Source: Flavobacterium sp. CF136 (GTDB taxonomy: Bacteria; Bacteroidota; Bacteroidia; Flavobacteriales; Flavobacteriaceae). From it: a stretch of 64,000 nt of DNA. Below the pieces are notes generated by a model. The model had not been told where the DNA came from. It saw only the letters and a program-made list of their open reading frames with translations, and did no database searches. Of this stretch, positions 1-64,000 are shown piece after piece. The position numbers and the translations under genes are program-made. The stretch lies in assembly GCF_000282055.1 (NCBI RefSeq), contig NZ_AKJZ01000045.1, positions 1 to 64,000 on the forward strand, given 5' to 3'. The stretch's first letter is position 1. The number at the start of each line of letters is the position of its first letter.

Positions 1-32
1 AATTAAACCTTTACAGAAAATGACAAATAAAA

Positions 33-1682
33 CTATTTCCCAGTTTCAATAAATACCAAAGCACGTTCTAAAACCTCATCTTTTCCTGCCTGAATTCCTT
101 TTATGGTTGGTTTTACTTCAATGTCCGGAACTATACCGATTCTTTGTGTTTCACGACGATCTGGATAATAAACACCAATTCCTGTATATCTGGTATGAAA
201 TTTTTTAAAATCAATATCTATTGCATTTCCATCCGTCCCTGCCGTTTGACTTCCGATAATTGTTGTGTTGCCTGCCGTTTGGAAACACATAGCCGTCCAT
301 TCTGACTGACTTATTGACTTTTCATTTAGCAATACAATAACTTTTCCTTTATAATTATCTTTGTTTTCAAATCCAGCTTTTCTTCCTTCTGTTGTCCAAA
401 CATATCGACCCGGATAATTAAGACAAGGCATGGTGTAAATACAAAATTCTTTTGCATGCGGATTTAAAAAATTAGAAATCGACTCGTACGTTTCCTTTGG
501 ATAATTTCTCATATCAAAAACAATTGCTTTTGTGGATTTTAAAGCTTCAATCATATCTGGAACATGTCTGTCCTTTATTACACCCATGTCGACATAACCA
601 ATATTATTATCCAGAAGTTTAAATTTTTCCTTTTTTTTAATAGCTCCTTTCTTAAATTCATTTCTGTGAGAATCATGATAATTATACCACGTCATTGTTT
701 TTGTAATGTACTTGTCATCTTTTAAAAACTCTACTTTCACAGTATCCGAATTGCTTAATAAAATTTTCTCAACCAACTTGTCTAAATATTTAGGCTCATT
801 CGAAGCGGAAATCAAATCTCTATTTTCTAAGATAATCTCTCTTATTGTTTTATCATTTATTTTAGTAATTACATCACCAATTTTTATATCATCTGCCTGA
901 GCCAAACTATCGCCCAAAATTGCTGTAACGACCATTTTTTCATTAATTATCTTTCCGTCAGCGGGAAAATATCTCCTAATTTCAGAACTTGACGGAGAAG
1001 GATATATATAAAACTCAACATGGCCGTCATTGAGTTTACTCGACAATTTTCTCATTATAATATAAAAATCGCTTTCGTTCTTAGCATCAATAACAAGTGG
1101 TAAGGTTTGCTCTAAACTCAAATCCCATTTTTGATCCATTACATATTTGTACGGAAAATAATATTCTATTAAATTCCAATAGGCAAACAACATTACTATT
1201 CTGGAGCTTTTATTATTATAATCAAGATCGAAGTAATTTTTCACATTTTTTAAAGCATCAAAACCCATCTCGAATTCCTCATTACTTTGAAATCTATTAT
1301 CTTCAATAAACTTCAGTTTCTTAGAAAGTTTTTTAGAAAACAACTTATTATTAAACCAACTTAAATCGAAATTTTCATCAAAATACTCAACATCTTTTGG
1401 TTGTACAATTGGTGCAATTTCTTTGACTGGCCCAAGATTATCAATCCAGTTTTCCAGAACTAATGAAAACTCTTCTTTGGTTTGAGCTTTTTCTATTTTT
1501 GGTAAAACATCAATAAGCTGCTGATCCCAATTAAATTCGCCATTGGCAACTTTTGGATGATAATATTTTAAGAAACCCCAGACTTTGCAGGTAGCAGTCA
1601 GTTTTTCGGTTTCAGAAATTTTGGTATTTCCAAATATGGTTTGAGAAAGTACAACAAGTAGTAACAGGGTAATTTTTTTCAT
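33..1682 (-). CDS. secreted S41 family (C-terminal processing type) peptidase
   Basis: Serine peptidase of the S41 family, probably exported to the periplasm or cell surface. The chosen ATG at 1682 gives 549 residues beginning with a signal peptide (MKKITLLLLVVLSQTIFG); a longer GTG-started frame to 1757 would bury that signal. The N-terminal 100 residues resemble the helical domain usual in Bacteroidota S41 proteins. A PDZ-like segment lies near residues 245-285 (IKIGDVITKINDKTI). The peptidase core follows, with the S41 serine region KSISQSEWTAM near residue 457 and QTAGTDGN near 480. It is transcribed in the same direction as the sigma/anti-sigma pair upstream but a strong hairpin at 1761-1789 separates them, so it is likely its own unit. 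The substrate is unknown. Family call is secure, specific role is not. Confidence 0.88.
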   Translation of the reverse strand: MKKITLLLLVVLSQTIFGNTKISETEKLTATCKVWGFLKYYHPKVANGEFNWDQQLIDVLPKIEKAQTKEEFSLVLENWIDNLGPVKEIAPIVQPKDVEYFDENFDLSWFNNKLFSKKLSKKLKFIEDNRFQSNEEFEMGFDALKNVKNYFDLDYNNKSSRIVMLFAYWNLIEYYFPYKYVMDQKWDLSLEQTLPLVIDAKNESDFYIIMRKLSSKLNDGHVEFYIYPSPSSSEIRRYFPADGKIINEKMVVTAILGDSLAQADDIKIGDVITKINDKTIREIILENRDLISASNEPKYLDKLVEKILLSNSDTVKVEFLKDDKYITKTMTWYNYHDSHRNEFKKGAIKKKEKFKLLDNNIGYVDMGVIKDRHVPDMIEALKSTKAIVFDMRNYPKETYESISNFLNPHAKEFCIYTMPCLNYPGRYVWTTEGRKAGFENKDNYKGKVIVLLNEKSISQSEWTAMCFQTAGNTTIIGSQTAGTDGNAIDIDFKKFHTRYTGIGVYYPDRRETQRIGIVPDIEVKPTIKGIQAGKDEVLERALVFIETGK

Positions 1683-1760
1683 GAAAAGAAGTTTCGTTTT
1701 TGGCAGATTAGATAAACCGAATTTAGATATTAAAATTTGATTTCTACTTTTTAGCACAAA

Positions 1761-1789
1761 AAAAGAGACAATGTGAATTTGTCTCTTTT
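1761..1789 (-). terminator. intrinsic terminator of the sigma/anti-sigma operon
   Basis: Perfect 11-bp arms (AAAAGAGACAA / TTGTCTCTTTT) around a 7-nt loop. Read on the minus strand the stem is followed by a run of seven T, just after the anti-sigma gene stop at 1821. Confidence 0.75.
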
Positions 1790-1820
1790 GTAATTTCTGT
1801 TTTTTTTTATGGTAGAAATT

Positions 1821-2546
1821 TTAATCCAACTCTTTCAACAATTTCTGAACCTGCTCTTCATTCTCGAAATCAGAAGGAATAGTCAATAAAATTTCTTTGC
1901 AGGCTTTATAGTTTTTTTGTTTTAATTTAGACAAAGCCAGGTTCCAGACTGCTTTATTTTTGTAGAGGGAAGTCCCCGATTTTAATTGGTTAAAAATAGC
2001 TTCCGCTTTCGAAAACTGATTCATTTCCAATAAGGAAATTCCATAAAAATATTGAATTTCAGCAGATTTATTATCTTTCAAAATGATTTCAAAAAGCGGA
2101 ATTGCCTTTTTATAATCTTTAGCATTGAAAGCTGTTTCTGCTTGTTTTAAAGTTACATTGACATCACCTCTTTCGGCAAAATAAGCTTGTTCCTGCTGAT
2201 TAAAATCTTCAAAATTTGGATTTGAATTCTGATTAAAAAAGAAAATCCCAATTAAAACAGCAACCGATGCTGCAGCAGCCACATACCATGGTTTAAGTTT
2301 AATTACTTTTGCTTCAGACGATTTGAAATGTGCTTTAGAAATAGTTTTAAGGTTTGATTTAAAAGCTTCACGCTCTTCTTCAATCCCAAATTTATTTGCC
2401 AGTTGAAAATGCATTTCTCTAAAAGTTTCAAACGAAGAAGCAAACGATTTATCTTCCGCCAATTGGCGTTCAAAATCTTTTTTGTCTTCAATTGTCATTT
2501 CATTTTGAAGATACTGATCAAACAATATGTATTTTTCTTCGTTCAT
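1821..2546 (-). CDS. membrane anti-sigma-type protein with periplasmic TPR domain
   Basis: 241 residues. An acidic, helical cytoplasmic part (residues 1-84) precedes one transmembrane helix around 86-105 (WYVAAAASVAVLIGIFFF). The C-terminal part has TPR-like pairs (KDYKKAIPLFEIILKDN; NQFSKAEAIFNQL). The gene starts 13 bases after the end of the ECF sigma gene, so the two are co-transcribed. That pairing and the topology suggest it holds the sigma factor at the inner membrane and senses something through the TPR domain. No FecR or zinc-finger (ZAS) signature is visible, so the anti-sigma role is inferred from context and architecture. It could instead be a general TPR adaptor. Confidence 0.7.
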   Translation of the reverse strand: MNEEKYILFDQYLQNEMTIEDKKDFERQLAEDKSFASSFETFREMHFQLANKFGIEEEREAFKSNLKTISKAHFKSSEAKVIKLKPWYVAAAASVAVLIGIFFFNQNSNPNFEDFNQQEQAYFAERGDVNVTLKQAETAFNAKDYKKAIPLFEIILKDNKSAEIQYFYGISLLEMNQFSKAEAIFNQLKSGTSLYKNKAVWNLALSKLKQKNYKACKEILLTIPSDFENEEQVQKLLKELD

Positions 2547-2559
2547 GATGGGGTTCTTT

Positions 2560-3132
2560 TTAACGATTTATAGAATTGGCTTCCTGAATCCACTGCGTTA
2601 ACTGTCCTACGCACAACGATTTCTTTTTACGGACATAACCATAGGTTACATTGAGCTTTTCGGCTACTTCTTCCATGGTTTTAAGCGTAAAACTCCATTG
2701 TAAAAGTTCTTTGCATTTATCCCCTAACTTTTGAAACATCATATCAAAAAGCTGCTGTTTTTCATCGAAAGCTTCGGTTTGTAAAACCATTTCCTGAGTT
2801 GATTCTTTTATAGATGCCAAATCCTCGTTGATTGTTACCCCTTTATTTGATGTTTTTTTCAATTCATTCAACCATCTCCTTTTACACAGCAAAAAGAAAT
2901 AGGCATCAAACGGACAAGTCAGCTGCAGCGTATTGGCTTTTGCCTGATTAAAAAGTACAATCATGACCTCCTGAACAACATCCTGCGCCTGATCTTCATC
3001 TCCCGAGTTGTTCTTTATAAAGTAAACAACTTTAGGAACAAACTTTTTATAAATAGACTGAATTACTGCCGAATTATTATTCGCCAGTCCTTCGATATAC
3101 ATTTGGTCAGGATGAATTGTCTGTTTTTCCAT
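2560..3132 (-). CDS. ECF-type RNA polymerase sigma factor
   Basis: 190 residues, the usual size for an extracytoplasmic-function sigma factor. Region 2 is visible at about residues 25-95, with the core-binding helix around DEDQAQDVVQEVMIVLFNQ. Region 4 is at about 130-180 and carries the helix-turn-helix KTMEEVAEKLNVTYGYVRKK. The basic tract YVRKKKSLCVGQLTQW would contact the -35 element. It is followed directly by the TPR anti-sigma-like gene. Divergent to it lie a small membrane protein and a lipoprotein gene, each preceded by copies of a shared two-block motif (3188-3681) that is the likely target promoter. The class is certain; the stimulus is not known. Confidence 0.92.
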   Translation of the reverse strand: MEKQTIHPDQMYIEGLANNNSAVIQSIYKKFVPKVVYFIKNNSGDEDQAQDVVQEVMIVLFNQAKANTLQLTCPFDAYFFLLCKRRWLNELKKTSNKGVTINEDLASIKESTQEMVLQTEAFDEKQQLFDMMFQKLGDKCKELLQWSFTLKTMEEVAEKLNVTYGYVRKKKSLCVGQLTQWIQEANSINR

Positions 3133-3187
3133 ATTAAAAATTATCAGCTAAAGTAAAAAAAAGAATCTGAAAAAAAATCAAAGGAGA

Positions 3188-3218
3188 GGGGTAACAATTA
3201 TAAAAACAAATTGATATA
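3188..3218 (+). promoter_or_regulatory. putative ECF promoter motif, copy A
   Basis: GGGGTAACAAT, ten bases, then AATTGATATA. It matches copies B and C in both blocks and in exact spacing. It points at the small membrane protein gene starting at 3259 and lies between that gene and the divergent sigma factor. G-rich/AAC -35 blocks are common in ECF promoters, which is why I read it as a sigma target. Confidence 0.6.
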
Positions 3219-3258
3219 GCCTAACAAATGTTTTTTTAAGAATCAAAATCACATCAAA

Positions 3259-3558
3259 ATGAAAAGTTATCAATTTACAACCGAGAAAGATTTTGCCAAA
3301 TTCCAGGAAACGCTTTCAGCCAAAATCCGTAACGGATTTGTCATAATAGAACGTAATGATAAACTGCCGTATGTTGTTTTAAGCAAAGCCAAAAAACAAA
3401 TGGACCCTTCATTTCATCTGGCTTTGGTTTTTATAACTCTGGGGCTTTGGTCAATCGTCTGGTTTTATATACTGATTAAACTTTCAGGTAATAAAGAAAT
3501 ACTTGTTGCCCTTGATGAAGACGGAAATGTTTTTGAAGAAAAATGCCTCTCCAAATAA
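3259..3558 (+). CDS. small single-pass membrane protein, unknown function
   Basis: 99 residues with no family that I recognise with confidence. The first 50 residues are soluble and charged. A single transmembrane helix spans about 52-73 (HLALVFITLGLWSIVWFYIL), followed by a short tail KEILVALDEDGNVFEE. The gene lies divergent to the ECF sigma factor and directly downstream of motif copy A (3188-3218). It therefore looks like a member of the sigma factor's regulon and possibly a sensor or immunity-like membrane component. The start is supported by ATG and by the motif ending 40 bases upstream. The function is open. Confidence 0.75.
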   Translation: MKSYQFTTEKDFAKFQETLSAKIRNGFVIIERNDKLPYVVLSKAKKQMDPSFHLALVFITLGLWSIVWFYILIKLSGNKEILVALDEDGNVFEEKCLSK

Positions 3559-3581
3559 ATTTTAAAAAAAAATTAAAAACA

Positions 3582-3612
3582 GGGGTAACAATTTAAAAAG
3601 CCAATTGATATA
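3582..3612 (+). promoter_or_regulatory. putative ECF promoter motif, copy B
   Basis: GGGGTAACAAT, ten bases, AATTGATATA. Same blocks and spacing as copies A and C. It lies upstream of the lipoprotein gene at 3764 and is preceded by an A/T-rich stretch (AAATAAATTTTAAAAA) also found before copy C. Confidence 0.6.
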
Positions 3613-3650
3613 ACCATATAAAAAGGATTAGAAAATAAATTTTAAAAACA

Positions 3651-3681
3651 AGGGTAACAATATCAAACCCGAATTGATATA
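3651..3681 (+). promoter_or_regulatory. putative ECF promoter motif, copy C
   Basis: AGGGTAACAAT, ten bases, AATTGATATA, 83 bases before the lipoprotein start codon. Copies B and C together form an imperfect tandem duplication of about 70 bp including their upstream A/T tract. This gives the lipoprotein gene two promoter-like elements. Confidence 0.6.
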
Positions 3682-3722
3682 AGAATACAAAAACGATAAT
3701 TAACAACCGGAATCTGAAACCA

Positions 3723-3738
3723 CTTGAAATTTTTCAAG
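3723..3738. promoter_or_regulatory. 16-bp palindrome in lipoprotein gene leader
   Basis: CTTGAAATTTTTCAAG reads as 7-bp perfect arms around TT, 26 bases before the ATG at 3764. It could be an operator or an RNA hairpin in the leader. No second copy was noticed. Confidence 0.35.
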
Positions 3739-3763
3739 ACAGATTTATAAAAAATTAGAAATC

Positions 3764-4744
3764 ATGAACACAAATTTTAAAAAAATCGGATTATTATTTT
3801 TAGCAATCGCAACATTTGTAAGCTGTGATGACAGTGATGGAGATAATACAGTTACGCCACCATCATCAACAGAATTTGCTGCTGTCAGAGATGAAGCTTT
3901 GGCAGGAAAAACACAACATTTTACGGCAACAGCCGGAGCAGGAGTTATCACGCTTACATCTGCAAAAGGAGTTAAAATCAATATCAACGGAAGTTGTCTG
4001 ACTAAAGCAGGAAATGCCGTAACCGGAGCAATCGATATTGAATATGTAGAGCTTTTTGACAAAGGCGATATGCTTGTAACCAATAAACCAACCATGGGTT
4101 TAATGGCTGACGGAAACAAAAACTTATTAATTTCAGGTGGTGAATTTTTCATCAAAGCCACACAAGGCGGACAAGCATTAGCTACTACATGCAGCATCAA
4201 TCTGTTGGTACCAACAAATTTAACAGGAGGTTTGGACAATGCCATGACACTATGGTTTGGAAACACTGAGGATGCAGACGATTTAGTTTGGAGAGAAGCC
4301 AAAGATGGTGCTGACGGTACCGGAGGAAAAGGCGGTGTTCAGGGTGAAGGAAACAATTATTATGTAACATTTGGAAATTTTGGATGGACAAACGTTGATA
4401 AATTCTACAGTGATCCAAGACCTAAAACTACTATACTTGTTGATGCTCCCGAAGGTTACGACAATGATAATTGTGCGATTTATTTATCATACGATGGAGA
4501 AGGGCAAAATGCTTTAGCAAAATTAGATACTTATACAGCAGCAGGATTATTCAGCGAGCACTACGGACAAATCCCGGTTGGATTGGCTTGTCACATCATT
4601 TTTGCCACAGAAGATAATGGTCAATGGCGTTATGCAATCAAAGGTGTAACAATAGCTGCAAACCAAACCTACAGCTTTACTTTAGCAGAAACAACAGTCG
4701 GCAGCGAAGCTCAACTGGTAGCCGCAATCAATGCTATTCAGTAA
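3764..4744 (+). CDS. putative lipoprotein, unknown function
   Basis: 326 residues starting with a lipoprotein signal whose lipobox is FVSC, with Cys21 as the lipidated residue, followed by acidic residues (DDSDGDN) as often seen in Bacteroidota surface lipoproteins. The rest is rich in Gly, Thr and Asn and is predicted beta-rich (HFTATAGAGVITLTSAKGV; NGSCLTKAGNAVTGAIDIEY). I do not recognise a catalytic motif. It carries two upstream copies of the candidate ECF promoter and its own strong terminator at 4765-4796. It is therefore probably the most directly controlled product of the sigma factor, perhaps the envelope ligand or sensor partner of the CHAT protein downstream. Function is unassigned. 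Confidence 0.8.
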   Translation: MNTNFKKIGLLFLAIATFVSCDDSDGDNTVTPPSSTEFAAVRDEALAGKTQHFTATAGAGVITLTSAKGVKININGSCLTKAGNAVTGAIDIEYVELFDKGDMLVTNKPTMGLMADGNKNLLISGGEFFIKATQGGQALATTCSINLLVPTNLTGGLDNAMTLWFGNTEDADDLVWREAKDGADGTGGKGGVQGEGNNYYVTFGNFGWTNVDKFYSDPRPKTTILVDAPEGYDNDNCAIYLSYDGEGQNALAKLDTYTAAGLFSEHYGQIPVGLACHIIFATEDNGQWRYAIKGVTIAANQTYSFTLAETTVGSEAQLVAAINAIQ

Positions 4745-4764
4745 CTTACAAATACTTTTTTAAG

Positions 4765-4796
4765 AAAAAGTGATGATTTGCTCATCACTTTTTTTT
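4765..4796 (+). terminator. intrinsic terminator after the lipoprotein gene
   Basis: 12-bp perfect arms (AAAAAGTGATGA / TCATCACTTTTT) with a 5-nt loop and a T-run, 20 bases after the stop codon. Confidence 0.8.
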
Positions 4797-4844
4797 ACAT
4801 TTAAACCTGTTTTAAATTGATTCTGATGATTTTCAGAAGCTAAT

Positions 4845-4910
4845 CCTGCTGTCCGTTGTATCTTTTATGCCGAACTCCGGCACAAAAGGATGCCACTTCC
4901 ATCAGGGCTA
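4845..4910 (-). repeat. 66-nt interspersed structured repeat, copy 1
   Basis: On the minus strand this reads TAGCCCTGATGGAAGTGGCA, TCCTTTT, a hairpin (TGCCG-gagtt-CGGCA), then AAAAGATACAACGGACAGCAGG in sense. A second copy of the same length is at 40853-40918. It lies just before the ATG of the PKD protein, so a longer start for that gene would translate repeat sequence. Confidence 0.7.
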
Positions 4911-4925
4911 AAAACCTCTCTAGTT

Positions 4926-6881
4926 ATGAAACCACCACTACTATCTGTTTTATTTGCTCTGTTTTCAATTGTCTCCTTCTCGCAAATCAAAGTAAAAGAC
5001 ACCATAACCCGAAGAGCCAATATCATTTACAACCAAAACGGAAATCAGGTTACTTTTAAACCCGAAACTCCGCCCTTAATTCCGATTGCGGGTGCTCCAA
5101 AACCAAGTTATTCGTATTTATGGGAACTGGGCGACGGTCATTTCAGTAAAGAAGCCGAACCAAAACATGTTTACAAAAACAAAGGAACTTATACCACCCG
5201 ACTTGCCGTAACCAATAATTACGACAACGGAAAACCTCCGGCTACACGCCCAAAAAAAGTGGCTGTAAATGACATAACCGATACTAATTACAAAGATATT
5301 GCATCAATTGCCGATCAAAACGGATTCGAAATCCTGAAAAATTGCGACCCAATTCCGGAACAGGAAATGGTCGTTGTAGTGGGTTATCAAAATTTAGAGA
5401 ACTATGTTTCCAGCGGTAAGCTGTATCTTTTTTATAACGAAAAACAATTCAAAAGCAATAATTTCGAATTAGTCGATTTTAGAACGTATGCCAACGAACG
5501 CGAAATAAAAGAAAACATTGTCGCAGCTGTTGACGATCTTGATGACACCAAAAATTATCTGGCTTCAGCCGACAACACTTTAAAAATAAAAAAATACCGA
5601 AACACAACTACCGAAGAAGATCTCGATGCATCATTATCAGACGCCCATAAAACCTATCATAATGTTTCTGTTTTAGAATTTGACGATGTCAATCCCGGTG
5701 AAACCCATAATGTTTTTTATACTTTTAAAACTACACCCGAAATGATTAAGGATACCAGCGCAACGGTAACTATGCGAGGGATATTTGTTCCAAACCGAAG
5801 TTTTAAAAACCATAAAATAAAAAACCTCGAAATGGAAATCGTAACCTCTCACGATCCTAATAAAATGGGGTCTAACGGAAGTTTAATCAACTATCGTCTG
5901 GTACGGTTTAAAAGAGTAAAATTTAAAACTCGTTTTCAGAATAATGGCGAAGGACCAGCAAGGATGATTCGCTTAGAAACCGATATTCCGGATATGTTTG
6001 ATAAAAAAACATTTCAAATTGAAGGCATGTATCCTGAATGCCCAATTTGTCCAAAAGGCGAAGAACCAACCGTAAGCTGTTTGGATACGATTATCAAACA
6101 AAAACAAATTTTCTTTACGTTTAAAAATATTTATTTACCTGGAAGTGAACAAAAAAATGTACATGAAAAAGACTCAACCAAAGGTTTTGTCCGGTATTCA
6201 ATGAAATTCAACGAAGACTTTCATAAAGTAAACACCAGAAGCAGAACGGCAATTATTTTCGACAAAAATGAACCTATTATTACCAACTACGCCACTACCC
6301 GATTTTTACCAGGAATATCGATTGGTGTTAAAGCCGGATATAATTTCTATCCTAATTTAGATAATTCGACCAGTTATTTTGTTGGTGCAACTATTTCACC
6401 TTTCAAGTCGTATCGCTTTTACTGGCAGGCAGAATGGGTCAATAGCTTAAATAAATATGATAGTTCGGTTAATGTAGTTGATGAAACAATTACCAATGCA
6501 AACGGTGTAAAACAAAGACAGCGTACCACTACAAGTACCGAAAACAAAAGTGTCAATTGGGAAGTCCCGGTTCTTATTCGCTACAACATTAACAACTACA
6601 TAGGAATTGGTGCCGGTTTTCAAACTAACATAAATGTTTCGCAAGAGCAGAATCAGAGTAGACGAATAGACCTTTTTGAGGGTGATTCGGATAAACTCAT
6701 AATTAGCACAAGAACAGAATCAAACTCAGCTAAAAACTCATTGACAAATTTAAAAACAGGGCTTTTATTCGATTTAACAGCCGGATTTGCCAGAATTGGC
6801 CCAAGTCTGGGGGCGCGTTATGTAATTAATTTTGAACAGAATTTTAATTATTTCCAGTTTTATGGAATTTGGAAATTTTAA
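4926..6881 (+). CDS. exported PKD-domain protein with C-terminal outer-membrane beta-barrel
   Basis: 651 residues from the ATG at 4926. This start gives a clean signal peptide (MKPPLLSVLFALFSIVSFSQ), while the upstream ATG at 4890 lies in the 66-nt repeat. A PKD domain covers about 40-110, with the hallmark YLWELGDGHFS and a following HVYKNKGTYTTRLAV. The middle third is beta-rich and contains RFQNNGEGPARMIRLETDI, similar to adhesin-like repeats of Flavobacteria. Residues from about 475 alternate polar and hydrophobic strands and end in phenylalanine (YGIWKF), typical of outer-membrane barrels. It precedes the CHAT protein by 99 bases. It may be the cell-surface part of the sigma/CHAT locus. 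Role inferred, topology reasonably clear. Confidence 0.75.
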   Translation: MKPPLLSVLFALFSIVSFSQIKVKDTITRRANIIYNQNGNQVTFKPETPPLIPIAGAPKPSYSYLWELGDGHFSKEAEPKHVYKNKGTYTTRLAVTNNYDNGKPPATRPKKVAVNDITDTNYKDIASIADQNGFEILKNCDPIPEQEMVVVVGYQNLENYVSSGKLYLFYNEKQFKSNNFELVDFRTYANEREIKENIVAAVDDLDDTKNYLASADNTLKIKKYRNTTTEEDLDASLSDAHKTYHNVSVLEFDDVNPGETHNVFYTFKTTPEMIKDTSATVTMRGIFVPNRSFKNHKIKNLEMEIVTSHDPNKMGSNGSLINYRLVRFKRVKFKTRFQNNGEGPARMIRLETDIPDMFDKKTFQIEGMYPECPICPKGEEPTVSCLDTIIKQKQIFFTFKNIYLPGSEQKNVHEKDSTKGFVRYSMKFNEDFHKVNTRSRTAIIFDKNEPIITNYATTRFLPGISIGVKAGYNFYPNLDNSTSYFVGATISPFKSYRFYWQAEWVNSLNKYDSSVNVVDETITNANGVKQRQRTTTSTENKSVNWEVPVLIRYNINNYIGIGAGFQTNINVSQEQNQSRRIDLFEGDSDKLIISTRTESNSAKNSLTNLKTGLLFDLTAGFARIGPSLGARYVINFEQNFNYFQFYGIWKF

Positions 6882-6890
6882 AATTCAAAT

Positions 6891-6955
6891 GTCACCCTGA
6901 GCGGAATCGAAGGCTTCATAATTGAAAAGGTCTTCGACTCCGCTCAGACGGACAC
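6891..6955 (+). repeat. palindromic intergenic repeat (GTCGAAG/CTTCGAC type)
   Basis: Arms GAGCGGAATCGAAG and CTTCGACTCCGCTC pair with a small internal mismatch around a loop of about 19 nt; outer GTC/GAC bases extend it. Repeats of this kind are frequent between Flavobacterium genes, from memory. It fills the gap between the PKD and CHAT genes and may stabilise the upstream mRNA end. Confidence 0.65.
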
Positions 6956-6980
6956 TTCACAATACTATTCCAACTATAAT

Positions 6981-9641
6981 ATGAACTTAAATAACTTATA
7001 TGTTTTAATTTTTCTTTTCCTAAACCTAACAGTTTGGGGACAACATCAGGAAGATAAAATATATAACGCAATTGATGTTTTTGTTGCTCATCCTTCTGCG
7101 AAAGCGTTACAAAATCTTACCAACACTGAAACCGCTTTCTGGAAAAGCCCAAAACCAAAATCTAAAGATGAGTTATTGGCGATTGCGGTTTTAAATTGCA
7201 ACAAAGCTTATTATGAAAACCAATTTGGACAATCGGAAAATGCAATAAAAAGCTATGAAAAAGCCTGGCAGATTTACCAAAAAAACAAACTCAGAAATTA
7301 CGATATTATCGAATATTGCCTGAAACCTTTAGGTAATTTATATACCATTTTGGGCGATTACGACAATGCCGAAAACACCATTAAACAATATTATTTTATT
7401 GCAAACCTGGAGAAAAATGAACCTCAGAAAGTGGCAGCAATTCTTAATTTATCAAACGTATATCAAAACACGGGGAATGTTTACAAAGCAATTGATTTAA
7501 TCGAAAAGACAATTCAAACAGAAAGATTAACCCCAACTCAAAAAGGTCTTTTATTAAACAATTTAGGAACTAATTATTTCCTGACAACGAAAGGTTTTTT
7601 AATTAAAACAAATGCTTTTGATAAGGCTGAAAATTCATTTCTGAAAGCTATTTCATTATTAGAAAATGATAAATCACAAACTGAAACTTTATCCAATTCT
7701 TACCGAAATTTAGCCAAACTAAACATGGAACGCAATGATTTGAATAAAGCCACGGAATATTTTGAAAAAGCCAAAATTGAATTCAATAAAATACCAAATC
7801 AGGAACCCCGAAAAATAGCGCAGTTTTATTACGAAGCTGCTTTTATTTCTTTCAAGCAAAGAAAAATAAGTGATGCAAACCAGAATATTACAGCTGTTTT
7901 TAAAACGCTTCTTCCAAATTATTCGAATATAAAAAGTGTCCTGCCTAATCAAAATTCGCTGTATGCAGAAACTGTTTTACTTGATGTTTTAGATTTACAG
8001 GCTGAAATTTATCTGGTACAAAGCCAGCCTAAAAATGCATTAAAAAGTTATACACTTTCGTTTTATATCGAAGATTTGTTCCAGTCACTTTTGGTGTATG
8101 AAAATTCCAAAATCGTAACACAAATCAGAAATCGGAACCGAACTGAAAAATGTATAGCTATTTATTATTCTCTTTATGAAAAAGAAAAGAAAATAAGTTA
8201 TATCGAAAACGCTTTTTTACTTTCGGAACAAACCAAATCTGTTGTTTTAAAGAGTCGACTCAATGATCATCAAATTCTTTCAAGAGAAGAAAAACTCATT
8301 CTGCAGCAGCTTCAAAACTGGAATACGGTTATTGTAAAAGAACAGCAAAAACTGGAATTGGCCGATATTTCTAAAATTAATGAAGCCATCAAAAAACAAA
8401 ACGAATTGATGCTGCTTCTTAAAAAAGATCAAACCAAAACTGCCAAAGAAACCAATAGCGAGTTTGATTTACAAAAATTATATGTCAAATTAGAGGAAGA
8501 CAAGGCGACGATGGTTGAATATTTTTTTGGTGCCAATTGCATTTATAATTTTACAATTGAGAATAAAAAAATAACACTTCATTATATTTCTCTGGAAGGC
8601 ACCTGCTTTACAAGTCTGATGGGATTTATCCGCTTTTTCAATAATCCAAATGCGATAGCAGATAATCCTCAAAATTATAATCGGATTGGTGAAAGCATAT
8701 ACCGAATATTAAAAATTCCGTCTTATAAAAAGCATAAAAACCTCATCGTTATTCCTGATGGTATTCTGAGTTTTTTGCCTTTTGAAGCTTTGATTACAAA
8801 AGAATCCAAAACTACAAATTTTGCAAAAATGCATTATTTGCTAAATGATTTTAATGTTGCTTACAACAATTCTGCTTCATTTTATTTGAACTCAATTCCA
8901 TTTTCAAATACTAAAAAAACAGTTTTGGGAATTTTTCCGGTTTTCGAAAAAACCAATTTTGCCTTAACATTTTCTAAGAATGAATTACAATCAATCAAGA
9001 AGAATTTTGAAGGTCAGTTTTTCGAAAATAATAATGCAACGTTTTCAAATTTCAAAAACAATGCGGCTAATTATTCTATTCTGCATTTGAGCACACATGC
9101 TTCTTCGGGTGATACAGAAACGCCAGCGAGTATTAAATTCTATGATCAGGAAATATTATATTCTGAGTTGTATAATCTTAATATAAAACCGGATTTGGTA
9201 GTTTTGAGTGCCTGCGAAACCGGAATAGGAAAATTGTATAGAGCCGAAGGCGCGATGAGTGTTGCAAGAGGTTTTCAGTTTGCCGGAGCTCAAAATTTAT
9301 TGTTTTCGTTATGGAAAGTAAACGATTATACGACTTCTGTTTTTATGGCTGATTTTTATCAAAACATCAAAAACAAACAATCCTATTTTGAAGCAAATGC
9401 CAATGCAAAACGCGATTTCCTAAATGATTCAAATATTTCAAATGCTAAAAAATCACCTTACTATTGGAGTGCTTTTGTGTATTACGGAACTATTTCTAAT
9501 CCTGAAAAATCTTCAAATTATATCGTGTATATCATTAGTATATTGACCGCAATTGGTTTATTTTTGATTTTCAATCATTATCGAAATGGAAGATCTTCAG
9601 AAAGTCCTCAAAAAAGAAAAATACAAAAAAATAAAATTTAA
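6981..9641 (+). CDS. TPR-CHAT protein (caspase-fold, secreted and membrane anchored)
   Basis: 886 residues. Signal peptide at 1-20 (MNLNNLYVLIFLFLNLTVWG). TPR repeats run over about 70-290 (GQSENAIKSYEKAWQIYQ; GDYDNAENTIKQYY; NDLNKATEYFEKAKIEF). A charged helical segment at 420-480 is followed by the CHAT domain at about 560-845. Its caspase-like dyad is intact: His706 in ILHLSTHASSGD and Cys745 in LVVLSACETGIGK. A transmembrane helix at about 847-866 and a basic tail (PQKRKIQKNKI) close the protein, so the TPR and CHAT parts should face the periplasm. CHAT proteases cleave partner proteins when a linked sensor is triggered. The retropepsin gene overlaps its 3' end by 56 bases, implying coupled expression. 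Target unknown. Confidence 0.88.
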   Translation: MNLNNLYVLIFLFLNLTVWGQHQEDKIYNAIDVFVAHPSAKALQNLTNTETAFWKSPKPKSKDELLAIAVLNCNKAYYENQFGQSENAIKSYEKAWQIYQKNKLRNYDIIEYCLKPLGNLYTILGDYDNAENTIKQYYFIANLEKNEPQKVAAILNLSNVYQNTGNVYKAIDLIEKTIQTERLTPTQKGLLLNNLGTNYFLTTKGFLIKTNAFDKAENSFLKAISLLENDKSQTETLSNSYRNLAKLNMERNDLNKATEYFEKAKIEFNKIPNQEPRKIAQFYYEAAFISFKQRKISDANQNITAVFKTLLPNYSNIKSVLPNQNSLYAETVLLDVLDLQAEIYLVQSQPKNALKSYTLSFYIEDLFQSLLVYENSKIVTQIRNRNRTEKCIAIYYSLYEKEKKISYIENAFLLSEQTKSVVLKSRLNDHQILSREEKLILQQLQNWNTVIVKEQQKLELADISKINEAIKKQNELMLLLKKDQTKTAKETNSEFDLQKLYVKLEEDKATMVEYFFGANCIYNFTIENKKITLHYISLEGTCFTSLMGFIRFFNNPNAIADNPQNYNRIGESIYRILKIPSYKKHKNLIVIPDGILSFLPFEALITKESKTTNFAKMHYLLNDFNVAYNNSASFYLNSIPFSNTKKTVLGIFPVFEKTNFALTFSKNELQSIKKNFEGQFFENNNATFSNFKNNAANYSILHLSTHASSGDTETPASIKFYDQEILYSELYNLNIKPDLVVLSACETGIGKLYRAEGAMSVARGFQFAGAQNLLFSLWKVNDYTTSVFMADFYQNIKNKQSYFEANANAKRDFLNDSNISNAKKSPYYWSAFVYYGTISNPEKSSNYIVYIISILTAIGLFLIFNHYRNGRSSESPQKRKIQKNKI

Positions 9642-10023
9642 AATCATCAAAACACAACATTTATTGATTAAAGTAAAAATAAATGATGTTTCAGGAAATT
9701 TTATTTTAGACACCGGAGCTTCCAATTCCTGTGTGGGTTTTGAAAGTATTGAACGATTTAAATTAACTACAAAAAATTCAAAGACCAAGGCTTCCGGAGC
9801 AGGCGGAACCGGAATGGAAACACAAATTTCTAAGCATAATTCCATGCAAATAGGTTCCTGGAAAAATACTGATTTCGGTATCGTGATTTTTGACCTTTCA
9901 CATGTCAATGAAGCTTTACAGCAATACAAAGCAAAATCTGTTCACGGCATTATTGGCGCTGATGTTTTGATGGAAGGTAAAGGTATTATTGATTATTATA
10001 ACCATTATTTGTATTTGAAATAA
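9586..10023 (+). CDS. retropepsin-like aspartic protease
   Basis: 145 residues with the single-lobe aspartyl protease motif FILDTGASNSCVGF, where Asp42 is the catalytic residue, a central Gly-rich flap region (GAGGTGMET) and the second hallmark GIIGADVLMEGKGIIDY near residue 124. Retropepsins act as homodimers. No signal peptide or membrane segment is visible, so it is probably cytoplasmic, on the other side of the membrane from the CHAT domain. The ATG lies inside the last codons of the CHAT gene (56-base overlap in another frame). Later ATGs would remove the strand before DTGAS, so this start is favoured. It could be a regulator that cleaves the anti-sigma protein, but this is only a guess from the neighbourhood. 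Confidence 0.82.
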   Translation: MEDLQKVLKKEKYKKIKFKIIKTQHLLIKVKINDVSGNFILDTGASNSCVGFESIERFKLTTKNSKTKASGAGGTGMETQISKHNSMQIGSWKNTDFGIVIFDLSHVNEALQQYKAKSVHGIIGADVLMEGKGIIDYYNHYLYLK

Positions 10024-10099
10024 TTAATACAACAACGACTAAACAAAACCTATTAAAAATAAAGTAAAAGTTATTAACAAATTAAAGTAAAAAAAGAGC

Positions 10100-10185
10100 C
10101 TTATTTGATAGTTATTTGACAAATAGATGTGTTTTTACTTGTAACCCCAGTAAATACTGGATATTCTTATTTGATGGTTATTTGA
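10100..10185 (+). repeat. 20-bp direct repeat before the AlbA_2 fragment
   Basis: CTTATTTGATAGTTATTTGA at 10100-10119 recurs as CTTATTTGATGGTTATTTGA at 10166-10185 with one mismatch. The second copy ends two bases before the ATG of the truncated AlbA_2 gene. Possible regulatory repeats or a duplication scar. Confidence 0.5.
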
Positions 10186-10187
10186 TT

Positions 10188-10289
10188 ATGGAGCAAAAAA
10201 AGTTAATAAATATCGTAAATGATTTGATTAAACAACCAAACGAAAGTGAATGGGTTGAATTCAAATTGAATTATCATCCAGCTTTCTGA
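10188..10289 (+). pseudogene. AlbA_2/Schlafen-type DNA-binding protein, 5' fragment
   Basis: Only about 30 codons survive. They read IVNDLIKQPNESEWVEFKLN from residue 8 on, which is the typical beginning of AlbA_2-domain ATP-binding proteins (ESEWVEFK is the signature). The frame then runs into unrelated DNA at about 10275 and stops. The joined DNA is the 3' side of an MFS transporter remnant in opposite orientation. The rest of the gene is absent from the window, so this is a deletion or recombination scar. Confidence 0.65.
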
Positions 10290-10842
10290 AACAAAAGCAA
10301 ACAAAAACATTCCAATGGCATATAATGTCATTCCAATATAAATACTTTTTTCATTTCCTAATTTTCTGCTTGTCCATCGTATCAAACCACCCTGAACCAA
10401 ACTTACTAGAACCCCGACAACACCTAACGAAATACTACCATTTTTTCATCCCAGCTAAATTTGTACATTGTAAAATAACTCCAGTTACTTTCTACCGCAT
10501 GGGACGCAACATAAATTAAAAACAGCGCAAACAATAATCCATAAAGCGCAGGTATTTCTTTAAATTTAAAAAGGCGCCAATTGGATTGGCTCTTTTCAAA
10601 TTAATAGGTCTTCTGCTTTCTTTTGATAATGATTCCGGCAAAATAAAATAACCATATAAGAAATTCAGTAAGCATAAAACTGCTGCTCCATAAAATGGAA
10701 TTCTGGATCCGTAATGACCTAAAATACCTCCTATAACAGACCCAATTATAAACCCTAATCCAAAAGCGGAACCAATCATTCCGAAATTTTTGGCTCTGTT
10801 TTCAGGTGTACTCACGTCGGAGATATAAGCGGAAGCGGTTGA
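10275..10842 (-). pseudogene. MFS (TetA-like) drug transporter remnant, truncated at both ends with two frameshifts
   Basis: The minus strand encodes [20 protein letters not shown] and [19 protein letters not shown] in one frame. The frame is lost near 10552, where one base is missing in the codons for KKYPAL. It continues as [20 protein letters not shown] up to about 10436, where another single base is missing (VV for VGIS). The third piece reads VQGGLIRWTSRKLGNEKSIY and ends at SESWM, where it meets the AlbA_2 fragment. Family members are about 400 residues, so the N-terminal third and the C-terminal part are both gone. The two one-base gaps and truncations make it clearly dead. Confidence 0.8.
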
Positions 10843-10870
10843 TTATTGTTTTAGTAAAAAAATCAATAGG

Positions 10871-11195
10871 AATGGGCTTTAGCCCATTTTTAAAAGGAAG
10901 ATGTAAATTGGCTTAGCCAAATTTTACTAAACCACTCTGCACTTTCAGTGCAGAGGTTTGATTTTACGAGAGACTGAAAGTCTCTCTATTTTAAAACTGA
11001 TATTAGGTCAATTTAAAGCTAATGTTTTATATTTTTTCGCATTACTAAAGTACTGCAATAAATTGCAGGGTTTTAAACCCCGACCTGAGACCAATAAAGT
11101 TTCGGCTAAAGCCTTTATTCATTTGTAAATTTTAACATCTGGTTAAAGCCAGACGCAATTTATTTTATTGTAACCAATGATAATCATCGCATTGG
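10871..11195. repeat. cluster of short palindromes in a gene-free spacer
   Basis: At least nine inverted repeats lie in 325 bases: AATGGGCTTTAGCCCATT (10871-10888), TTGGCTTAGCCAA (10908-10920), CTCTGCACT-ttc-AGTGCAGAG (10935-10955), GAGAGACT-gaa-AGTCTCTC (10968-10986), CTGCAATAAATTGCAG (11053-11068), GGGTTTTAAACCC (11068-11080), GGCTAAAGCC (11104-11113), CTGG/CCAG (11139-11152), and CCAATG/CATTGG (11174-11195). Several have an ACT/AGT or CTNNAG loop-closing core. No coding frame is convincing here. Bases 11196-11503 are AT-rich leader without a recognisable element. Confidence 0.7.
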
Positions 11196-11503
11196 CATCT
11201 AGACAATAATCGAACTCAGGTTAAAAAAAACAATTCTGGGAATATAAACCCATTTATTCTTTGGCTTTGGCTAAAAAAAATCTTGTGTTAGCTTTTTATT
11301 AAGATTAAAAAAATGAAGCTAAATTTTCAATTGTAAATTGAAAAGTAAAACATTAGAACAAAAATTATTTTTAATCAATTTAAAATCAGGTATTTATACG
11401 CTAATTAGATTGTAAATACTATTTTAATTTAGCCTTATAATATAACAACAGTGAAAACCGAAAAACTGAAAAAAGAGTAGGTAAAATCAAAAAATTAAAT
11501 AAA

Positions 11504-12082
11504 ATGGATTCAGAATTAAAAAACTCGCAAATTCTAGAAGCAGCATTAAACAATGTTGCACAAATTACCAACATCCAAGTAATTATTGATACGGATAAAA
11601 TCCAGAATGATTACCCAAATGGAGGAAGTAAAGACTCCAACAATCCAACAGGAATAGGACATCAATACCAATATATGGTGAGTTCTAATCTGGCCGGAAG
11701 TACAGGAAGCGGTACTGCTGATCTAACTATTAATGCACTTTCCGGAGATGTAGTTCGCTTTAATGCTGTATCTGAATATGACAATTTCAACAATGCTGTC
11801 ATAATCTATAATATACAAAAATTTGGAGGTTCAAATGTATTTGGGGATTTTACGTCCAAAGTATTTACTGCCCCAGGAATCCAACCTTCAGTAGGAACTT
11901 CTCCTCTGCCTATTCAAATTGTTAATTCAATGACTTATTGGTTTTATCAGGCAGATGTGATTACAAGTGGTACAGAACAATACAACATTAGTTTTGCTCT
12001 TTATGTTTTAAACAGACAATCTGGTACAATGCAATTGTATGGTTATTTTATATGGGATCCAACAATTATTGTTAATGGATAA
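11504..12082 (+). CDS. PixA/AidA family inclusion body protein
   Basis: 192 residues matching the PixA/AidA inclusion-body family in several places: IDTDKIQNDYP near the N terminus, SKDSNNPTGIGHQYQYMV, GSGTADLTINALSGDVVRFN, AVIIYNIQKFGGSNVFGDF, and the C-terminal LYGYFIWDPTIIV. There is no signal peptide, in keeping with cytoplasmic crystal-forming proteins such as PixA of Xenorhabdus. In Burkholderia/Ralstonia the related AidA is quorum-controlled and linked to nematode killing. The gene stands alone between a palindrome-rich scar zone and the odh genes, with its own strong terminator, and may be acquired. Family call is good; role in this organism is unknown. Confidence 0.82.
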   Translation: MDSELKNSQILEAALNNVAQITNIQVIIDTDKIQNDYPNGGSKDSNNPTGIGHQYQYMVSSNLAGSTGSGTADLTINALSGDVVRFNAVSEYDNFNNAVIIYNIQKFGGSNVFGDFTSKVFTAPGIQPSVGTSPLPIQIVNSMTYWFYQADVITSGTEQYNISFALYVLNRQSGTMQLYGYFIWDPTIIVNG

Positions 12083-12107
12083 TTAATAAAAAGTCCTAAT
12101 ATAGAAG

Positions 12108-12150
12108 AATGGCTATCAAAAACATCTATTTTTGATAGCCATTTTTTTGT
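12108..12150 (+). terminator. intrinsic terminator of the PixA-like gene
   Basis: 15-bp perfect arms (AATGGCTATCAAAAA / TTTTTGATAGCCATT) around a 6-nt loop, followed by a T-run, 26 bases after the stop codon. Confidence 0.88.
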
Positions 12151-12234
12151 CATCCTTTTGGACTAAAAAAGTTTTTTTGAGTTCATCCCAACTACTTTAT
12201 GGGATAAATCCGCTTTAAAGTGACTAATAATACT

Positions 12235-12264
12235 AAAAAAACCGTTTACAAAAACGGCTTTTTT
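12235..12264 (-). terminator. terminator of the 2-oxoglutarate dehydrogenase E2 gene
   Basis: AAAAAACCGTTT / AACGGCTTTTTT stem just beyond the minus-strand stop at 12284. The A-run on the plus strand becomes the U-run of the minus-strand transcript. It may also act for the convergent PixA gene. Confidence 0.7.
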
Positions 12265-12283
12265 ATAGAAATTATTATAAAAA

Positions 12284-13525
12284 TTACAACTCCAATGCTT
12301 TTTTAGCATCTCCGTTCATCAATAATTCTACAGGATTTTCTAATGCTTCTTTAACAGCAACCAGGAAACCAACTGACTCACGTCCGTCGATAATTCTGTG
12401 GTCATAAGAAAGTGCTACGTACATCATTGGGTGAATTTCAACTTTACCGTTTACAGCAATCGGACGCTCGATAATGTTGTGCATTCCTAAGATTCCTGAT
12501 TGTGGAGGGTTGATAATTGGTGTAGATAACATACTTCCGAAAACACCACCATTTGTAATAGTAAATGTTCCACCAGTCATATCATCAACAGTGATTTGCC
12601 CGTCACGTGCTCTTAAAGCCAATCTTTTAATTTCAGCTTCGATTCCACGGAAAGTTAAAAGTTCAGCATTACGAACTACAGGAACCATCAATCCTTTTGG
12701 TCCTGAAACCGCTATTGAAATATCTGCAAAATCGTAAGCAATTTTATAATCACCATCCATCATTGAGTTCACATCAGGATATAATTGTAAAGCTCTTGTA
12801 ACTGCTTTTGTAAAGAACGACATAAAGCCTAAACCAAGACCACCATGTTTTGCTTTGAAAGCATCTTTGTATTCATTACGAATCTGGTTGATTGGCGTCA
12901 TGTTAACTTCGTTGAAAGTAGTCAGCATTGCTGTTTCGTTTTTAGCAGCTACTAATCTTTCAGCTACTTTACGACGCAGCATTGATAATTTTGTACGCTC
13001 AGTTCCACGGCTTCCACCAGTTGGAGTTCCCATTGAAGGCACTGTATTTACAGCATCATCTTTTGTAATTCTTCCACCTTTTCCAGTTCCTGAAACTGTT
13101 GCCGGTGCTATGTTTTTTTCGTCTAATATTTTTCTTGCTGCAGGAGATGGAGCTCCGGTAGCATATGTTGCTGCTGCAGCTGGTGCTGCTTTTGGAGCCT
13201 CTGCCTTAACCTCCGCTTTTGGTGCTTCTGCTTTAGGCGCTTCCGCTTTTGGAGCCTCAGCTACCGGAGCGTTTCCTGAAGGTTTTGCTGCACTTGTGTC
13301 AATTAAACAAACTACGGCTCCTACTGCTACTGCATCACCTTCTTCTGCTTTTAACGTAATGATTCCGCTCATTTCAGCTGGTAATTCAAGAGTTGCTTTG
13401 TCTGAATCAACTTCGGCAATAGCCTGATCTTTTTCTACATAATCTCCGTCTTTTACTAACCAAGTTGCAATTTCTACTTCTTTTATTGATTCCCCTGGTG
13501 ATGGGACTTTCATTTCTAAAATCAT
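12284..13525 (-). CDS. sucB: dihydrolipoamide succinyltransferase, E2 of 2-oxoglutarate dehydrogenase
   Basis: 413 residues. It transfers the succinyl group from E1 to coenzyme A in the citric acid cycle. The lipoyl domain has the modified lysine at 43 in [11 protein letters not shown] low-complexity Ala/Pro/Lys/Glu linker (repeats of KAEAP) spans about 85-125. A peripheral subunit-binding segment follows ([14 protein letters not shown]). The catalytic domain ends with [12 protein letters not shown], whose His376 and Asp380 are the acyltransferase dyad. It lies 80 bases downstream of the E1 gene on the same strand, so the two form an operon; the E3 gene is not in the window. The first ATG ([14 protein letters not shown]) fits other family members. 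Confidence 0.96.
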
Positions 13526-13531
13526 CTTATT

Positions 13532-13601
13532 TTTGTTTAAAGTTTTAATTGTTTAAAATTTCATGTTAGCGTTAAACCTGAAACTTTAAACTTGAAACAT
13601 T
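13532..13601. repeat. 7-bp-period array between sucA and sucB
   Basis: The spacer can be read as consecutive heptads. The clearest part is GTTAAAC, CTGAAAC, TTTAAAC, TTGAAAC at 13571-13598. The left half (GTTTAAAGTTTTAATTGTTT) is roughly its inverse complement, so a hairpin is possible in the sucA-sucB mRNA. Confidence 0.6.
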
Positions 13602-13605
13602 CTTT

Positions 13606-16380
13606 TTATCTGAATAAATTTTTATCGAATACCATTCTGATTGCATCTGCGTGACGGCGTTTTGCACGTGTATAACTTCCTGCAGCCGGAGCAGCATAAG
13701 CTTTTAATGATGCTAATCTCCATTTTACAAGGTCAAAGTTCATTAACATGAAGCTGTAAGCTCCCATGTTTTTAGGCTCTTCCTGTGCCCAAACATAATC
13801 ATCAGCTTTTGGATATTGTGCGATAATTTCTTTGATCTGATCAACCGGGAAAGGGAACAATTGCTCGATACGAACTACTGCAACATCTTTTCTTCCATTA
13901 TTTTCTCTTTCGGCAACAATATCATAATAGAATTTACCTGTACAGAAAACTAATGTTTTTACATCTTTTTTGTTTACAGTATTATCGTCGATGGTTTCCT
14001 GAAAACTTCCTTTTACTAATTCTTCAACTGAAGACACACATCTTGGATCACGCAACAAACTTTTTGGAGAGAAAACAACTAAAGGTTTACGGAAATTCGT
14101 TTTCATTTGTCTTCTCAACAAGTGAAAGAAGTTCGCTGGCGTTGTACAATCGGCTACATACATATTATGTCTTGCGCAAAGTTGTAAATAACGCTCCATT
14201 CTTGCCGAAGAGTGTTCAGCACCCTGGCCTTCGTATCCGTGTGGCAATAATAAAACAATACCGTTTTGGTTGTTCCATTTGTCTTCTCCACAAGAAATAT
14301 ACTGGTCAATCATAATTTGCGCTCCATTACTGAAATCCCCAAATTGTGCTTCCCAAATAGTTAGGGTTTTTGGGTTTGCCAAAGCATAACCGTAATCAAA
14401 TCCTAAAACTCCGTATTCTGATAAAAGAGAATTGAAGACTCCGAATTTCCCTTTTTTGTTTTCGATATTGTTCAATAAGATTACTTCCTCTTCAGAATCT
14501 TCTACTTTAACTACCGCATGACGGTGAGAGAAAGTACCACGCTCAACATCCTGACCTGAAATTCGAACATCAAATCCTTCAGTTAAAAGTGAACCGTAAG
14601 CTAATGCTTCTGCCGTTCCCCAATCTAAAGTATTATTATCATACCCTGTTTTTCTATCCGATACAATTTTGGTTATTTTGTTAATGAACTTTTTATCGGA
14701 TGGTAAAGTTGATATTGTTTTTATAATAGAATCCAGTCCTTTTTTAGCGAAAGATGTATCTACTTTTTTTAACATCGCATCATCAGAAACCTGCTCAAAT
14801 CCTTTCCATTCATTTTGCATGAACGGTGTTATGATTGTCAAAGCCTTTTTACGGGATGCTTCTAAATTTTGTTCAAGATCTGCTTTGTATTCTTTTTCTA
14901 ATCCGTTTACATAATTACCATCGATAACTCCTTCTGACAATAATTTCTCTGCATAAATGTCTCTTGGATTTTGATGTTTTGCAATAATCTTATATAAAAC
15001 AGGTTGCGTAAAACGAGGTTCATCACCTTCGTTATGACCGTATTTTCTATATCCTAATAAATCGATAAATACATCACGTCCAAATTCCATTCTGTAATCT
15101 AATGCAAAAGATACTGCATGTACAACCGCTTCTGCATCGTCAGCATTTACGTGTAATACAGGCGAAAGTGTTACTTTGGCAACATCTGTACAATAAGTTG
15201 ATGAACGGGCATCAAGATAATTTGTTGTAAAACCAACCTGATTGTTGATTACGATATGAATTGTACCTCCGGTTTTGTAACCGTCTAATTGTGCCATCTG
15301 AATAATTTCATACAAAATACCCTGACCTGCAATTGCAGCATCTCCGTGAACGGCTATAGGTAATACTTTTGAGAAATCATCAGCATAATATTTATCTTGT
15401 TTTGCTCTTGTAATACCTTCAATAACAGCTCCAACAGTTTCTAAGTGAGAAGGGTTTGGTGCTAAATTGATATTGATGCTTTTTCCTGTTCTTGTTTTTT
15501 TATCGGCTGTAAGACCTAAGTGATATTTTACGTCACCGTCAAAATATTCCTGATCGTAATCTTTACCGTCAAATTCACCAAAAATATCCTGAGTTGATTT
15601 GCCAAAGATATTTGCCAAAACATTCAGACGACCACGGTGAGCCATTCCCATTACAAATTGTTCTACTCCTTTTTCAGCAGCTTTTTCAATCAAAGCATCC
15701 AAAGCAGGAATAATAGTTTCTCCACCTTCTAATGAAAAACGTTTTTGACCTACATATTTAGTATGCAAAAAGTTCTCGAAAGAAACGGCCTGATTTAATT
15801 TATTAAGAATAGTTTGTTTCTCTTCTGTAGAAAAATTAGGCTGATTAACATTTACAGCTAATTTATCCTGAATCCATTTTACAACACCAGGATTTCTGAT
15901 GTACATATATTCAATACCGATATGCTGACAGTAAATTGCTTTAAGACGGGTAATAATATCCTGCAATGTACAAGGTGCAACACCAATAACCTGTGCAGCA
16001 TCAAAAACTATAGAAAGATCAGCTGTTGTCAATCCGAAATTCTCTATATCCAAAGTCGGAGATGAAGTTCTTCGATCACGAACCGGATTTGTTTTAGTGA
16101 ATAAATGACCACGTGAACGGTAGCCATCAATTAATTTTAAAACATTAAATTCTTTTTGTAATTTTTCTGAAACCTTACTGTAATCTGTGTTGTCGCTAGT
16201 TACGTATTCAACGATTTGCTGAACCGGATTTTCGTCATTATAAGTCGTCATTCCAAAATCGAAACCCTGGAAAAAACTTCTCCAGCTTGGCTCAACGCTA
16301 TCCGGATTTACTAAATACTGATCATATAATTGTGCGAAAAACTCTGTATGCGCTGCATTTAAAAATGAAAACCTATCCAT
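13606..16380 (-). CDS. sucA: 2-oxoglutarate dehydrogenase E1 component
   Basis: 924 residues from the ATG at 16380 (MDRFSFLNAAHTEFFAQLYD). This is the standard N terminus that docks to E2, so the longer frame to 16419 is rejected. It decarboxylates 2-oxoglutarate with thiamine diphosphate. Visible signatures are FVMGMAHRGRLNVLANI, the ThDP/Mg region HGDAAIAGQGILYEIIQM and INNQVGFTT, and the C-terminal domain GTFSHRHAVV with LLPHGYEGQGAEHSS. Size is typical of the 900-940 residue family. It heads the sucAB operon and is divergent from a small outer-membrane protein gene whose ATG is about 116 bases away, so the promoters share one spacer. Confidence 0.97.
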   Translation of the reverse strand: MDRFSFLNAAHTEFFAQLYDQYLVNPDSVEPSWRSFFQGFDFGMTTYNDENPVQQIVEYVTSDNTDYSKVSEKLQKEFNVLKLIDGYRSRGHLFTKTNPVRDRRTSSPTLDIENFGLTTADLSIVFDAAQVIGVAPCTLQDIITRLKAIYCQHIGIEYMYIRNPGVVKWIQDKLAVNVNQPNFSTEEKQTILNKLNQAVSFENFLHTKYVGQKRFSLEGGETIIPALDALIEKAAEKGVEQFVMGMAHRGRLNVLANIFGKSTQDIFGEFDGKDYDQEYFDGDVKYHLGLTADKKTRTGKSININLAPNPSHLETVGAVIEGITRAKQDKYYADDFSKVLPIAVHGDAAIAGQGILYEIIQMAQLDGYKTGGTIHIVINNQVGFTTNYLDARSSTYCTDVAKVTLSPVLHVNADDAEAVVHAVSFALDYRMEFGRDVFIDLLGYRKYGHNEGDEPRFTQPVLYKIIAKHQNPRDIYAEKLLSEGVIDGNYVNGLEKEYKADLEQNLEASRKKALTIITPFMQNEWKGFEQVSDDAMLKKVDTSFAKKGLDSIIKTISTLPSDKKFINKITKIVSDRKTGYDNNTLDWGTAEALAYGSLLTEGFDVRISGQDVERGTFSHRHAVVKVEDSEEEVILLNNIENKKGKFGVFNSLLSEYGVLGFDYGYALANPKTLTIWEAQFGDFSNGAQIMIDQYISCGEDKWNNQNGIVLLLPHGYEGQGAEHSSARMERYLQLCARHNMYVADCTTPANFFHLLRRQMKTNFRKPLVVFSPKSLLRDPRCVSSVEELVKGSFQETIDDNTVNKKDVKTLVFCTGKFYYDIVAERENNGRKDVAVVRIEQLFPFPVDQIKEIIAQYPKADDYVWAQEEPKNMGAYSFMLMNFDLVKWRLASLKAYAAPAAGSYTRAKRRHADAIRMVFDKNLFR

Positions 16381-16496
16381 AATATGTGTGAATATACTTT
16401 TTGTTAAATAGAATGGCAAAAGTACAACAATCGATATTATTTAAATCGTTTTTTTACGTACTTTTACGTAAAAATTTGTTAAAAATTGACCTAACT

Positions 16497-17045
16497 ATGA
16501 GAAAAATTCATCTTTCAGTCGTTTTCAAATCATTTTTTGTGATTTTGATTTGTCTGTTTTCAAATCTTATAAATGCTCAGGATCAAAATAATGTAATCGA
16601 TAACACTAATCAATTTTGGGATAAGGTTCAGTTTGGAGGCGGATTGGGTCTCGGAATTGGTTCCGGTTATACTGATATTTCAGTAATGCCGAGTGCGATT
16701 TATAATGTAAATGAGATCGTTGCAGTTGGTGTTGGTTTGCAATTTGGTTATTTGTCATCTAAAAACGAATATCATTCTTATGTGTATGGAGGAAGTCTTA
16801 TAGGATTGGTAAATCCGATTCCGCAAATTCAATTATCAGCTGAGTTAGAGCAAGTTCGTGTAAACACAGAATACGAATATGTTGGTGCAGATTTTTCAGA
16901 AAATTATTGGAATACCGCATTGTTTCTGGGAGCCGGTTACAGAACCGGAAACGTTACTATTGGCGGTCGTTATGATATTTTGTTTAATGCTGATAGAAGT
17001 CTTTACGGATCTGCTTTTATGCCTTTTGTGAGGGTTTATTTTTAA
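16497..17045 (+). CDS. small outer-membrane beta-barrel protein
   Basis: 182 residues from the ATG at 16497 (MRKIHLSVVFKSFFVILICL), which gives a signal peptide ending in INAQ. The mature part alternates short amphipathic strands (FGGGLGLGIGSGYTDISVMP; GVGLQFGYLSSKN; LFLGAGYRTGNVTIGGRYDI) and ends FVRVYF with a terminal Phe, as in outer-membrane barrels. Proteins like this next to sucA are sometimes labelled alpha-ketoglutarate decarboxylase in databases, by adjacency, from memory; nothing in the sequence supports an enzyme. Divergent from sucA. Confidence 0.78.
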   Translation: MRKIHLSVVFKSFFVILICLFSNLINAQDQNNVIDNTNQFWDKVQFGGGLGLGIGSGYTDISVMPSAIYNVNEIVAVGVGLQFGYLSSKNEYHSYVYGGSLIGLVNPIPQIQLSAELEQVRVNTEYEYVGADFSENYWNTALFLGAGYRTGNVTIGGRYDILFNADRSLYGSAFMPFVRVYF

Positions 17046-17048
17046 AAA

Positions 17049-17150
17049 GGGTTCAAAGGCTCAGAGCAACAAAGGTTCAAAGTTTTATATTGCATTTTAA
17101 TGACAGTAAAGAGAAACCTCTGTTACTTTGCAACTTTGTGCCTTTGCACC
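17049..17150. repeat. 8-bp-period array with inverted halves
   Basis: CAAAG recurs every 8 bases at 17054, 17062 (CAGAG), 17070 and 17078. The right half has CTTTG at 17126, 17134 and 17142, again every 8 bases. The two halves are inverse complements, so the spacer between the convergent genes can fold. Two CAAAG units 8 bases apart also occur at 56709-56721. Confidence 0.6.
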
Positions 17151-17151
17151 T

Positions 17152-17508
17152 CTATTTAAAATTATTTCGAAACCAAACCTTCTGCCATTCTCTTTTTAAG
17201 ATTAAAAAAGAAACCTGCTCGGCTAAAATTACTAAATCAGAGCCATCGAGTTGTTTTATTTCGATTTCCGAAACGTCTATTATATAAAGGAGATTCAGAT
17301 ATTCAGCAAATTTATATTGAATCATTCGATAGATTTTTTCGTGCAGCTGGATTTTTAATTCATCGGGAGTAATACTCAACGGAAAATCAATTCCTTCGTT
17401 TGCAAGATTAAAATCCTTATTAATTTGTTCAATTAATTTTAGATATAACGCCTCACTTTCGGCTTCCCGAAGCAATAATTCAGTTGATTTTGGAGCAATG
17501 AAATTCAT
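17152..17508 (-). CDS. conserved hypothetical protein
   Basis: 118 residues, no family recognised. It is acidic and mostly helical, with no signal peptide or membrane segment (LLLREAESEALYLKLIEQIN; KIYRMIQYKFAEYLNLLY). The start codon overlaps the stop of the upstream membrane protein gene in an ATGA arrangement, so the two are translationally coupled and probably work together. The C terminus runs into the 8-bp-period array. Confidence 0.7.
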   Translation of the reverse strand: MNFIAPKSTELLLREAESEALYLKLIEQINKDFNLANEGIDFPLSITPDELKIQLHEKIYRMIQYKFAEYLNLLYIIDVSEIEIKQLDGSDLVILAEQVSFLILKREWQKVWFRNNFK

Positions 17509-18233
17509 TCTATTTTCTTTTTATTTTCCCAGGCACCTACAATTTTAGCCAGTAATACATCTCCGCCGGCATAGAAAAAAACAGCTCCCATTGGAGGGTT
17601 TGATGTGGGAATAAATCCAAACACATCAGGATTCCATGCCCAACACTTAAAATAAGTCCCTGCCAACTCAATAAATATAACACAAAGCGCAATAAAACAA
17701 TAAAGATTCTGCCAGCTTTTTCTTTTTAAAAGTAAAAAAAACAGGATTCCAAAAAATAACGAAAAATAATCTTTTAAAAATATTCCAACACTTAAAAACA
17801 GAACAGCAAAAAAACAAAGGAAATATTTTCTTAAAGAAGACTCTTTATTAATTGACCAGTTGGTATTTGCATAAACATAACCTGAGGCATAAACAATAGC
17901 ATGTCCAAAAGGCACATACAAAGGAATCATTGGAGTTCTATACTCATACATTCCTAATAGTTTACAAAAAATTAACTCCCCAATATAGGAAAGTCCAACC
18001 ATAATAAGCATCAGTTTTCTTAAGCGAGGTTCTGAGGCAAAAAAGAAACCTGCAAAATAAAGGATGCTTAACAGATTTGTAAGCTGTCTCGCGTCAAAAT
18101 AGTGTTCTGTAAAAAAAACAGAATCAATTCCTAATGCCAAAACTGTGAAAAACGGAAAACATATTGCAAAAAAGAATTGCAGCTTTACATTATTTGTTTC
18201 AGAATTTAAAAAAACCGTTTCTATTTTATCCAT
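17505..18233 (-). CDS. multi-pass integral membrane protein, unknown function
   Basis: 242 residues with about seven to eight hydrophobic helices (FFFAICFPFFTVLALGID; TNLLSILYFAGFFFA; YFLCFFAVLFLSVGIFL; DYFSLFFGILFFLLLK; LYCFIALCVIFIELAG). Conserved-looking polar patches are WAWNPDVFGFIPTSNPPMG and VFFYAGGDVLLAKIVGAWEN near the C terminus. No transporter or enzyme family is recognised. It lies between the polyprenyl synthase gene and the small coupled gene on the same strand, 39 bases after the former. It could belong to a lipid or membrane function, but this is only positional. Confidence 0.75.
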   Translation of the reverse strand: MDKIETVFLNSETNNVKLQFFFAICFPFFTVLALGIDSVFFTEHYFDARQLTNLLSILYFAGFFFASEPRLRKLMLIMVGLSYIGELIFCKLLGMYEYRTPMIPLYVPFGHAIVYASGYVYANTNWSINKESSLRKYFLCFFAVLFLSVGIFLKDYFSLFFGILFFLLLKRKSWQNLYCFIALCVIFIELAGTYFKCWAWNPDVFGFIPTSNPPMGAVFFYAGGDVLLAKIVGAWENKKKIE

Positions 18234-18272
18234 CAGGTTTATATTGAAAAGCGTACTCTTTAAGGTTAAAAA

Positions 18273-19247
18273 CTATGCATTTCTTTGCATTAAATTTTGA
18301 CCAAAACTTCTTAAAATTTCTTTTTTATCGTTATCGATATTCATTTTATCCAGAGTACTGAAAGCTTTTAATGTATACTCTTCTATAGCTTCCTGAGTTA
18401 TTTTATCTGCTCCTGAAGCAATAAAAATAGTTTTAGCCTGCTCAATTTTAACTGAATTATCTTCTATTTCACTTTCAAACAATTCCAGTAATCGTTGTTT
18501 GTCATTTAAATCGGCAAACTCTAATGCTTTAAGGTACAAATAGGTTTTTTTATTTTCTATAATATCACCTCCTACTTGTTTCCCGAAAGTTTCAGGATCT
18601 CCAAAAGCATCTAAATAATCATCCTGAAGTTGAAATGCAAGACCTAAATTTAATCCGAAATCATAAATTAAATCGGCCTCCTTTTCAGTAGTGTTAGCTA
18701 CAATAGCCCCCATTTTCATGGCAGCAGCTACCAGAACCGCTGTTTTGTATTCGATCATTTTCAGGTACTCCGGGATTGTAACATCCTTGCGGGTTTCAAA
18801 ATCGACATCCCATTGCTGCCCTTCACAAACTTCAAGTGCTGTTTTACTGAATAATTTTGCTAAAGCAACAAACACATTTGGCTCGTATTGTTCAAAATAT
18901 TGGTATGCAAGAATAAGCATCGCATCTCCGGAAAGAATTCCGGTATTAATATTCCATTTTTCATGAACGGTTATTTCTCCTCTTCGCAAAGGTGCATCAT
19001 CCATAATATCGTCATGCACCAGGGAGAAATTATGAAAAACCTCTACTGCCATCGCTGCCGGAAGCGCTATTTTATAATTGGCGTCAAAAACTTCAGCTGC
19101 CATCAAAGTCAATACCGGACGCATGCGTTTACCGCCAAGTCCTAAGATATATTCAATAGGTTCGTAGAGATTTTCCGGCTCTTTATGTATGTTTTGGTTT
19201 TTTAAATAACTGATAAAAAAATCCTGGTATTGACTAATAGTATGCAT
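18273..19247 (-). CDS. polyprenyl diphosphate synthase (trans-isoprenyl)
   Basis: 324 residues. It condenses isopentenyl diphosphate with allylic diphosphates to make the prenyl chain of menaquinone or related lipids. The first aspartate-rich motif is DDIMD at 79-83, followed by the substrate-binding arginines in LRRG. The second is QDDYLD near 207-212. GGKRMRPVLTLMAAEVF at 38-54 is the IPP-binding block. Length and motifs fit the IspA/IspB-type superfamily, but chain length cannot be read with certainty; the residues just before the first motif (FHNFSLVH) suggest a medium or long chain. Head of a possible three-gene unit to 17152. Confidence 0.92.
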   Translation of the reverse strand: MHTISQYQDFFISYLKNQNIHKEPENLYEPIEYILGLGGKRMRPVLTLMAAEVFDANYKIALPAAMAVEVFHNFSLVHDDIMDDAPLRRGEITVHEKWNINTGILSGDAMLILAYQYFEQYEPNVFVALAKLFSKTALEVCEGQQWDVDFETRKDVTIPEYLKMIEYKTAVLVAAAMKMGAIVANTTEKEADLIYDFGLNLGLAFQLQDDYLDAFGDPETFGKQVGGDIIENKKTYLYLKALEFADLNDKQRLLELFESEIEDNSVKIEQAKTIFIASGADKITQEAIEEYTLKAFSTLDKMNIDNDKKEILRSFGQNLMQRNA

Positions 19248-19380
19248 AAAATGAAATCTGGTTTGCGAGGCTCAAAGATACAATTCATATATGAATTATT
19301 ACTTTAATAATTATAAAGGGATTCTAATTTAAAAATTACTTTCAAAAAAAGCCTTTTCAAAATTATTTTAAAAAAAACTT

Positions 19381-19408
19381 GGAAACTTTTTTGGTTTTTA
19401 AAGTTTCC
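19381..19408. promoter_or_regulatory. 28-bp operator 1, yceI promoter
   Basis: GGAAACT, 14 bases, AGTTTCC. It spans the TTG (19391) that would be the -33 element and ends four bases before the -7 box TATATTTG (19413-19420). Binding here would block polymerase. Identical in arms and spacing to sites 2 and 3. Confidence 0.75.
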
Positions 19409-19420
19409 TGTTTATATTTG
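19391..19420 (+). promoter_or_regulatory. promoter of the YceI-like gene
   Basis: TTG at 19391, 19-base spacer, TATATTTG at 19413-19420. It fits the Bacteroidota consensus TTG-N(17-23)-TAnnTTTG. Overlapped by operator 1. Confidence 0.7.
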
Positions 19421-19431
19421 CGCTTTCAATT

Positions 19432-19459
19432 GGAAACTCTAAACACTGAAAAAGTTTCC
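19432..19459. promoter_or_regulatory. 28-bp operator 2, yceI leader
   Basis: GGAAACT, 14 bases, AGTTTCC, starting 51 bases after operator 1 and lying downstream of the -7 box. Two sites on one promoter allow cooperative binding or looping. Confidence 0.72.
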
Positions 19460-19505
19460 AAGGAAAGGTTTAGATGATATATAAACTAAAACAAACCAAA
19501 TATTT

Positions 19506-20027
19506 ATGAAAACTACATGGACCATAGATTCTAGCCAATCAGATGTTTTGATAAAAATGAGACATTCGATCATTGCCTACATGGGAGGAACTACAAACCA
19601 ATTTGAAGGTTATGTAAATATTGAAAACAACGAAATTGAAGATGCTTCGGTTGAATTCTCTTTGGACATAAACAATAAGAAAGACAGTTTTCAACAAATT
19701 GATACGCATTTGCAGCTCAACGATCTGTTTAATGTAAATGAACATCCAATTATAAGCTTTAAATCTACTTCTTTTCAAAAAGTAAACAATAACATTAATT
19801 TTTTTAAAGGTGATTTAACCATAAAAGATGTTACCAGAGTAGTTGAGCTTGATGCTGAATTTATTGGGGTTAACACCTACAATGGAGAAAAAAAAGTAGC
19901 TTTTGAAATTAAAGCGGATATTAAACGTCAAGACTTTGGGCTGGATTATAATTCATATAATCATAATGGAGGATTAGCGCTGGGGAAAGATATTAAACTA
20001 ATTGCCAATTTAGAATTTAGCATATAA
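19506..20027 (+). CDS. YceI family protein
   Basis: 173 residues of the YceI lipocalin-like family, which bind long isoprenoid or fatty chains. Typical features are the N-terminal TWTIDSSQSDVLIKMRHS, the central SFKSTSFQKVNNNINFFKGD, LTIKDVTRVVELDAEFIG, and FEIKADIKRQDFGLDYNS. There is no signal peptide, so this copy should be cytoplasmic, unlike E. coli YceI. Its promoter carries two copies of the operator that also covers the tetR-efflux promoter, so it belongs to the same regulon. A polyprenyl synthase gene lies divergently upstream, which makes a prenyl ligand plausible but unproved. Confidence 0.9.
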   Translation: MKTTWTIDSSQSDVLIKMRHSIIAYMGGTTNQFEGYVNIENNEIEDASVEFSLDINNKKDSFQQIDTHLQLNDLFNVNEHPIISFKSTSFQKVNNNINFFKGDLTIKDVTRVVELDAEFIGVNTYNGEKKVAFEIKADIKRQDFGLDYNSYNHNGGLALGKDIKLIANLEFSI

Positions 20028-20075
20028 ATCTTAAGTTTAGAAGAATAAATTAATGTAAAATTATTACAAAATAAC

Positions 20076-20103
20076 GGAAACTATTTTTACGGGAAAAGTT
20101 TCC
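20076..20103. promoter_or_regulatory. 28-bp operator 3, tetR-efflux promoter
   Basis: GGAAACT, 14 bases, AGTTTCC, ending four bases before the -7 box at 20108. Arms, spacer length and distance to the -7 box are the same as at operator 1, so the TetR product likely represses both its own operon and yceI. Confidence 0.75.
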
Positions 20104-20107
20104 TTCT

Positions 20108-20115
20108 TATATTTG
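20108..20115 (+). promoter_or_regulatory. -7 box of the tetR-efflux operon
   Basis: TATATTTG, 22 bases before the tetR ATG. The upstream -33 region lies inside operator 3 and is T-rich without a clear TTG. Confidence 0.6.
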
Positions 20116-20136
20116 TAAGTCAATTTGAAAATTAAA

Positions 20137-20736
20137 ATGAAAGATAAAATAATAGCCAAAGCGAGTGAACTGTTCTTAAAACTTGGTTTTAAGAGTGTCA
20201 CCATGGATGATATTGCAGGTGAAATGTGTATTTCTAAAAAAACGATTTACAAATATTTCTGCAATAAAGAGGTTTTAATAGTAGAAAGCACTTCAATGGT
20301 TCATAAGCAGGTACATGAAATTATTGATACCATAGTTGCTAAAAATCATAATGCTATTCATGAAAATTTTGAAATCAGAGAAATGTTCTGTGACATGTTT
20401 AAAAACAATATTGATTCTTCTCCTATATATCAGTTAAAAAAGCATTATCCGGAAATCTATCATAATATAATGACTACGGAAATTGATCTGTGCAGTCAAT
20501 GGTTTAAAGAGAATATCGAAAAAGGAATTCGGGAAAAATTATATCGTGAAGATTTAAATAAAGAGGTTTATGTTAAATTTTATTACACTTTGATTTTTCA
20601 TATTAACGAAAATACAGTTTCGGAAAAAGAAGCCCAAAAAATGGAATTAGAAGCTTTGGAATATCATACCAGAGCAATGGCAACACCTGAAGGCATAACA
20701 GAATTAGAAAAACAACTCAAAAAAATTACTACATAA
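20137..20736 (+). CDS. TetR/AcrR family transcriptional regulator
   Basis: 199 residues from the ATG at 20137; an in-frame TTG 12 bases upstream is less likely. The N-terminal TetR helix-turn-helix is clear: KASELFLKLGFKSVTMDDIA and CISKKTIYKYFCNKEVLI. The C-terminal ligand domain is helical and not assignable. It begins a run of four same-strand genes with TolC, adaptor and RND pump at 17, 8 and 71 bases, so it controls its own efflux operon. Three 28-bp palindromes at this promoter and at yceI are the likely binding sites. The inducer is unknown. Confidence 0.92.
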   Translation: MKDKIIAKASELFLKLGFKSVTMDDIAGEMCISKKTIYKYFCNKEVLIVESTSMVHKQVHEIIDTIVAKNHNAIHENFEIREMFCDMFKNNIDSSPIYQLKKHYPEIYHNIMTTEIDLCSQWFKENIEKGIREKLYREDLNKEVYVKFYYTLIFHINENTVSEKEAQKMELEALEYHTRAMATPEGITELEKQLKKITT

Positions 20737-20753
20737 TCATCAATCTATAATCT

Positions 20754-22088
20754 ATGAAAAAAATAATTCTTATATTTTTGTGTACAATTGGTCTGTCAGT
20801 CAATGCACAAGTCACAACTTTAACACTAAAAGATGCTGTCACTTATGCACTTCAAAATAAAGCTGATGCAAAAAAAGCAAAATTAGACGTTGAAAACAGT
20901 GAATATCAAATTCAGGAAGTTCGTTCCCGCGCATTACCACAAATTTCAGCAAATGGAAATTTAACACATAATCCGATTATACAAACTACAGTAATTGATG
21001 GAGCAGGATTTGGTCAGCCAGGAACAACAATTCAGGCCGCTTTTGGTCAAAAATGGACTTCAGGAGCCGGGATTTCATTAACTCAGGCTTTGTTTGATCA
21101 ATCTGTTTTTACAGGTTTAAAAGCAGCTAAATCTACCCGTCAATTTTATCAGATCAATGATCAGTTAACAGAAGAACAAGTAATTGAAAGAGTCGCAAAT
21201 AATTATTATCAGGTGTATGTTCAACGTCAGAAATTAATTTTATTAGACAGCAATTATGTCAATACTACTAAAGTTCGTGACATTATTAAAGGACAATTTG
21301 ATAACGGACTGGCAAAGAAAATTGATTTGGACAGAGTAAATGTAAAACTGTCAAACATCAGTACACAACGTCAGCAAAATTTGAATGCTGTACAGTTACA
21401 GGAAAATTCTTTAAAATTTTATATTGGAATGCCTATGGAAACTCAAATCGAGATTCCACAATCTGAATTTGAAGTGACTCCGGCTGCATTAAGTGAAGCT
21501 CCGAATACTGCAAACAGAACTGAGTATTTGCTTTTGAAAAAACAAGAAGAATTGCTAAACTTTCAGAAAAAATCAGTTGAAGCAGAATACTATCCTACGC
21601 TTTCATTGACTGCCGGATATAATTATATAGGACAAGGTCCTGAATTACCTTGGTTTGCAAAACCGGCAGATGGAGTGTATTGGTCAGATTACTCATCAAT
21701 TGGATTGAATTTAAAAGTACCAATTTTTACAGGATTTGGTACCCGTGCAAAAGTAAGACAGGCAGATGTAAAAATCCGATCACTTCAGGAAGATATTAAA
21801 GACACCAAACTTTCACTTGATTTAGAATATAAAAATGCAACGACTCAAATTCAGAATAGTTTGACTACGATTGAAAATCAAAAAGAGAATATGATTTTGG
21901 CAGACGAAATTCTGAATAATACTAAAAATAATTATTTACAGGGACTGGCTTCATTAACAGATTTATTAGATGCAGAAAATGCATCTATCGAAGCACAAAA
22001 CAATTATACCTCAGCAATATTAGATTACAAATTAGCTGAAGTAGCACTTATCAAATCAAAAGGCGAACTTAAAACACTTATTAAATAA
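20754..22088 (+). CDS. TolC family outer-membrane efflux channel
   Basis: 444 residues with signal peptide MKKIILIFLCTIGLSVNAQ. The duplicated TolC/OEP architecture is visible: LTLKDAVTYALQNKADAKKA at the start, coiled-coil helices, the barrel strands (ALPQISANGNLTHNP; PTLSLTAGYNYIG), and the second repeat LDLEYKNATTQIQNSLTTIE and GLASLTDLLDAENASIEAQN. It forms the exit duct of the tripartite pump encoded by the next two genes, lying 17 bases after tetR and 8 bases before the adaptor gene. Confidence 0.94.
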   Translation: MKKIILIFLCTIGLSVNAQVTTLTLKDAVTYALQNKADAKKAKLDVENSEYQIQEVRSRALPQISANGNLTHNPIIQTTVIDGAGFGQPGTTIQAAFGQKWTSGAGISLTQALFDQSVFTGLKAAKSTRQFYQINDQLTEEQVIERVANNYYQVYVQRQKLILLDSNYVNTTKVRDIIKGQFDNGLAKKIDLDRVNVKLSNISTQRQQNLNAVQLQENSLKFYIGMPMETQIEIPQSEFEVTPAALSEAPNTANRTEYLLLKKQEELLNFQKKSVEAEYYPTLSLTAGYNYIGQGPELPWFAKPADGVYWSDYSSIGLNLKVPIFTGFGTRAKVRQADVKIRSLQEDIKDTKLSLDLEYKNATTQIQNSLTTIENQKENMILADEILNNTKNNYLQGLASLTDLLDAENASIEAQNNYTSAILDYKLAEVALIKSKGELKTLIK

Positions 22089-22096
22089 CTAACAAA

Positions 22097-23164
22097 ATGA
22101 GAAAAATTATTATATCGATTGTAGTCATAGTTGGAGCATTAGCACTAATTGGATTCGTATTAACTAAAAATAAAGCGGAGAATAAAGCTAAAACAGATAT
22201 TGTAGCAGAGAAAAATGCGGCAGTATCAGTTAAAGTATCTCCTGTAAAAACAGAAGAAGTTTCATTGGATTTCGTTGCTAACGGAAACTTTGAGCCTATT
22301 CAGGAATTGACTTTCTCTGCAGAAAAATCCGGAAAAGTAATCAGTGTTTTAGTAAAAGAAGGCGATTATGTAAGAGTAGGCCAGGCTTTATTAACTGTTA
22401 GAGGAGATGTAATTAATGTAAGTGCACAACAAGCACAAGCAACTTACCAAAACGCAAAATCGGATTATAGCAGATATGAAAATGCTTTTAAAACAGGTGG
22501 TGTTACTAAACAACAACTGGATCAGGCAAAATTAGCTTTAACAAATGCTGAATCCAGTCTTAAACAAGCCAATATTAATGTTGGAGATACCAGAGTTAAA
22601 GCTCCAATAAACGGGTTCATCAATAAAAAATATATCGAACCGGGATCTATTTTATCAGCTACACCAGCAACTGAATTGTTTGACATTGTAAATGTTTCTA
22701 AATTAAAACTAACGGTTACTGTAAACGAAAATCAGGTGGCAAGTTTAAAATTAGGAAACCCTGTAAATGTAACAGCAAGTGTTTATCCTGATAAAACTTT
22801 TTCCGGAAAAATTACTTTTATAGCTTCAAAAGCAGATGAAACTTTAAGCTTCCCTGTTGAAATTGAAATCGCAAATAATTCCAATAATGACCTGAAAGCA
22901 GGTATGTATGGAACAGCAAATTTTGCATCTAACCGACAAAAACAAAATCTTATGGTTGTACCTAGAAATGCGTTTGTAGGGAGTGTAAGCAGTAATGAGA
23001 TTTTTGTAGCTGAAAAAGGTATTGCAAAATTAAGAAAAGTAACTGCAGGTAGAATTTTGGGAGATCAGGTAGAAATTATCAACGGATTATCTGACGGAGA
23101 ATCGGTAATTGTGACTGGTCAAATTAACTTACAAGACGGAAATACAATAGAAATTATAAAATAA
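22097..23164 (+). CDS. RND efflux periplasmic adaptor (membrane fusion protein)
   Basis: 355 residues. An N-terminal membrane anchor (IIISIVVIVGALALIGFVLT) is followed by a lipoyl-like hairpin half (LTFSAEKSGKVISVLVKEGD; GDTRVKAPINGFINKKYIEP), a coiled-coil hairpin around 115-155, and a beta-barrel with the membrane-proximal domain (NLMVVPRNAFVGSV; VEIINGLSDGESVIVTG). It joins the TolC duct to the RND pump. Middle gene of the efflux operon. The spacer to the pump gene is a nine-unit heptad array. Confidence 0.94.
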   Translation: MRKIIISIVVIVGALALIGFVLTKNKAENKAKTDIVAEKNAAVSVKVSPVKTEEVSLDFVANGNFEPIQELTFSAEKSGKVISVLVKEGDYVRVGQALLTVRGDVINVSAQQAQATYQNAKSDYSRYENAFKTGGVTKQQLDQAKLALTNAESSLKQANINVGDTRVKAPINGFINKKYIEPGSILSATPATELFDIVNVSKLKLTVTVNENQVASLKLGNPVNVTASVYPDKTFSGKITFIASKADETLSFPVEIEIANNSNNDLKAGMYGTANFASNRQKQNLMVVPRNAFVGSVSSNEIFVAEKGIAKLRKVTAGRILGDQVEIINGLSDGESVIVTGQINLQDGNTIEIIK

Positions 23165-23166
23165 TT

Positions 23167-23229
23167 TAAAGCATTAAGCTATACGCCATAAGCATTAAGC
23201 TTATTGCCTAAAGCCTAAAGCCTAAAGCA
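23167..23229 (+). repeat. nine in-phase heptads between adaptor and pump genes
   Basis: Exactly 9 x 7 bases: TAAAGCA, TTAAGCT, ATACGCC, ATAAGCA, TTAAGCT, TATTGCC, TAAAGCC, TAAAGCC, TAAAGCA. It occupies nearly the whole intercistronic gap and contains AAGCTT-type inverted pairs. No ORF or promoter box is seen in it. Confidence 0.8.
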
Positions 23230-23235
23230 AAATAT

Positions 23236-26200
23236 ATGAAATTAGCCGAAATATCCATAAAACGTCCGTCGTTGGTAATTGTATTGTTTACAATTCTGAC
23301 TCTTGGTGGATTGTTCAGCTACAGCCAGTTAGGCTATGAGCTGATTCCAAAATTTGAACAAAACGTTATTACAATTTCTACTATTTATCCCGGAGCTTCT
23401 CCGAGTGAGGTAGAAAACACGGTGACTAAGAAAATTGAAGATGCGATTGCATCCTTAGAGAATATCAAGAAAATCGACTCGAAATCTTACGAGAGTTTGT
23501 CAATCGTTTCAATCACTTTGACATCAAATGCAAAGGTCGATTTCTCTATGAATGACGCTCAGCGAAAAATCAATGCCATCATTAGTGATTTGCCGGACGA
23601 TGCTGAAACGCCTTCGCTAACCAAATTCTCGTTGAGTGATTTGCCAATTATGACCATTGGTGCCAATGGAAAAATGGACGAGGCAGCATTTTATGACTTA
23701 ATTGACAAAAAAATTGCACCAATCTTATCCCGTGTACAAGGTGTGGCACAGGTAAACATTATTGGTGGTCAGGAACGTGAGATTCAGGTTAACCTTGACG
23801 CTGTAAAAATGCAGGGATACGGACTTTCGATTCCTCAGGTTCAGCAAACTATTTTGACTTCGAACTTAGATTTCCCAACAGGAAACATCCAGACCCGTGA
23901 TCAAAAAATATTAATTCGTTTAGCAGGTAAATATAAAAATGTTGAGGAATTAAGAAACTTGGTGGTTTCATCTCAAAACGGAATTCAAATTCGTTTAAGT
24001 GATATCGCAGACGTTCAGGATACTCAAAAAATCGCTGAAAAAATATCCCGTGTTGATCAAAAAAGTGCCATTGTTTTACAAATTATCAAACAATCAGATG
24101 CAAATGCGGTTGCGGTAAGTGAGCAATTATTGAAAACGATTGCCACTCTTGAAAAAGATTATGAAAAAAATAAATTAAAATTAGAAGTTGCAAAAGACAG
24201 TACAATCTTTACTTTGGAAGCGGCAGATTCTGTTGTACACGATTTATTGATTGCAGTAATTTTGGTGGCTCTCGTAATGTTGTTCTTCCTGCACAGTATT
24301 AGAAACTCATTGATTGTAATGGTATCTATTCCGGCATCTTTGATTGCAACATTTATTGGTATTTATTTAATGGGATACACCCTGAACTTAATGAGTTTGT
24401 TAGGATTATCTCTGGTTGTAGGTATTCTGGTCGATGATGCCATTGTGGTCCTCGAGAATATTTACAGGCACATGGAAATGGGTAAAAGCAAAATTCGTGC
24501 TTCCTATGATGGTACCGCCGAAATTGGTGGAACTGTAACTTCGATTACATTGGTAATTGTGGTGGTATTCCTGCCTATTGCAATGAGTTCCGGTTTGGTT
24601 TCTAATATTATTACACAATTTTGTGTTACCGTAATTATTTCAACTTTACTATCGCTTTTAGCTTCATTCACTATTATTCCATGGTTATCATCTCGTTATG
24701 GTAAATTAGAACATATTGAAGGGAAAAATTTATTTGGAAGAATCATTCTTGGTTTCGAAAATTATTTAACACGTTTTACAAACTGGGTTTCTGAATTATT
24801 GACCTGGTGTTTAGATCATTATATTAAAACCATTTTAATTGTATTGGTTTTATTCTTTGGATCAACTGTAGGATTAATGGGTGGAGGTTTCATTGGTGGT
24901 GAGTTTTTTGCTGCATCTGATAGTGGTGAGTTTTTAGTTCAGATCGAAATGCCAAAAGATGCTTCGTTAGAACAAACTAACTTTATGACACAAAAAGCAG
25001 AAGCCTTTTTGAAAACACAAGAATATGTTCACAGTCAAATTACAACTGTAGGACAAACCAGTGAAGGACTTGGAGCATCGCAAGCTACAGCTTACAAAGC
25101 AGAGATTGATGTTAAAATGATTGAGCAAAAAGATCGTACTGATGGAGCTTCTGTATACGCTGCTAAAATCAAACGTAAATTAGAAAAAGTATTAGTTGGT
25201 GCCAAAGTTAAAACGGTTCCGGTTGGTATTTTAGGAACTGCTGATAATGCAACTCTAGGCTTGATCGTAACAGGTCCTTCAACCGAAAGCGCCATGGCTT
25301 TTGCTAAATTAGCTGAAGCTGAATTACGTAAAATCCCCGGAACAACAGAGATTAAATTAACAGTTGAAGACGGTAATCCTGAAATCAACGTTAAGGTAGA
25401 TCGTGATAAAATGGCCGCTTTAGGATTGACTTTACAAACTGTTGGTACAACGATGCAAACAGCTTATAGTGGAAACACCGATGGTAAATACAGAGCCGGC
25501 GAATATGAATATGACATCAATATTAAGTATAATGCTTTTGATCGAAAAAGTGTTACTGACGTTAGTAATTTGATTTTTATTAATTCAGCTGGTCAACAAA
25601 TTAAGTTATCACAATTTGCAACGATTACCGAAGGTTCAGGGCCTAGCCAGTTAGAACGAAGAGATAAATCAGCTTCGGTAACAGTACAGGGACAAAACGT
25701 TGGGGTTGCTTCAGGAACAATTGTTACCCAATGGCAGGAAAAATTAGACAAGCTTAAAAAACCAGTTGGTGTAAACTATATCTGGGGAGGTGATCAGGAA
25801 AATCAAAGTGAAGGTTTTGGTACTTTAGGAATCGCTTTACTGGCTGCTATTATTTTAGTTTATCTGGTAATGGTTGGTTTATATGACAGTTTCGTTCACC
25901 CGTTTGTGGTATTATTTGCTATTCCGCTATCATTTATCGGAGCGATGTTAGCACTGGCTTTAACAAACAATACATTAAACATCTTTACGATATTAGGTAT
26001 TATCATGTTGATTGGTCTGGTGTGTAAGAATGCGATCATGCTTGTCGATTATACCAATCAGCGAAGAGCTGCCGGAGAATCGATCAGAACAGCATTAATT
26101 CAGGCAAACCATGCTCGTTTGCGTCCGATTTTGATGACTACAATTGCGATGGTATTCGGTATGTTCCCAATTGCATTGGCATCCGGAGCAGGAGCTGAGT

Positions 26201-26412
26201 GGAAAAATGGTTTGGCATGGGTAATTATCGGGGGATTAATTTCTTCGTTATTCCTAACCTTGATTGTTGTTCCAGTAATTTATAATATCATGGAGAAAAT
26301 CATTCATAAATTCTCTAATGGAGAAAAAATCGACTACGAAGCTGAAATGGTTGCCGATTATGTGCATGCTGAATTAAGTGAAGACGGTTTTAATCCGAAA
26401 CATACCCATTAA
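23236..26412 (+). CDS. RND (HAE1-type) multidrug efflux pump
   Basis: 1058 residues. Inner-membrane proton-driven exporter of the AcrB/MexB superfamily. It begins MKLAEISIKRPSLVIVLFTI (first helix), has the porter-domain motif YPGASPSEVENTVTKKIEDA, the TM4 signature VVGILVDDAIVVLENIYRHM with the paired proton-relay aspartates, and the second-half equivalents GIIMLIGLVCKNAIMLVDYT. Two large periplasmic loops and twelve predicted helices are present, so the protein is intact. Last gene of the tetR-controlled operon, followed by a strong terminator at 26436. Substrate not predictable. Confidence 0.96.
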   Translation: MKLAEISIKRPSLVIVLFTILTLGGLFSYSQLGYELIPKFEQNVITISTIYPGASPSEVENTVTKKIEDAIASLENIKKIDSKSYESLSIVSITLTSNAKVDFSMNDAQRKINAIISDLPDDAETPSLTKFSLSDLPIMTIGANGKMDEAAFYDLIDKKIAPILSRVQGVAQVNIIGGQEREIQVNLDAVKMQGYGLSIPQVQQTILTSNLDFPTGNIQTRDQKILIRLAGKYKNVEELRNLVVSSQNGIQIRLSDIADVQDTQKIAEKISRVDQKSAIVLQIIKQSDANAVAVSEQLLKTIATLEKDYEKNKLKLEVAKDSTIFTLEAADSVVHDLLIAVILVALVMLFFLHSIRNSLIVMVSIPASLIATFIGIYLMGYTLNLMSLLGLSLVVGILVDDAIVVLENIYRHMEMGKSKIRASYDGTAEIGGTVTSITLVIVVVFLPIAMSSGLVSNIITQFCVTVIISTLLSLLASFTIIPWLSSRYGKLEHIEGKNLFGRIILGFENYLTRFTNWVSELLTWCLDHYIKTILIVLVLFFGSTVGLMGGGFIGGEFFAASDSGEFLVQIEMPKDASLEQTNFMTQKAEAFLKTQEYVHSQITTVGQTSEGLGASQATAYKAEIDVKMIEQKDRTDGASVYAAKIKRKLEKVLVGAKVKTVPVGILGTADNATLGLIVTGPSTESAMAFAKLAEAELRKIPGTTEIKLTVEDGNPEINVKVDRDKMAALGLTLQTVGTTMQTAYSGNTDGKYRAGEYEYDINIKYNAFDRKSVTDVSNLIFINSAGQQIKLSQFATITEGSGPSQLERRDKSASVTVQGQNVGVASGTIVTQWQEKLDKLKKPVGVNYIWGGDQENQSEGFGTLGIALLAAIILVYLVMVGLYDSFVHPFVVLFAIPLSFIGAMLALALTNNTLNIFTILGIIMLIGLVCKNAIMLVDYTNQRRAAGESIRTALIQANHARLRPILMTTIAMVFGMFPIALASGAGAEWKNGLAWVIIGGLISSLFLTLIVVPVIYNIMEKIIHKFSNGEKIDYEAEMVADYVHAELSEDGFNPKHTH

Positions 26413-26435
26413 TACATAATTTAATTTTAGATTTT

Positions 26436-26468
26436 AAAGCCTGTTCAAATTAATGAACAGGCTTTTTT
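26436..26468 (+). terminator. terminator of the efflux operon
   Basis: 12-bp arms (AAAGCCTGTTCA / TGAACAGGCTTT), 6-nt loop and T-run, 24 bases after the RND stop codon. Confidence 0.88.
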
Positions 26469-26587
26469 ATTTAGAATTCTTTATTTAGAATAAATAAAAA
26501 TAATTTGCTTTACTTTGATTCATGTATTAGATTTGCAATATCAAAAACGATTCTAAATGATTATGAAGATATTTAAACTTTAAAACT

Positions 26588-26920
26588 ATGATAACAATAG
26601 CCAGCCTTATCGTTTTTTTAGCTTTTTACACCTTATATTACACTTCAAAAAAAGCAGTTTTGTCGTATGATTCAGGTTTTGAAAAATGGATGCAAAAAAA
26701 TCCAAAGCAAACCAAAATTATCGGATTAAGTTTGCTTTTATCTGCATATGGCTTTTGGCTTTTTACACAATCTTTAGGTTGTGGAACTCTTATGTTCTTT
26801 ATTCAGTTAATGGTAATTGGAAGTTTAATTGTATTGTTAACCCCCCTAAAAAAAATAAGTCACACAACACTATTGATCCTTTTAATAATAATAGGTTTAT
26901 TAGAATTTTATTACGCCTAA
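26588..26920 (+). CDS. small membrane protein, DUF3325-like
   Basis: 110 residues with three to four hydrophobic helices (ITIASLIVFLAFYTLYYTSK; IIGLSLLLSAYGFWLFT; TLMFFIQLMVIGSLIVLLT; LLILLIIIGLLEFYYA). Size, topology and position before a DUF3649-like gene and a PepSY protein match the DUF3325/DUF3649/PepSY trio found with siderophore uptake systems. The family name is inferred from context more than from motifs. The next gene starts two bases after its stop codon, so they are co-translated. Confidence 0.75.
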   Translation: MITIASLIVFLAFYTLYYTSKKAVLSYDSGFEKWMQKNPKQTKIIGLSLLLSAYGFWLFTQSLGCGTLMFFIQLMVIGSLIVLLTPLKKISHTTLLILLIIIGLLEFYYA

Positions 26921-26922
26921 AT

Positions 26923-27225
26923 ATGCCTGCAAATCCTAAATACTTAACGCAATCAAAATGGCAGCGTTTTGCCAAAATAACAGCAGCCATACTTGGCGGC
27001 TATTTTGTTTCGGTCAGTTTTCATCTGGCTTTGGCATCTTGGATTAATCATGTAAATATTATAATTACAATGGCTTATAGCGGATTTATTCTTTGGGTTG
27101 CCTTAATGGTTATTGCCTTTTTAGCAAAAAATGGATGGAAAATCTGGGGAATTTATTTACTGCTGACTTTACTTTTCTGTGGTATCATTTATCTCGGACA
27201 AACCTATAACCCTATTATAAAATAA
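26923..27225 (+). CDS. small membrane protein, DUF3649-like
   Basis: 100 residues beginning MPANPKYLTQSKWQRFAKIT. Three helices are visible (ITAAILGGYFVSVSFHLALA; IIITMAYSGFILWVALMVIA; IWGIYLLLTLLFCGIIYLG), with the ASW and Trp-rich loops usual in DUF3649 proteins. An upstream in-frame start at 26686 would overlap the preceding gene almost entirely and is rejected. It sits two bases after the first and three bases before the third gene of the cluster. Confidence 0.72.
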   Translation: MPANPKYLTQSKWQRFAKITAAILGGYFVSVSFHLALASWINHVNIIITMAYSGFILWVALMVIAFLAKNGWKIWGIYLLLTLLFCGIIYLGQTYNPIIK

Positions 27226-27228
27226 TTC

Positions 27229-28776
27229 ATGAATAACAGAAACTATAATATCTATTTTCATACGCATACTGTAAGCGGTATTGTAATTAGCGTTGTATTG
27301 TTTGTTATTTTCTTTGCAGGATCTTTTTCTTTTTTCAGGGACGAAACCATCAATTGGGAACGAGGCGAATCTGTTTCTCCATACAAAGAAACCCAGATTA
27401 ACTACGATGTAACTTTAGACACTTTAAACAGGAAATATATATTAGCCGGAAGAAACATTTCTATTTCTAAATCCGGTAATGAAAGACGTGTAAATATTTA
27501 CATGGAAGGTACCAAAGATACTCTGGCTCCTGCTAAACTAAAAGAAAGCCAGTTTTTTTATTTAGACACCAAAAATTTCAAAACGCAGACTTATGAAGAA
27601 TCCTATTCTTTAGGCGAATTTTTATACCGACTTCACTTTCTCGCACAGATTCCCTATCCGGTTGGTTACTACCTTTCTGGTTTTATTGCTTTATTTTTCT
27701 TATTTGCTATTGTTACCGGAGTCCTGTTACATTGGAATAAAATAATATCCAACTTTTATATTTTCCGCCCCAAAGAAAAATTAAAAACATTATGGACTGA
27801 TGCTCATACGGCATTAGGGATGATTGGCCTGCCTTTTCAGTTTGTTTATGCAGTTACCGGTGCATTTTTTATGATCAAACTCCTTATTGTGGCACCAAGC
27901 GTAATGGCTCTGTATAAAGGAGATGAAAATAAATTATATGATGATTTAGAATATAACAATCCTGTTTTTAAATTTGAAAATAAAAAATTAGCCAATCCTT
28001 TCAGTATTAATGAATTTGTTGCAAAAACAAAAAATACCTGGAAAGATTTTGAAATTTCCACTGTACAGATTCAGAATTACGGAGATACCAACATGCATAT
28101 TATTGTTGAAGGTAAAATGCCTTATGACAAGAAATTTACGGCCGTTGGAAAAATAATTTATAAAGTTGCCAATGGTGAAATTATTGCTAAAAAAGATCCA
28201 ATAACCCAGAACAAATATTTGGATGGAGTCAAGAATGTTTTATACCGGATTCACTTTGGTGATTATGGTGGTTATGCACTAAAAATAATCAGTTTTGTAC
28301 TTGGCATTATTACTTGCTTCGTAATCATATCCGGAGTTATGATTTGGTTGGTTGCCAGGGATAAGAAAAACATGCCGGAGAAAAAACGTCGTTTTAACAA
28401 CACAGTAGTTCGAATATATTTGGCCGTTTGTTTAAGTATGTACCCTGTTACTGCCTTATCGTTTATCGCTAGTAAAGTATTTTATCCGTTAAATCAATCA
28501 AATATTTATGCTGTTTATTTTATCAGTTGGCTGGTATTAATTATATTTTTTCTTTTAAAGAGAGATATTAACTTCACAAATAAATGGTGTTTAATTTCAG
28601 GAAGTATTTTAGGGTTTATGATTCCAATTGCAAATGGTTTCTGTACAGGAAACTGGTTTTGGAAAACTTTTGCACAAAATCAGGTTCAGATTTTCTTTAT
28701 TGATGTTTTTTGGATTGTCTTAGCTTCAATCACATTGTATGTAGCTTTTTCATTAAAACCGAAAGAAAACAAATAA
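27229..28776 (+). CDS. PepSY-associated TM helix protein (putative siderophore-iron reductase)
   Basis: 515 residues. The architecture is TM1 near residues 12-32, a periplasmic PepSY-type domain, TM2-TM3 (YLSGFIALFFLFAIVTGVLL with the conserved downstream HWNK, then DAHTALGMIGLPFQFVYAVT), a second periplasmic stretch, and further helices to the C terminus. His residues in RLHFLAQIPYP, LLHWNK, DAHTALG and YRIHFGDYGGY are those used for heme or metal in family members such as FpvG, which reduces ferri-siderophores at the inner membrane. No TonB receptor gene is adjacent, so the substrate link is missing here. Third gene of the membrane trio. Confidence 0.82.
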   Translation: MNNRNYNIYFHTHTVSGIVISVVLFVIFFAGSFSFFRDETINWERGESVSPYKETQINYDVTLDTLNRKYILAGRNISISKSGNERRVNIYMEGTKDTLAPAKLKESQFFYLDTKNFKTQTYEESYSLGEFLYRLHFLAQIPYPVGYYLSGFIALFFLFAIVTGVLLHWNKIISNFYIFRPKEKLKTLWTDAHTALGMIGLPFQFVYAVTGAFFMIKLLIVAPSVMALYKGDENKLYDDLEYNNPVFKFENKKLANPFSINEFVAKTKNTWKDFEISTVQIQNYGDTNMHIIVEGKMPYDKKFTAVGKIIYKVANGEIIAKKDPITQNKYLDGVKNVLYRIHFGDYGGYALKIISFVLGIITCFVIISGVMIWLVARDKKNMPEKKRRFNNTVVRIYLAVCLSMYPVTALSFIASKVFYPLNQSNIYAVYFISWLVLIIFFLLKRDINFTNKWCLISGSILGFMIPIANGFCTGNWFWKTFAQNQVQIFFIDVFWIVLASITLYVAFSLKPKENK

Positions 28777-28800
28777 AAAAGCAATAATCTATAAACACAA

Positions 28801-28840
28801 AAAAGGAGCAAATTTTACTAAAATTTTGCTCCCTTTTTTT
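28801..28840. terminator. bidirectional terminator
   Basis: GGAGCAAA ... TTTGCTCC stem with A-run on one side and T-run on the other, between the convergent PepSY and MORN-type genes. Confidence 0.7.
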
Positions 28841-28863
28841 AAAACTAAGTGTATATTAATTTT

Positions 28864-29208
28864 TTATTTATTTGCTAAAACCTTTTCTTCTAAGCTCTTA
28901 ACAGAATTAATTTTGCTTTTTGAATAATCTACCTGACAAATATTATTTTCATTAAAGAAAATCCATTTTCCGGTTTTCAATCCGTCTGAATATTCAGCAA
29001 TGGCTTTTTTATTTCCATTTACATCATACGACACCCAAACCCCATCTAATTTTCCTTCTTTAAAAAAACCTTCTTGCTGTACTTTACCATTTTCATAATA
29101 GTAAGTAGCTCTTACTTTATTTCCAACAGCTTCCAATTGAGGTTTTGTTTCCTGTGCAACTAAAATTCCAGAGAACAATATTGCAACTAAAATTACACAC
29201 TTTTTCAT
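28864..29208 (-). CDS. exported MORN-repeat (YwqK-like) protein
   Basis: 114 residues with signal peptide MKKCVILVAILFSGILVAQ. Two to three MORN-like repeats follow: YYENGKVQQEGFFKEGKLDG, VWVSYDVNGNKKAIAEYSDG, and LKTGKWIFFNENN. Such proteins are annotated as YwqK-type antitoxin-like or MORN proteins in Bacteroidota, without a proven function. Its -7-like box CAAATATA on the plus strand (29242-29249) reads TATATTTG toward this gene, 34 bases before its start. It is monocistronic. Confidence 0.78.
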   Translation of the reverse strand: MKKCVILVAILFSGILVAQETKPQLEAVGNKVRATYYYENGKVQQEGFFKEGKLDGVWVSYDVNGNKKAIAEYSDGLKTGKWIFFNENNICQVDYSKSKINSVKSLEEKVLANK

Positions 29209-29333
29209 ATCTTGTAGGTATTAATGTTATCAAATCTTTATCAAATATAGATAAATGTTTACATTAAAAAAACTTTTACTTAACAATTTGATAACATTGG
29301 ATAAAAGCTTAACATTGGGAATTTATACAAAAC

Positions 29334-29363
29334 AAAAAAACCAACGCTAAAGCATTGGTTTTA
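29334..29363 (-). terminator. terminator of the TlpA-like gene
   Basis: AAAACCAA and TTGGTTTT arms with an inner GC pair and A-run on the plus strand, 53 bases beyond the minus-strand stop. Confidence 0.75.
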
Positions 29364-29415
29364 CTGGTGTTTTAGAATATATTATAAATCACTATAACGT
29401 TATAAATTTAATCAA

Positions 29416-30420
29416 TTACTTCAATAAAGTGTCTAATTTTTCTTGTAATTCAGCAGAAGATGGTCTGTCTGCATCTGAATCTATAATATTTCCTTTTGGA
29501 TCTATTAATATAAATCTTGGAATTCCCGTTACGCCATAACTCGTAACAAAATCAGATTGCCAGTCCTTATCAGCAAATAGCTGAACACCCCCTAAATTTT
29601 TATCCGCTACAAATTTTTTCCATTTTTCATTATCCTTTGCAGTATCTATTGAAATACTCACAAACTCAATGTTTTTTCCATGGTACTTTTCCTCGATCTT
29701 TTGTAAAAAAGGAATTTCACCTCTGCATGGCCCACACCAGGTTGCCCAAAGATCAATATAAACATATTTACCTTTTAAGTCCGAAAGTTTCGTTTTGCCG
29801 CCTTTATGATTTTCATAATCAAAATCCGGAGAAGGTTTTCCGTTAAGTTTATTTGCTTTTGCGGCACTTTCATAAGCTTGCAAAGCATATTGATGAGACT
29901 GTTCAAATGAACTTAATAAAGCCTTTTTAAATTCAGGATCATAATTTCCTTTTTCAATACTTTCTATATCCGATTTTTTCTTTGCTTCTAATAATGTATT
30001 AAAAACCGTTGCTTCTTTTGTAAAAGCTTCTTTTTGAAATTGTTCTTCTTTCAATGCATATTGTGCCAAAAAATTACTTTCGGCTACACCCTTACCTTTA
30101 TAAACAATTGTTTCGTCAAATTCTTTCGCATCCATTGTTAAATTAATTTCAGAATCTGGTTTTAAATACAAACTGGAAACTTCTTTTCCATCAGAAAACT
30201 GATAAAATCCTTTTGGAGCTTCAAAAGCAGCAACAAAAACTTCTTTTTTATTAATCGGAATCACCTGCTTAAAATTATCTCTTCCTCTAATGACCAAAGT
30301 ATCACTATTTCTGTTAGTAATTTTAGCTGTAAATTTTATTTGTTTTTTTGTCTGGGCAATACCACTAAAAGCACTGAGAACAATCAAACTATAAAGAAAA
30401 ACTTTTTTCATAATTGACAT
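29416..30420 (-). CDS. TlpA-like thioredoxin-fold protein with DUF4369-type N-terminal domain
   Basis: 334 residues (or 331 from the second ATG), with a signal peptide (KKVFLYSLIVLSAFSGIAQ). Residues about 22-120 resemble the DUF4369 domain common before AhpC/TSA-TlpA domains in Bacteroidota. The C-terminal thioredoxin domain has the redox motif WATWCGPCRGEIPFLQK near residue 228 and the cis-Pro region YGVTGIPRFILID. It is probably a periplasmic thiol-disulphide reductase. Single gene, divergent from aspS. Confidence 0.88.
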   Translation of the reverse strand: MSIMKKVFLYSLIVLSAFSGIAQTKKQIKFTAKITNRNSDTLVIRGRDNFKQVIPINKKEVFVAAFEAPKGFYQFSDGKEVSSLYLKPDSEINLTMDAKEFDETIVYKGKGVAESNFLAQYALKEEQFQKEAFTKEATVFNTLLEAKKKSDIESIEKGNYDPEFKKALLSSFEQSHQYALQAYESAAKANKLNGKPSPDFDYENHKGGKTKLSDLKGKYVYIDLWATWCGPCRGEIPFLQKIEEKYHGKNIEFVSISIDTAKDNEKWKKFVADKNLGGVQLFADKDWQSDFVTSYGVTGIPRFILIDPKGNIIDSDADRPSSAELQEKLDTLLK

Positions 30421-30544
30421 TGTTTTGTTTTTAATACTTCAAATCTAAAGAAATTATATGTGAGAAATTTACCCGTTAACAAAATATTTTATTTTAATAC
30501 TCATCAAGTTGCATACTTTACTATATTATTTTGTTTTTTGTGTT

Positions 30545-30552
30545 TACTTTTG
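30545..30552 (+). promoter_or_regulatory. -7 box of aspS
   Basis: TACTTTTG, 19 bases before the ATG. No TTG at the ideal distance, so only the -7 element is supported. Confidence 0.45.
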
Positions 30553-30571
30553 CAGTCTAAAATTTTGATCA

Positions 30572-32323
30572 ATGTATAGAAGTCATAATTGCGGCGAGTT
30601 AAATGCCTCAAATATTAATACCGAAGTTACACTTGCTGGTTGGGTTCAAAAATCACGCGATAAAGGATTTATGAATTGGGTTGATTTACGCGACCGCTAC
30701 GGAATTACACAACTTATTTTCGATGAAAGCCGTACCGATAAAACTGTTTTTGAACTGGCAAAAACTCTTGGCAGAGAATTCGTTATTCAGGTAAAAGGAA
30801 CTGTTATTGAACGTGAAGCCAAAAACAAAAACATTCCGACTGGTGAAATCGAAATTTTAGTTTCTGAATTAACTATTTTAAATGCTGCTTTAACGCCTCC
30901 ATTCACTATCGAAGATGAAACTGATGGCGGTGAAGATATCCGAATGAAATATCGTTATTTAGATATCAGAAGAAATCCCGTAAAAAACAGTTTATTATTC
31001 CGTCACAAAGTGGCAATGGAAGTTCGTAAATATTTATCTGATTTAGATTTCTGCGAAGTTGAAACTCCTTACTTAATAAAATCGACTCCGGAAGGAGCAA
31101 GGGATTTTGTGGTTCCGAGCCGTATGAACGAAGGGCAATTTTATGCATTGCCACAATCACCACAAACTTTCAAACAACTTTTGATGGTAGGCGGAATGGA
31201 TAAATATTTCCAGATTGTGAAATGTTTCCGTGATGAAGATTTACGTGCAGACCGTCAACCTGAGTTTACACAAATCGATTGTGAAATGGCATTTGTAGAA
31301 CAAGAAGACATTTTGAATGTCTTTGAAGGACTGACAAGACATTTATTAAAAGAAATAAAAGGTATCGAAGTAGATAAATTCCCAAGAATTACCTACGATT
31401 ATGCCATGAAGACATACGGAAATGACAAACCGGACATTCGTTTCGGAATGAAATTTGGCGAATTAAACGAATTTGCACAACATAAAGAATTTCCGATTTT
31501 TAACACTGCGGAATTAGTTGTCGGAATTGCAGTTCCCGGTGCAGGAAATTATACCCGTAAAGAAATTGACGGATTAATTGACTGGGTCAAACGTCCACAA
31601 GTTGGTGCATCAGGAATGGTATACGTAAAATGTAACGACGACGGAACTTTTAAATCCTCTGTAGATAAATTTTACGATCAGGATGATTTAGGGCAATGGG
31701 CAAAAATTACCGGAGCAAAATCCGGCGATATGATTTTTGTACTTTCCGGTCCTGCTGATAAAACACGCGGACAGCTTTCTGCCCTTCGTATGGAATTAGC
31801 TACTCGTTTAGGATTGCGTAAACCCGAAGAATTTGCTCCGTTATGGGTTATTGATTTCCCATTATTGGAATTAGATGAAGAAAGCGGTCGTTATCACGCT
31901 ATGCACCATCCGTTTACATCTCCAAAACCGGAAGACATGCATTTATTAGAAACGCAACCGGGAAAAGTTCGTGCAAATGCTTATGACATGGTCTTAAACG
32001 GAAACGAAATTGGAGGAGGATCTATTCGTATCCACGATAAAGCCACTCAACAATTAATGTTCAAATATTTAGGCTTTAGCGAAGAAGAAGCAAAAGCACA
32101 ATTTGGCTTCTTAATGGATGCTTTTCAGTTTGGTGCGCCGCCTCATGGTGGATTAGCATTTGGTTTAGACCGTTTGGTTGCTATTTTGGGCGGTCAGGAA
32201 ACGATTAGAGACTTCATTGCGTTCCCAAAAAATAATTCAGGACGTGATGTTATGATTGATGCTCCGGCTGCAATTGATGATTCGCAATTGAAAGAATTAT
32301 CAATTAAATTGGATTTGAAATAG
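30572..32323 (+). CDS. aspS: aspartyl-tRNA synthetase
   Basis: 583 residues. It charges tRNA-Asp. The OB-fold anticodon-binding domain is at the N terminus ([20 protein letters not shown]). Class II motif 1 is near RYLDIRRNP, motif 2 is [18 protein letters not shown], and motif 3 is [15 protein letters not shown]. The bacterial GAD insertion is present between motifs 2 and 3. The length fits the bacterial type (about 580-590). Monocistronic, with a terminator at 32347. Confidence 0.97.
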
Positions 32324-32346
32324 TTTTATATCAAAATTTGAAATAT

Positions 32347-32382
32347 AAAACAGCAATTATAAATTATAGTTGCTGTTTTTTT
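32347..32382 (+). terminator. terminator of aspS
   Basis: AAAACAGCAA / TTGCTGTTTT arms with inner TTATAAATTATA and a T-run, 24 bases after the stop codon. Confidence 0.82.
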
Positions 32383-32604
32383 ATTGTTTCAATCCTAATT
32401 AAATTTAAAAAATCAAACGAACACAATACGTAGTATAATTATTACAGCAAAATAACTGTAAAAAATACTTAAACGATAATAAATGATTCTTAATTTAAGG
32501 TCATCCATCTCAAATTTGATGTAATATAAATACCGAAAACACTGTAAATCAATAATTTTTACAAAAAATTAACACCTTAGTGTCTTTTGTATGAATTTAT
32601 ATAT

Positions 32605-32612
32605 TACATTTG
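32605..32612 (+). promoter_or_regulatory. -7 box of the cold-shock gene
   Basis: TACATTTG fits TAnnTTTG, with a TTG at 32587 at a slightly short spacing of 15 bases. 29 bases before the ATG. Confidence 0.5.
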
Positions 32613-32641
32613 CTTTATTATAAATTATTATTACAATTACA

Positions 32642-32836
32642 ATGCGTACAGGTACAGTAAAATTTTTCAATGAGTCTAAAGGTTATGGATTCATTACAGA
32701 CGAAGAAACAGGAAAAGACATCTTCGTTCACGCTTCAGGAATTAACGCGGAAGAATTACGCGAAGGTGACCGAGTAAGCTACGAAGAAGAAGAAGGAAGA
32801 AAAGGGAAAGTTGCTGCTAAAGTAGCAGTAATCTAA
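32642..32836 (+). CDS. cold-shock domain protein
   Basis: 64 residues, a single cold-shock domain that binds single-stranded RNA and DNA. RNP-1 is KGYGFITDEE and RNP-2 is DIFVHASGI; the N terminus MRTGTVKFFNESKGYGFI is typical of CspA-like proteins. RNA chaperone in the cytoplasm. Monocistronic with its own promoter and terminator. Confidence 0.95.
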   Translation: MRTGTVKFFNESKGYGFITDEETGKDIFVHASGINAEELREGDRVSYEEEEGRKGKVAAKVAVI

Positions 32837-32877
32837 GAAAAATATAGCAATTTATTTTTTTTGCCTCTGAATGGTTT

Positions 32878-32912
32878 AAAACGTTTCGATTTATTTCGAA
32901 ACGTTTTTTTTT
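32878..32912 (+). terminator. terminator of the cold-shock gene
   Basis: 12-bp perfect arms (AAAACGTTTCGA / TCGAAACGTTTT), 6-nt loop, long T-run. Confidence 0.88.
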
Positions 32913-33013
32913 GTTTTCTTGTTAAAAAAATGTAAAAGTCTGAGCTTTTATTTATAATCAATAAAAATTACACTTAAACCTTGTTTCTGACTAAACTTAA
33001 ATCATTTTTTAGC

Positions 33014-33044
33014 TTGTGATTTACAGAGTTGAAAGCTATCTTTG
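33014..33044 (+). promoter_or_regulatory. nuo operon promoter
   Basis: TTG at 33014, 20-base spacer, TATCTTTG at 33037-33044, a good match to the Bacteroidota consensus. The ATG of nuoA at 33077 is 33 bases downstream, which also rules out the longer TTG-started frame at 33029. Confidence 0.72.
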
Positions 33045-33076
33045 TGGCTTATTTTTTAAGTAAAAAACCCAAGTTT

Positions 33077-33442
33077 ATGCAATCAGATCAATACAGTTAC
33101 CTTCCTATCTTAATGCAGCTAATTTTAGCAGTTGGTTTTGTGGTTGGTACTATCATTATTTCCGGGAAATTAGGACCAAAAAGAACCTCAGAAGTTAAAG
33201 ACAAAAACTTCGAGTGCGGTATCGAATCTGTTGGTAATGCCCGTATTCCATTTTCGGTAAAATACTTCCTGGTAGCCATTTTATTTGTATTGTTTGATGT
33301 AGAAGTAATTTTTCTTTATCCCTGGGCAGTAAACTTTAAAGAACTTGGCATTGAAGGAATGCTAAAAATGATTGTTTTTATGGCTTTGCTTTTAGTTGGT
33401 TTTTTCTATATCATCAAAAAGAAAGCATTAGACTGGGAATAA
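33077..33442 (+). CDS. nuoA: NADH-quinone oxidoreductase subunit A
   Basis: 121 residues with three transmembrane helices. Family hallmarks are KNFECGIESVGNARIPFSVK and FLVAILFVLFDVEVIFLYPW, the conserved acidic loop of NuoA/ND3. It forms part of the hinge between the membrane and peripheral arms of complex I. First gene of the 14-subunit operon. The start is set by the promoter just upstream. Confidence 0.95.
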   Translation: MQSDQYSYLPILMQLILAVGFVVGTIIISGKLGPKRTSEVKDKNFECGIESVGNARIPFSVKYFLVAILFVLFDVEVIFLYPWAVNFKELGIEGMLKMIVFMALLLVGFFYIIKKKALDWE

Positions 33443-33448
33443 CAATTT

Positions 33449-33561
33449 ACGATTTGAGATTTCAGATTTTAGATTTCTCAAATGCAAAGATTTAATGATA
33501 TTAAAATTGATTTTAATTTTTTACGATTTATCCAAATCTAAAATCTGAAATCTAAAATCTA
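33449..33561. repeat. inverted 7-bp-period arrays between nuoA and nuoB
   Basis: Left: ACGATTT, GAGATTT, CAGATTT, TAGATTT (33449-33476). Right: AAATCTA, AAATCTG, AAATCTA, AAATCTA (33534-33561). Twenty bases of the left (AGATTTCAGATTTTAGATTT) are the exact reverse complement of the right, so a long stem with a loop of about 57 nt can form in the nuo mRNA. Confidence 0.78.
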
Positions 33562-33568
33562 AAATAAA

Positions 33569-34117
33569 ATGAGCGATTCAAATGTAAAAATGGTTGCCCC
33601 TCCTGAAGGTGTTGTTGGTGAAGGTTTTTTCGCCACAAAACTAAATGATGTTGTAGGTATGGCACGCGCGAATTCTCTTTGGCCATTGCCTTTTGCAACT
33701 TCTTGTTGCGGAATCGAGTTTATGGCAACAATGGCTTCTCATTATGATTTGGCACGTTTTGGCTCTGAGCGTGTGAGTTTTTCTCCCCGTCAGGCAGATA
33801 TGTTAATGGTTATGGGAACTATTTCTAAAAAAATGGCGCCGATTTTAAGACAGGTTTACGAACAAATGTCTGAACCACGCTGGGTAATTGCAGTTGGGGC
33901 ATGTGCTTCATCAGGTGGTATTTTCGATACATACTCAGTTTTGCAAGGAATAGACAAAGTAATTCCGGTTGACGTTTACGTACCGGGATGCCCTCCGAGA
34001 CCGGAACAAATTGTTGATGGCGTAATGAAACTGCAAGAATTGGTAAGAAGCGAGTCTGTAAGACGCAGAAGCTCTCCAGAATACCAGGAATTACTGGCTT
34101 CCTATAATATTTCATAA
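33569..34117 (+). CDS. nuoB: NADH-quinone oxidoreductase subunit B
   Basis: 182 residues. Carries cluster N2, the last iron-sulphur centre before quinone. The ligand cysteines are in FATSCCGIEFMAT, GACASSGG and VPGCPPRPEQI. Cytoplasmic peripheral arm subunit. Its start follows the inverted heptad arrays by eight bases; the next gene starts one base after its stop codon. Confidence 0.96.
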   Translation: MSDSNVKMVAPPEGVVGEGFFATKLNDVVGMARANSLWPLPFATSCCGIEFMATMASHYDLARFGSERVSFSPRQADMLMVMGTISKKMAPILRQVYEQMSEPRWVIAVGACASSGGIFDTYSVLQGIDKVIPVDVYVPGCPPRPEQIVDGVMKLQELVRSESVRRRSSPEYQELLASYNIS

Positions 34118-34118
34118 G

Positions 34119-34640
34119 ATGGCTTTAGAAAACACCCTTATTCAAGATAAACTTACAGAAACATTTGATTCAAGTGTTTTTAACTTTCAACAGGAAAGAG
34201 ATATTTTTTCTTTAGAGACAACAGCTGATAAAATCACTGCTTTAATTCTTTTTCTGAAAAACGATTCAGATTTACGTTTTCACTTTTTAACTGATTTATG
34301 CGGAATTCATTATCCGGACAACGAAACAGATCATCAGTTTGCAATAGTATATCATTTGCACAACTGGTACGAAAACAAACGTATTAAAATCAAAGTGTAT
34401 CTTAACGGCGAAAAACCGGAAATAAAAACGATTTCAAATATTTTCTTAAGCGCCAATTGGATGGAAAGAGAAACATACGATTTCTTTGGTGTGAACTTCA
34501 TTGGTCACCCACAACTGAAACGTATTTTGAATATGGATGAAATGATATCTTTCCCAATGCGAAAAGAATTTCCAATGGAAGACAGCGGAAGAACAGATAA
34601 AGACGACAGATTCTTTGGAAGAACAACAACAAATTGCTAA
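34119..34640 (+). CDS. nuoC: NADH-quinone oxidoreductase subunit C
   Basis: 173 residues, the 30-kDa subunit. Signature near the C terminus: SANWMERETYDFFGVNFIGH followed by PQLKRILNMDE. It is a separate gene here, not fused to nuoD as in E. coli. It lies directly after nuoB and 21 bases before nuoD. Confidence 0.95.
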   Translation: MALENTLIQDKLTETFDSSVFNFQQERDIFSLETTADKITALILFLKNDSDLRFHFLTDLCGIHYPDNETDHQFAIVYHLHNWYENKRIKIKVYLNGEKPEIKTISNIFLSANWMERETYDFFGVNFIGHPQLKRILNMDEMISFPMRKEFPMEDSGRTDKDDRFFGRTTTNC

Positions 34641-34661
34641 AAAATAATTCAACATTATAAA

Positions 34662-35900
34662 ATGTCAGAACTATTATTACCACCAGAGCATCGTTATGCT
34701 AAAATAATTAAGGAAAAACTAAACGAAGACGGAAGCGAGCTTTCAGTACTGAATTTAGGGCCTACACATCCGGCTACTCATGGTATTTTTCAGAATATCC
34801 TGTTAATGGATGGTGAAAGAATTCTTGAGGCTGAACCAACTATTGGCTATATTCACAGAGCTTTCGAAAAAATTGCCGAAAATCGTCCTTTTTATCAGAT
34901 TACGCCACTTACAGACCGTATGAACTATTGCTCCTCTCCTATCAATAATATGGGATGGTGGATGACTTTAGAAAAATTATTAAATATTGAAGTTCCTAAA
35001 AGAGCCCAATATTTAAGAGTTATCGTAATGGAACTTGCACGTATTACAGATCACTTAATTTGTAATTCAATTTTGGGAGTTGATACTGGTGCTTATACCG
35101 GTTTCTTATATGTTTTTCAATTTAGAGAAAAAATTTACGAAATCTACGAAGAAATTTGTGGTGCCCGTTTAACAACCAATATGGGAAGAATTGGTGGTTT
35201 TGAAAGAGATTGGACTCCGGCCGCTTTCAAAAAACTGGATACTTTCCTTGAAGAATTTCCAGCTGCCTGGAAAGAATTCGAAAATTTATTCGAAAGAAAC
35301 AGAATTTTCCTTGACAGAACTGTAAACGTAGGCGCAATCTCAGCAGAGAAAGCAATGTCTTACGGATTTACAGGTCCGAATTTACGTGCTGCCGGAGTAG
35401 ATTACGATGTACGTGTTGCACAGCCATATTCATCTTACGAAGATTTTGATTTTATTGTTCCTGTTGGAAAATCAGGTGATACATACGATCGTTTCTGCGT
35501 TCGTAATGCAGAAGTTTGGGAAAGTTTAAGCATCATTCGTCAAGCATTGGATAAAATGCCTCCGGGAAATGAATACCATGCTGAAGTTCCTGATTATTAC
35601 CTTCCTCCAAAAGAAGATGTATATACTTCTATGGAATCTTTAATTTATCACTTTAAGATTGTAATGGGAGAAGTTCCTGTACCGGTTGCAGAGATTTATC
35701 ACCCTGTTGAAGGCGGAAACGGAGAACTGGGATTTTATTTAGTGACAGACGGAAGCAGAACTCCATATAGATTACATTTCAGAAGACCTTGTTTTATTTA
35801 TTATCAGGCATATCCCGAAATGATTAAAGGTGCTTTATTATCAGATGCAATTGTAATTTTATCAAGTTTAAATGTTATTGCCGGAGAATTAGACGCGTAA
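34662..35900 (+). CDS. nuoD: NADH-quinone oxidoreductase subunit D
   Basis: 412 residues, the 49-kDa subunit that lines the quinone cavity with NuoB. Motifs include NLGPTHPATHGIF (with the quinone-site His), EPTIGYIHRAFEK, and the C-terminal DGSRTPYRLHFRRPCFIYYQ with a close variant of the usual end. Peripheral arm. It is followed by a 169-base spacer filled with 7-bp-period repeats before nuoE. Confidence 0.96.
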   Translation: MSELLLPPEHRYAKIIKEKLNEDGSELSVLNLGPTHPATHGIFQNILLMDGERILEAEPTIGYIHRAFEKIAENRPFYQITPLTDRMNYCSSPINNMGWWMTLEKLLNIEVPKRAQYLRVIVMELARITDHLICNSILGVDTGAYTGFLYVFQFREKIYEIYEEICGARLTTNMGRIGGFERDWTPAAFKKLDTFLEEFPAAWKEFENLFERNRIFLDRTVNVGAISAEKAMSYGFTGPNLRAAGVDYDVRVAQPYSSYEDFDFIVPVGKSGDTYDRFCVRNAEVWESLSIIRQALDKMPPGNEYHAEVPDYYLPPKEDVYTSMESLIYHFKIVMGEVPVPVAEIYHPVEGGNGELGFYLVTDGSRTPYRLHFRRPCFIYYQAYPEMIKGALLSDAIVILSSLNVIAGELDA

Positions 35901-35902
35901 AA

Positions 35903-36067
35903 AGATTGTAGATTTTAGAATTCAGATTGAAGAAATCTAAAACTAATATTTCAAGGATTGTAGAATTCAGATTGAAAAATCTAAAAACTAATAAAAGATT
36001 GCAGAATGTAGATTATAAATTGAAGATTGAAAAAATCTAAAATCTAAAATCTAAAATCTAAAATTAA
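35903..36067. repeat. 7-bp-period arrays between nuoD and nuoE
   Basis: Left heptads AGATTGT, AGATTTT, AGAATTC, AGATTGA, AGAAATC start at 35903. Two further blocks repeat the unit ATTGTAGAATTCAGATTGAA. The right end has AAATCTA four times in phase (36033-36060) then AAATTAA. Left and right are inverse complements. Confidence 0.78.
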
Positions 36068-36069
36068 GA

Positions 36070-36600
36070 ATGGAAAGAAAACATTACAAACAAGAAATAA
36101 ATATGACTGAAACATTGATGAATCGCATCAATGAATTAATCAGTCATTATCCGGAAGATAAAAGAAAATCAGCTTTGTTGCCCGTTTTGCACGAAGTGCA
36201 GGATGCTCATGATAACTGGTTGAGTATTGAATTGCAGGATAAAGTTGCTGAAATTTTACATATCAAGCCAATTGAGGTTTACGAAGTGGTTACTTTTTAT
36301 ACCATGTACAACCAAAAACCAATTGGAAAATACATGTTCGAATTCTGCCAGACTTCTTGTTGTTGTTTAAATGGTGCCGAAAATTTAATGGATTATACTT
36401 CTGAAAAATTAGGCATTAAAATGGGTGAAACAACTCCGGATGGAATGTTTACCATTGCCGGAGTAGAATGTTTAGGTGCCTGCGGATATGCTCCGATGAT
36501 GCAGTTGGGCGATTTCTACAAAGAAAAATTGACAGAAGATAAAATCGATCAGTTAATCGCTGATTGCAGAGATGATAAAATAATATTACACGATAAATAA
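36070..36600 (+). CDS. nuoE: NADH-quinone oxidoreductase subunit E
   Basis: 176 residues from this ATG, or 165 from the ATG at 36103 (MTETLMNRINE), which is closer to the family's usual beginning. Thioredoxin-like fold holding the 2Fe-2S cluster N1a: cysteines in EFCQTSCCCLNGAENL and GVECLGACGYAPMMQLG. Works with NuoF in the NADH-oxidising module. One base gap to nuoF. Confidence 0.94.
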   Translation: MERKHYKQEINMTETLMNRINELISHYPEDKRKSALLPVLHEVQDAHDNWLSIELQDKVAEILHIKPIEVYEVVTFYTMYNQKPIGKYMFEFCQTSCCCLNGAENLMDYTSEKLGIKMGETTPDGMFTIAGVECLGACGYAPMMQLGDFYKEKLTEDKIDQLIADCRDDKIILHDK

Positions 36601-36601
36601 G

Positions 36602-37972
36602 ATGTCAAAAAAAATATTATTAGACAAAATCAATATTCCCGGCATTAAAACTTACGAAGTATATCGCCAAAATGGTGGTTATGCTTCTGTAGAAAAAGCA
36701 TTAAAAACGCTTACACCGGACGAAGTTGTTGAAGAAGTAAAAAAATCAGGTATCCGTGGTCGTGGTGGAGCTGGTTTCCCAGCAGGAATGAAATGGAGTT
36801 TTATTGATAAAAAATCAGGAAAACCAAGACATTTAGTTTGTAATGCCGACGAATCTGAGCCAGGGACTTTTAAAGATCGTTATTTGATGGAATTTATTCC
36901 TCACTTATTGATTGAAGGAATGATTACCTCAAGTTTTGCCTTGGGTGCAAACCTCTCATATATCTACATCCGTGGGGAATATATGTGGGTTTATAAAATT
37001 TTGGAAAAAGCAATCAACGAAGCAAAAGCTGCGGGTTGGTTAGGAAAAAATATATTAGGTACAGGTTACGATTTAGACCTATACGTACACTGTGGAGCCG
37101 GAGCATATATTTGCGGAGAAGAGACTGCACTTATTGAATCTTTGGAAGGTAAAAGAGGAAATCCTCGTATTAAACCACCATTTCCGGCTGTTTCGGGACT
37201 TTGGGCAAATCCAACCGTGGTCAACAATGTTGAAACAATTGCTGCTGTGCCATGGATTATCAACAATTCTGGTGATGAATATGCTAAAATTGGAATTGGT
37301 CGTTCTACAGGAACTAAATTAATCTCAGCTTCCGGGCACATCAAAAATCCTGGAGTTTATGAAATTGAATTAGGTCTAAGCGTAGATGAATTCATGAATT
37401 CTGACGAATATTTAGGAGGAATGTCTTCAAGCAGACCTTTGAAAGCATTAGTACCGGGAGGATCTTCAGTGCCTATTTTACCTGCTGAATTAATTTTTAA
37501 AACAGCTAATGGCGAGGATCGTTTAATGTCTTACGAATCTTTGAGTGATGGTGGTTTTGCTACCGGATCGATGTTGGGTTCAGGAGGGTTTATAGTGTAC
37601 AACGACACATCCTGTATAGTGAGAAATACATGGAATTTTGCTCGTTTTTACCACCACGAATCTTGCGGACAATGTACACCTTGCCGTGAAGGGACAGGCT
37701 GGTTAGAAAAAATATTACATCGTATTGAAAACGGTCACGGCCGTGAAGAGGATATCGAATTATTATGGAGTATTCAAAGTAAAATCGAAGGGAATACGAT
37801 TTGTCCGCTTGGTGATGCAGCTTCGTGGCCAGTAGCAGCAGCTATTCGTCATTTTAGAGAAGAGTTTGAATACCACGTTCGTTTCCCTGAAAAAATAAAA
37901 CACAGAGATCATTTTACAGCCGAACCTTTTTCACAAGTGAAGCATTTGGTAGGCGGTAAAATAATCGTATAA
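36602..37972 (+). CDS. nuoF: NADH-quinone oxidoreductase subunit F
   Basis: 456 residues, the NADH- and FMN-binding subunit. NADH/FMN motifs: GIRGRGGAGFPAGMKWSFI and YICGEETALIESLEGKRGNP. The 4Fe-4S cluster N3 ligands are ESCGQCTPCREGTGW and a later Cys in TICPLGDA. Its presence shows this complex accepts NADH, unlike the 11-subunit forms that lack NuoEFG. 96 bases before nuoG. Confidence 0.97.
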   Translation: MSKKILLDKINIPGIKTYEVYRQNGGYASVEKALKTLTPDEVVEEVKKSGIRGRGGAGFPAGMKWSFIDKKSGKPRHLVCNADESEPGTFKDRYLMEFIPHLLIEGMITSSFALGANLSYIYIRGEYMWVYKILEKAINEAKAAGWLGKNILGTGYDLDLYVHCGAGAYICGEETALIESLEGKRGNPRIKPPFPAVSGLWANPTVVNNVETIAAVPWIINNSGDEYAKIGIGRSTGTKLISASGHIKNPGVYEIELGLSVDEFMNSDEYLGGMSSSRPLKALVPGGSSVPILPAELIFKTANGEDRLMSYESLSDGGFATGSMLGSGGFIVYNDTSCIVRNTWNFARFYHHESCGQCTPCREGTGWLEKILHRIENGHGREEDIELLWSIQSKIEGNTICPLGDAASWPVAAAIRHFREEFEYHVRFPEKIKHRDHFTAEPFSQVKHLVGGKIIV

Positions 37973-38068
37973 ATAAAATTATAAAAGAAAGTTACAAAGT
38001 AAGTAGTATTAAAAGGACAGCAAATCTTTTGAATATCTAAGCTTTCGACATTCAAATCATTAAGAGAG

Positions 38069-39100
38069 ATGAAAGTAACCATAGACGGTCAAAGTATTGA
38101 CGTAGAACCAGGAACTACCATCCTGCAGGCTGCACGTATGATTGGAGGAGACCTAGTTCCTCCAGCCATGTGTTATTACTCAAAATTAAAAGGCAGCGGG
38201 GGAAAATGCCGTTGTTGTTTAGTTGAAGTTTCTAAAGGAAGTGAAGCTGATCCAAGACCAATGCCAAAACTAATGGCATCTTGTGTGACTGGCTGCATGG
38301 ACGGAATGGAAGTAAATAGCAAGTCTTCTGACAGAGTTACCGAAGCCCGTAAATCCGTGACTGAATTTTTATTGATTAATCACCCATTGGATTGCCCGGT
38401 TTGTGATCAGGCTGGTGAGTGTGATCTTCAAAATTTAAGTTTCGAACACGGAAATCCAAAATCACGTTTTATAGAAGAAAAAAGAACATTTGAACCAGAA
38501 GATATTGGTCCGAATATTCAACTGCATATGAACCGTTGTATTTTATGTCAAAGATGTGTACAAGTTGCAGATCAATTGACAGACAACAGAGTTCACGGAG
38601 TATTGGACCGTGGTGATCACGCTAATATTTCAACTGGAATCTCAAAAGCTATCGACAATGAATTCTCCGGAAATATGATTGACGTTTGTCCTGTTGGGGC
38701 ATTGACTGATAAAACTTTCCGTTTCAAATCAAGAGTCTGGTTCAACAAACCTTATAATGCACACAGAGAATGTACTACTCCGGGATGCTGTGGAAAAACA
38801 ACTGTCTGGATGTTTGGGGGAGAAATTCAACGTGTAACCGGTCGTAAAGATGAGTACCACGAAGTGGAAGAATTCATCTGTAATTCTTGTCGTTTTGACC
38901 ATAAAAATGTGAATGACTGGGTTATTGAAGGACCAAGAGAATTTGAAAAAGATTCTGTTATCAACCAAAATAACTATACTCAGAAATTAGAGAAAGTAGA
39001 AATCGCTACAGAAAAAAATATTCTTTTAGGCAGAGATGAAGACCGTAAAAAAATTAGTATGGCTGAAATTCCATTAAACACTAACAACAAAATTTCTTAA
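38069..39100 (+). CDS. nuoG: NADH-quinone oxidoreductase subunit G, short form
   Basis: 343 residues, compared with about 690-900 in most bacteria. The N-terminal 2Fe-2S domain is present (GGKCRCCLVEVSKG; SCVTGCMDGM). The His/Cys cluster HPLDCPVCDQAGECDLQN and the 4Fe-4S motif CILCQRCVQVADQ ... DVCPVGALTDK follow. A further Cys set (RECTTPGCCGKTTVWMFGGE; ICNSCRFDH) begins the molybdopterin-type fold, but the rest of that domain is missing. The sequence continues normally to a stop codon that overlaps the nuoH ATG, so this looks like a real short form and not a frameshift. Electron path is complete without the lost domain. Confidence 0.93.
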   Translation: MKVTIDGQSIDVEPGTTILQAARMIGGDLVPPAMCYYSKLKGSGGKCRCCLVEVSKGSEADPRPMPKLMASCVTGCMDGMEVNSKSSDRVTEARKSVTEFLLINHPLDCPVCDQAGECDLQNLSFEHGNPKSRFIEEKRTFEPEDIGPNIQLHMNRCILCQRCVQVADQLTDNRVHGVLDRGDHANISTGISKAIDNEFSGNMIDVCPVGALTDKTFRFKSRVWFNKPYNAHRECTTPGCCGKTTVWMFGGEIQRVTGRKDEYHEVEEFICNSCRFDHKNVNDWVIEGPREFEKDSVINQNNYTQKLEKVEIATEKNILLGRDEDRKKISMAEIPLNTNNKIS

Positions 39101-40158
39101 TGATGGTAGATGGTGCGTTTATTATAGAAAAGAGTGTTGTAATTGTTGTGGTTTTTGCCGTAACGATGATCATGGCGATGTATTCTACCTGGGCTGAGCG
39201 TAAAGTAGCAGCATTTTTACAAGATCGCGTAGGACCTAACAGAGCCGGATGGGGAGGATTATTACAACCTCTTGCCGATGGTTTGAAATTATTTTCCAAA
39301 GAAGAATTTTTCCCAAATACACCAAACCGATTTTTATTTATTGTAGGACCGGCAATTGCCATGAGTACCGCTTTAATGACCAGTGCTGTCATTCCGTGGG
39401 GAGACAGATTGCATATTTTTGGAAGAGACGTTCTTTTGCAGGCTACGGATATCAACATTGCTTTATTATATGTTTTTGGAGTAATTTCAGTTGGAGTTTA
39501 CGGTATCATGATTGGTGGATGGGCTTCAAACAATAAATTCTCTTTGATGGGAGCTGTTCGTGCCGCTTCGCAAATGGTTTCTTATGAAGTTGCCATGGGA
39601 TTATCGATGATTGCTTTATTGATGATGACCGGAACTTTAAGCTTAAAAGAGATTTCTTTACAACAATCAGAGTGGCATTGGAACATATTATACCAACCGT
39701 TATCATTCTTGATCTTCTTAATTTGTGCTTTTGCAGAAACAAACAGAACTCCTTTTGATTTGGCAGAATGTGAGTCGGAATTGATTGGTGGATACCATAC
39801 AGAATATTCATCGATGAAAATGGGATTCTATTTATTTGCTGAATATGCGAATATGTTTATCTCGGCAACAATTATATCTGTATTGTTTTTTGGAGGGTAT
39901 AATTATCCGGGAATGCAGTGGATGGTAGAAAATGTTGGTGTAAATACAGCTAATCTTTTAGGAATTGCAGTTCTGTTTGTAAAAATATGTTTCTTCATAT
40001 TTTTCTATATGTGGGTTCGCTGGACAATTCCGAGATTCAGATATGACCAATTGATGAATTTGGGTTGGAGAATTTTGATTCCGCTTTCGATTATCAATAT
40101 TATGATTACAGGTGTTGTTATTTTGAGACATGATATAGCGGCTGCCTTAGGATTTTAA
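39100..40158 (+). CDS. nuoH: NADH-quinone oxidoreductase subunit H
   Basis: 352 residues with eight to nine transmembrane helices. The membrane subunit contacting the quinone site: STWAERKVAAFLQDRVGPNR and NRTPFDLAECESELIGGYHT are diagnostic, with the conserved Glu/Asp loop. The ATG (tandem ATGATG) overlaps the nuoG stop by one base. The operon is then interrupted by the ORF6N gene before nuoI. Confidence 0.96.
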   Translation: MMVDGAFIIEKSVVIVVVFAVTMIMAMYSTWAERKVAAFLQDRVGPNRAGWGGLLQPLADGLKLFSKEEFFPNTPNRFLFIVGPAIAMSTALMTSAVIPWGDRLHIFGRDVLLQATDINIALLYVFGVISVGVYGIMIGGWASNNKFSLMGAVRAASQMVSYEVAMGLSMIALLMMTGTLSLKEISLQQSEWHWNILYQPLSFLIFLICAFAETNRTPFDLAECESELIGGYHTEYSSMKMGFYLFAEYANMFISATIISVLFFGGYNYPGMQWMVENVGVNTANLLGIAVLFVKICFFIFFYMWVRWTIPRFRYDQLMNLGWRILIPLSIINIMITGVVILRHDIAAALGF

Positions 40159-40250
40159 GATTATTAAAAATTTAAGAAACTTATAATTAACACCTCATAA
40201 TAAAAAGAAGGGAGTCAGAATTTTAACCACATATAAAAAACTGGAAACTG

Positions 40251-40277
40251 TAAGGTGTCGCAAAATGCGACACCTTA
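40251..40277. repeat. perfect palindrome upstream of the ORF6N gene
   Basis: TAAGGTGTCGCA, AAA, TGCGACACCTTA: 12-bp perfect arms, 32 bases before the ATG at 40309. A closely related palindrome with the same loop lies inside the gene at 40509. Likely operator or structured mark of the inserted element. Confidence 0.8.
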
Positions 40278-40308
40278 GAAAAGAAATTATATTTTTATGC
40301 TATAAATA

Positions 40309-40830
40309 ATGAGTCAAATAATCATTCCTAACGAAATAATAACTAATAAAATATATTTTATTAGAAACCAAAAGGTGATGCTTGATAGAGATTTAGCAGA
40401 ATTATTTATGGTAGAATCTAGGAGATTAAGGGAACAAGTTAAAAGGAATAGTACAAAATTCCCTGAGCATTTTATGTTCCGATTAAATGAAATAGAAGTT
40501 GAGTTAATGGTATCGCAAAATGCGATACCTTCTAATCAAAGTCTTGGAGGTTCACTGCCCTATGTTTTTACAGAACATGGCGTTTTGCAATTAGCAAGTG
40601 TCTTGAAAAGTGAAAGAGCGACTCAAATGAGTATCAAGATTATTGAAGTCTTTGTGAGTATGGGAGATTTATTGACTGATAATTTGAATATAAAATTGGA
40701 AGTGGATATGATTAAGAAAAAATTAATCAATCACGACAAAAACATTGAATTAGTCTTTACTTATCTTGATGAGTTGATGGACAAACAAGAGCATAAAATC
40801 GAAAGAACCAAAATAGGCTATAAAAAATAA
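40309..40830 (+). CDS. ORF6N-domain DNA-binding protein inserted in the nuo operon
   Basis: 173 residues. The ORF6N domain, known from phage antirepressors and common in Bacteroidota chromosomes, covers about residues 8-105: RNQKVMLDRDLAELFMVESR, LREQVKRNSTKFPEHFMFRL, LPYVFTEHGVLQLASVLKSE. A coiled-coil-like C-terminal part follows. It lies in the same direction between nuoH (150 bases) and nuoI (115 bases), splitting an otherwise compact operon. Codons for VSQNAIP form a palindrome that matches the one in front of the gene. No transposase, integrase or target-site duplication is visible. Probably a small selfish or regulatory cassette; function not known. Confidence 0.85.
   Translation: MSQIIIPNEIITNKIYFIRNQKVMLDRDLAELFMVESRRLREQVKRNSTKFPEHFMFRLNEIEVELMVSQNAIPSNQSLGGSLPYVFTEHGVLQLASVLKSERATQMSIKIIEVFVSMGDLLTDNLNIKLEVDMIKKKLINHDKNIELVFTYLDELMDKQEHKIERTKIGYKK
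40509..40529. repeat. palindrome inside the ORF6N coding sequence
   Basis: GGTATCGCA, AAA, TGCGATACC: 9-bp perfect arms with the same AAA loop as 40251-40277, differing by one compensated pair (GTGTCGCA versus GTATCGCA). It encodes VSQNAIP in the protein. Confidence 0.75.
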
Positions 40831-40852
40831 TAATATTAATACCAAAATGCCC

Positions 40853-40918
40853 TAGCCCTGATAGAAGTGGTATCCTTTTTTGGCTTTTCTGCCAAAAAAG
40901 ATACAAACGGATAGCAGG
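40853..40918 (+). repeat. 66-nt interspersed structured repeat, copy 2
   Basis: TAGCCCTGATAGAAGTGGTA then TCCTTTTTTGGC-ttttct-GCCAAAAAAG and ATACAAACGGATAGCAGG. The inner hairpin has 10-bp arms (40875-40900). Flanks match copy 1 at 4845-4910 closely while the stem sequence differs. It is the 3' border of the ORF6N insertion, before nuoI. Confidence 0.75.
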
Positions 40919-40945
40919 TTAAGCTTCAAAATAAAAATTAAAAAA

Positions 40946-41491
40946 ATGTCAATAGAAACTATATCATTATCGGGTAGAAAAAAGTTAGTCTCGAACAAAG
41001 AGATGACTTTTTTAGAGCGATTGTATCTTGTGGCGATTGTGAAAGGATTGTTTATTACTGTTAAACATTTATTCAGAAAAAAAGTTACTATTCATTATCC
41101 TGAGCAAGTACGTGAAATGAGTCCTGTTTATCGTGGTCAACACCAGTTGAAACGTGATGAACAAGGTCGTGAAAACTGCACTGCATGTGGATTATGTGCT
41201 TTGTCATGCCCTGCTGAAGCTATCACTATGAAGGCTGCTGAACGTAAAGCAGACGAAAAACATTTATACAGAGAAGAAAAATATGCTTCGATTTATGAAA
41301 TAAATATGCTTCGCTGTATTTTTTGCGGTCTATGTGAAGAAGCATGTCCGAAAGATGCAATCTATCTGACTACTTCGAAAGTATTGGTGCCTTCAAGTTA
41401 TGAAAGAGAAGATTTCATTTTTGGAAAAGACAAATTAGTGATGCCTTTAGATATGGCTATGAAAAATGCTCAACTTAAAAACGCTAATTAA
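40946..41491 (+). CDS. nuoI: NADH-quinone oxidoreductase subunit I
   Basis: 181 residues from the ATG at 40946 (MSIETISLSGRKK); the longer frame starts inside the 66-nt repeat. Two 4Fe-4S ferredoxin motifs hold clusters N6a/N6b: CTACGLCALSCPAEAI and CIFCGLCEEACPKDAI. It passes electrons from NuoG to NuoB. The stop codon overlaps the nuoJ ATG by one base. Its distance from nuoH is an effect of the ORF6N insertion. Confidence 0.95.
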   Translation: MSIETISLSGRKKLVSNKEMTFLERLYLVAIVKGLFITVKHLFRKKVTIHYPEQVREMSPVYRGQHQLKRDEQGRENCTACGLCALSCPAEAITMKAAERKADEKHLYREEKYASIYEINMLRCIFCGLCEEACPKDAIYLTTSKVLVPSSYEREDFIFGKDKLVMPLDMAMKNAQLKNAN

Positions 41492-42030
41492 TGATACATA
41501 TTCCTGATTTTGCACACGCAACTACTGTACAAGTTATATTTTGTTTCCTTGCGTTTATAACAGTAATTACCGCTTTCCTTACCATTTTTAGCAGAAATCC
41601 GATTCATAGTGCTATCTATTTAGTAATTTGTTTCTTCTCGATTGCCGGTCATTATCTATTATTGAATTCTCAATTTTTGGCTATTGTTCATATTATAGTG
41701 TATTCGGGAGCGATTATGATTTTATTCCTGTTTACAATCATGTTGATGAACCTGAATGAACAAAAAGAAGTACACCGACCAAGAATTACACGTTTGGGCG
41801 CCATTGTCTCATTTTGTTTGATATGTATTGTATTGATTACAATCTTTATTAACTCGAAACCAATTGTTGGTGCATATGATTCAACCGGTGAAGATTTTCA
41901 ATCGATTAAAGTATTAGGTAAAATATTATTGAACGAATATATGGTTCCGTTTGAATTTGCATCGATTTTACTTTTGGTAGCGATGATTGGAACTGTATTA
42001 TTGTCTAAAAAAGAAAAATTAAATAAATAA
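41491..42030 (+). CDS. nuoJ: NADH-quinone oxidoreductase subunit J
   Basis: 179 residues, five transmembrane helices (ND6 equivalent). Typical segment: [20 protein letters not shown] then [20 protein letters not shown] and [11 protein letters not shown]. Membrane arm. One-base overlaps on both sides (nuoI and nuoK). Confidence 0.94.
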
Positions 42031-42350
42031 TGGGTAATATATTAAATCAAATAGGTATTGAAAATTACATCTTTTTAAGTGTTGTACTTTTCTGTATTGG
42101 TGTTTTTGGTGTATTGTACAGACGAAATGCTATTATTGTTTTCATGTCTATAGAAATTATGCTAAATGCAGTTAACCTTTTATTTGTAGCTTTTTCGACT
42201 TACCATCAAGATGCTCAGGGACAGGTTTTTGTCTTCTTTTCGATGGCAGTTGCTGCAGCTGAAGTTGCGGTGGGATTGGCTATTTTAGTTTCGATCTTTA
42301 GAAATTTAGGTTCGATTAGTATCGATAATTTAAAAAAATTAAAAGGATAA
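42030..42350 (+). CDS. nuoK: NADH-quinone oxidoreductase subunit K
   Basis: 106 residues, three transmembrane helices (ND4L equivalent) with the two conserved membrane glutamates in [19 protein letters not shown] and [20 protein letters not shown]. Part of the proton-translocating E-channel. Directly abuts nuoL. Confidence 0.95.
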
Positions 42351-44240
42351 ATGGAAATGAATACCAATTTAGCTTTAGTATTAGTATTAGCTCCTTTTTT
42401 AGGGTTTTTAATCAATGTTTTCTTTGGAAAAAGCTTAGGCAAAACAGTTTCGGGAATCATCGGGACTGCTTCTGTAGTGGTTTCCTTTCTAGTTACGATT
42501 TTCTTTTTCAATCAAATTACCCAAACTCAAAAAGCCATTCAAATTACATTATTTGACTGGATTCAAATCAGTAATCTTCATATTAATCTTGGATTTTTAT
42601 TAGATCAATTGTCTCTGCTTTGGCTGCTTTTTGTAACTGGTATTGGATCATTGATACATTTATATTCTATTAGTTACATGCATGATGACGAAAACATGCA
42701 CAAGTTCTTCTCCTACCTGAACTTGTTTGTGTTTTTTATGATTACACTTGTAATTGGCAGTAACTTATTGGTTTTATTTATTGGTTGGGAAGGTGTAGGG
42801 CTTTGTTCGTACTTATTAATTGGATTTTGGTATAAAAATCAGGATTACAATGATGCGGCAAAAAAAGCTTTTATCATGAACAGAATTGGAGATTTAGGTC
42901 TTTTGATCGGAATATTCATCATTGGTTTCATGTTCTCCACTTTAGATTATGCAACATTAAAAACTGCAATTTCCGGTGCAACAAATTTAAATTTACCATT
43001 ACTTTCATTAGCTGCATTGTGTTTATTTATTGGAGCTTGTGGTAAATCAGCTCAGATTCCTTTATACACATGGTTACCTGATGCGATGGCCGGACCAACT
43101 CCTGTTTCTGCATTGATTCACGCTGCAACAATGGTTACAGCTGGTATTTTTATGGTAACAAGATTAAACTTTGTTTTTGATTTAACCCCGGATGTTCAGA
43201 ACGTAATCGCAGTTATTGGAGCTGTAACTTCATTAGTTGCTGCAACAATAGGTTTGGTTCAGACTGATATTAAAAAAGTATTAGCCTACTCTACCGTTTC
43301 TCAATTAGGATTAATGTTTTTAGCCTTAGGATTTGGTGCTTATGAAGTAGCTGTTTTTCACGTCATCACACACGCATTTTTCAAAGCTTGTTTGTTCTTA
43401 GGTTCCGGATCTGTAATTCATGGTTTATATGGAGAACAAGATATGCGTAAAATGGGCGGTTTGCGTAAAGCAATGCCAATCACTTTCTGGACAATGTTAG
43501 TTTCATCATTAGCAATTTCAGGAGTTCCATTATTTTCGGGTTTCTTCTCTAAAGATGAAATTTTAATGACAGCCTTTCACCATAGCAAAGCATTATATGT
43601 TATTGGATCTATTGCTTCAATTATGACTGCTTTTTATATGTTCAGATTAATGTTCTTAACTTTCTTTAAAGACTTTAGAGGTACAGAAGAACAAAAACAT
43701 CATTTACATGAAAGTGACGGTTTGATTACATTCCCTTTAATGATTTTAGCTCTTTTAGCGACATTTGGAGGATTAATAAGTTTACCCGGAAACAGTTGGT
43801 TAAATGACTATTTAGCTCCACTTTTCACGAAAGTAGCGGGCGAAGAACACCATTTAGGCACTACAGAATATACTTTAATGGGAGTTGCTGTTCTTGGCGG
43901 ATTTATCGGTATTTTCATTGCTTACATCAAATATTTTAAACAAGATAATATTCCTGAAGCAGATGAAAATATTACAGGTTTGACTAAAGTTTTATATAAC
44001 AAATATTATGTAGATGAAGCTTATGATGCAATATTTGTAAGGTCAGTAAACGCATTATCTAAATTCTTCAGGGATTACATCGAAACTGGTTTATCTGCTC
44101 TTATTTTCGGATTAGGTAAAGTAACCAATGAAATAGGTTTTCAAGGTAAAAAATTACAAAACGGAAGTATCGGATTATATCTTTTTGTTTTTGTTTTGGG
44201 TCTTTGCGCCATTGTTTCCTATATATTTTTAGCTCAATAA
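42351..44240 (+). CDS. nuoL: NADH-quinone oxidoreductase subunit L
   Basis: 629 residues, antiporter-like proton pump at the distal end of the membrane arm, with the long amphipathic lateral helix at the C terminus. Signature: LFIGWEGVGLCSYLLIGFWY (key Glu) and SAQIPLYTWLPDAMAGPTPV with SALIHAATMVTAG; a second Lys-bearing helix is DIKKVLAYSTVSQLGLMFLA. Begins right after the nuoK stop codon; either of two close ATGs may be used. Confidence 0.96.
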   Translation: MEMNTNLALVLVLAPFLGFLINVFFGKSLGKTVSGIIGTASVVVSFLVTIFFFNQITQTQKAIQITLFDWIQISNLHINLGFLLDQLSLLWLLFVTGIGSLIHLYSISYMHDDENMHKFFSYLNLFVFFMITLVIGSNLLVLFIGWEGVGLCSYLLIGFWYKNQDYNDAAKKAFIMNRIGDLGLLIGIFIIGFMFSTLDYATLKTAISGATNLNLPLLSLAALCLFIGACGKSAQIPLYTWLPDAMAGPTPVSALIHAATMVTAGIFMVTRLNFVFDLTPDVQNVIAVIGAVTSLVAATIGLVQTDIKKVLAYSTVSQLGLMFLALGFGAYEVAVFHVITHAFFKACLFLGSGSVIHGLYGEQDMRKMGGLRKAMPITFWTMLVSSLAISGVPLFSGFFSKDEILMTAFHHSKALYVIGSIASIMTAFYMFRLMFLTFFKDFRGTEEQKHHLHESDGLITFPLMILALLATFGGLISLPGNSWLNDYLAPLFTKVAGEEHHLGTTEYTLMGVAVLGGFIGIFIAYIKYFKQDNIPEADENITGLTKVLYNKYYVDEAYDAIFVRSVNALSKFFRDYIETGLSALIFGLGKVTNEIGFQGKKLQNGSIGLYLFVFVLGLCAIVSYIFLAQ

Positions 44241-44250
44241 TTTTATAACT

Positions 44251-45690
44251 ATGAACGTTTCTCTTATATTAATTATTCTTTTAATTGGTGCATTTGTCAC
44301 TTATTTTGTTGGTGACAAACTAGCTTCAAAAGTAGCCTTGTTCTTTAGTTTAACAGCTTTGGGCTGTTCTTTGGTATTGTTAAGTCACTTTAACGCAGGT
44401 GAAAACATTAGCTTAATCAACGCCTGGATTACACAACCTAAAATCTCATTTGTTTTAAATGCTGACGGATTAGCAATGGCAATGCTTTTGTTAACAGTTA
44501 CTTTAACTCCAATTATTATATTCTCTTCTTTTGGAAATGAATATAAAAATGCAAAAGGTTTTTACACTTTAATTTTATTTATGGCCTTTGCAATGACAGG
44601 AACATTTCTTGCTGCAGATGGTTTGTTATATTATATTTTTTGGGAATTATCTCTTATTCCAATTTACTTTATTGCTCTTATTTGGGGTAATGGTGATGCA
44701 GAAGAAAGAAGAAAAGCAGTGGTAAAATTCTTTATTTACACACTTGCCGGTTCTTTATTTATGTTAGTTGCTTTTATCTATTTATATCAAAAAGCAGGAA
44801 GCTTCCTTATCGAAGATTTATATAAATTAAACTTATCTGCTTGTGAGCAATTCTGGATTTTCTTAGCTTTCTTTTTTGCATATGCAATTAAAATTCCAAT
44901 CATTCCTTTCCACACATGGCAGGCAAATGTGTATCAAAAAGCACCCACTGTTGGAACAATGCTTTTATCCGGGATCATGCTAAAAATGGGATTGTACAGT
45001 GTTATTCGTTGGCAATTGCCAATTGCTCCTCTTGCAGCAAAAGAATACATGAATATTTTTATCGCTTTAGGAATTGCCGGTGTTATCTATGGTTCAATAG
45101 TAGCTTTAAGACAAAAAGATTTAAAGAAATTATTGGCTTATTCATCTTTAGCCCACGTTGGATTAATTGCTGCAGGAACTTATACTTTAACTGTTGATGG
45201 TTTACGCGGAGCTGTTTTACAAATGATCGCTCACGGTTTTGTTGTAGTTGGATTATTCTTTGCTGCTGAAATTATTTTCAGAAGATTTGAAACCAGAGAA
45301 ATTGCTAAATTGGGTGGTATACGTATACAATCTCCAAAATTCACTTCGATGTTTTTAATTTTGGTTTTGGCATCAGTTGCATTGCCAGGTACTTTTAACT
45401 TTGTTGGAGAGTTTACCGTTTTATATAGTCTTTCTCAAATTAATGTTTGGTTTGCTGTTTTAGGCGGAACGACTATTATTTTGGGAGCTTATTATATGCT
45501 TAAAATGTTTCAAAATGTAATGTTAGGAGAAACAAATCCAAAAACATTCGCTGATATTTCAGTAAATGAAGGAATTTCTTTAGTAGCAATTATTGCTGTT
45601 TTAATTTTCTTCGGATTTTACCCTAAACCAATTACAGATTTGATTACACCAAGTTTAGAAACCATTTTAAACGTTATCAATAAAAATTAA
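44251..45690 (+). CDS. nuoM: NADH-quinone oxidoreductase subunit M
   Basis: 479 residues, about fourteen helices, antiporter-like proton pump. Conserved blocks: YYIFWELSLIPIYFIALIWG (key Glu), KIPIIPFHTWQANVYQKAPT with GTMLLSGIMLKMG, and KDLKKLLAYSSLAHVGLIAA. Ten bases after nuoL. Confidence 0.96.
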   Translation: MNVSLILIILLIGAFVTYFVGDKLASKVALFFSLTALGCSLVLLSHFNAGENISLINAWITQPKISFVLNADGLAMAMLLLTVTLTPIIIFSSFGNEYKNAKGFYTLILFMAFAMTGTFLAADGLLYYIFWELSLIPIYFIALIWGNGDAEERRKAVVKFFIYTLAGSLFMLVAFIYLYQKAGSFLIEDLYKLNLSACEQFWIFLAFFFAYAIKIPIIPFHTWQANVYQKAPTVGTMLLSGIMLKMGLYSVIRWQLPIAPLAAKEYMNIFIALGIAGVIYGSIVALRQKDLKKLLAYSSLAHVGLIAAGTYTLTVDGLRGAVLQMIAHGFVVVGLFFAAEIIFRRFETREIAKLGGIRIQSPKFTSMFLILVLASVALPGTFNFVGEFTVLYSLSQINVWFAVLGGTTIILGAYYMLKMFQNVMLGETNPKTFADISVNEGISLVAIIAVLIFFGFYPKPITDLITPSLETILNVINKN

Positions 45691-45754
45691 TATTTTAAAT
45701 AAAAATAAATTAGGGCATCATTAGTTTTAGATTTCCTAAATCAAAAAAACAAAA

Positions 45755-47146
45755 ATGAATACATTAATAGCTATAACGGGATTGGGTATTTTCTGCCTAT
45801 TATTTGAAATTCTTAATTTAAGGAAAGCCATCGTTCCTTTTACCATTATTGGACTTTTGGCTGTTTTGGCACTTAATTTTTCTGAATTTGGGTCGACAGG
45901 AAGTTATTATAACAATATGATTACAGTGAGCAAATTCTCAACTGCATTCTCATCATTGTTTATTATTCTGACAATATTTCTGGTAGCCTTAAGTCATAAT
46001 TTTTATGAAAATCATCAAACAAAAATCTCAGATTTTGTTGCTATAAAAATATTTTTATTAGCCGGTGGTGTAGCGATGGTATCTTTTGGAAACTTAGCTA
46101 TGTTTTTCTTAGGAATTGAAATTTTATCAATCGCTTTGTATGTACTTGCGGCTAGTGAACGCTTAAACTTAAAAAGTAACGAAGCAGGTATGAAGTATTT
46201 CTTGATGGGTTCATTTGCATCAGGAATTATTTTATTCGGAATTTGTTTGATTTATGGTGCAATGGGAAGTTTTGACGTTGCTGAAATACATGAAAGCTCT
46301 TTATCTGCAGAATTGCCAATCTGGTTTCCAATCGGAATGATTTTGATGGTAATCGGAATGTTATTTAAAGTTGCCGCAGTTCCTTTTCATTTTTGGGCTC
46401 CGGACGTTTACGAAGGTTCTCCTGCGTTGACAACTGCATTAATGAGTACTTTGGCAAAAGTTATTGCAATTGCAACTTTATATAAATTAATCAGTGGGTT
46501 AAATTTAATTTCATCACTTGAAAACCAGGATCTTTTAGGAACTTTCGAAACAATTGTAGTAATTGTATCAATTGCTTCGATGACGGTTGGTAATATTATG
46601 GCATTGCGTCAGGTAAATGTGAAACGTATGTTGGCATTTTCAGGAATTTCGCATGCAGGTTTTATGTTAATGACTTTATTAAGCATTGCAACTTCCGCAG
46701 GTGTTTTATTGTACTATACAGCTGCATATGCATTATCTGGAATCGCTGCGTTTAGTGTTATTTTATACGTTTGTAAAAATCAGGACAACGAAGACATTAC
46801 AAACTTTCATGGTTTAGGAAAAACAAATCCATTACTGGCAGCTATACTTACAGGTTCATTATTATCCATGGCCGGTATTCCAATTTTTTCAGGATTTTTT
46901 GCCAAATTGTTCTTATTCAACCAAACTATTCAGGCTGGTTATATTGCTTTAGTAATTGTAGCAGTAGTAAACTCAATTATTAGTGTTGGATATTATTTCA
47001 AACTAATTTTGGCAATGTATTCAAAAGAAGCAAATGAAAAGCGTACCGGAAAACCATTTCTTATTTATGCTGTTGCGGTAATTTCTATTATTCTAAATAT
47101 TGCTTTAGGGTTGTTTCCTTCTTTAGTTTTAGATTTATTGAAATAA
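45755..47146 (+). CDS. nuoN: NADH-quinone oxidoreductase subunit N
   Basis: 463 residues, the third antiporter-like subunit. Markers: MFFLGIEILSIALYVLAASE, KVAAVPFHFWAPDVYEGSPA and VNVKRMLAFSGISHAGFMLM. Last gene of the operon, followed by a terminator at 47167. All fourteen Nuo subunits are thus present in A-N order. Confidence 0.96.
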   Translation: MNTLIAITGLGIFCLLFEILNLRKAIVPFTIIGLLAVLALNFSEFGSTGSYYNNMITVSKFSTAFSSLFIILTIFLVALSHNFYENHQTKISDFVAIKIFLLAGGVAMVSFGNLAMFFLGIEILSIALYVLAASERLNLKSNEAGMKYFLMGSFASGIILFGICLIYGAMGSFDVAEIHESSLSAELPIWFPIGMILMVIGMLFKVAAVPFHFWAPDVYEGSPALTTALMSTLAKVIAIATLYKLISGLNLISSLENQDLLGTFETIVVIVSIASMTVGNIMALRQVNVKRMLAFSGISHAGFMLMTLLSIATSAGVLLYYTAAYALSGIAAFSVILYVCKNQDNEDITNFHGLGKTNPLLAAILTGSLLSMAGIPIFSGFFAKLFLFNQTIQAGYIALVIVAVVNSIISVGYYFKLILAMYSKEANEKRTGKPFLIYAVAVISIILNIALGLFPSLVLDLLK

Positions 47147-47166
47147 AAATTTCGAACCCGATATAT

Positions 47167-47200
47167 AAAAATCCATCAGTATTCGCTGATGGATTTTTAT
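47167..47200 (+). terminator. terminator of the nuo operon
   Basis: 13-bp perfect arms (AAAAATCCATCAG / CTGATGGATTTTT), 6-nt loop, T-rich tail, 21 bases after the nuoN stop codon. Confidence 0.88.
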
Positions 47201-47276
47201 TTTAAGAGGAATTTATTCAGAAGAAAAAATCATGTTAAAAAAATTACAGAAATAACTTCACATCAAAAAAACTCCA

Positions 47277-47284
47277 TATATTTG
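47277..47284 (+). promoter_or_regulatory. -7 box of the BI-1/YccA gene
   Basis: TATATTTG, 25 bases before the ATG at 47309. It lies inside a longer in-frame reading frame and so argues for the shorter start. Confidence 0.6.
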
Positions 47285-47308
47285 AGTACAATTAAATGTA
47301 TTAGAAAT

Positions 47309-48082
47309 ATGAGCTTCAATTCGAAAAATCCATTTTTAAGCAACAAGCGTTTTTCATCAAATGCTGTTTCAAAAGCTGAAGAAGTGCATCAGGCACAAAT
47401 TATTGATTATAATCAGGAAATGACTATATCCGGGACTATCAATAAAACAGCTGTTTTGTTTTTAATATTATGCGGGTCTGCTATGATAACATGGTGGATG
47501 GCATTTAATGGTTTAAATGCAATGCTGCCAACTATTGGTGGTGCTATTGTTGGACTTATTTTAGTTGTAATTGCAGCATTCAGACCACAAGCTTCTCCTT
47601 ATTTAGCTCCAGGTTATGCCTTGTTTGAAGGTTTATTTATTGGAGGAATATCGGCCATCTTTGAAGCCAGGTTTCCCGGAATTGTTATCAATGCAGTTGG
47701 TGCAACATTAGTGACTTTTTTAGTTTGTTTAGGTTTATATAAATTTAAAATTGTGAAAGTCAATGAGCAATTCAGATCAGTAGTTGTTGCTGCTACACTG
47801 GCAATTGCAACTTATTACCTATTCTCCTGGTTAGCATCTTTGATTTTCAATTTCACTCCGGTACATTACGGAAATTCAATGATGAGTATCGGAATCAGCG
47901 TTTTTGTAATTATTATTGCTGCTTTAAATTTATTTTTAGATTTCGATCAAATTGAAAAAGGTGTTCAGGAAAGAATGCCAAAATTCATGGAATGGTACGG
48001 AGCTATGGGACTAATGGTAACTTTAGTCTGGTTATATATTGAATTCTTAAGATTGTTATCAAAACTATCCAGTAAAAACTAA
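47309..48082 (+). CDS. Bax inhibitor-1/YccA family membrane protein
   Basis: 257 residues from ATG 47309 (MSFNSKNPFLSNKRF); the extension to 47189 would cross the terminator and promoter. Seven hydrophobic helices after a soluble N-terminal 45 residues. The region ASPYLAPGYALFEGLFIGGI and the acidic FLDFDQIEKGVQERMPKFME followed by YGAMGLMVTLVWLYIEFLRL are typical of the larger YccA/YetJ-like subgroup. Members leak calcium or interact with FtsH; here no function is shown. Monocistronic. Confidence 0.9.
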   Translation: MSFNSKNPFLSNKRFSSNAVSKAEEVHQAQIIDYNQEMTISGTINKTAVLFLILCGSAMITWWMAFNGLNAMLPTIGGAIVGLILVVIAAFRPQASPYLAPGYALFEGLFIGGISAIFEARFPGIVINAVGATLVTFLVCLGLYKFKIVKVNEQFRSVVVAATLAIATYYLFSWLASLIFNFTPVHYGNSMMSIGISVFVIIIAALNLFLDFDQIEKGVQERMPKFMEWYGAMGLMVTLVWLYIEFLRLLSKLSSKN

Positions 48083-48103
48083 ATTTTCTGGAACTCTATA
48101 AAA

Positions 48104-48138
48104 CGAAAGCCTTTTTGAAATTCAAAAAGGCTTTTTTT
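48104..48138. terminator. bidirectional terminator
   Basis: 14-bp arms (AAAGCCTTTTTGAA / TTCAAAAAGGCTTT) nearly without loop, between the convergent BI-1 and PAS genes; T-run on plus strand. Confidence 0.8.
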
Positions 48139-48652
48139 ATGCAGCTTTTTCAAAAGCTATAAAATGCGATAATACTCCTTTGACGTTAAAAACAGGGAAA
48201 CCATGAATAATGCAATTATAGGTTTCACCATTTTTTTTATAATTTAAAATTGTCTTTTCAAAAGGTGTCTGCTTTTCAATTGCTATTCTAATTTCTTTTA
48301 AAACGACAGTTGAAGTCTTTGGTCCCTGAAACATTTTTGGTAATTTCCCCAAAACTTCTTTTTCAGTATAACCAGTCATTTTACAAATTCCTTCGGATGC
48401 AAAAATTATTTTTTGCTCCACATCAGTTATTAAAACAACCTCATCCTTCAGACGTTCATTTATATCTAAACTTCCTTCATCCCATTTAAATTGACTCGCA
48501 ATTTGTTTGATTTTTTTTATATCCGAAGAAAATATTTTTAATTCATTTATAGATTCATAATGAAAATCCCAACAAAGTATCGGAACTGAGTTACAATTTA
48601 AATTTGTATCCAATTCATCAAAAGATTCACCATAATAATTTACAGCATCCAT
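48137..48652 (-). CDS. stand-alone PAS (LOV-like) protein lacking the photoactive cysteine
   Basis: 171 residues, one PAS domain at about 65-170: LITDVEQKIIFASEGICKMT, GYTEKEVLGKLPKMFQGPKT, then IAIEKQTPFEKTILNYKKNG and YNCIIHGFPVFNVKGVLSHF. The order and the QGPKT block match LOV domains, but the flavin-bonding Cys of the GRNCRFLQGP motif is Pro here (GKLPKMFQGP). No output domain is attached. It may bind flavin without the photocycle, or another ligand. The first 60 residues are of unknown fold. Confidence 0.82.
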   Translation of the reverse strand: MDAVNYYGESFDELDTNLNCNSVPILCWDFHYESINELKIFSSDIKKIKQIASQFKWDEGSLDINERLKDEVVLITDVEQKIIFASEGICKMTGYTEKEVLGKLPKMFQGPKTSTVVLKEIRIAIEKQTPFEKTILNYKKNGETYNCIIHGFPVFNVKGVLSHFIAFEKAA

Positions 48653-48731
48653 AAAATACTTTTGCTCAAAGTTAGATAGAAATTACTTTACAACACATAA
48701 CGTTTGTAGTATTTAATGATTGTTTCGTTTT

Positions 48732-49814
48732 TCAAAAATCAAATTTTAACTGTACAACAACTGCTTTTTTTTGTTCAGTGTTTAGATTATTTAAAGAAAT
48801 TCCCAATAATCGAACTGAATCTTTCATGCGTTCCTGATACAACAACTCTTCAACAGTCTCCAAAATCAAACTTTTATCCGCAATAAAATAAGGCAAAGTT
48901 TTGCTTCTGGTTTGTTGTGTAAAATCGCTGTATTTAATTTTAAGAGTGACTGTTTTCCCTAATATATTGTACTTTTTTAATCTTTTTTCTAATGAAACAG
49001 CAATTTTTTCAAGTTGTTCCAGCATAAAAATTTCTGAGGAAAGATTGACATCAAAAGTATGTTCGGCAGCCACTGATTTTGTAATTCTTGATGCTTTCAC
49101 TTCACTATTATGAATACCACGTACAACGTTAAAATAAAAGCCTCCGGATTTTCCAAAATGCTTTTCCAAAAATTCCACCGATTTACTTTTCAGATCTAAT
49201 CCGGTAAAAATTCCCAGTTGATACATTTTTTCAGTAGTCACTTTTCCAACCCCGTAGAATTTCCGAATAGGTAATTCTTCCAAAAACGGAATTACTTCAT
49301 CAGGATTTACCGTTTTTTGCCCATTAGGTTTATTATAATCACTGGCAATCTTGGCAACAAATTTATTTACTGAAATTCCCGCAGAAGCTGTAATTCCTAC
49401 CTCATTGAAAATTCGTAACCTGATTTCCTGAGCCAGCAATGATGCGCTTGGATTTCCTTTTTTATTTTGAGTAACATCAAGATAAGCTTCATCAAGTGAA
49501 AGAGGTTCTACCATATCCGTGTATTCATGAAAAATTTCATGAATTTTTGTAGAAATTTCTTTATAGCGATCAAAACGGGGACGAACAAATATAATTTCGG
49601 GACAATATTTTTTGGCCAAAACACCACTTATGGCACTTCGAACCCCAAATTTACGAGCTTCATAACTTGCTGCCGAAACAACACCACGATTTTCTGAACC
49701 ACCAACTGCAATAGCCTTTCCTCGTAAAGCAGGATTATCCATTTGCTCTACCGAAGCATAAAAAGCGTCCATATCGATATGGATTATTTTTCGATAAATA
49801 GGTGAATCTGACAT
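48732..49814 (-). CDS. dinB: DNA polymerase IV
   Basis: 360 residues, Y-family translesion polymerase. Catalytic residues are in IIHIDMDAFYASVEQ and LSLDEAYLDVTQ. The Y-family palm motif AASYEARKFGVRSAISG, the HhH region FYGVGKVTTEKMYQLGIFTG and the little finger are all present. It inserts opposite damaged bases. Length is typical. Single gene; no LexA box was identified. Confidence 0.96.
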   Translation of the reverse strand: MSDSPIYRKIIHIDMDAFYASVEQMDNPALRGKAIAVGGSENRGVVSAASYEARKFGVRSAISGVLAKKYCPEIIFVRPRFDRYKEISTKIHEIFHEYTDMVEPLSLDEAYLDVTQNKKGNPSASLLAQEIRLRIFNEVGITASAGISVNKFVAKIASDYNKPNGQKTVNPDEVIPFLEELPIRKFYGVGKVTTEKMYQLGIFTGLDLKSKSVEFLEKHFGKSGGFYFNVVRGIHNSEVKASRITKSVAAEHTFDVNLSSEIFMLEQLEKIAVSLEKRLKKYNILGKTVTLKIKYSDFTQQTRSKTLPYFIADKSLILETVEELLYQERMKDSVRLLGISLNNLNTEQKKAVVVQLKFDF

Positions 49815-50070
49815 TTTACAAATTTAAATCTAAAAAATCATAGTAAATAAAAAAAGGTCAATGATATATACAATATAGCTTAATTGAAATTGCTCTTTGT
49901 AACTTAAAAATAAAACAACAAATATTTATTAGGTAAAATGATTGTAGCCTAGTGCTAAAAAGAAATGCATTTGAGTAATTTGTAAGAATTATAATCAATA
50001 TATTTACTTGTTTTATATTTTAAATTCATTTATATTGTGTATAAACTATTTTAAAAAATATCCGTAGAAT

Positions 50071-50841
50071 ATGAAAACTAAATCAGCATTGATAATTGGG
50101 CATCCGGGTCATGAATTAAGAGCTTTCAAATTTTTAAAAGATTCAAAGCCTGATGTATATATTTTAACAGACGGTTCCGGACAAAATAATGATTCGCGAT
50201 TATATCAATCTATAAAATTAATAGAATCATTAGGTGCAACTTACAAAAATACCTTTAATCCTTTTACAGATAAGGAATTATATAACATTATTTTATCCGG
50301 CGACCTGGATAAAATTAAACAAGTAAAGGAGCAGCTTTTAATTTTGATAAAAGAAAACAACTATGATGAAATATATGGTGATGCTTTAGAGGGTTTTAAT
50401 CCAACTCATGATATTTGCAGATATATCATTAATGGAATCGTTGCTGAGTTAGAAAAAAGTAATCCTTCAAAATCGATTCTAAATTATGATTTCGTACTTG
50501 ACAAAGCACCAGATATATTATCCCAAAAAAAACACATCCATAATTTATCTTTTGAACTTTCTCCGCTCGAACTGGAAATGAAAATAAAGGCTGGTCTAAA
50601 TTATCCCGAATTAAAAACAGAAATAGAAATGGCTATTGAACGTTTTGGAGTTTCTGCTTTTTCATGGGAATCATACACTAGAATTACGGATTTGAACCAA
50701 ATTATCAATTGGAAAAATCCACTTCCTTATTATGAAGAAATAGGAAGAAAACGAGTAGCATCAGGTGCATATAAAACCTGCATTGAATTTGAGAAACACA
50801 TCAAACCCATCGCAGAAGTTTGTTTGGCAACAACCGTATAA
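50071..50841 (+). CDS. PIG-L-like (LmbE) deacetylase-fold protein
   Basis: 256 residues. The start KSALIIGHPGHELRAFKFLK resembles the PIG-L zinc motif AHPDDE with HPGHE in its place. The second metal region is EGFNPTHDICRYIINGI. Related proteins deacetylate N-acetylglucosamine-containing lipids or glycans. The variant motif leaves the activity uncertain. It is followed after four bases by a glycosyltransferase gene and then an Amj-like flippase gene, all on the same strand, which supports a role in an envelope glycan. Confidence 0.65.
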   Translation: MKTKSALIIGHPGHELRAFKFLKDSKPDVYILTDGSGQNNDSRLYQSIKLIESLGATYKNTFNPFTDKELYNIILSGDLDKIKQVKEQLLILIKENNYDEIYGDALEGFNPTHDICRYIINGIVAELEKSNPSKSILNYDFVLDKAPDILSQKKHIHNLSFELSPLELEMKIKAGLNYPELKTEIEMAIERFGVSAFSWESYTRITDLNQIINWKNPLPYYEEIGRKRVASGAYKTCIEFEKHIKPIAEVCLATTV

Positions 50842-50845
50842 CGAA

Positions 50846-51865
50846 ATGAATATTTTAATCACGAATTGTTTTATAAATTCACCATCAGGTACAGAAACGT
50901 ATGTGTACGAGTTAGCTATAGAATTGCACAATCGTGGACATCATGTTGAAATATTTACCTTATCAATGGGAGATTTAGCAAAATCCTTAATTGAAAATGG
51001 AATACATGTTTGTACCGATTTAAAAAAATTAAAAAAGAAACCTGACTGTATTCATGCCCATCATAATATTGTAACCCTCAAAGCTGCACACTTTTTTAAA
51101 AAAACTCCAATTGTATATTTTATTCATGACAGGACACATTTTCTGGATTATCCTTTTAGACACGCTAACATTTTACAATATGTAGCTGTAGATTACAACT
51201 GCAAAGAACGCTATCAGGAAAACGGATTCAAAAACGATGATATTGAAATAATTTATAATTGGGCAAATCTATCACGTTTTAAACTACGTAAAACAATTTC
51301 AGCGATACCCAGAAAAGCTTTGGCATTTTCTAATTATATGTCACAAACAAATATTTTCCCCTCTATAAAAGAAGCATGTTTATCTCAGGGCATCGAAATA
51401 GACCTGATAGGAAGCGGTAATGGTAATGCTACTACAACTCCGGAAAATATTCTTGGACAATACGACATTATATTTGGAAAGGCAAAAGCAGCAATAGAAG
51501 CTATGGCAACAGGTGCCGCCGTGATTGTATGTGATTTTAGAGGATTGGCAGAGATAGTAACCCCCGAAAATATGCTTCATTACAGAAAATATAATTTTGG
51601 AATGAAACTCATGACTAATAAAATACAAACTGATTTAATCGTTCGTGAGATCAAGAAATATGATGCAGAAAACATCTTAAAAGTCTCTAATTTTATTAGG
51701 AAAGAAGCCGATTTTCTGCCGATAGTAACCCAATTAGAAAACACCTATTCAAGAGTAATTAAAGAGTATAACAATAATAAGCGAGGAAAATATAAACTCA
51801 ATTATTATAATTATCTAACTATTATAAAAATTACTTTTCGAATGATTATGAAAATTAAATTATAA
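50846..51865 (+). CDS. glycosyltransferase, GT4-like
   Basis: 339 residues from the ATG at 50846 (MNILITNCFINSPSGTETYV), four bases after the PIG-L-like gene. The N-terminal half has the GT-B glycine loop SPSGTETYVYELAIELHNRG. The C-terminal half has the nucleotide-sugar site AKAAIEAMATGAAVIVCDFR and GLAEIVTP, with the GT4 Glu residues. A short basic tail (IKITFRMIMKIKL) may touch the membrane. Substrate unknown. Confidence 0.85.
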   Translation: MNILITNCFINSPSGTETYVYELAIELHNRGHHVEIFTLSMGDLAKSLIENGIHVCTDLKKLKKKPDCIHAHHNIVTLKAAHFFKKTPIVYFIHDRTHFLDYPFRHANILQYVAVDYNCKERYQENGFKNDDIEIIYNWANLSRFKLRKTISAIPRKALAFSNYMSQTNIFPSIKEACLSQGIEIDLIGSGNGNATTTPENILGQYDIIFGKAKAAIEAMATGAAVIVCDFRGLAEIVTPENMLHYRKYNFGMKLMTNKIQTDLIVREIKKYDAENILKVSNFIRKEADFLPIVTQLENTYSRVIKEYNNNKRGKYKLNYYNYLTIIKITFRMIMKIKL

Positions 51866-51922
51866 ATTTCCAAAAAGTTATGCCTTTATTAAAAAAACAC
51901 TTAAATAATTTTAAAATAAAAG

Positions 51923-52723
51923 ATGAATAATAACCTTGTACTCGTTTGTATTCTAACTCTTGTTATCCATTTTATCAGTATTATTAGTTTATCATCAAAG
52001 ATAGTAGGCACAAGAACACGCAGAGTTGCTTCTTCTGCCTCTATTTTTAATATTATTGCTCTAACGGCCCAATTTTCAAGCAGTATACAAGCGCCATTGT
52101 TAACAAAATCTATTGAGAACACAATTATATCAGGATTTCAGCCTAATGAATTCTTATTTAGAAGTATTATTTTTTGTGCCACTTTAGGATGTACTTTGGG
52201 TGCATTCGCCATTCCTACTACACATCGATTTATGGCAAAAGGAGTCAAGTCGCTTTACGAAAACAATTCAATTATAGGGGTATTAATGAAATCTTTCCGA
52301 AAAAAAACCTATTATCATTTTAAAGAAAGTGTATCTCTGCCCCGAAAAGAAAACTTTACCAGATTAACACAGTATAAAGATTTATACTTAAAACTAATTT
52401 TTATGAATGTATTGGTTTATAGTTTTATTACTGTTAGTGTACTGTCCTGTTTGTATGCAGGTTATCTTAATCCTAATCTTCGAACAACCTCACTATCATT
52501 GAGCGGGATTGCCGTTGGATTGGGGTCTGTTGGGATGCTTCTTTTTATAGAACCCTATCATGGAACGCTTACAGACAAAGTGATTGATGGAACGGTTAAA
52601 GAATCATATTTTAGAAGACATCTGACCTACATAATACTTGCAAGAATTCTTGGAACTATATTGGGACAATTTCTTTACATCCCTTTGGCTTGGGTAATTG
52701 TGAGCATTGCAGAAAAACTATAA
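51923..52723 (+). CDS. Amj-type (DUF2837) lipid II flippase family protein
   Basis: 266 residues with about six transmembrane helices. It resembles Amj of Bacillus subtilis, an alternate lipid II flippase: VGTRTRRVASSASIFNIIAL near residues 30-50 and SLSGIAVGLGSVGMLLFIEP near 190-210. Length matches (Amj is about 270). It follows the glycosyltransferase and ends seven bases before the convergent mfd stop. It may flip lipid II or another prenyl-linked glycan made by the two genes upstream. Family call good; substrate inferred. Confidence 0.78.
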   Translation: MNNNLVLVCILTLVIHFISIISLSSKIVGTRTRRVASSASIFNIIALTAQFSSSIQAPLLTKSIENTIISGFQPNEFLFRSIIFCATLGCTLGAFAIPTTHRFMAKGVKSLYENNSIIGVLMKSFRKKTYYHFKESVSLPRKENFTRLTQYKDLYLKLIFMNVLVYSFITVSVLSCLYAGYLNPNLRTTSLSLSGIAVGLGSVGMLLFIEPYHGTLTDKVIDGTVKESYFRRHLTYIILARILGTILGQFLYIPLAWVIVSIAEKL

Positions 52724-52730
52724 TCACCTA

Positions 52731-55700
52731 TTATTCAAATAACTCCATCAATTCCAATGCTTTTTTGATTGATTTTACGTTCTCGAAAGTCAATAATAAA
52801 CGTAATCCGTTTACCGTTTGTTTTTCTTTCATTTTACACAAACTACTTTGCTTTTGCACAAATTGCAAAACGTTTCTGAATTTAGATGACTGATAATAAT
52901 CTGACTGTTGATCAGACACAAAATAGCCAATCATTTTGCCTTGTTTCAAAACTAATTTCTCAATTCCAACTCTCGTTGCAATCCATTTTATACGAATGCT
53001 GTTTAGTAATGCCGTTGCTTGTTTTGGCAATGGTCCAAAACGGTCAATCAATTTTCTTTCGAATTCCTGCAAACCGGCTTCGTCTTTTATAGCACCTAGT
53101 TCGTTATATAAAACCAATCTTTCCGAAACATTATTGATATATTCATCAGGGAATAACAATTCAAAATCAGCATCAATCTGAAGGTCTTTTACGTACTCTT
53201 TGGTATCAATATTATTCTCTTCAGGATACAAATCTTTGAATTCGTTTTCTTTCAACTCCTCAATGGCTTCGTTCATGATTTTCTGATAGGTATCAAAACC
53301 AATTTCATTGATAAAACCACTTTGTTCACCGCCTAATAAATCTCCGGCACCACGAATTTCAAGATCTTTCATGGCGATGTTGAAACCGCTTCCGAGTTCA
53401 CTGAATTGTTCCAATGCCTGAATACGTTTTCTGGCGTCTTCGGTCATGGAGGAATACGGAGGACAAATAAAATAACAAAATGCTTTTTTGTTGCTACGTC
53501 CTACCCGGCCACGCATCTGATGCAGATCTGACAATCCAAAATTATTGGCATTATTAATGAAAATTGTATTGGCATTTGGTACATCCAAACCACTTTCGAT
53601 GATTGTGGTTGCAACCAAAACATCAAAATCACCATTCATAAAACCTAACATCAATTCCTCAAGTTTCGCACCTTCCATTTGTCCGTGACCAATTCCAACT
53701 CGTGCATTTGGTACTAAACGCTGAATCATTCCGGCTACTTCTTTTATATTTTCGATTCGGTTATTGATGAAGAAAACTTGTCCGTTTCGCTGAATTTCAT
53801 ACGAAATTGCATCACGAATTATTTCTTCATTAAAACTGACCACATTCGTTTCTATTGGGTAACGATTTGGAGGAGGTGTTGTAATTACAGATAAATCCCG
53901 TGCTGCCATTAACGAAAACTGAAGCGTTCTCGGAATTGGCGTTGCCGTTAAAGTCAGCGTATCTACATTCGCAGCAATCGTTTTAAGTTTGTCTTTTACG
54001 TTCACTCCAAATTTTTGTTCCTCATCAACAATCAATAAACCAAGATCTTTAAAAACCACATTTTTGTTAACCAATTGATGTGTTCCGATGACGATATCAA
54101 GTTTTCCTTCAGCTAAATCTTTTAAGGTTTGGGCTTTTTGTTTTGCAGTTCTAAATCGGTTTAAGTAACCAACTGAAACTGGCATATCTTTTAATCGTTC
54201 TGTAAAAGTTCTGTAATGCTGGTAGGCCAAAATAGTTGTCGGAACCAAAACGGCAACTTGTTTGCTATTATCAACAGCCTTGAAGGCGGCACGAATTGCG
54301 ACCTCCGTTTTTCCGAAACCTACATCTCCACAAACCAGACGATCCATCGGGCGATCACTCTCCATGTCGGCTTTTACTTCCTGCGTTGATTTGGTCTGAT
54401 CGGGAGTATCTTCATAAATAAAAGAACTCTCCAATTCATTTTGCAGATAACTGTCCGGCGCAAATTGGAACCCTTTTTCCAAACGGCGTTTCGCATACAA
54501 CTGAATCAGATTGAATGCAATATGTTTGACACGTGCTTTGGTTTTTTGTTTTAAAATTTTCCAGGCGTTTGATCCTAGTTTGTATATTTTAGGAGGCGTT
54601 CCGTCTTTTCCGTTGTATTTTGAGATTTTATGAAGCGAATGAATACTTACATAAACGATATCATTATCGGCATAAACCAATTTAATAGCTTCCTGTGTTT
54701 TGCCTTCCACCTGAATTTTCTGCAATCCGCCAAACTTACCGATTCCGTGATCAATATGCGTTACATAATCCCCAACCGAAAGTGCTGTAAGTTCTTTTAG
54801 CGTAATATTTTGCTTTTTCGAATAGCCGTTTTTGATATTAAATTTATGATAACGCTCAAAAATCTGATGATCTGTATATGCGGTTATTTGATTTTCTTCG
54901 TCAATAAAACCCTGATACAAAGGCAATACAATAGTGTGATATTGTTTTCGGATATTCTCTGAATTGGCTTCGTCCAACGTTTCAAAAATATCGTGAAAAC
55001 GTTTTGCCTGTGCTTCATTCGAACAGAACAAATAATTTTTGTATCCGTTAAAATGATTATCACTCAGATTATTCAACAGCAAATCGAATTGTTTGTTGAA
55101 AGATGGCTGAGGCTGAATATGAAAATCAAACTTTTTTGTTATTTTAAAAATTGGCTTTGAGTGCAATTCCACTATCGAAAAATCTAGAGCCCGTTTAATG
55201 AAAGAAGCCTGATTTAAAAATAATTTCTCAGGTTCTGCATGTTTTATTTCTTTTGATAATTTCTCAAAAGCTTCTTCCGCCCTGGCAAATTGTTTGTCTA
55301 ACTGACTAAAAAGCCCATCCGTATTTTGAATAAAAAGAATTGTTTTTTCAGCAATATAATCTAAGAAACTTTCTCGGTTTTCCTGAAATATCTTGTTTTC
55401 AACATTTGGAATAATCGTGATTTTTTTATGTGTTTCGACAGACAGTTGTGTTTCTACATCAAAACTTCTGATGCTGTCGACTTCGTTACCGAAAAACTCA
55501 ATTCGGTATGGATGATCGTTTGAAAAAGAAAACACATCAACAATTCCTCCACGAACCGAAAATTCACCTGGCTCCGTAATAAAATCAACTCTTTTAAATT
55601 CATATTCAAATAAAACCTCATTAATAAAATCAATTGAAATTTTATCATTCAAGGCGACTTTCAAAGTATTTTTATCGAGTTCTCTTCTCGTAACCACTTT

Positions 55701-56093
55701 TTCAAAAAGTGCTTCGGGATACGTAACAATTACGGCTGGTTTTTTACGGGAATTAATTCGGTTTAAAACCTCAGCGCGAAGCAAAACATTGGCATTGTCA
55801 GTTTCTTCGATCTGATACGGACGGCGGAATGAACCCGGATAAAACAAAACATCCTGTTCACCAATCATTTGTTCGAGATCGTTCAGATAATACGCTGCCT
55901 CTTCCTTATTGTCTAAAACGATCAAAAAAGGCAGTTCCGTTTTTTTGAAAACTGAGCGAATGACAAATGAAACTGCGGATCCCAGCAAACCGTTAAGGTG
56001 CATTTTTATCTGATTTCCTTCCAGTAAATTTGTTGCAATCTGCTGTGTTTTTGGCAAATTGTCATAAATAGTATATAGGGCGTTTTTACTCAA
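52731..56093 (-). CDS. mfd: transcription-repair coupling factor
   Basis: 1120 residues. Removes stalled RNA polymerase and recruits UvrA. Domains in order: UvrB-like degenerate module at the N terminus (DVLFYPGSFRRPYQIEETDN), RNAP-interaction CarD-like domain (LSVGDYVTHIDHGIGKFGGL near 450), superfamily 2 helicase with Walker A VCGDVGFGKTEVAIRAAFKA, DEEQ box LLIVDEEQKFGV, TLTATPIPRTLQFSL and QMRGRVGRSNKKAF, and the C-terminal TRCF domain. The start is TTG at 56093, within TTGAGTAA shared with the preceding gene's stop; the next in-frame ATG would cut 30 conserved residues. Confidence 0.96.
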   Translation of the reverse strand: MSKNALYTIYDNLPKTQQIATNLLEGNQIKMHLNGLLGSAVSFVIRSVFKKTELPFLIVLDNKEEAAYYLNDLEQMIGEQDVLFYPGSFRRPYQIEETDNANVLLRAEVLNRINSRKKPAVIVTYPEALFEKVVTRRELDKNTLKVALNDKISIDFINEVLFEYEFKRVDFITEPGEFSVRGGIVDVFSFSNDHPYRIEFFGNEVDSIRSFDVETQLSVETHKKITIIPNVENKIFQENRESFLDYIAEKTILFIQNTDGLFSQLDKQFARAEEAFEKLSKEIKHAEPEKLFLNQASFIKRALDFSIVELHSKPIFKITKKFDFHIQPQPSFNKQFDLLLNNLSDNHFNGYKNYLFCSNEAQAKRFHDIFETLDEANSENIRKQYHTIVLPLYQGFIDEENQITAYTDHQIFERYHKFNIKNGYSKKQNITLKELTALSVGDYVTHIDHGIGKFGGLQKIQVEGKTQEAIKLVYADNDIVYVSIHSLHKISKYNGKDGTPPKIYKLGSNAWKILKQKTKARVKHIAFNLIQLYAKRRLEKGFQFAPDSYLQNELESSFIYEDTPDQTKSTQEVKADMESDRPMDRLVCGDVGFGKTEVAIRAAFKAVDNSKQVAVLVPTTILAYQHYRTFTERLKDMPVSVGYLNRFRTAKQKAQTLKDLAEGKLDIVIGTHQLVNKNVVFKDLGLLIVDEEQKFGVNVKDKLKTIAANVDTLTLTATPIPRTLQFSLMAARDLSVITTPPPNRYPIETNVVSFNEEIIRDAISYEIQRNGQVFFINNRIENIKEVAGMIQRLVPNARVGIGHGQMEGAKLEELMLGFMNGDFDVLVATTIIESGLDVPNANTIFINNANNFGLSDLHQMRGRVGRSNKKAFCYFICPPYSSMTEDARKRIQALEQFSELGSGFNIAMKDLEIRGAGDLLGGEQSGFINEIGFDTYQKIMNEAIEELKENEFKDLYPEENNIDTKEYVKDLQIDADFELLFPDEYINNVSERLVLYNELGAIKDEAGLQEFERKLIDRFGPLPKQATALLNSIRIKWIATRVGIEKLVLKQGKMIGYFVSDQQSDYYQSSKFRNVLQFVQKQSSLCKMKEKQTVNGLRLLLTFENVKSIKKALELMELFE

Positions 56094-56688
56094 CTTTAGG
56101 TAAATTTGGATCTACAATAGTATTCGGAATAGCACGTGCCGTATCCAGCATTCGTAAGAAATCCGATTCTCCTTCTTCTTTTGGTATTTTGCTTTTTTCA
56201 ACAATTTTATCCATTTGCCTTTCCAATGAAACCAATTCTTTATTGATTTCTCCAATTAAAAAAGTCACTTTTTCATCCGGAATTTTATCCAAATGAATAA
56301 ACAAATCCATCATTCTTACTTTAGTAATCAAAATAGAAATTCGGCTTCTTATCTGAGGCTGATTAAATTGTGCCGGAATATTATTGTTTAATGCCATTGC
56401 CTTTTTAGCAATTGCAGAAGATTTTTTTTGAAAAGCACCAATTGTATTTCTGGGTTTTCCTCCTAACTCTTTTAAAAATTCACGCCATTCAGTCCAGGAG
56501 CCTTCATTTTGTTCTGAAACTTCATTAATTGGTTCGTCAATAAACGACCAGCCTTTATTTATATTATTAAAAATGACTTCTTTCTTTTTCGCTTCCTTTT
56601 TATTTTCAGCGATACGTTTTTCATTTTCATCCTGACATGAATTCAGTATAAAAATTAAGAGAAGAAAAAGAGATATTTTGTATTTCAT
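56086..56688 (-). CDS. putative lipoprotein, unknown function
   Basis: 200 residues. Lipoprotein signal MKYKISLFLLLIFILNSCQD with lipidated Cys18, then a lysine/glutamate-rich helical tether and a mainly helical domain (GEINKELVSLERQMDKIVEK). No family recognised. It overlaps the mfd start by eight bases, so mfd translation is probably coupled to it, an unexpected partner for a DNA repair gene. Confidence 0.78.
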   Translation of the reverse strand: MKYKISLFLLLIFILNSCQDENEKRIAENKKEAKKKEVIFNNINKGWSFIDEPINEVSEQNEGSWTEWREFLKELGGKPRNTIGAFQKKSSAIAKKAMALNNNIPAQFNQPQIRSRISILITKVRMMDLFIHLDKIPDEKVTFLIGEINKELVSLERQMDKIVEKSKIPKEEGESDFLRMLDTARAIPNTIVDPNLPKVE

Positions 56689-57011
56689 TTGATAAAACGT
56701 TAAGCTACAAAGTTACAAAGTAAATTTACAATTACGAATTCTGTTTTTTGTTACAAATTTTATAAATCCTTGTCTTTTTTTGCCGCTGATTTCACACATT
56801 AACAGAGATAATTTCTTAAATAAATATCCTCTAACAGTAATAAAAAATCATTTTACTCTGCAAAATGTGTGATTAAGGTTTTAAAATTATAAAGCTTCAC
56901 ATAGAGAATAATTTAAAAAACAGTATTTAATATTATTAAATAAATAATTTAACTTTATAAAAAACATATTTATTTGCGAAAAACCTATATTTGTATTTTA
57001 AATCTATTCAA
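56689..57011. other. 323-bp spacer between divergent lipoprotein and threonine dehydrogenase genes
   Basis: AT-rich. It contains two CAAAG units 8 bases apart (56709-56721), resembling the array at 17049, and the -7 box at 56986. No ORF, tRNA or stable hairpin is visible in the rest. Confidence 0.5.
56986..56993 (+). promoter_or_regulatory. -7 box of the L-threonine dehydrogenase gene
   Basis: TATATTTG, 18 bases before the ATG at 57012. It lies within the longer in-frame extension and supports the shorter start. Confidence 0.6.
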
Positions 57012-57950
57012 ATGAATCCAAAAATATTAATCATTGGCGCTTGCGGTCAGATTGGAACAGAACTGGCTCAAAAACTACGCAAGTTATATGGAACGGAAAA
57101 TGTAATTGCTTCTGATATTCGAAAATTAAACAATGATGTTGTAAATTCCGGTCCGTTTGAAGTGATTAATGCTTTGGATTTTAATCAGATTGAACATCTT
57201 GTAGAAATTCATCATATTACCGATATTTATTTGATGGCGGCTCTCTTATCAGCAACAGCCGAAAAGAATCCGGCATTTGCCTGGGATTTGAATATGAATT
57301 CGCTTTTTCACGTTTTAAATCTTGCTAAAGCAAAAAAAATAAAAAAGATATTCTGGCCATCGAGCATTGCGGTTTTTGGACCTACTACGCCAAAAGAAAA
57401 CACACCACAATATACCATTATGGAGCCTTCGACGGTTTATGGAATCAGCAAGCAAGCCGGTGAAAGATGGTGCGAATATTACCATAACATTTACGGAGTC
57501 GATGTTCGCAGTATACGTTATCCAGGTTTAATCAGCTGGTCTACGCCTCCCGGTGGCGGAACTACAGATTATGCGGTTGATATTTTTTATAAAGCTATTG
57601 CCGACAAAAAATATGAATGCTTTTTATCTTCAGAAACCAAAATGCCAATGATGTATATGGATGATGCTATTGACGCTACCATCAATATTATGAAAGCACC
57701 GACTGAAGAAATCAAAATACATTCATCTTACAATTTGGCCGCTATGAGTTTTACTCCAACTGAAATTGCTGCTGAAATCAAAAAACACATTCCGGAGTTT
57801 GAAATCACATACAATCCGGATTTCCGTCAGAAAATCGCGGATAGCTGGCCTGCAAGTATTGATGATTCATCTGCAAGGGAAGACTGGAACTGGAAACACA
57901 CATTTGATCTTGAAACCATGACCAAAGATATGCTGGAACATTTGGGATAA
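57012..57950 (+). CDS. NAD-dependent L-threonine 3-dehydrogenase, extended SDR type
   Basis: 312 residues from ATG 57012 (MNPKILIIGACGQIG). Oxidises L-threonine to 2-amino-3-oxobutyrate with NAD. It resembles closely, from memory, the L-threonine dehydrogenase of Flavobacterium frigidimaris, also 312 residues and of the epimerase-like SDR class, unlike the zinc-dependent Tdh of E. coli. Features: Rossmann GACGQIG at 9-15, YLMAALLSATAEKNP, the catalytic Tyr143-X3-Lys147 in TVYGISKQAGERW, and IRYPGLISWSTPPGGGTTDY. Monocistronic with its own -7 box. Confidence 0.93.
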   Translation: MNPKILIIGACGQIGTELAQKLRKLYGTENVIASDIRKLNNDVVNSGPFEVINALDFNQIEHLVEIHHITDIYLMAALLSATAEKNPAFAWDLNMNSLFHVLNLAKAKKIKKIFWPSSIAVFGPTTPKENTPQYTIMEPSTVYGISKQAGERWCEYYHNIYGVDVRSIRYPGLISWSTPPGGGTTDYAVDIFYKAIADKKYECFLSSETKMPMMYMDDAIDATINIMKAPTEEIKIHSSYNLAAMSFTPTEIAAEIKKHIPEFEITYNPDFRQKIADSWPASIDDSSAREDWNWKHTFDLETMTKDMLEHLG

Positions 57951-57988
57951 TTAATGAAATTACTGTTTTTTTTGGTTTGAAAATTTGC

Positions 57989-57996
57989 TATTTTTG
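57989..57996 (+). promoter_or_regulatory. -7 box of the DUF885 gene
   Basis: TATTTTTG fits TAnnTTTG, 61 bases before the ATG at 58057. Confidence 0.45.
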
Positions 57997-58056
57997 TATG
58001 ATTATTTTGATGAATATTAATTCATTAATCATTTAATTTTTCAAACCAAAATCAAT

Positions 58057-59820
58057 ATGAAAAAGATCTTCATTCTTCCCATTATCTTAGTTTTCACACT
58101 AATCAGCTGCAATAAAAAACAAGAAAATAATGACATTGCTTCGGGATCCGGCGATGAAGCTTTTCTTAAACTATCTGAAGAATATATTACAAAAAGCCTT
58201 GAATGGAATCCTCAAACGGGAGTCTATTTAGGATTGCATGAATATGATGGAAGATTAGGTGATTTTAGCAAACCAAATATTGATAAGCGGGTTACTTCTC
58301 TTAAAAAGTTTGATCAGGAATTTTCTGCAATTGATTCTACTACTTTAAGCAAAAGAAATTATTATGATTGGAAAATCATTAAATCGAATGTAAAAAACGA
58401 ATTGTTTTCATTTGAAGATTTAAAACCCTTCACAAAAAATCCAATGGTGTATGCCGGAGCTATTGATGTAAACATTTACATTCAACGTAATTTTGCTCCC
58501 ATTGAACAACAAATAAAATCGATCATCGCAATCGAAAAAAGTGCACCAAAATTTTTCGAGAATGCCAAAGCAAATTTACAGGATTCACTGGCATTACCAC
58601 ATATTAAATTAGCCATTGATATCGCAAGAGGTTCTGCCTCTTTTTTAGGAAAAGATCTTTTAGTTGCTCTAAAAAACGTTAAGAATGATTCTCTAATGAA
58701 ATCTTTTAACGAGACCAATCAAAAAGCAATAGCCTCAATTAATGATTTTGCTGCTTTTTTAGAAAAGGAAAAATTACCTAAAGCAAACAACAAATATGCT
58801 ATTGGAGTTGAGAATTATAAAAAAATGCTCCTTTATCAGGAAGAAATTAAATTATCTCCGGATGAAATTTTAGCCATTGGTTTAAAAGAGTTAAAAAAAG
58901 AACAAGCTTCTTTTAATGCCGCTGCAAAAATCATCAATCCGAACAAAAAGCCTATCGATGTTTATAATGAAATGCAAAAAGAACATCCAACGGCACAAGA
59001 TTTAATTCCTCATGCAAGAAAAAATATTGAAGCAATTCGTCAATATTTAATAGATCATAAAATTGTAACTATGCCCTCTGAAGTACGTGTTAAAATTCAG
59101 GAAACACCTGCTTACGCCAGAGCTACAAGTACTGCATCTATGGATTCTCCAGGACCTTTTGAAACTAAAGCTACTCAGGCTTTTTACTATATTACACCCG
59201 TAGATCCAAAATGGACTCCAAAACAACAAGAAGACTGGCTGGCACAATTTAATTTTTACACGACCGACATTGTTTCTATACACGAAGCATATCCTGGGCA
59301 TTACACACAATTTTTGCATTCGAATGCTTCTAAAACTTCTAAAATCCAGAAGATTTTTATGAGTTATGCCTATGTAGAAGGCTGGGCACATTATACCGAA
59401 AAAATGATGATTGACGAAGGTTACGGCAATACTGGCGATCCAATTAAAGCAGCAAAATATCGTTTGGCACAATCAGGAGATGCACTTTTACGCATTTGTC
59501 GTCTGTGCGTTTCTATCAACACCCATTGTCACGGAATGAATGTTGATGATGCGACCAAATTTTTCATGAATAACTGGTATCAGGGCGATAAACCTTCGCG
59601 TCAGGAAGCATTGCGCGGTACTTACGATCCGGGTTATTTGTTTTATACTTTAGGAAAATTACAGATTTTGAAACTTCGTGAAGATTATAAAAAACAAGAA
59701 GGAAGCAATTATAATTTACAAAAATTTAATGATGCCATGCTTGATAACGGAATGCCCCCAATTCAGATTTTGAGAGAAATATTATTAAAAGACGAGAAAA
59801 TCTGGGGAGCTATTTTGTAG
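58057..59820 (+). CDS. DUF885 family lipoprotein, putative metallopeptidase
   Basis: 587 residues. Lipoprotein signal MKKIFILPIILVFTLISCNK with Cys18. The DUF885 core has the zinc-type motif HEAYPGHYTQFLHS near residue 409, followed by VEGWAHYTEKMMIDEGY with a second Glu/His set, and TYDPGYLFYTLGKLQI near the end. These match the M32-like peptidase fold of the family. Periplasmic or outer-membrane anchored. Shares a bidirectional terminator with the convergent M1 peptidase gene. Confidence 0.9.
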   Translation: MKKIFILPIILVFTLISCNKKQENNDIASGSGDEAFLKLSEEYITKSLEWNPQTGVYLGLHEYDGRLGDFSKPNIDKRVTSLKKFDQEFSAIDSTTLSKRNYYDWKIIKSNVKNELFSFEDLKPFTKNPMVYAGAIDVNIYIQRNFAPIEQQIKSIIAIEKSAPKFFENAKANLQDSLALPHIKLAIDIARGSASFLGKDLLVALKNVKNDSLMKSFNETNQKAIASINDFAAFLEKEKLPKANNKYAIGVENYKKMLLYQEEIKLSPDEILAIGLKELKKEQASFNAAAKIINPNKKPIDVYNEMQKEHPTAQDLIPHARKNIEAIRQYLIDHKIVTMPSEVRVKIQETPAYARATSTASMDSPGPFETKATQAFYYITPVDPKWTPKQQEDWLAQFNFYTTDIVSIHEAYPGHYTQFLHSNASKTSKIQKIFMSYAYVEGWAHYTEKMMIDEGYGNTGDPIKAAKYRLAQSGDALLRICRLCVSINTHCHGMNVDDATKFFMNNWYQGDKPSRQEALRGTYDPGYLFYTLGKLQILKLREDYKKQEGSNYNLQKFNDAMLDNGMPPIQILREILLKDEKIWGAIL

Positions 59821-59843
59821 TAAAAATTGATCTCAATTCTATA

Positions 59844-59894
59844 AAAAAAGTCTCATTTAATTTTCAGTTTCCTGAATTTAAATGAGACTTTTTT
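59844..59894. terminator. bidirectional terminator, DUF885 / M1 genes
   Basis: 17-bp perfect arms (AAAAAAGTCTCATTTAA / TTAAATGAGACTTTTTT) with a 17-nt loop, between convergent stop codons. Confidence 0.88.
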
Positions 59895-59911
59895 GTGTTT
59901 TAAAACTAAAT

Positions 59912-61795
59912 TTATTTCACTTCATAAACATTATTTGCAGCCTTTACATCAGCCATTAATCCGCTTGGATCAATGGTGATTTTCTTAATTGCAGTTTTGT
60001 TTTTATCGATTGTAAAACTATAGTTTGACTGTGCCCAGGCCCAATCATCCAACACAGTTCTTTTTATATTTGGATTAGGATTTGGCTTAATGAAGTTCAT
60101 CATTCTTAACGGAATATAGAAACTCTCAGAAGTTCCGTCAGTATATTCTACAGTCAAATCAATTGGCATTGGCATCCTTCCAATTCTTTCTAAAGTAACG
60201 GTTGTTTTACCTGCATTATCCGCTACGTCTTTAATTCCGTAATCAATTGTATTTGTAGTTTCTGTCCAGTCAATTAAATACCAGTCTAATTCAGCTCCTG
60301 AAACTCTCTCTGCAGATCTTTTGATATCATTTGGAGTTGGATGTTTGAATTTGAAATCATTAAAATATCTTTTTAAAGCAGCATCCAGATTTTCCTGCCC
60401 AATTACGTACACTAATTGTGATAAAAAGATACTACCTTTTACATAAGATGAAATACTGTAAGGTCGGTTTTCATCGTAACGGTCACCGTGTGTTGTTTGT
60501 GGCTGTTCTTTTCCGGAATTTACTAAACTATAATAAGCGGCATAATTTGCTTTAAATGGATTAACTTCCTTTTTATCTCCTTTTAATTCATTCAAAGCAC
60601 TATCTTCTATATAAGTTGTAAAACCTTCATCCATCCATGGGTGTTTTGACTCGTTTGAAGCCAAAATATGCTGAAACCAGGAGTGTCCCAGTTCGTGAGT
60701 TGCAGTTCCTAAAATACCTTCAAGAGTTCCGTTTCCAAGCATCAAAGTACACATTGCATATTCCATTCCGCCATCTCCACCCTGAATAAAAGAGTATTGC
60801 TTGTATGGATAAGCCCCCACTTTATGGTTGTAATAATCCATTACTTTCACCATTAATGGCTCTAACTTTTTCCAGTTCTCAGTAACTTTTGGATTGTTTT
60901 TGTAGAAAAAGTGCAAATCAACATCATTTGGTCCTTTTACAATATCGTGTGCATATTCCTTGTCGGCAGCCCAGGTAAAATCATGTACGTTTGGAGCGAT
61001 AAAATGCCATGTTAATGTCTTTGTTTTTTTAGGATACACCACTTTTACACCAGCGTCTTCATAACCGTGGCCAATTTCGTTTTTATCCTGCAAATATCCT
61101 GAGCCTCCAATTGTATAGTCTTTATCGATTGTAATTTTTACATCAAAATTACCCCAAACCCCATGAAATTCTCTGGCAATATAAGGATCTGCATGCCAGC
61201 CTTCAAAATCAAATTCGGCCAATTTAGGATACCATTGAGACATGGACAATTCAATTCCTTCCGAATTATTTCTTCCCGAACGACGAATCTGAACCGGAAC
61301 CTGACCATCGAAATCTAATGTAAAAGTAGTTTTCGAATTGGGTAAAATCGGTTTAGCCAAAGTCACTTCCAAAACAGTTCCGGAAGTTCTGGTTTGAGCC
61401 GTTATACCATCTTGTTTGAAATTAGTGATTTTCAGAAATCCAATTTCATTTGACTTTAGTGATTCAATTCTACTTTGCTTTACATCCTTGCCGTCTACTT
61501 TCACTTTATTGACCATTCTTCCGTCAGGATCTTTTATAGAATGCAGACGTGCGTCCATTTCGCTTCCCGGCTGAAAAGCATTTGGAAATAAATGATAAAA
61601 TACTTTTCGCAAAGTATCCGGAGAATTATTGGTATAAATCAATTCCTGTTTTCCTTTATACTGATAGTTTTTTACATCCATCGATACCTCCATCTTATAA
61701 TCAGCATGTTGTTGCCAATAGGGGGCATTTTGTGCAAAAATTGAGTTTAAACCAAAACTTAAAAAAGAAAGTAGAATAATTTTATGCATATTCAT
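59912..61795 (-). CDS. M1 family metallopeptidase (aminopeptidase N type)
   Basis: 627 residues; a second ATG lies two codons in. Signal peptide IILLSFLSFGLNSIFAQN. The gluzincin zinc motif is GTATHELGHSWFQHILASNE (HELGH, about residue 365) with the third ligand in WMDEGFTTYIEDS. The exopeptidase signature is GGDGGMEYAMCTL in place of GAMEN. The C-terminal part lacks the long ERAP-like domain, consistent with the shorter Bacteroidota form. Periplasmic or secreted peptide degradation. Downstream of the S8 gene on the same strand but separated by a terminator. Confidence 0.92.
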   Translation of the reverse strand: MNMHKIILLSFLSFGLNSIFAQNAPYWQQHADYKMEVSMDVKNYQYKGKQELIYTNNSPDTLRKVFYHLFPNAFQPGSEMDARLHSIKDPDGRMVNKVKVDGKDVKQSRIESLKSNEIGFLKITNFKQDGITAQTRTSGTVLEVTLAKPILPNSKTTFTLDFDGQVPVQIRRSGRNNSEGIELSMSQWYPKLAEFDFEGWHADPYIAREFHGVWGNFDVKITIDKDYTIGGSGYLQDKNEIGHGYEDAGVKVVYPKKTKTLTWHFIAPNVHDFTWAADKEYAHDIVKGPNDVDLHFFYKNNPKVTENWKKLEPLMVKVMDYYNHKVGAYPYKQYSFIQGGDGGMEYAMCTLMLGNGTLEGILGTATHELGHSWFQHILASNESKHPWMDEGFTTYIEDSALNELKGDKKEVNPFKANYAAYYSLVNSGKEQPQTTHGDRYDENRPYSISSYVKGSIFLSQLVYVIGQENLDAALKRYFNDFKFKHPTPNDIKRSAERVSGAELDWYLIDWTETTNTIDYGIKDVADNAGKTTVTLERIGRMPMPIDLTVEYTDGTSESFYIPLRMMNFIKPNPNPNIKRTVLDDWAWAQSNYSFTIDKNKTAIKKITIDPSGLMADVKAANNVYEVK

Positions 61796-61801
61796 TTAAA
61801 T

Positions 61802-61832
61802 AAAAAAATGGAAGAGTTGCCACTCTTCCATT
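61802..61832 (-). terminator. terminator of the S8 peptidase gene
   Basis: 11-bp arms (AATGGAAGAGT / ACTCTTCCATT) with a 4-nt loop, A-run on the plus strand, 20 bases after the S8 stop on the minus strand. Confidence 0.82.
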
Positions 61833-61851
61833 GGATTAGTAATTTGTTTTT

Positions 61852-63468
61852 TTATTTTTTTGACATTTTTTCAGCCATCAGTAAAGCATTATATGCATTC
61901 ACCATTTTAGCCGTTTTTGATGATTCGGATGCTGGTTTTACCTCTTTATTTTCTCCTAAAACTACATTTGTCGGGAGTAGAACACCTGAGTCCATCAGAA
62001 TATGTTTTACTTGTGAAGCTTTTAATTTTGGATAATACGAACGAATCAACGTTGCAACTCCGGCAGCATTTGGTGAAGCCATTGAAGTTCCCTGTAAATA
62101 TTTGTATTTGTTGTTTGGAACTGTTGCATAGATTTCTTCACCAGGAGCAAAAACATCTACGTTTATTTTTCCGAAATTCGAAAATCCTGCTACTACATTT
62201 TCTCCATATTCTTTATTAATTGCACCAATCGTAATTAGGTTATCCGCAAATTCTTTGATATTATTTTCAGAATCATTTGGATAATTGATGTTTTTTGTTT
62301 CATCGATATTATAACCGTCATTACCTGCAGCATGAACAATTAAAACGTCTTTTTTCTGAGCATATTTTATAGCATCATATACCCATTGTTTATGTGGAGA
62401 AAAACTTTTTCCAAAACTTCCGTTAATTACTTTTGCGCCATTATCAACAGCATAACGAATTGCTAACGCAATATCTTTATCATATTCATCTCCGTCAGGA
62501 ACAGCTCTAACTGTTAAAATCTCAACATTATTGGCAATACCGTCACCACCTAAATTATTACCGCGAATTTGTGCAATAATTCCGGCAACGTGTGTTCCGT
62601 GAAGTGCTTTTTCTTTGTCCGGACCAAAAACGATATTATTACCATAATGATTGTTTTTGATATCTTCCGGATTATCTCCTACAACTTTTCTTCCGTCATA
62701 ATCTTTGTTTAAATTATAATTGAACTGATCGTAAACTTGCTCTCTATAATCTTCCAGCTCCGCTTCGGGATCAAAAGTTGGTCCTGCATTGCCAAAAATT
62801 TGCGTCATAACCATTTTACTTCTCGCCACTTTTGGATCAGTTGAAGTAATTGTGCTTAAATCTTCCAGTTTATAGGTTGTTTTATTTAGTTCTTTTTTTA
62901 TTGTATTATGAACATCTAATAAAAAGTCAACCTGTTGTTTATCTTCTAAAACTTTTTTAGATTTTTCTTCATATTGTGCCAGGGCATTTTTGTATTCGGC
63001 AGATCCATCATCACCTTTTTTAACAATACGGGTCATTTCGAGATTTTCGTGTACTGCATCTCCAAGAAAATTCCATCCATGGGTATCATCAATAAATCCA
63101 TTTTTATCATCATCGATACCGTTTCCCGGAATTTCTTTAGGATTTGTCCAGATCATTCCTTTTAGGTCTTCATGCTCAATATCTACTCCCGAATCTACAA
63201 TTCCTACAATTACTTTTTTTCCGGTTTTGCCTTGCAGCAATTCGGCGTAGGCTTTATCAACACTCATTCCCGGAATAGTATCTTTTACTAAATCGAGATG
63301 ACTCCATCTTTTTAAGTCATTTTCAGAAACCGGGGCTTTTTTTACAATTGCTAAAGGCGCAGTAATCGCTTCCTTAGGTGTTGAAACTTGTGCATGTAAG
63401 GTTGCACCACCACCTGCTAAAACAAGAAACGCAAAAGCAGTTAAACTAATAGGTTTTATATAGCTCAT
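61852..63468 (-). CDS. S8 (subtilisin-type) serine peptidase with large insertion
   Basis: 538 residues with a signal peptide (YIKPISLTAFAFLVLAGGGA). The triad is Asp near 89 in VGIVDSGVDIEHEDL, His near 289 in ALHGTHVAGIIAQIRGN, and Ser near 461 in LQGTSMASPNAAGVATLI. The distance of about 200 residues between Asp and His is much more than the 30-40 of ordinary subtilisins. The insertion carries acidic and coiled-coil-like segments (KVLEDKQQVDFLLDVHNTIK). Secreted; no T9SS sorting domain is visible at the C terminus (MAEKMSKK). Active site appears intact. Confidence 0.93.
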   Translation of the reverse strand: MSYIKPISLTAFAFLVLAGGGATLHAQVSTPKEAITAPLAIVKKAPVSENDLKRWSHLDLVKDTIPGMSVDKAYAELLQGKTGKKVIVGIVDSGVDIEHEDLKGMIWTNPKEIPGNGIDDDKNGFIDDTHGWNFLGDAVHENLEMTRIVKKGDDGSAEYKNALAQYEEKSKKVLEDKQQVDFLLDVHNTIKKELNKTTYKLEDLSTITSTDPKVARSKMVMTQIFGNAGPTFDPEAELEDYREQVYDQFNYNLNKDYDGRKVVGDNPEDIKNNHYGNNIVFGPDKEKALHGTHVAGIIAQIRGNNLGGDGIANNVEILTVRAVPDGDEYDKDIALAIRYAVDNGAKVINGSFGKSFSPHKQWVYDAIKYAQKKDVLIVHAAGNDGYNIDETKNINYPNDSENNIKEFADNLITIGAINKEYGENVVAGFSNFGKINVDVFAPGEEIYATVPNNKYKYLQGTSMASPNAAGVATLIRSYYPKLKASQVKHILMDSGVLLPTNVVLGENKEVKPASESSKTAKMVNAYNALLMAEKMSKK

Positions 63469-63637
63469 GTATATATAATTTAATGATATTGAAATATTCG
63501 ACTAAATTATACTTTTTTGTTACAAAATACTAACGATTAACAGTGTGTTAAGATTTAAGGCTTTTTAGCAAAATAAAAAACTTAAAACTATATAGAATAA
63601 ATGCTCATTAGCTTGCTTTTTTTTAAAAAATAATTAT

Positions 63638-63665
63638 TTGTAAGAAAAATAATTTTGTATACTTG
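63638..63665 (+). promoter_or_regulatory. promoter of the LRR gene
   Basis: TTG at 63638, 17-base spacer, TATACTTG at 63658-63665, one mismatch to TAnnTTTG, 27 bases before the ATG at 63692. Confidence 0.5.
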
Positions 63666-63691
63666 CGCCGTCAAATCTTAAAATATAACTT

Positions 63692-64000
63692 ATGAAGCCA
63701 AAACTACTTTTATTACTGTTTTTTGTGAACTTTTCAATTTATGCCCAATATACCAATATCCCGGACATTAACTTTGAAAACAAATTGATTGCCCTTGGTA
63801 TTGATTCGGGAACTGCTGATGGTCAGGTACTGACTAATAATATTGATAAATTGACTTATATTGATATTGCAAATAGTTCTATTGTTGATTTAACAGGTAT
63901 TCAAGATTTCGTATCCTTAACGAACCTAAACTGCACTGGGAACAAATTAACGTCATTAGATACATCTAAAAACATCGCTTTGAAATCATTATATTGTGAA
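63692..64000 (+). CDS. exported leucine-rich-repeat protein, 5' part
   Basis: Partial gene running off the window; 103 codons visible. Signal peptide MKPKLLLLLFFVNFSIYAQ. Then the opening typical of Flavobacterium LRR surface proteins (YTNIPDINFENKLIALGIDS). Short leucine-rich repeats follow: NIDKLTYIDIANSSIVDLTG, IQDFVSLTNLNCTGNKLTSL, DTSKNIALKSLYC. Such proteins often end with a T9SS sorting domain, which would lie outside this window. Likely a secreted binding protein. Confidence 0.85.
   Translation, partial: MKPKLLLLLFFVNFSIYAQYTNIPDINFENKLIALGIDSGTADGQVLTNNIDKLTYIDIANSSIVDLTGIQDFVSLTNLNCTGNKLTSLDTSKNIALKSLYCE

Follow-up and report, generated by a model that had tools for sequence, protein, structure and literature searches.

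Matched changes in an exported CHAT protease and a transmembrane anti-sigma factor suggest a sigma switch turned on at one conserved arginine

The window, a 64,000-nucleotide stretch of the Flavobacterium sp. CF136 genome (contig NZ_AKJZ01000045.1, positions 1 to 64,000), carries a gene set kept across many Flavobacterium genomes: an anti-sigma factor, an ECF sigma factor, a 99-aa protein, a lipoprotein, a PKD/DUF7849 protein and a CHAT protein. Its features and their neighbor are:

1821..2546, minus strand: predicted single-pass anti-sigma factor (TPR families, weak NCBIfam anti-sigma match, AlphaFold2, orthologs in 20/20 genus loci)
Predicted parts of the anti-sigma factor: N-terminal helical domain, residues 1-73; TM helix, 86-108; periplasmic coil, 116-130; TPR domain, 131-240
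2169..2171, minus strand: Arg126 codon of the anti-sigma factor, putative P1 (R126|G127; codon checked)
2560..3132, minus strand: ECF sigma factor (TIGR02937, Sigma70_r2 over cut-off)
3189..3218, plus strand: promoter-like motif, copy 1, 70 bp upstream of the 99-aa gene
3259..3558, plus strand: 99-aa membrane protein without a significant family, putative regulon member
3583..3612, plus strand: promoter-like motif, copy 2, an exact copy
3652..3681, plus strand: promoter-like motif, copy 3, 112 bp upstream of the lipoprotein gene
3764..4744, plus strand: lipoprotein, kept beside sigma, PKD and CHAT genes, putative main regulon output
4926..6881, plus strand: exported PKD + DUF7619 + DUF7849 (barrel-like) protein, putative outer-membrane sensor or partner
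6981..9641, plus strand: exported TPR-CHAT cysteine protease, anchored in the membrane by its C-terminal end, putative site-1 protease of the anti-sigma factor
8982..8984, plus strand: CHAT Glu668 codon, putative S1-pocket residue (covariation; position by sequence order in helix alpha-1)
9096..9098, plus strand: CHAT catalytic His706 codon (conservation)
9207..9209, plus strand: CHAT Ser743 codon (Cys minus 2), covarying with anti-sigma residue 126
9213..9215, plus strand: CHAT catalytic Cys745 codon (conservation)
9324..9326, plus strand: CHAT Asp782 codon (SLWKVND), covarying with anti-sigma residue 126
9522..9578, plus strand: C-terminal TM anchor of CHAT (hydrophobic segment in orthologs)
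9586..10023, plus strand: retropepsin-like protease, Asp42 in DTGAS, a neighboring core gene outside the system

The open reading frames named in an initial annotation were all recovered where it placed them, with the domains it assigned (ORF list, Pfam/NCBIfam). Its outer-membrane PKD protein indeed has PKD, DUF7619 and DUF7849 domains and is probably located in the outer membrane, its exported and anchored CHAT protein has an intact His706-Cys745 pair and hydrophobic segments at both ends, and its retropepsin, with Asp42 in DTGAS, overlaps the CHAT gene by 56 bp. The PKD/DUF7849 reading frame spans 4890-6881(+), with ATG 4926 the likelier start, and has orthologs in 20/20 genus loci at 56-88% identity. 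The 99-aa gene is present in 12 of the 20 orthologous genus loci and in 53 of a set of 80 loci, some of which are truncated where a contig stops. The lipobox of the lipoprotein reads ...VSC-DDSDGD, and the acidic residues after the cysteine presumably indicate surface export. No significant Pfam family was matched by this protein, its AlphaFold2 model is poor (pLDDT 60.6), and Foldseek found nothing at E <= 0.001.

The sigma factor scores 56.9 bits against TIGR02937 (cut-off 42.9) and exceeds the cut-off of Sigma70_r2; TIGR02985 (63.5 bits) and Sigma70_r4 are below theirs. With about 190 aa and regions 2 and 4, the latter only at sub-cut-off level, it is placed among ECF sigma factors. The locus has its own promoter-like motif, GGTAACAA-N13-TTGATAT, and the form GGGTAACAAT-N10-AATTGATATA occurs in three exact copies (at 3189, 3583 and 3652), compared with 0 in 100 shuffles of the window. 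The initial annotation had described promoter motifs shared by divergent genes. The motif is real, but all three copies are on the plus strand, before the 99-aa and lipoprotein genes, and the divergent sigma/anti-sigma pair has none in its own orientation. A shorter form has no additional exact copy in the 5.1-Mb genome, where the strict motif is confined to the locus and no wide regulon was seen. Allowing up to 3 mismatches yields 4 further genome sites (0 in the reversed control). Across the genus, the motif was found in 21 of 22 genomes with a CHAT ortholog versus 2 of 39 without.

The CHAT domain (PF12770, 149.6 bits against a curated cut-off of 24) is the only CHAT match in its own genome. 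The His-Cys dyad (H706/C745) is retained in 96/96 orthologs, in all 72 CHATs paired with an anti-sigma factor, and in 44/44 alignable CHATs, paired or unpaired, of the first 40 loci studied. We infer that the protein is an active cysteine protease. Hydrophobic segments occur at the N-terminus of 69 of 79 ortholog CHATs and at the C-terminus of 77. Against PDB chains, the full-length profile retrieved TPR chains only, and a CHAT-only profile matched the CHAT chains 7x8a, 8d9f-h and 8rot. Of these, 7x8a and 8d9f-h (E 4e-7 to 8e-7) are named ‘CHAT domain protein’, and we take them to be TPR-CHAT/Csx29; the numbering of 7x8a agrees with C627 of the Craspase paper. No separase chain was matched by the CHAT-only profile, so the S1 assignment given below is based on covariation together with residue positions taken from a review.

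The AlphaFold2 model of the anti-sigma factor (mean pLDDT 87.9) predicts N-terminal helices, one TM helix and a part beyond the membrane, as expected of a single-pass anti-sigma factor whose gene adjoins that of its sigma factor. The gene pair suggests that the protein binds and inhibits the ECF sigma, probably through its N-terminal helical domain, and the tree distances of the two factors are correlated (rho 0.76). No FecR domain was among the Pfam matches up to E 1, which sets the protein apart from FecI/FecR systems. A fold search gave nothing at E <= 0.001, the top matches shown being TPR-type proteins (best E 2e-3). Arg126 is found in 84/84 distinct orthologs, 83 of which have G or S as the next residue. 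In a comparison of 72 anti-sigmas, whose columns average 27% identity, its column is one of six that hardly vary. In the AlphaFold2 model it sits in predicted coil between the TM helix and the TPR domain.

A smaller core recurs phylum-wide, consisting of an ECF sigma, a single-pass TPR anti-sigma and an exported TPR-CHAT with intact His-Cys dyad. In a first set of 40 stretches containing CHAT genes, one of the window’s orthologous type and the others not, an anti-sigma was found in 26, versus 0/20 arbitrarily chosen control stretches from the same genomes. Retrained models, trained partly on finds from the same CHAT stretches, raised this to 31/40 versus 1/20 (a weak match; Fisher p 5e-8). The remaining 9 CHAT loci include L087, which has a weak sigma at a distance of 4 kb. 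A second set, also of 40 CHAT loci, gave 40 anti-sigma matches, one of them spurious (a 109-aa fragment). A further 30 CHAT loci, of another family, were covered with flanks of roughly 1.5 kb, too short for a verdict; a sigma/anti-sigma pair was present in 2 of them. In 71 loci, anti-sigma and CHAT genes are convergent in 40, divergent in 20 and on the same strand in 11, and 37 of the 40 convergent pairs end <=50 bp apart.

What, then, does the CHAT protease cut? Residue 126 is R in 62 of 72 CHAT/anti-sigma pairs, and the following residue (putative P1') is Gly or Ser in 62 of 67. We scanned 67 pairs over 228 anti-sigma columns and 292 CHAT columns outside the TPR part. In five exceptional pairs residue 126 is Lys or Met, not Arg, and it is the sole anti-sigma column that separates these five from the rest. 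Just four CHAT columns make the same separation: Glu668, Ser743, Ile749 and Asp782. Position 668 is E in 62/62 Arg126 pairs and L, M or V in the five; position 782 is D in 67/72 pairs and E in exactly the five. RgpB Asp163, MALT1 Asp365 and TbMCA2 Asp95 (alpha-1) contact or line S1 according to the available text of PMC4357240, and Glu668 appears to lie where these residues lie, which would make it an S1-pocket residue. Ser743 is at Cys minus 2, the position given there for TbMCA2 Asp211. Asp782 was also considered as the separase P1-binding Asp, a reading not supported by the published Craspase alignment, which matches separase D2151 to Csx29 K670; the Csx29 residue aligned with Asp782 comes four positions earlier.

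The covariation comprises only two independent events on the tree, the second (Met-type) coming out of sample from loci added later; because there are only two, significance is out of reach (tree-based sign test, p 0.5). An expectation set before the second locus set, that Glu782 occurs only with Lys, failed to the letter, as the new Glu782 cases had Met; the broader rule that Glu782 goes with Arg loss held. CHAT and anti-sigma tree distances are only moderately correlated (rho 0.38, 0/2000 permutations), and the correlation is not significant among 19 same-genome pairs (rho 0.25). For CHAT and sigma, rho is 0.21 (23/2000 permutations).

The matched enzyme and inhibitor changes suggest that an exported CHAT may turn a sigma switch on by cutting the anti-sigma at one conserved arginine. 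They also support, through S1/P1 covariation, the earlier proposal that CHAT acts on the anti-sigma from the periplasm. At rest, the anti-sigma would keep the sigma factor bound. CHAT would be released by an envelope signal, for which the lipoprotein and the PKD/DUF7849 protein are possible relays in this lineage. It would then cut after Arg126 (R|G/S), in the linker that joins the membrane helix to the TPR domain on the periplasmic side, and so remove the TPR domain. General proteases, both intramembrane and cytoplasmic, would degrade the remaining stub, and the liberated sigma would transcribe from the motif-bearing promoters of its own locus, with no role for the retropepsin. We consider this site-1 role of CHAT, on comparative grounds, the probable one. 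We lean, with less assurance, towards a phylum-wide class in which secreted separase-like CHATs are dedicated site-1 proteases of transmembrane TPR anti-sigmas. In such a class, S1 and P1 would co-evolve as Arg, Lys and Met types, which would keep paralogous pathways that run side by side in a cell insulated from each other, and CRISPR Csx29/Csx30/CASP-sigma would be a cytoplasmic offshoot of this logic. If true, exported Bacteroidota CHAT proteases gain a job and a substrate. Arg126, Glu668, Ser743, Asp782 and Cys745 are direct mutational handles on the model.

Alternatively, the sigma factor could control CHAT as one of its outputs. CHAT would then be an effector in the periplasm, destroying other proteins of the envelope or killing the cell, with a DegS-like route cutting the anti-sigma and Arg126 being structural. 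The CHAT gene does lie downstream of the putatively sigma-dependent promoter motif in Flavobacterium. Glu668 and Asp782 also occur in 11/11 CHATs that have no anti-sigma next to them, which makes the Arg-type pocket a general feature of the family. Arg126 is kept in 6 of 8 close homologs of the anti-sigma that have no CHAT inside roughly 7 kb and could serve another role; the five genomes of these 8 all have CHATs elsewhere. However, only residue 126 of the 228 anti-sigma columns changes together with the CHAT active site, and linkage persists while orientation varies, as would sooner be expected of a partner than of a gene further down an operon. We regard the output reading as unlikely. Less likely still is a scaffold role, in which CHAT would sense the signal through contact between its own TPRs and those of the anti-sigma, another Arg-specific protease making the cut. 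TPRs with a predicted periplasmic location are present in both proteins, and proteolysis by CHAT is predicted from its sequence, but the dyad is kept throughout the paired CHATs and orthologs, and the covarying columns are at or near S1-pocket positions in a scan of CHAT outside the TPR part.

The initial annotation had proposed a two-sided relay, CHAT outside and retropepsin inside acting on the same anti-sigma, and a search for a conserved neighborhood of CHAT, the DTGAS protease and the ECF sigma. CHAT with sigma and anti-sigma is conserved in genus and phylum; the retropepsin is not part of the conserved set. It directly follows CHAT in 20/20 orthologous loci, often overlapping, and occurs in all 22 genus genomes with a CHAT ortholog. 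Yet it is found in 51 of the 61 genomes of the genus sample, and, judged from this distribution, it is a bystander of the CHAT/sigma system because 29 of the 39 genomes without a CHAT ortholog keep it. In the 20 of these 29 whose loci were examined, tatD adjoins the retropepsin in every case and nothing matches the window’s sigma, anti-sigma or CHAT. One genome (G049) has lost the CHAT locus with the retropepsin intact, and non-orthologous CHAT modules lack it within the stretches examined. The retropepsin is thus rejected as a component, and the relay, strongly disfavoured, is very improbable.

The closest known parallel is Craspase, in which the TPR-CHAT protein Csx29 cuts Csx30, an inhibitor of the ECF sigma CASP-sigma (PMC10028731, available text). 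The available parts of PMC10028731 and PMC9729208 describe a TPR-CHAT with a His-Cys dyad encoded side by side with its substrate, an ECF sigma inhibitor, as the anti-sigma here would be, and the arrangement of a TPR-CHAT protease next to an ECF sigma/inhibitor pair is found in both window-type and non-orthologous loci. Unlike Craspase as excerpted, the window locus has no CRISPR parts (no Cas7-11/gRAMP among the ORFs of 33-10023, judged by their Pfam matches), its CHAT is exported and membrane-anchored, and the putative substrate is a transmembrane TPR anti-sigma. K670 occupies the separase P1-Arg position in the Craspase TPR-CHAT, and the two papers report different cuts in Csx30, one after L407 and one between residues 427 and 429 (PMC10028731, PMC9729208); here P1 would be Arg, Lys or Met. 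If the model is true, the CRISPR Craspase cascade would belong to a broader pattern in which CHAT proteases act on inhibitors of sigma factors.

Separase, caspase-fold and structurally like TPR-CHAT in the excerpted Craspase account, recognises P1 Arg by an Asp and cuts an unstructured segment (PMC10317155, available text). Unlike the window CHAT, it has another substrate and compartment, and any equivalent of its P1-binding Asp in CHAT would be putative. EACC2/caspase/TRADD-N neighborhoods also combine a caspase-fold protease with an ECF sigma and with a TPR gene of the DUF1822 kind, but are conflict systems with other domains, and neither a transmembrane TPR anti-sigma nor a cut site is described in the accessible text of PMC8195603. 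In Bacteroides thetaiotaomicron, the Dma anti-sigma factors span the membrane in Bacteroidota as the window’s does, but a title cited in PMC12045153 calls them dual membrane-spanning; the available text of PMC12045153, a TamL paper, contains 0 occurrences of CHAT. No title among the open-access literature matches listed concerns a CHAT/anti-sigma system outside CRISPR in Bacteroidota.

The protease constantly linked to these anti-sigmas is CHAT, not a trypsin-like PDZ site-1 protease as in DegS/RseA. DegS is the PDZ serine protease of the DegS/RseP - RseA - sigma-E route. That route is mentioned in the available text of PMC10028731 and likewise includes a periplasmic site-1 cut of a single-pass anti-sigma, followed by a presumed intramembrane cut, both putative in our system. 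Unlike DegS, CHAT is a clan CD cysteine protease, and its site would be an Arg in the linker before the TPR domain. If true, a cysteine protease joins the known ways of releasing ECF sigma factors. A neighboring S41 peptidase is encoded in only 32/80 of the 80-locus set.

The ORFs named in the initial annotation are present in the window with the domains it gave them, and a genome-wide search returned the locus gene as the only CHAT match in this genome. The predicted structure of the anti-sigma (mean pLDDT 87.9) has helices up to residue 73, a transmembrane helix at 86-108, a coil at 116-130, and then TPR helices. A long CHAT ortholog occurs in 22 of the 61 genus genomes sampled, including the window's (in one genome, G031, it is split over two matches). 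The initial annotation had proposed looking for a conserved neighbourhood in other genomes, and this is found: 20 of the 21 orthologous loci besides the window's were fetched, and all 20 encode CHAT, sigma, anti-sigma and PKD proteins. Gene order (anti-sigma, sigma, PKD protein, CHAT, retropepsin) is the same in 20/20, with the retropepsin interrupted by a contig end in L045. The lipoprotein is absent from one of the 20 loci, and the gene for the 99-aa protein was detected in 12. Among the best 80 of 119 named loci, mostly under Flavobacterium names, the sigma and lipoprotein genes are divergent in 72, and most of the other eight, where divergence is not visible, are broken by contig ends. Full-type loci also occur outside the genus but within the family (of six fetched, five are complete and the sixth lacks a retropepsin match). 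One ortholog of the locus is carried by F. johnsoniae CI04 (L154). In one stretch (L082, 5160-11141), two tandem CHAT genes adjoin a single sigma/anti-sigma pair.

The motif GGTAACAA-N13-TTGATAT was found in 21 of the 22 genomes with a CHAT ortholog versus 2 of the 39 without (Fisher p 4e-13), and a reversed control pattern gave 0 sites in all 61 genus genomes. By our own count of the sites listed over these 61 genomes, 53 of 66 fall inside the locus. The strict motif lies in the sigma-lipoprotein gap of 65 of the 72 named loci, and of all 72 if up to three substitutions are allowed; strict sites number 140 within this gap versus 3 elsewhere on the same stretches. Read most simply, the motif is a dedicated ECF promoter for exported proteins of its own locus, a small set that varies. 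In F. aquatile, copies begin 75, 62 and 104 bp upstream of three consecutive exported-protein genes, and we read copies in front of different exported-protein genes as marking a sigma-factor cargo that varies. Some loci have as many as five copies (L191 at 5560-6680, also L047, L052 and L173).

A CHAT profile was run on 118 genomes sampled from the window's phylum (taken as Bacteroidota), with at most seven candidates scored per genome, and 46 genomes had a match at E ≤ 1e-15. From 81 listed CHAT matches, 40 stretches were fetched. Models built from the orthologs and two distant loci detected an anti-sigma in 26 and a sigma in 25 of the 40, whereas in arbitrary 15-kb control stretches from the same genomes these first models found an anti-sigma in 0/20 and a sigma in 3/20. 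With models retrained partly on their own finds, the anti-sigma pairing rose to 31/40, versus one weak match in 20 controls. A second, family-level set (40 of 91 listed matches fetched) gave an anti-sigma match in 40/40, of which L274 is a spurious fragment. In 30 CHAT loci of another family, with flanks of only ~1.5 kb, the sigma/anti-sigma pair was seen in two. One unlinked CHAT (L102) is adjoined by a PKD relative.

The putative P1 residue for cleavage by CHAT, residue 126 of the anti-sigma, is Arg in all 84 distinct orthologs; Glu precedes it in 81 and Gly or Ser follows in 83, and residues 128-132 are variable. Across 72 anti-sigmas picked from 87 well-matching candidates (L081, L089 and L274 fell short of selection, and the candidates omitted include L284), mean column identity is 27%, and only Met1, Tyr12, Ala92, Ala93, Arg126 and Trp201 are nearly invariant. 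In the first 27 anti-sigmas, the window's included, residue 126 was Arg in 23, Lys in two and another residue in two. The expectation set before 40 new loci was Arg or Lys in the linker, then a small residue, with CHAT residue 782 being Asp, or Glu only with Lys. Residue 126 proved to be Arg in 35 and Met in three, with an alignment-shifted Arg in one (L284) and a spurious fragment in another (L274). At CHAT position 782, 37 of the 40 had Asp, and the three with Glu were precisely those with Met at 126. The Arg part of the expectation was borne out; the Lys part failed in the letter, the new Glu782 going with Met. Over 72 pairs, Asp782 occurs with Arg in 62, Glu782 with Lys in two (L093, L094) and Glu782 with Met in three (L305-L307); the remaining five combine Asp782 with another letter or a gap at 126. 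In L103 and L284 an Arg lies one or two residues off this position, the anti-sigmas of L081 and L089 match weakly and have unalignable linkers, and L274 is spurious. In the Met-type modules (L305-L307), sigma, anti-sigma and CHAT are all on the same strand, and further family-level matches with open frames of ~1075-1100 aa may be of this type.

Arg126 is also kept in six of eight close anti-sigma homologs without CHAT within ~7 kb, and all six lie in genomes that hold CHATs elsewhere. Of the two homologs without it, L256 is a shortened copy and L252 belongs to a genome that yielded no CHAT match. This fits the cleavage model but is no proof of it.

Covariation was scanned over the 67 pairs with Arg, Lys or Met (L081, L089, L103, L274 and L284 were dropped). 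Residue 126 is the sole column of 228 in the anti-sigma that splits the five exceptional pairs from the rest, and four of 292 CHAT columns, covering the C-terminal part only, split the same five: Glu668, Ser743, Ile749 and Asp782. Glu668 is replaced by Leu in the Met type and by Val and Met in the Lys type, Ser743 by Asp in the Lys type and Thr in the Met type, and Asp782 by Glu in all five. Glu668 itself is Glu in 96/96 orthologs and in 11/11 CHATs without an adjacent anti-sigma. In clan CD peptidases, according to a review (PMC4357240), helix alpha-1 bears contacts to P1 Arg (RgpB Asp163, MALT1 Asp365), and the potential S1 pocket of TbMCA2 includes Asp95 (alpha-1) and Asp211, two residues before Cys213. 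Judging by sequence order, we read Glu668 as probably located in alpha-1. The substitution chemistry is sensible, as Lys brings an acid at 743 and Met goes with the loss of the acid at 668. The CHAT tree has two changes at 782 and two at 126, together in both independent pairs, and a sign test on this tree could not be significant because there are only two independent events. Tree distances correlate moderately between CHAT and anti-sigma (rho 0.38), with rho 0.21 between CHAT and sigma, and well between sigma and anti-sigma (rho 0.76).

As working likenesses to the present system, we propose Csx29/Csx30/CASP-sigma and DegS/RseA. In the former, as described in PMC10028731, Csx30 binds and blocks the ECF sigma factor CASP-sigma and is cut by Csx29, a TPR-CHAT protease. 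The present locus has no CRISPR effector among its ORFs, and the system has an exported CHAT protease and a transmembrane substrate, so we place it in neither. The locus would be a variant of protease-released ECF signalling, distinct from Craspase and DegS/RseA. What the lipoprotein and the PKD protein do is inferred, as are the activation of CHAT and the later proteolytic steps. TPR-CHAT has K670 at the position that in separase recognises the P1 Arg (PMC9729208). Asp782 was considered as the equivalent of separase D2151, which is not supported: the Craspase authors equate D2151 with another residue.

The initial annotation had also cast the retropepsin as the inner arm of a two-sided relay, acting on the anti-sigma opposite CHAT. 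This is not supported: 29 of the 39 genus genomes without a CHAT ortholog keep a retropepsin ortholog (in two of the 29, G032 and G058, distant CHAT modules lie at other sites, L056 and L057), as do, by our count, 51 of the 61 overall, or 52 counting any match at E ≤ 0.001. At the 20 examined of these 29 retropepsin loci, the window's sigma, anti-sigma, PKD protein and CHAT had no match (20/20), and a tatD gene adjoins the retropepsin; of 69 long CHAT stretches, 67 likewise contain tatD. The system is therefore an island between two backbone genes. The retropepsin is more frequent in genomes with a CHAT ortholog (22/22 versus 29/39, Fisher p 0.01), as expected because the island adjoins it. 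In G049 (L055, oriented stretch 7246-10627), the lipoprotein and PKD genes are lost, a single ORF fuses sigma residues 1-129 to anti-sigma residues 51-241, CHAT is reduced to its last 39 residues, and the retropepsin after this remnant is intact; this is a scar left by the entire system. In the fetched CHAT stretches, retropepsin and lipoprotein matches were confined to window-type loci and missing from the non-orthologous modules. The retropepsin is a bystander of the system. At one of the 20 examined loci without a CHAT ortholog, L069, a lipoprotein homolog (53% identity, 9597-10634) lies near the retropepsin, which suggests that the lipoprotein can exist alone.

Genes flanking the locus in the window:
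33-1757, minus strand: S41/PDZ peptidase, adjoining the anti-sigma gene
10516-10815, perhaps from 10203, minus strand: short ORF with a match to MFS transporters (PF07690), after the retropepsin
11504-12082, plus strand: PixA-type inclusion body protein (PF12306, 139 bits)

The S41/PDZ peptidase was seen in 32 of the best 80 of 119 named loci, as a tandem pair in seven, and its conservation is too low for a core part. At the place equivalent to that of the short PF07690 ORF, several relatives without a CHAT ortholog have an ORF of ~405 aa resembling such a transporter, so the window's copy looks broken.
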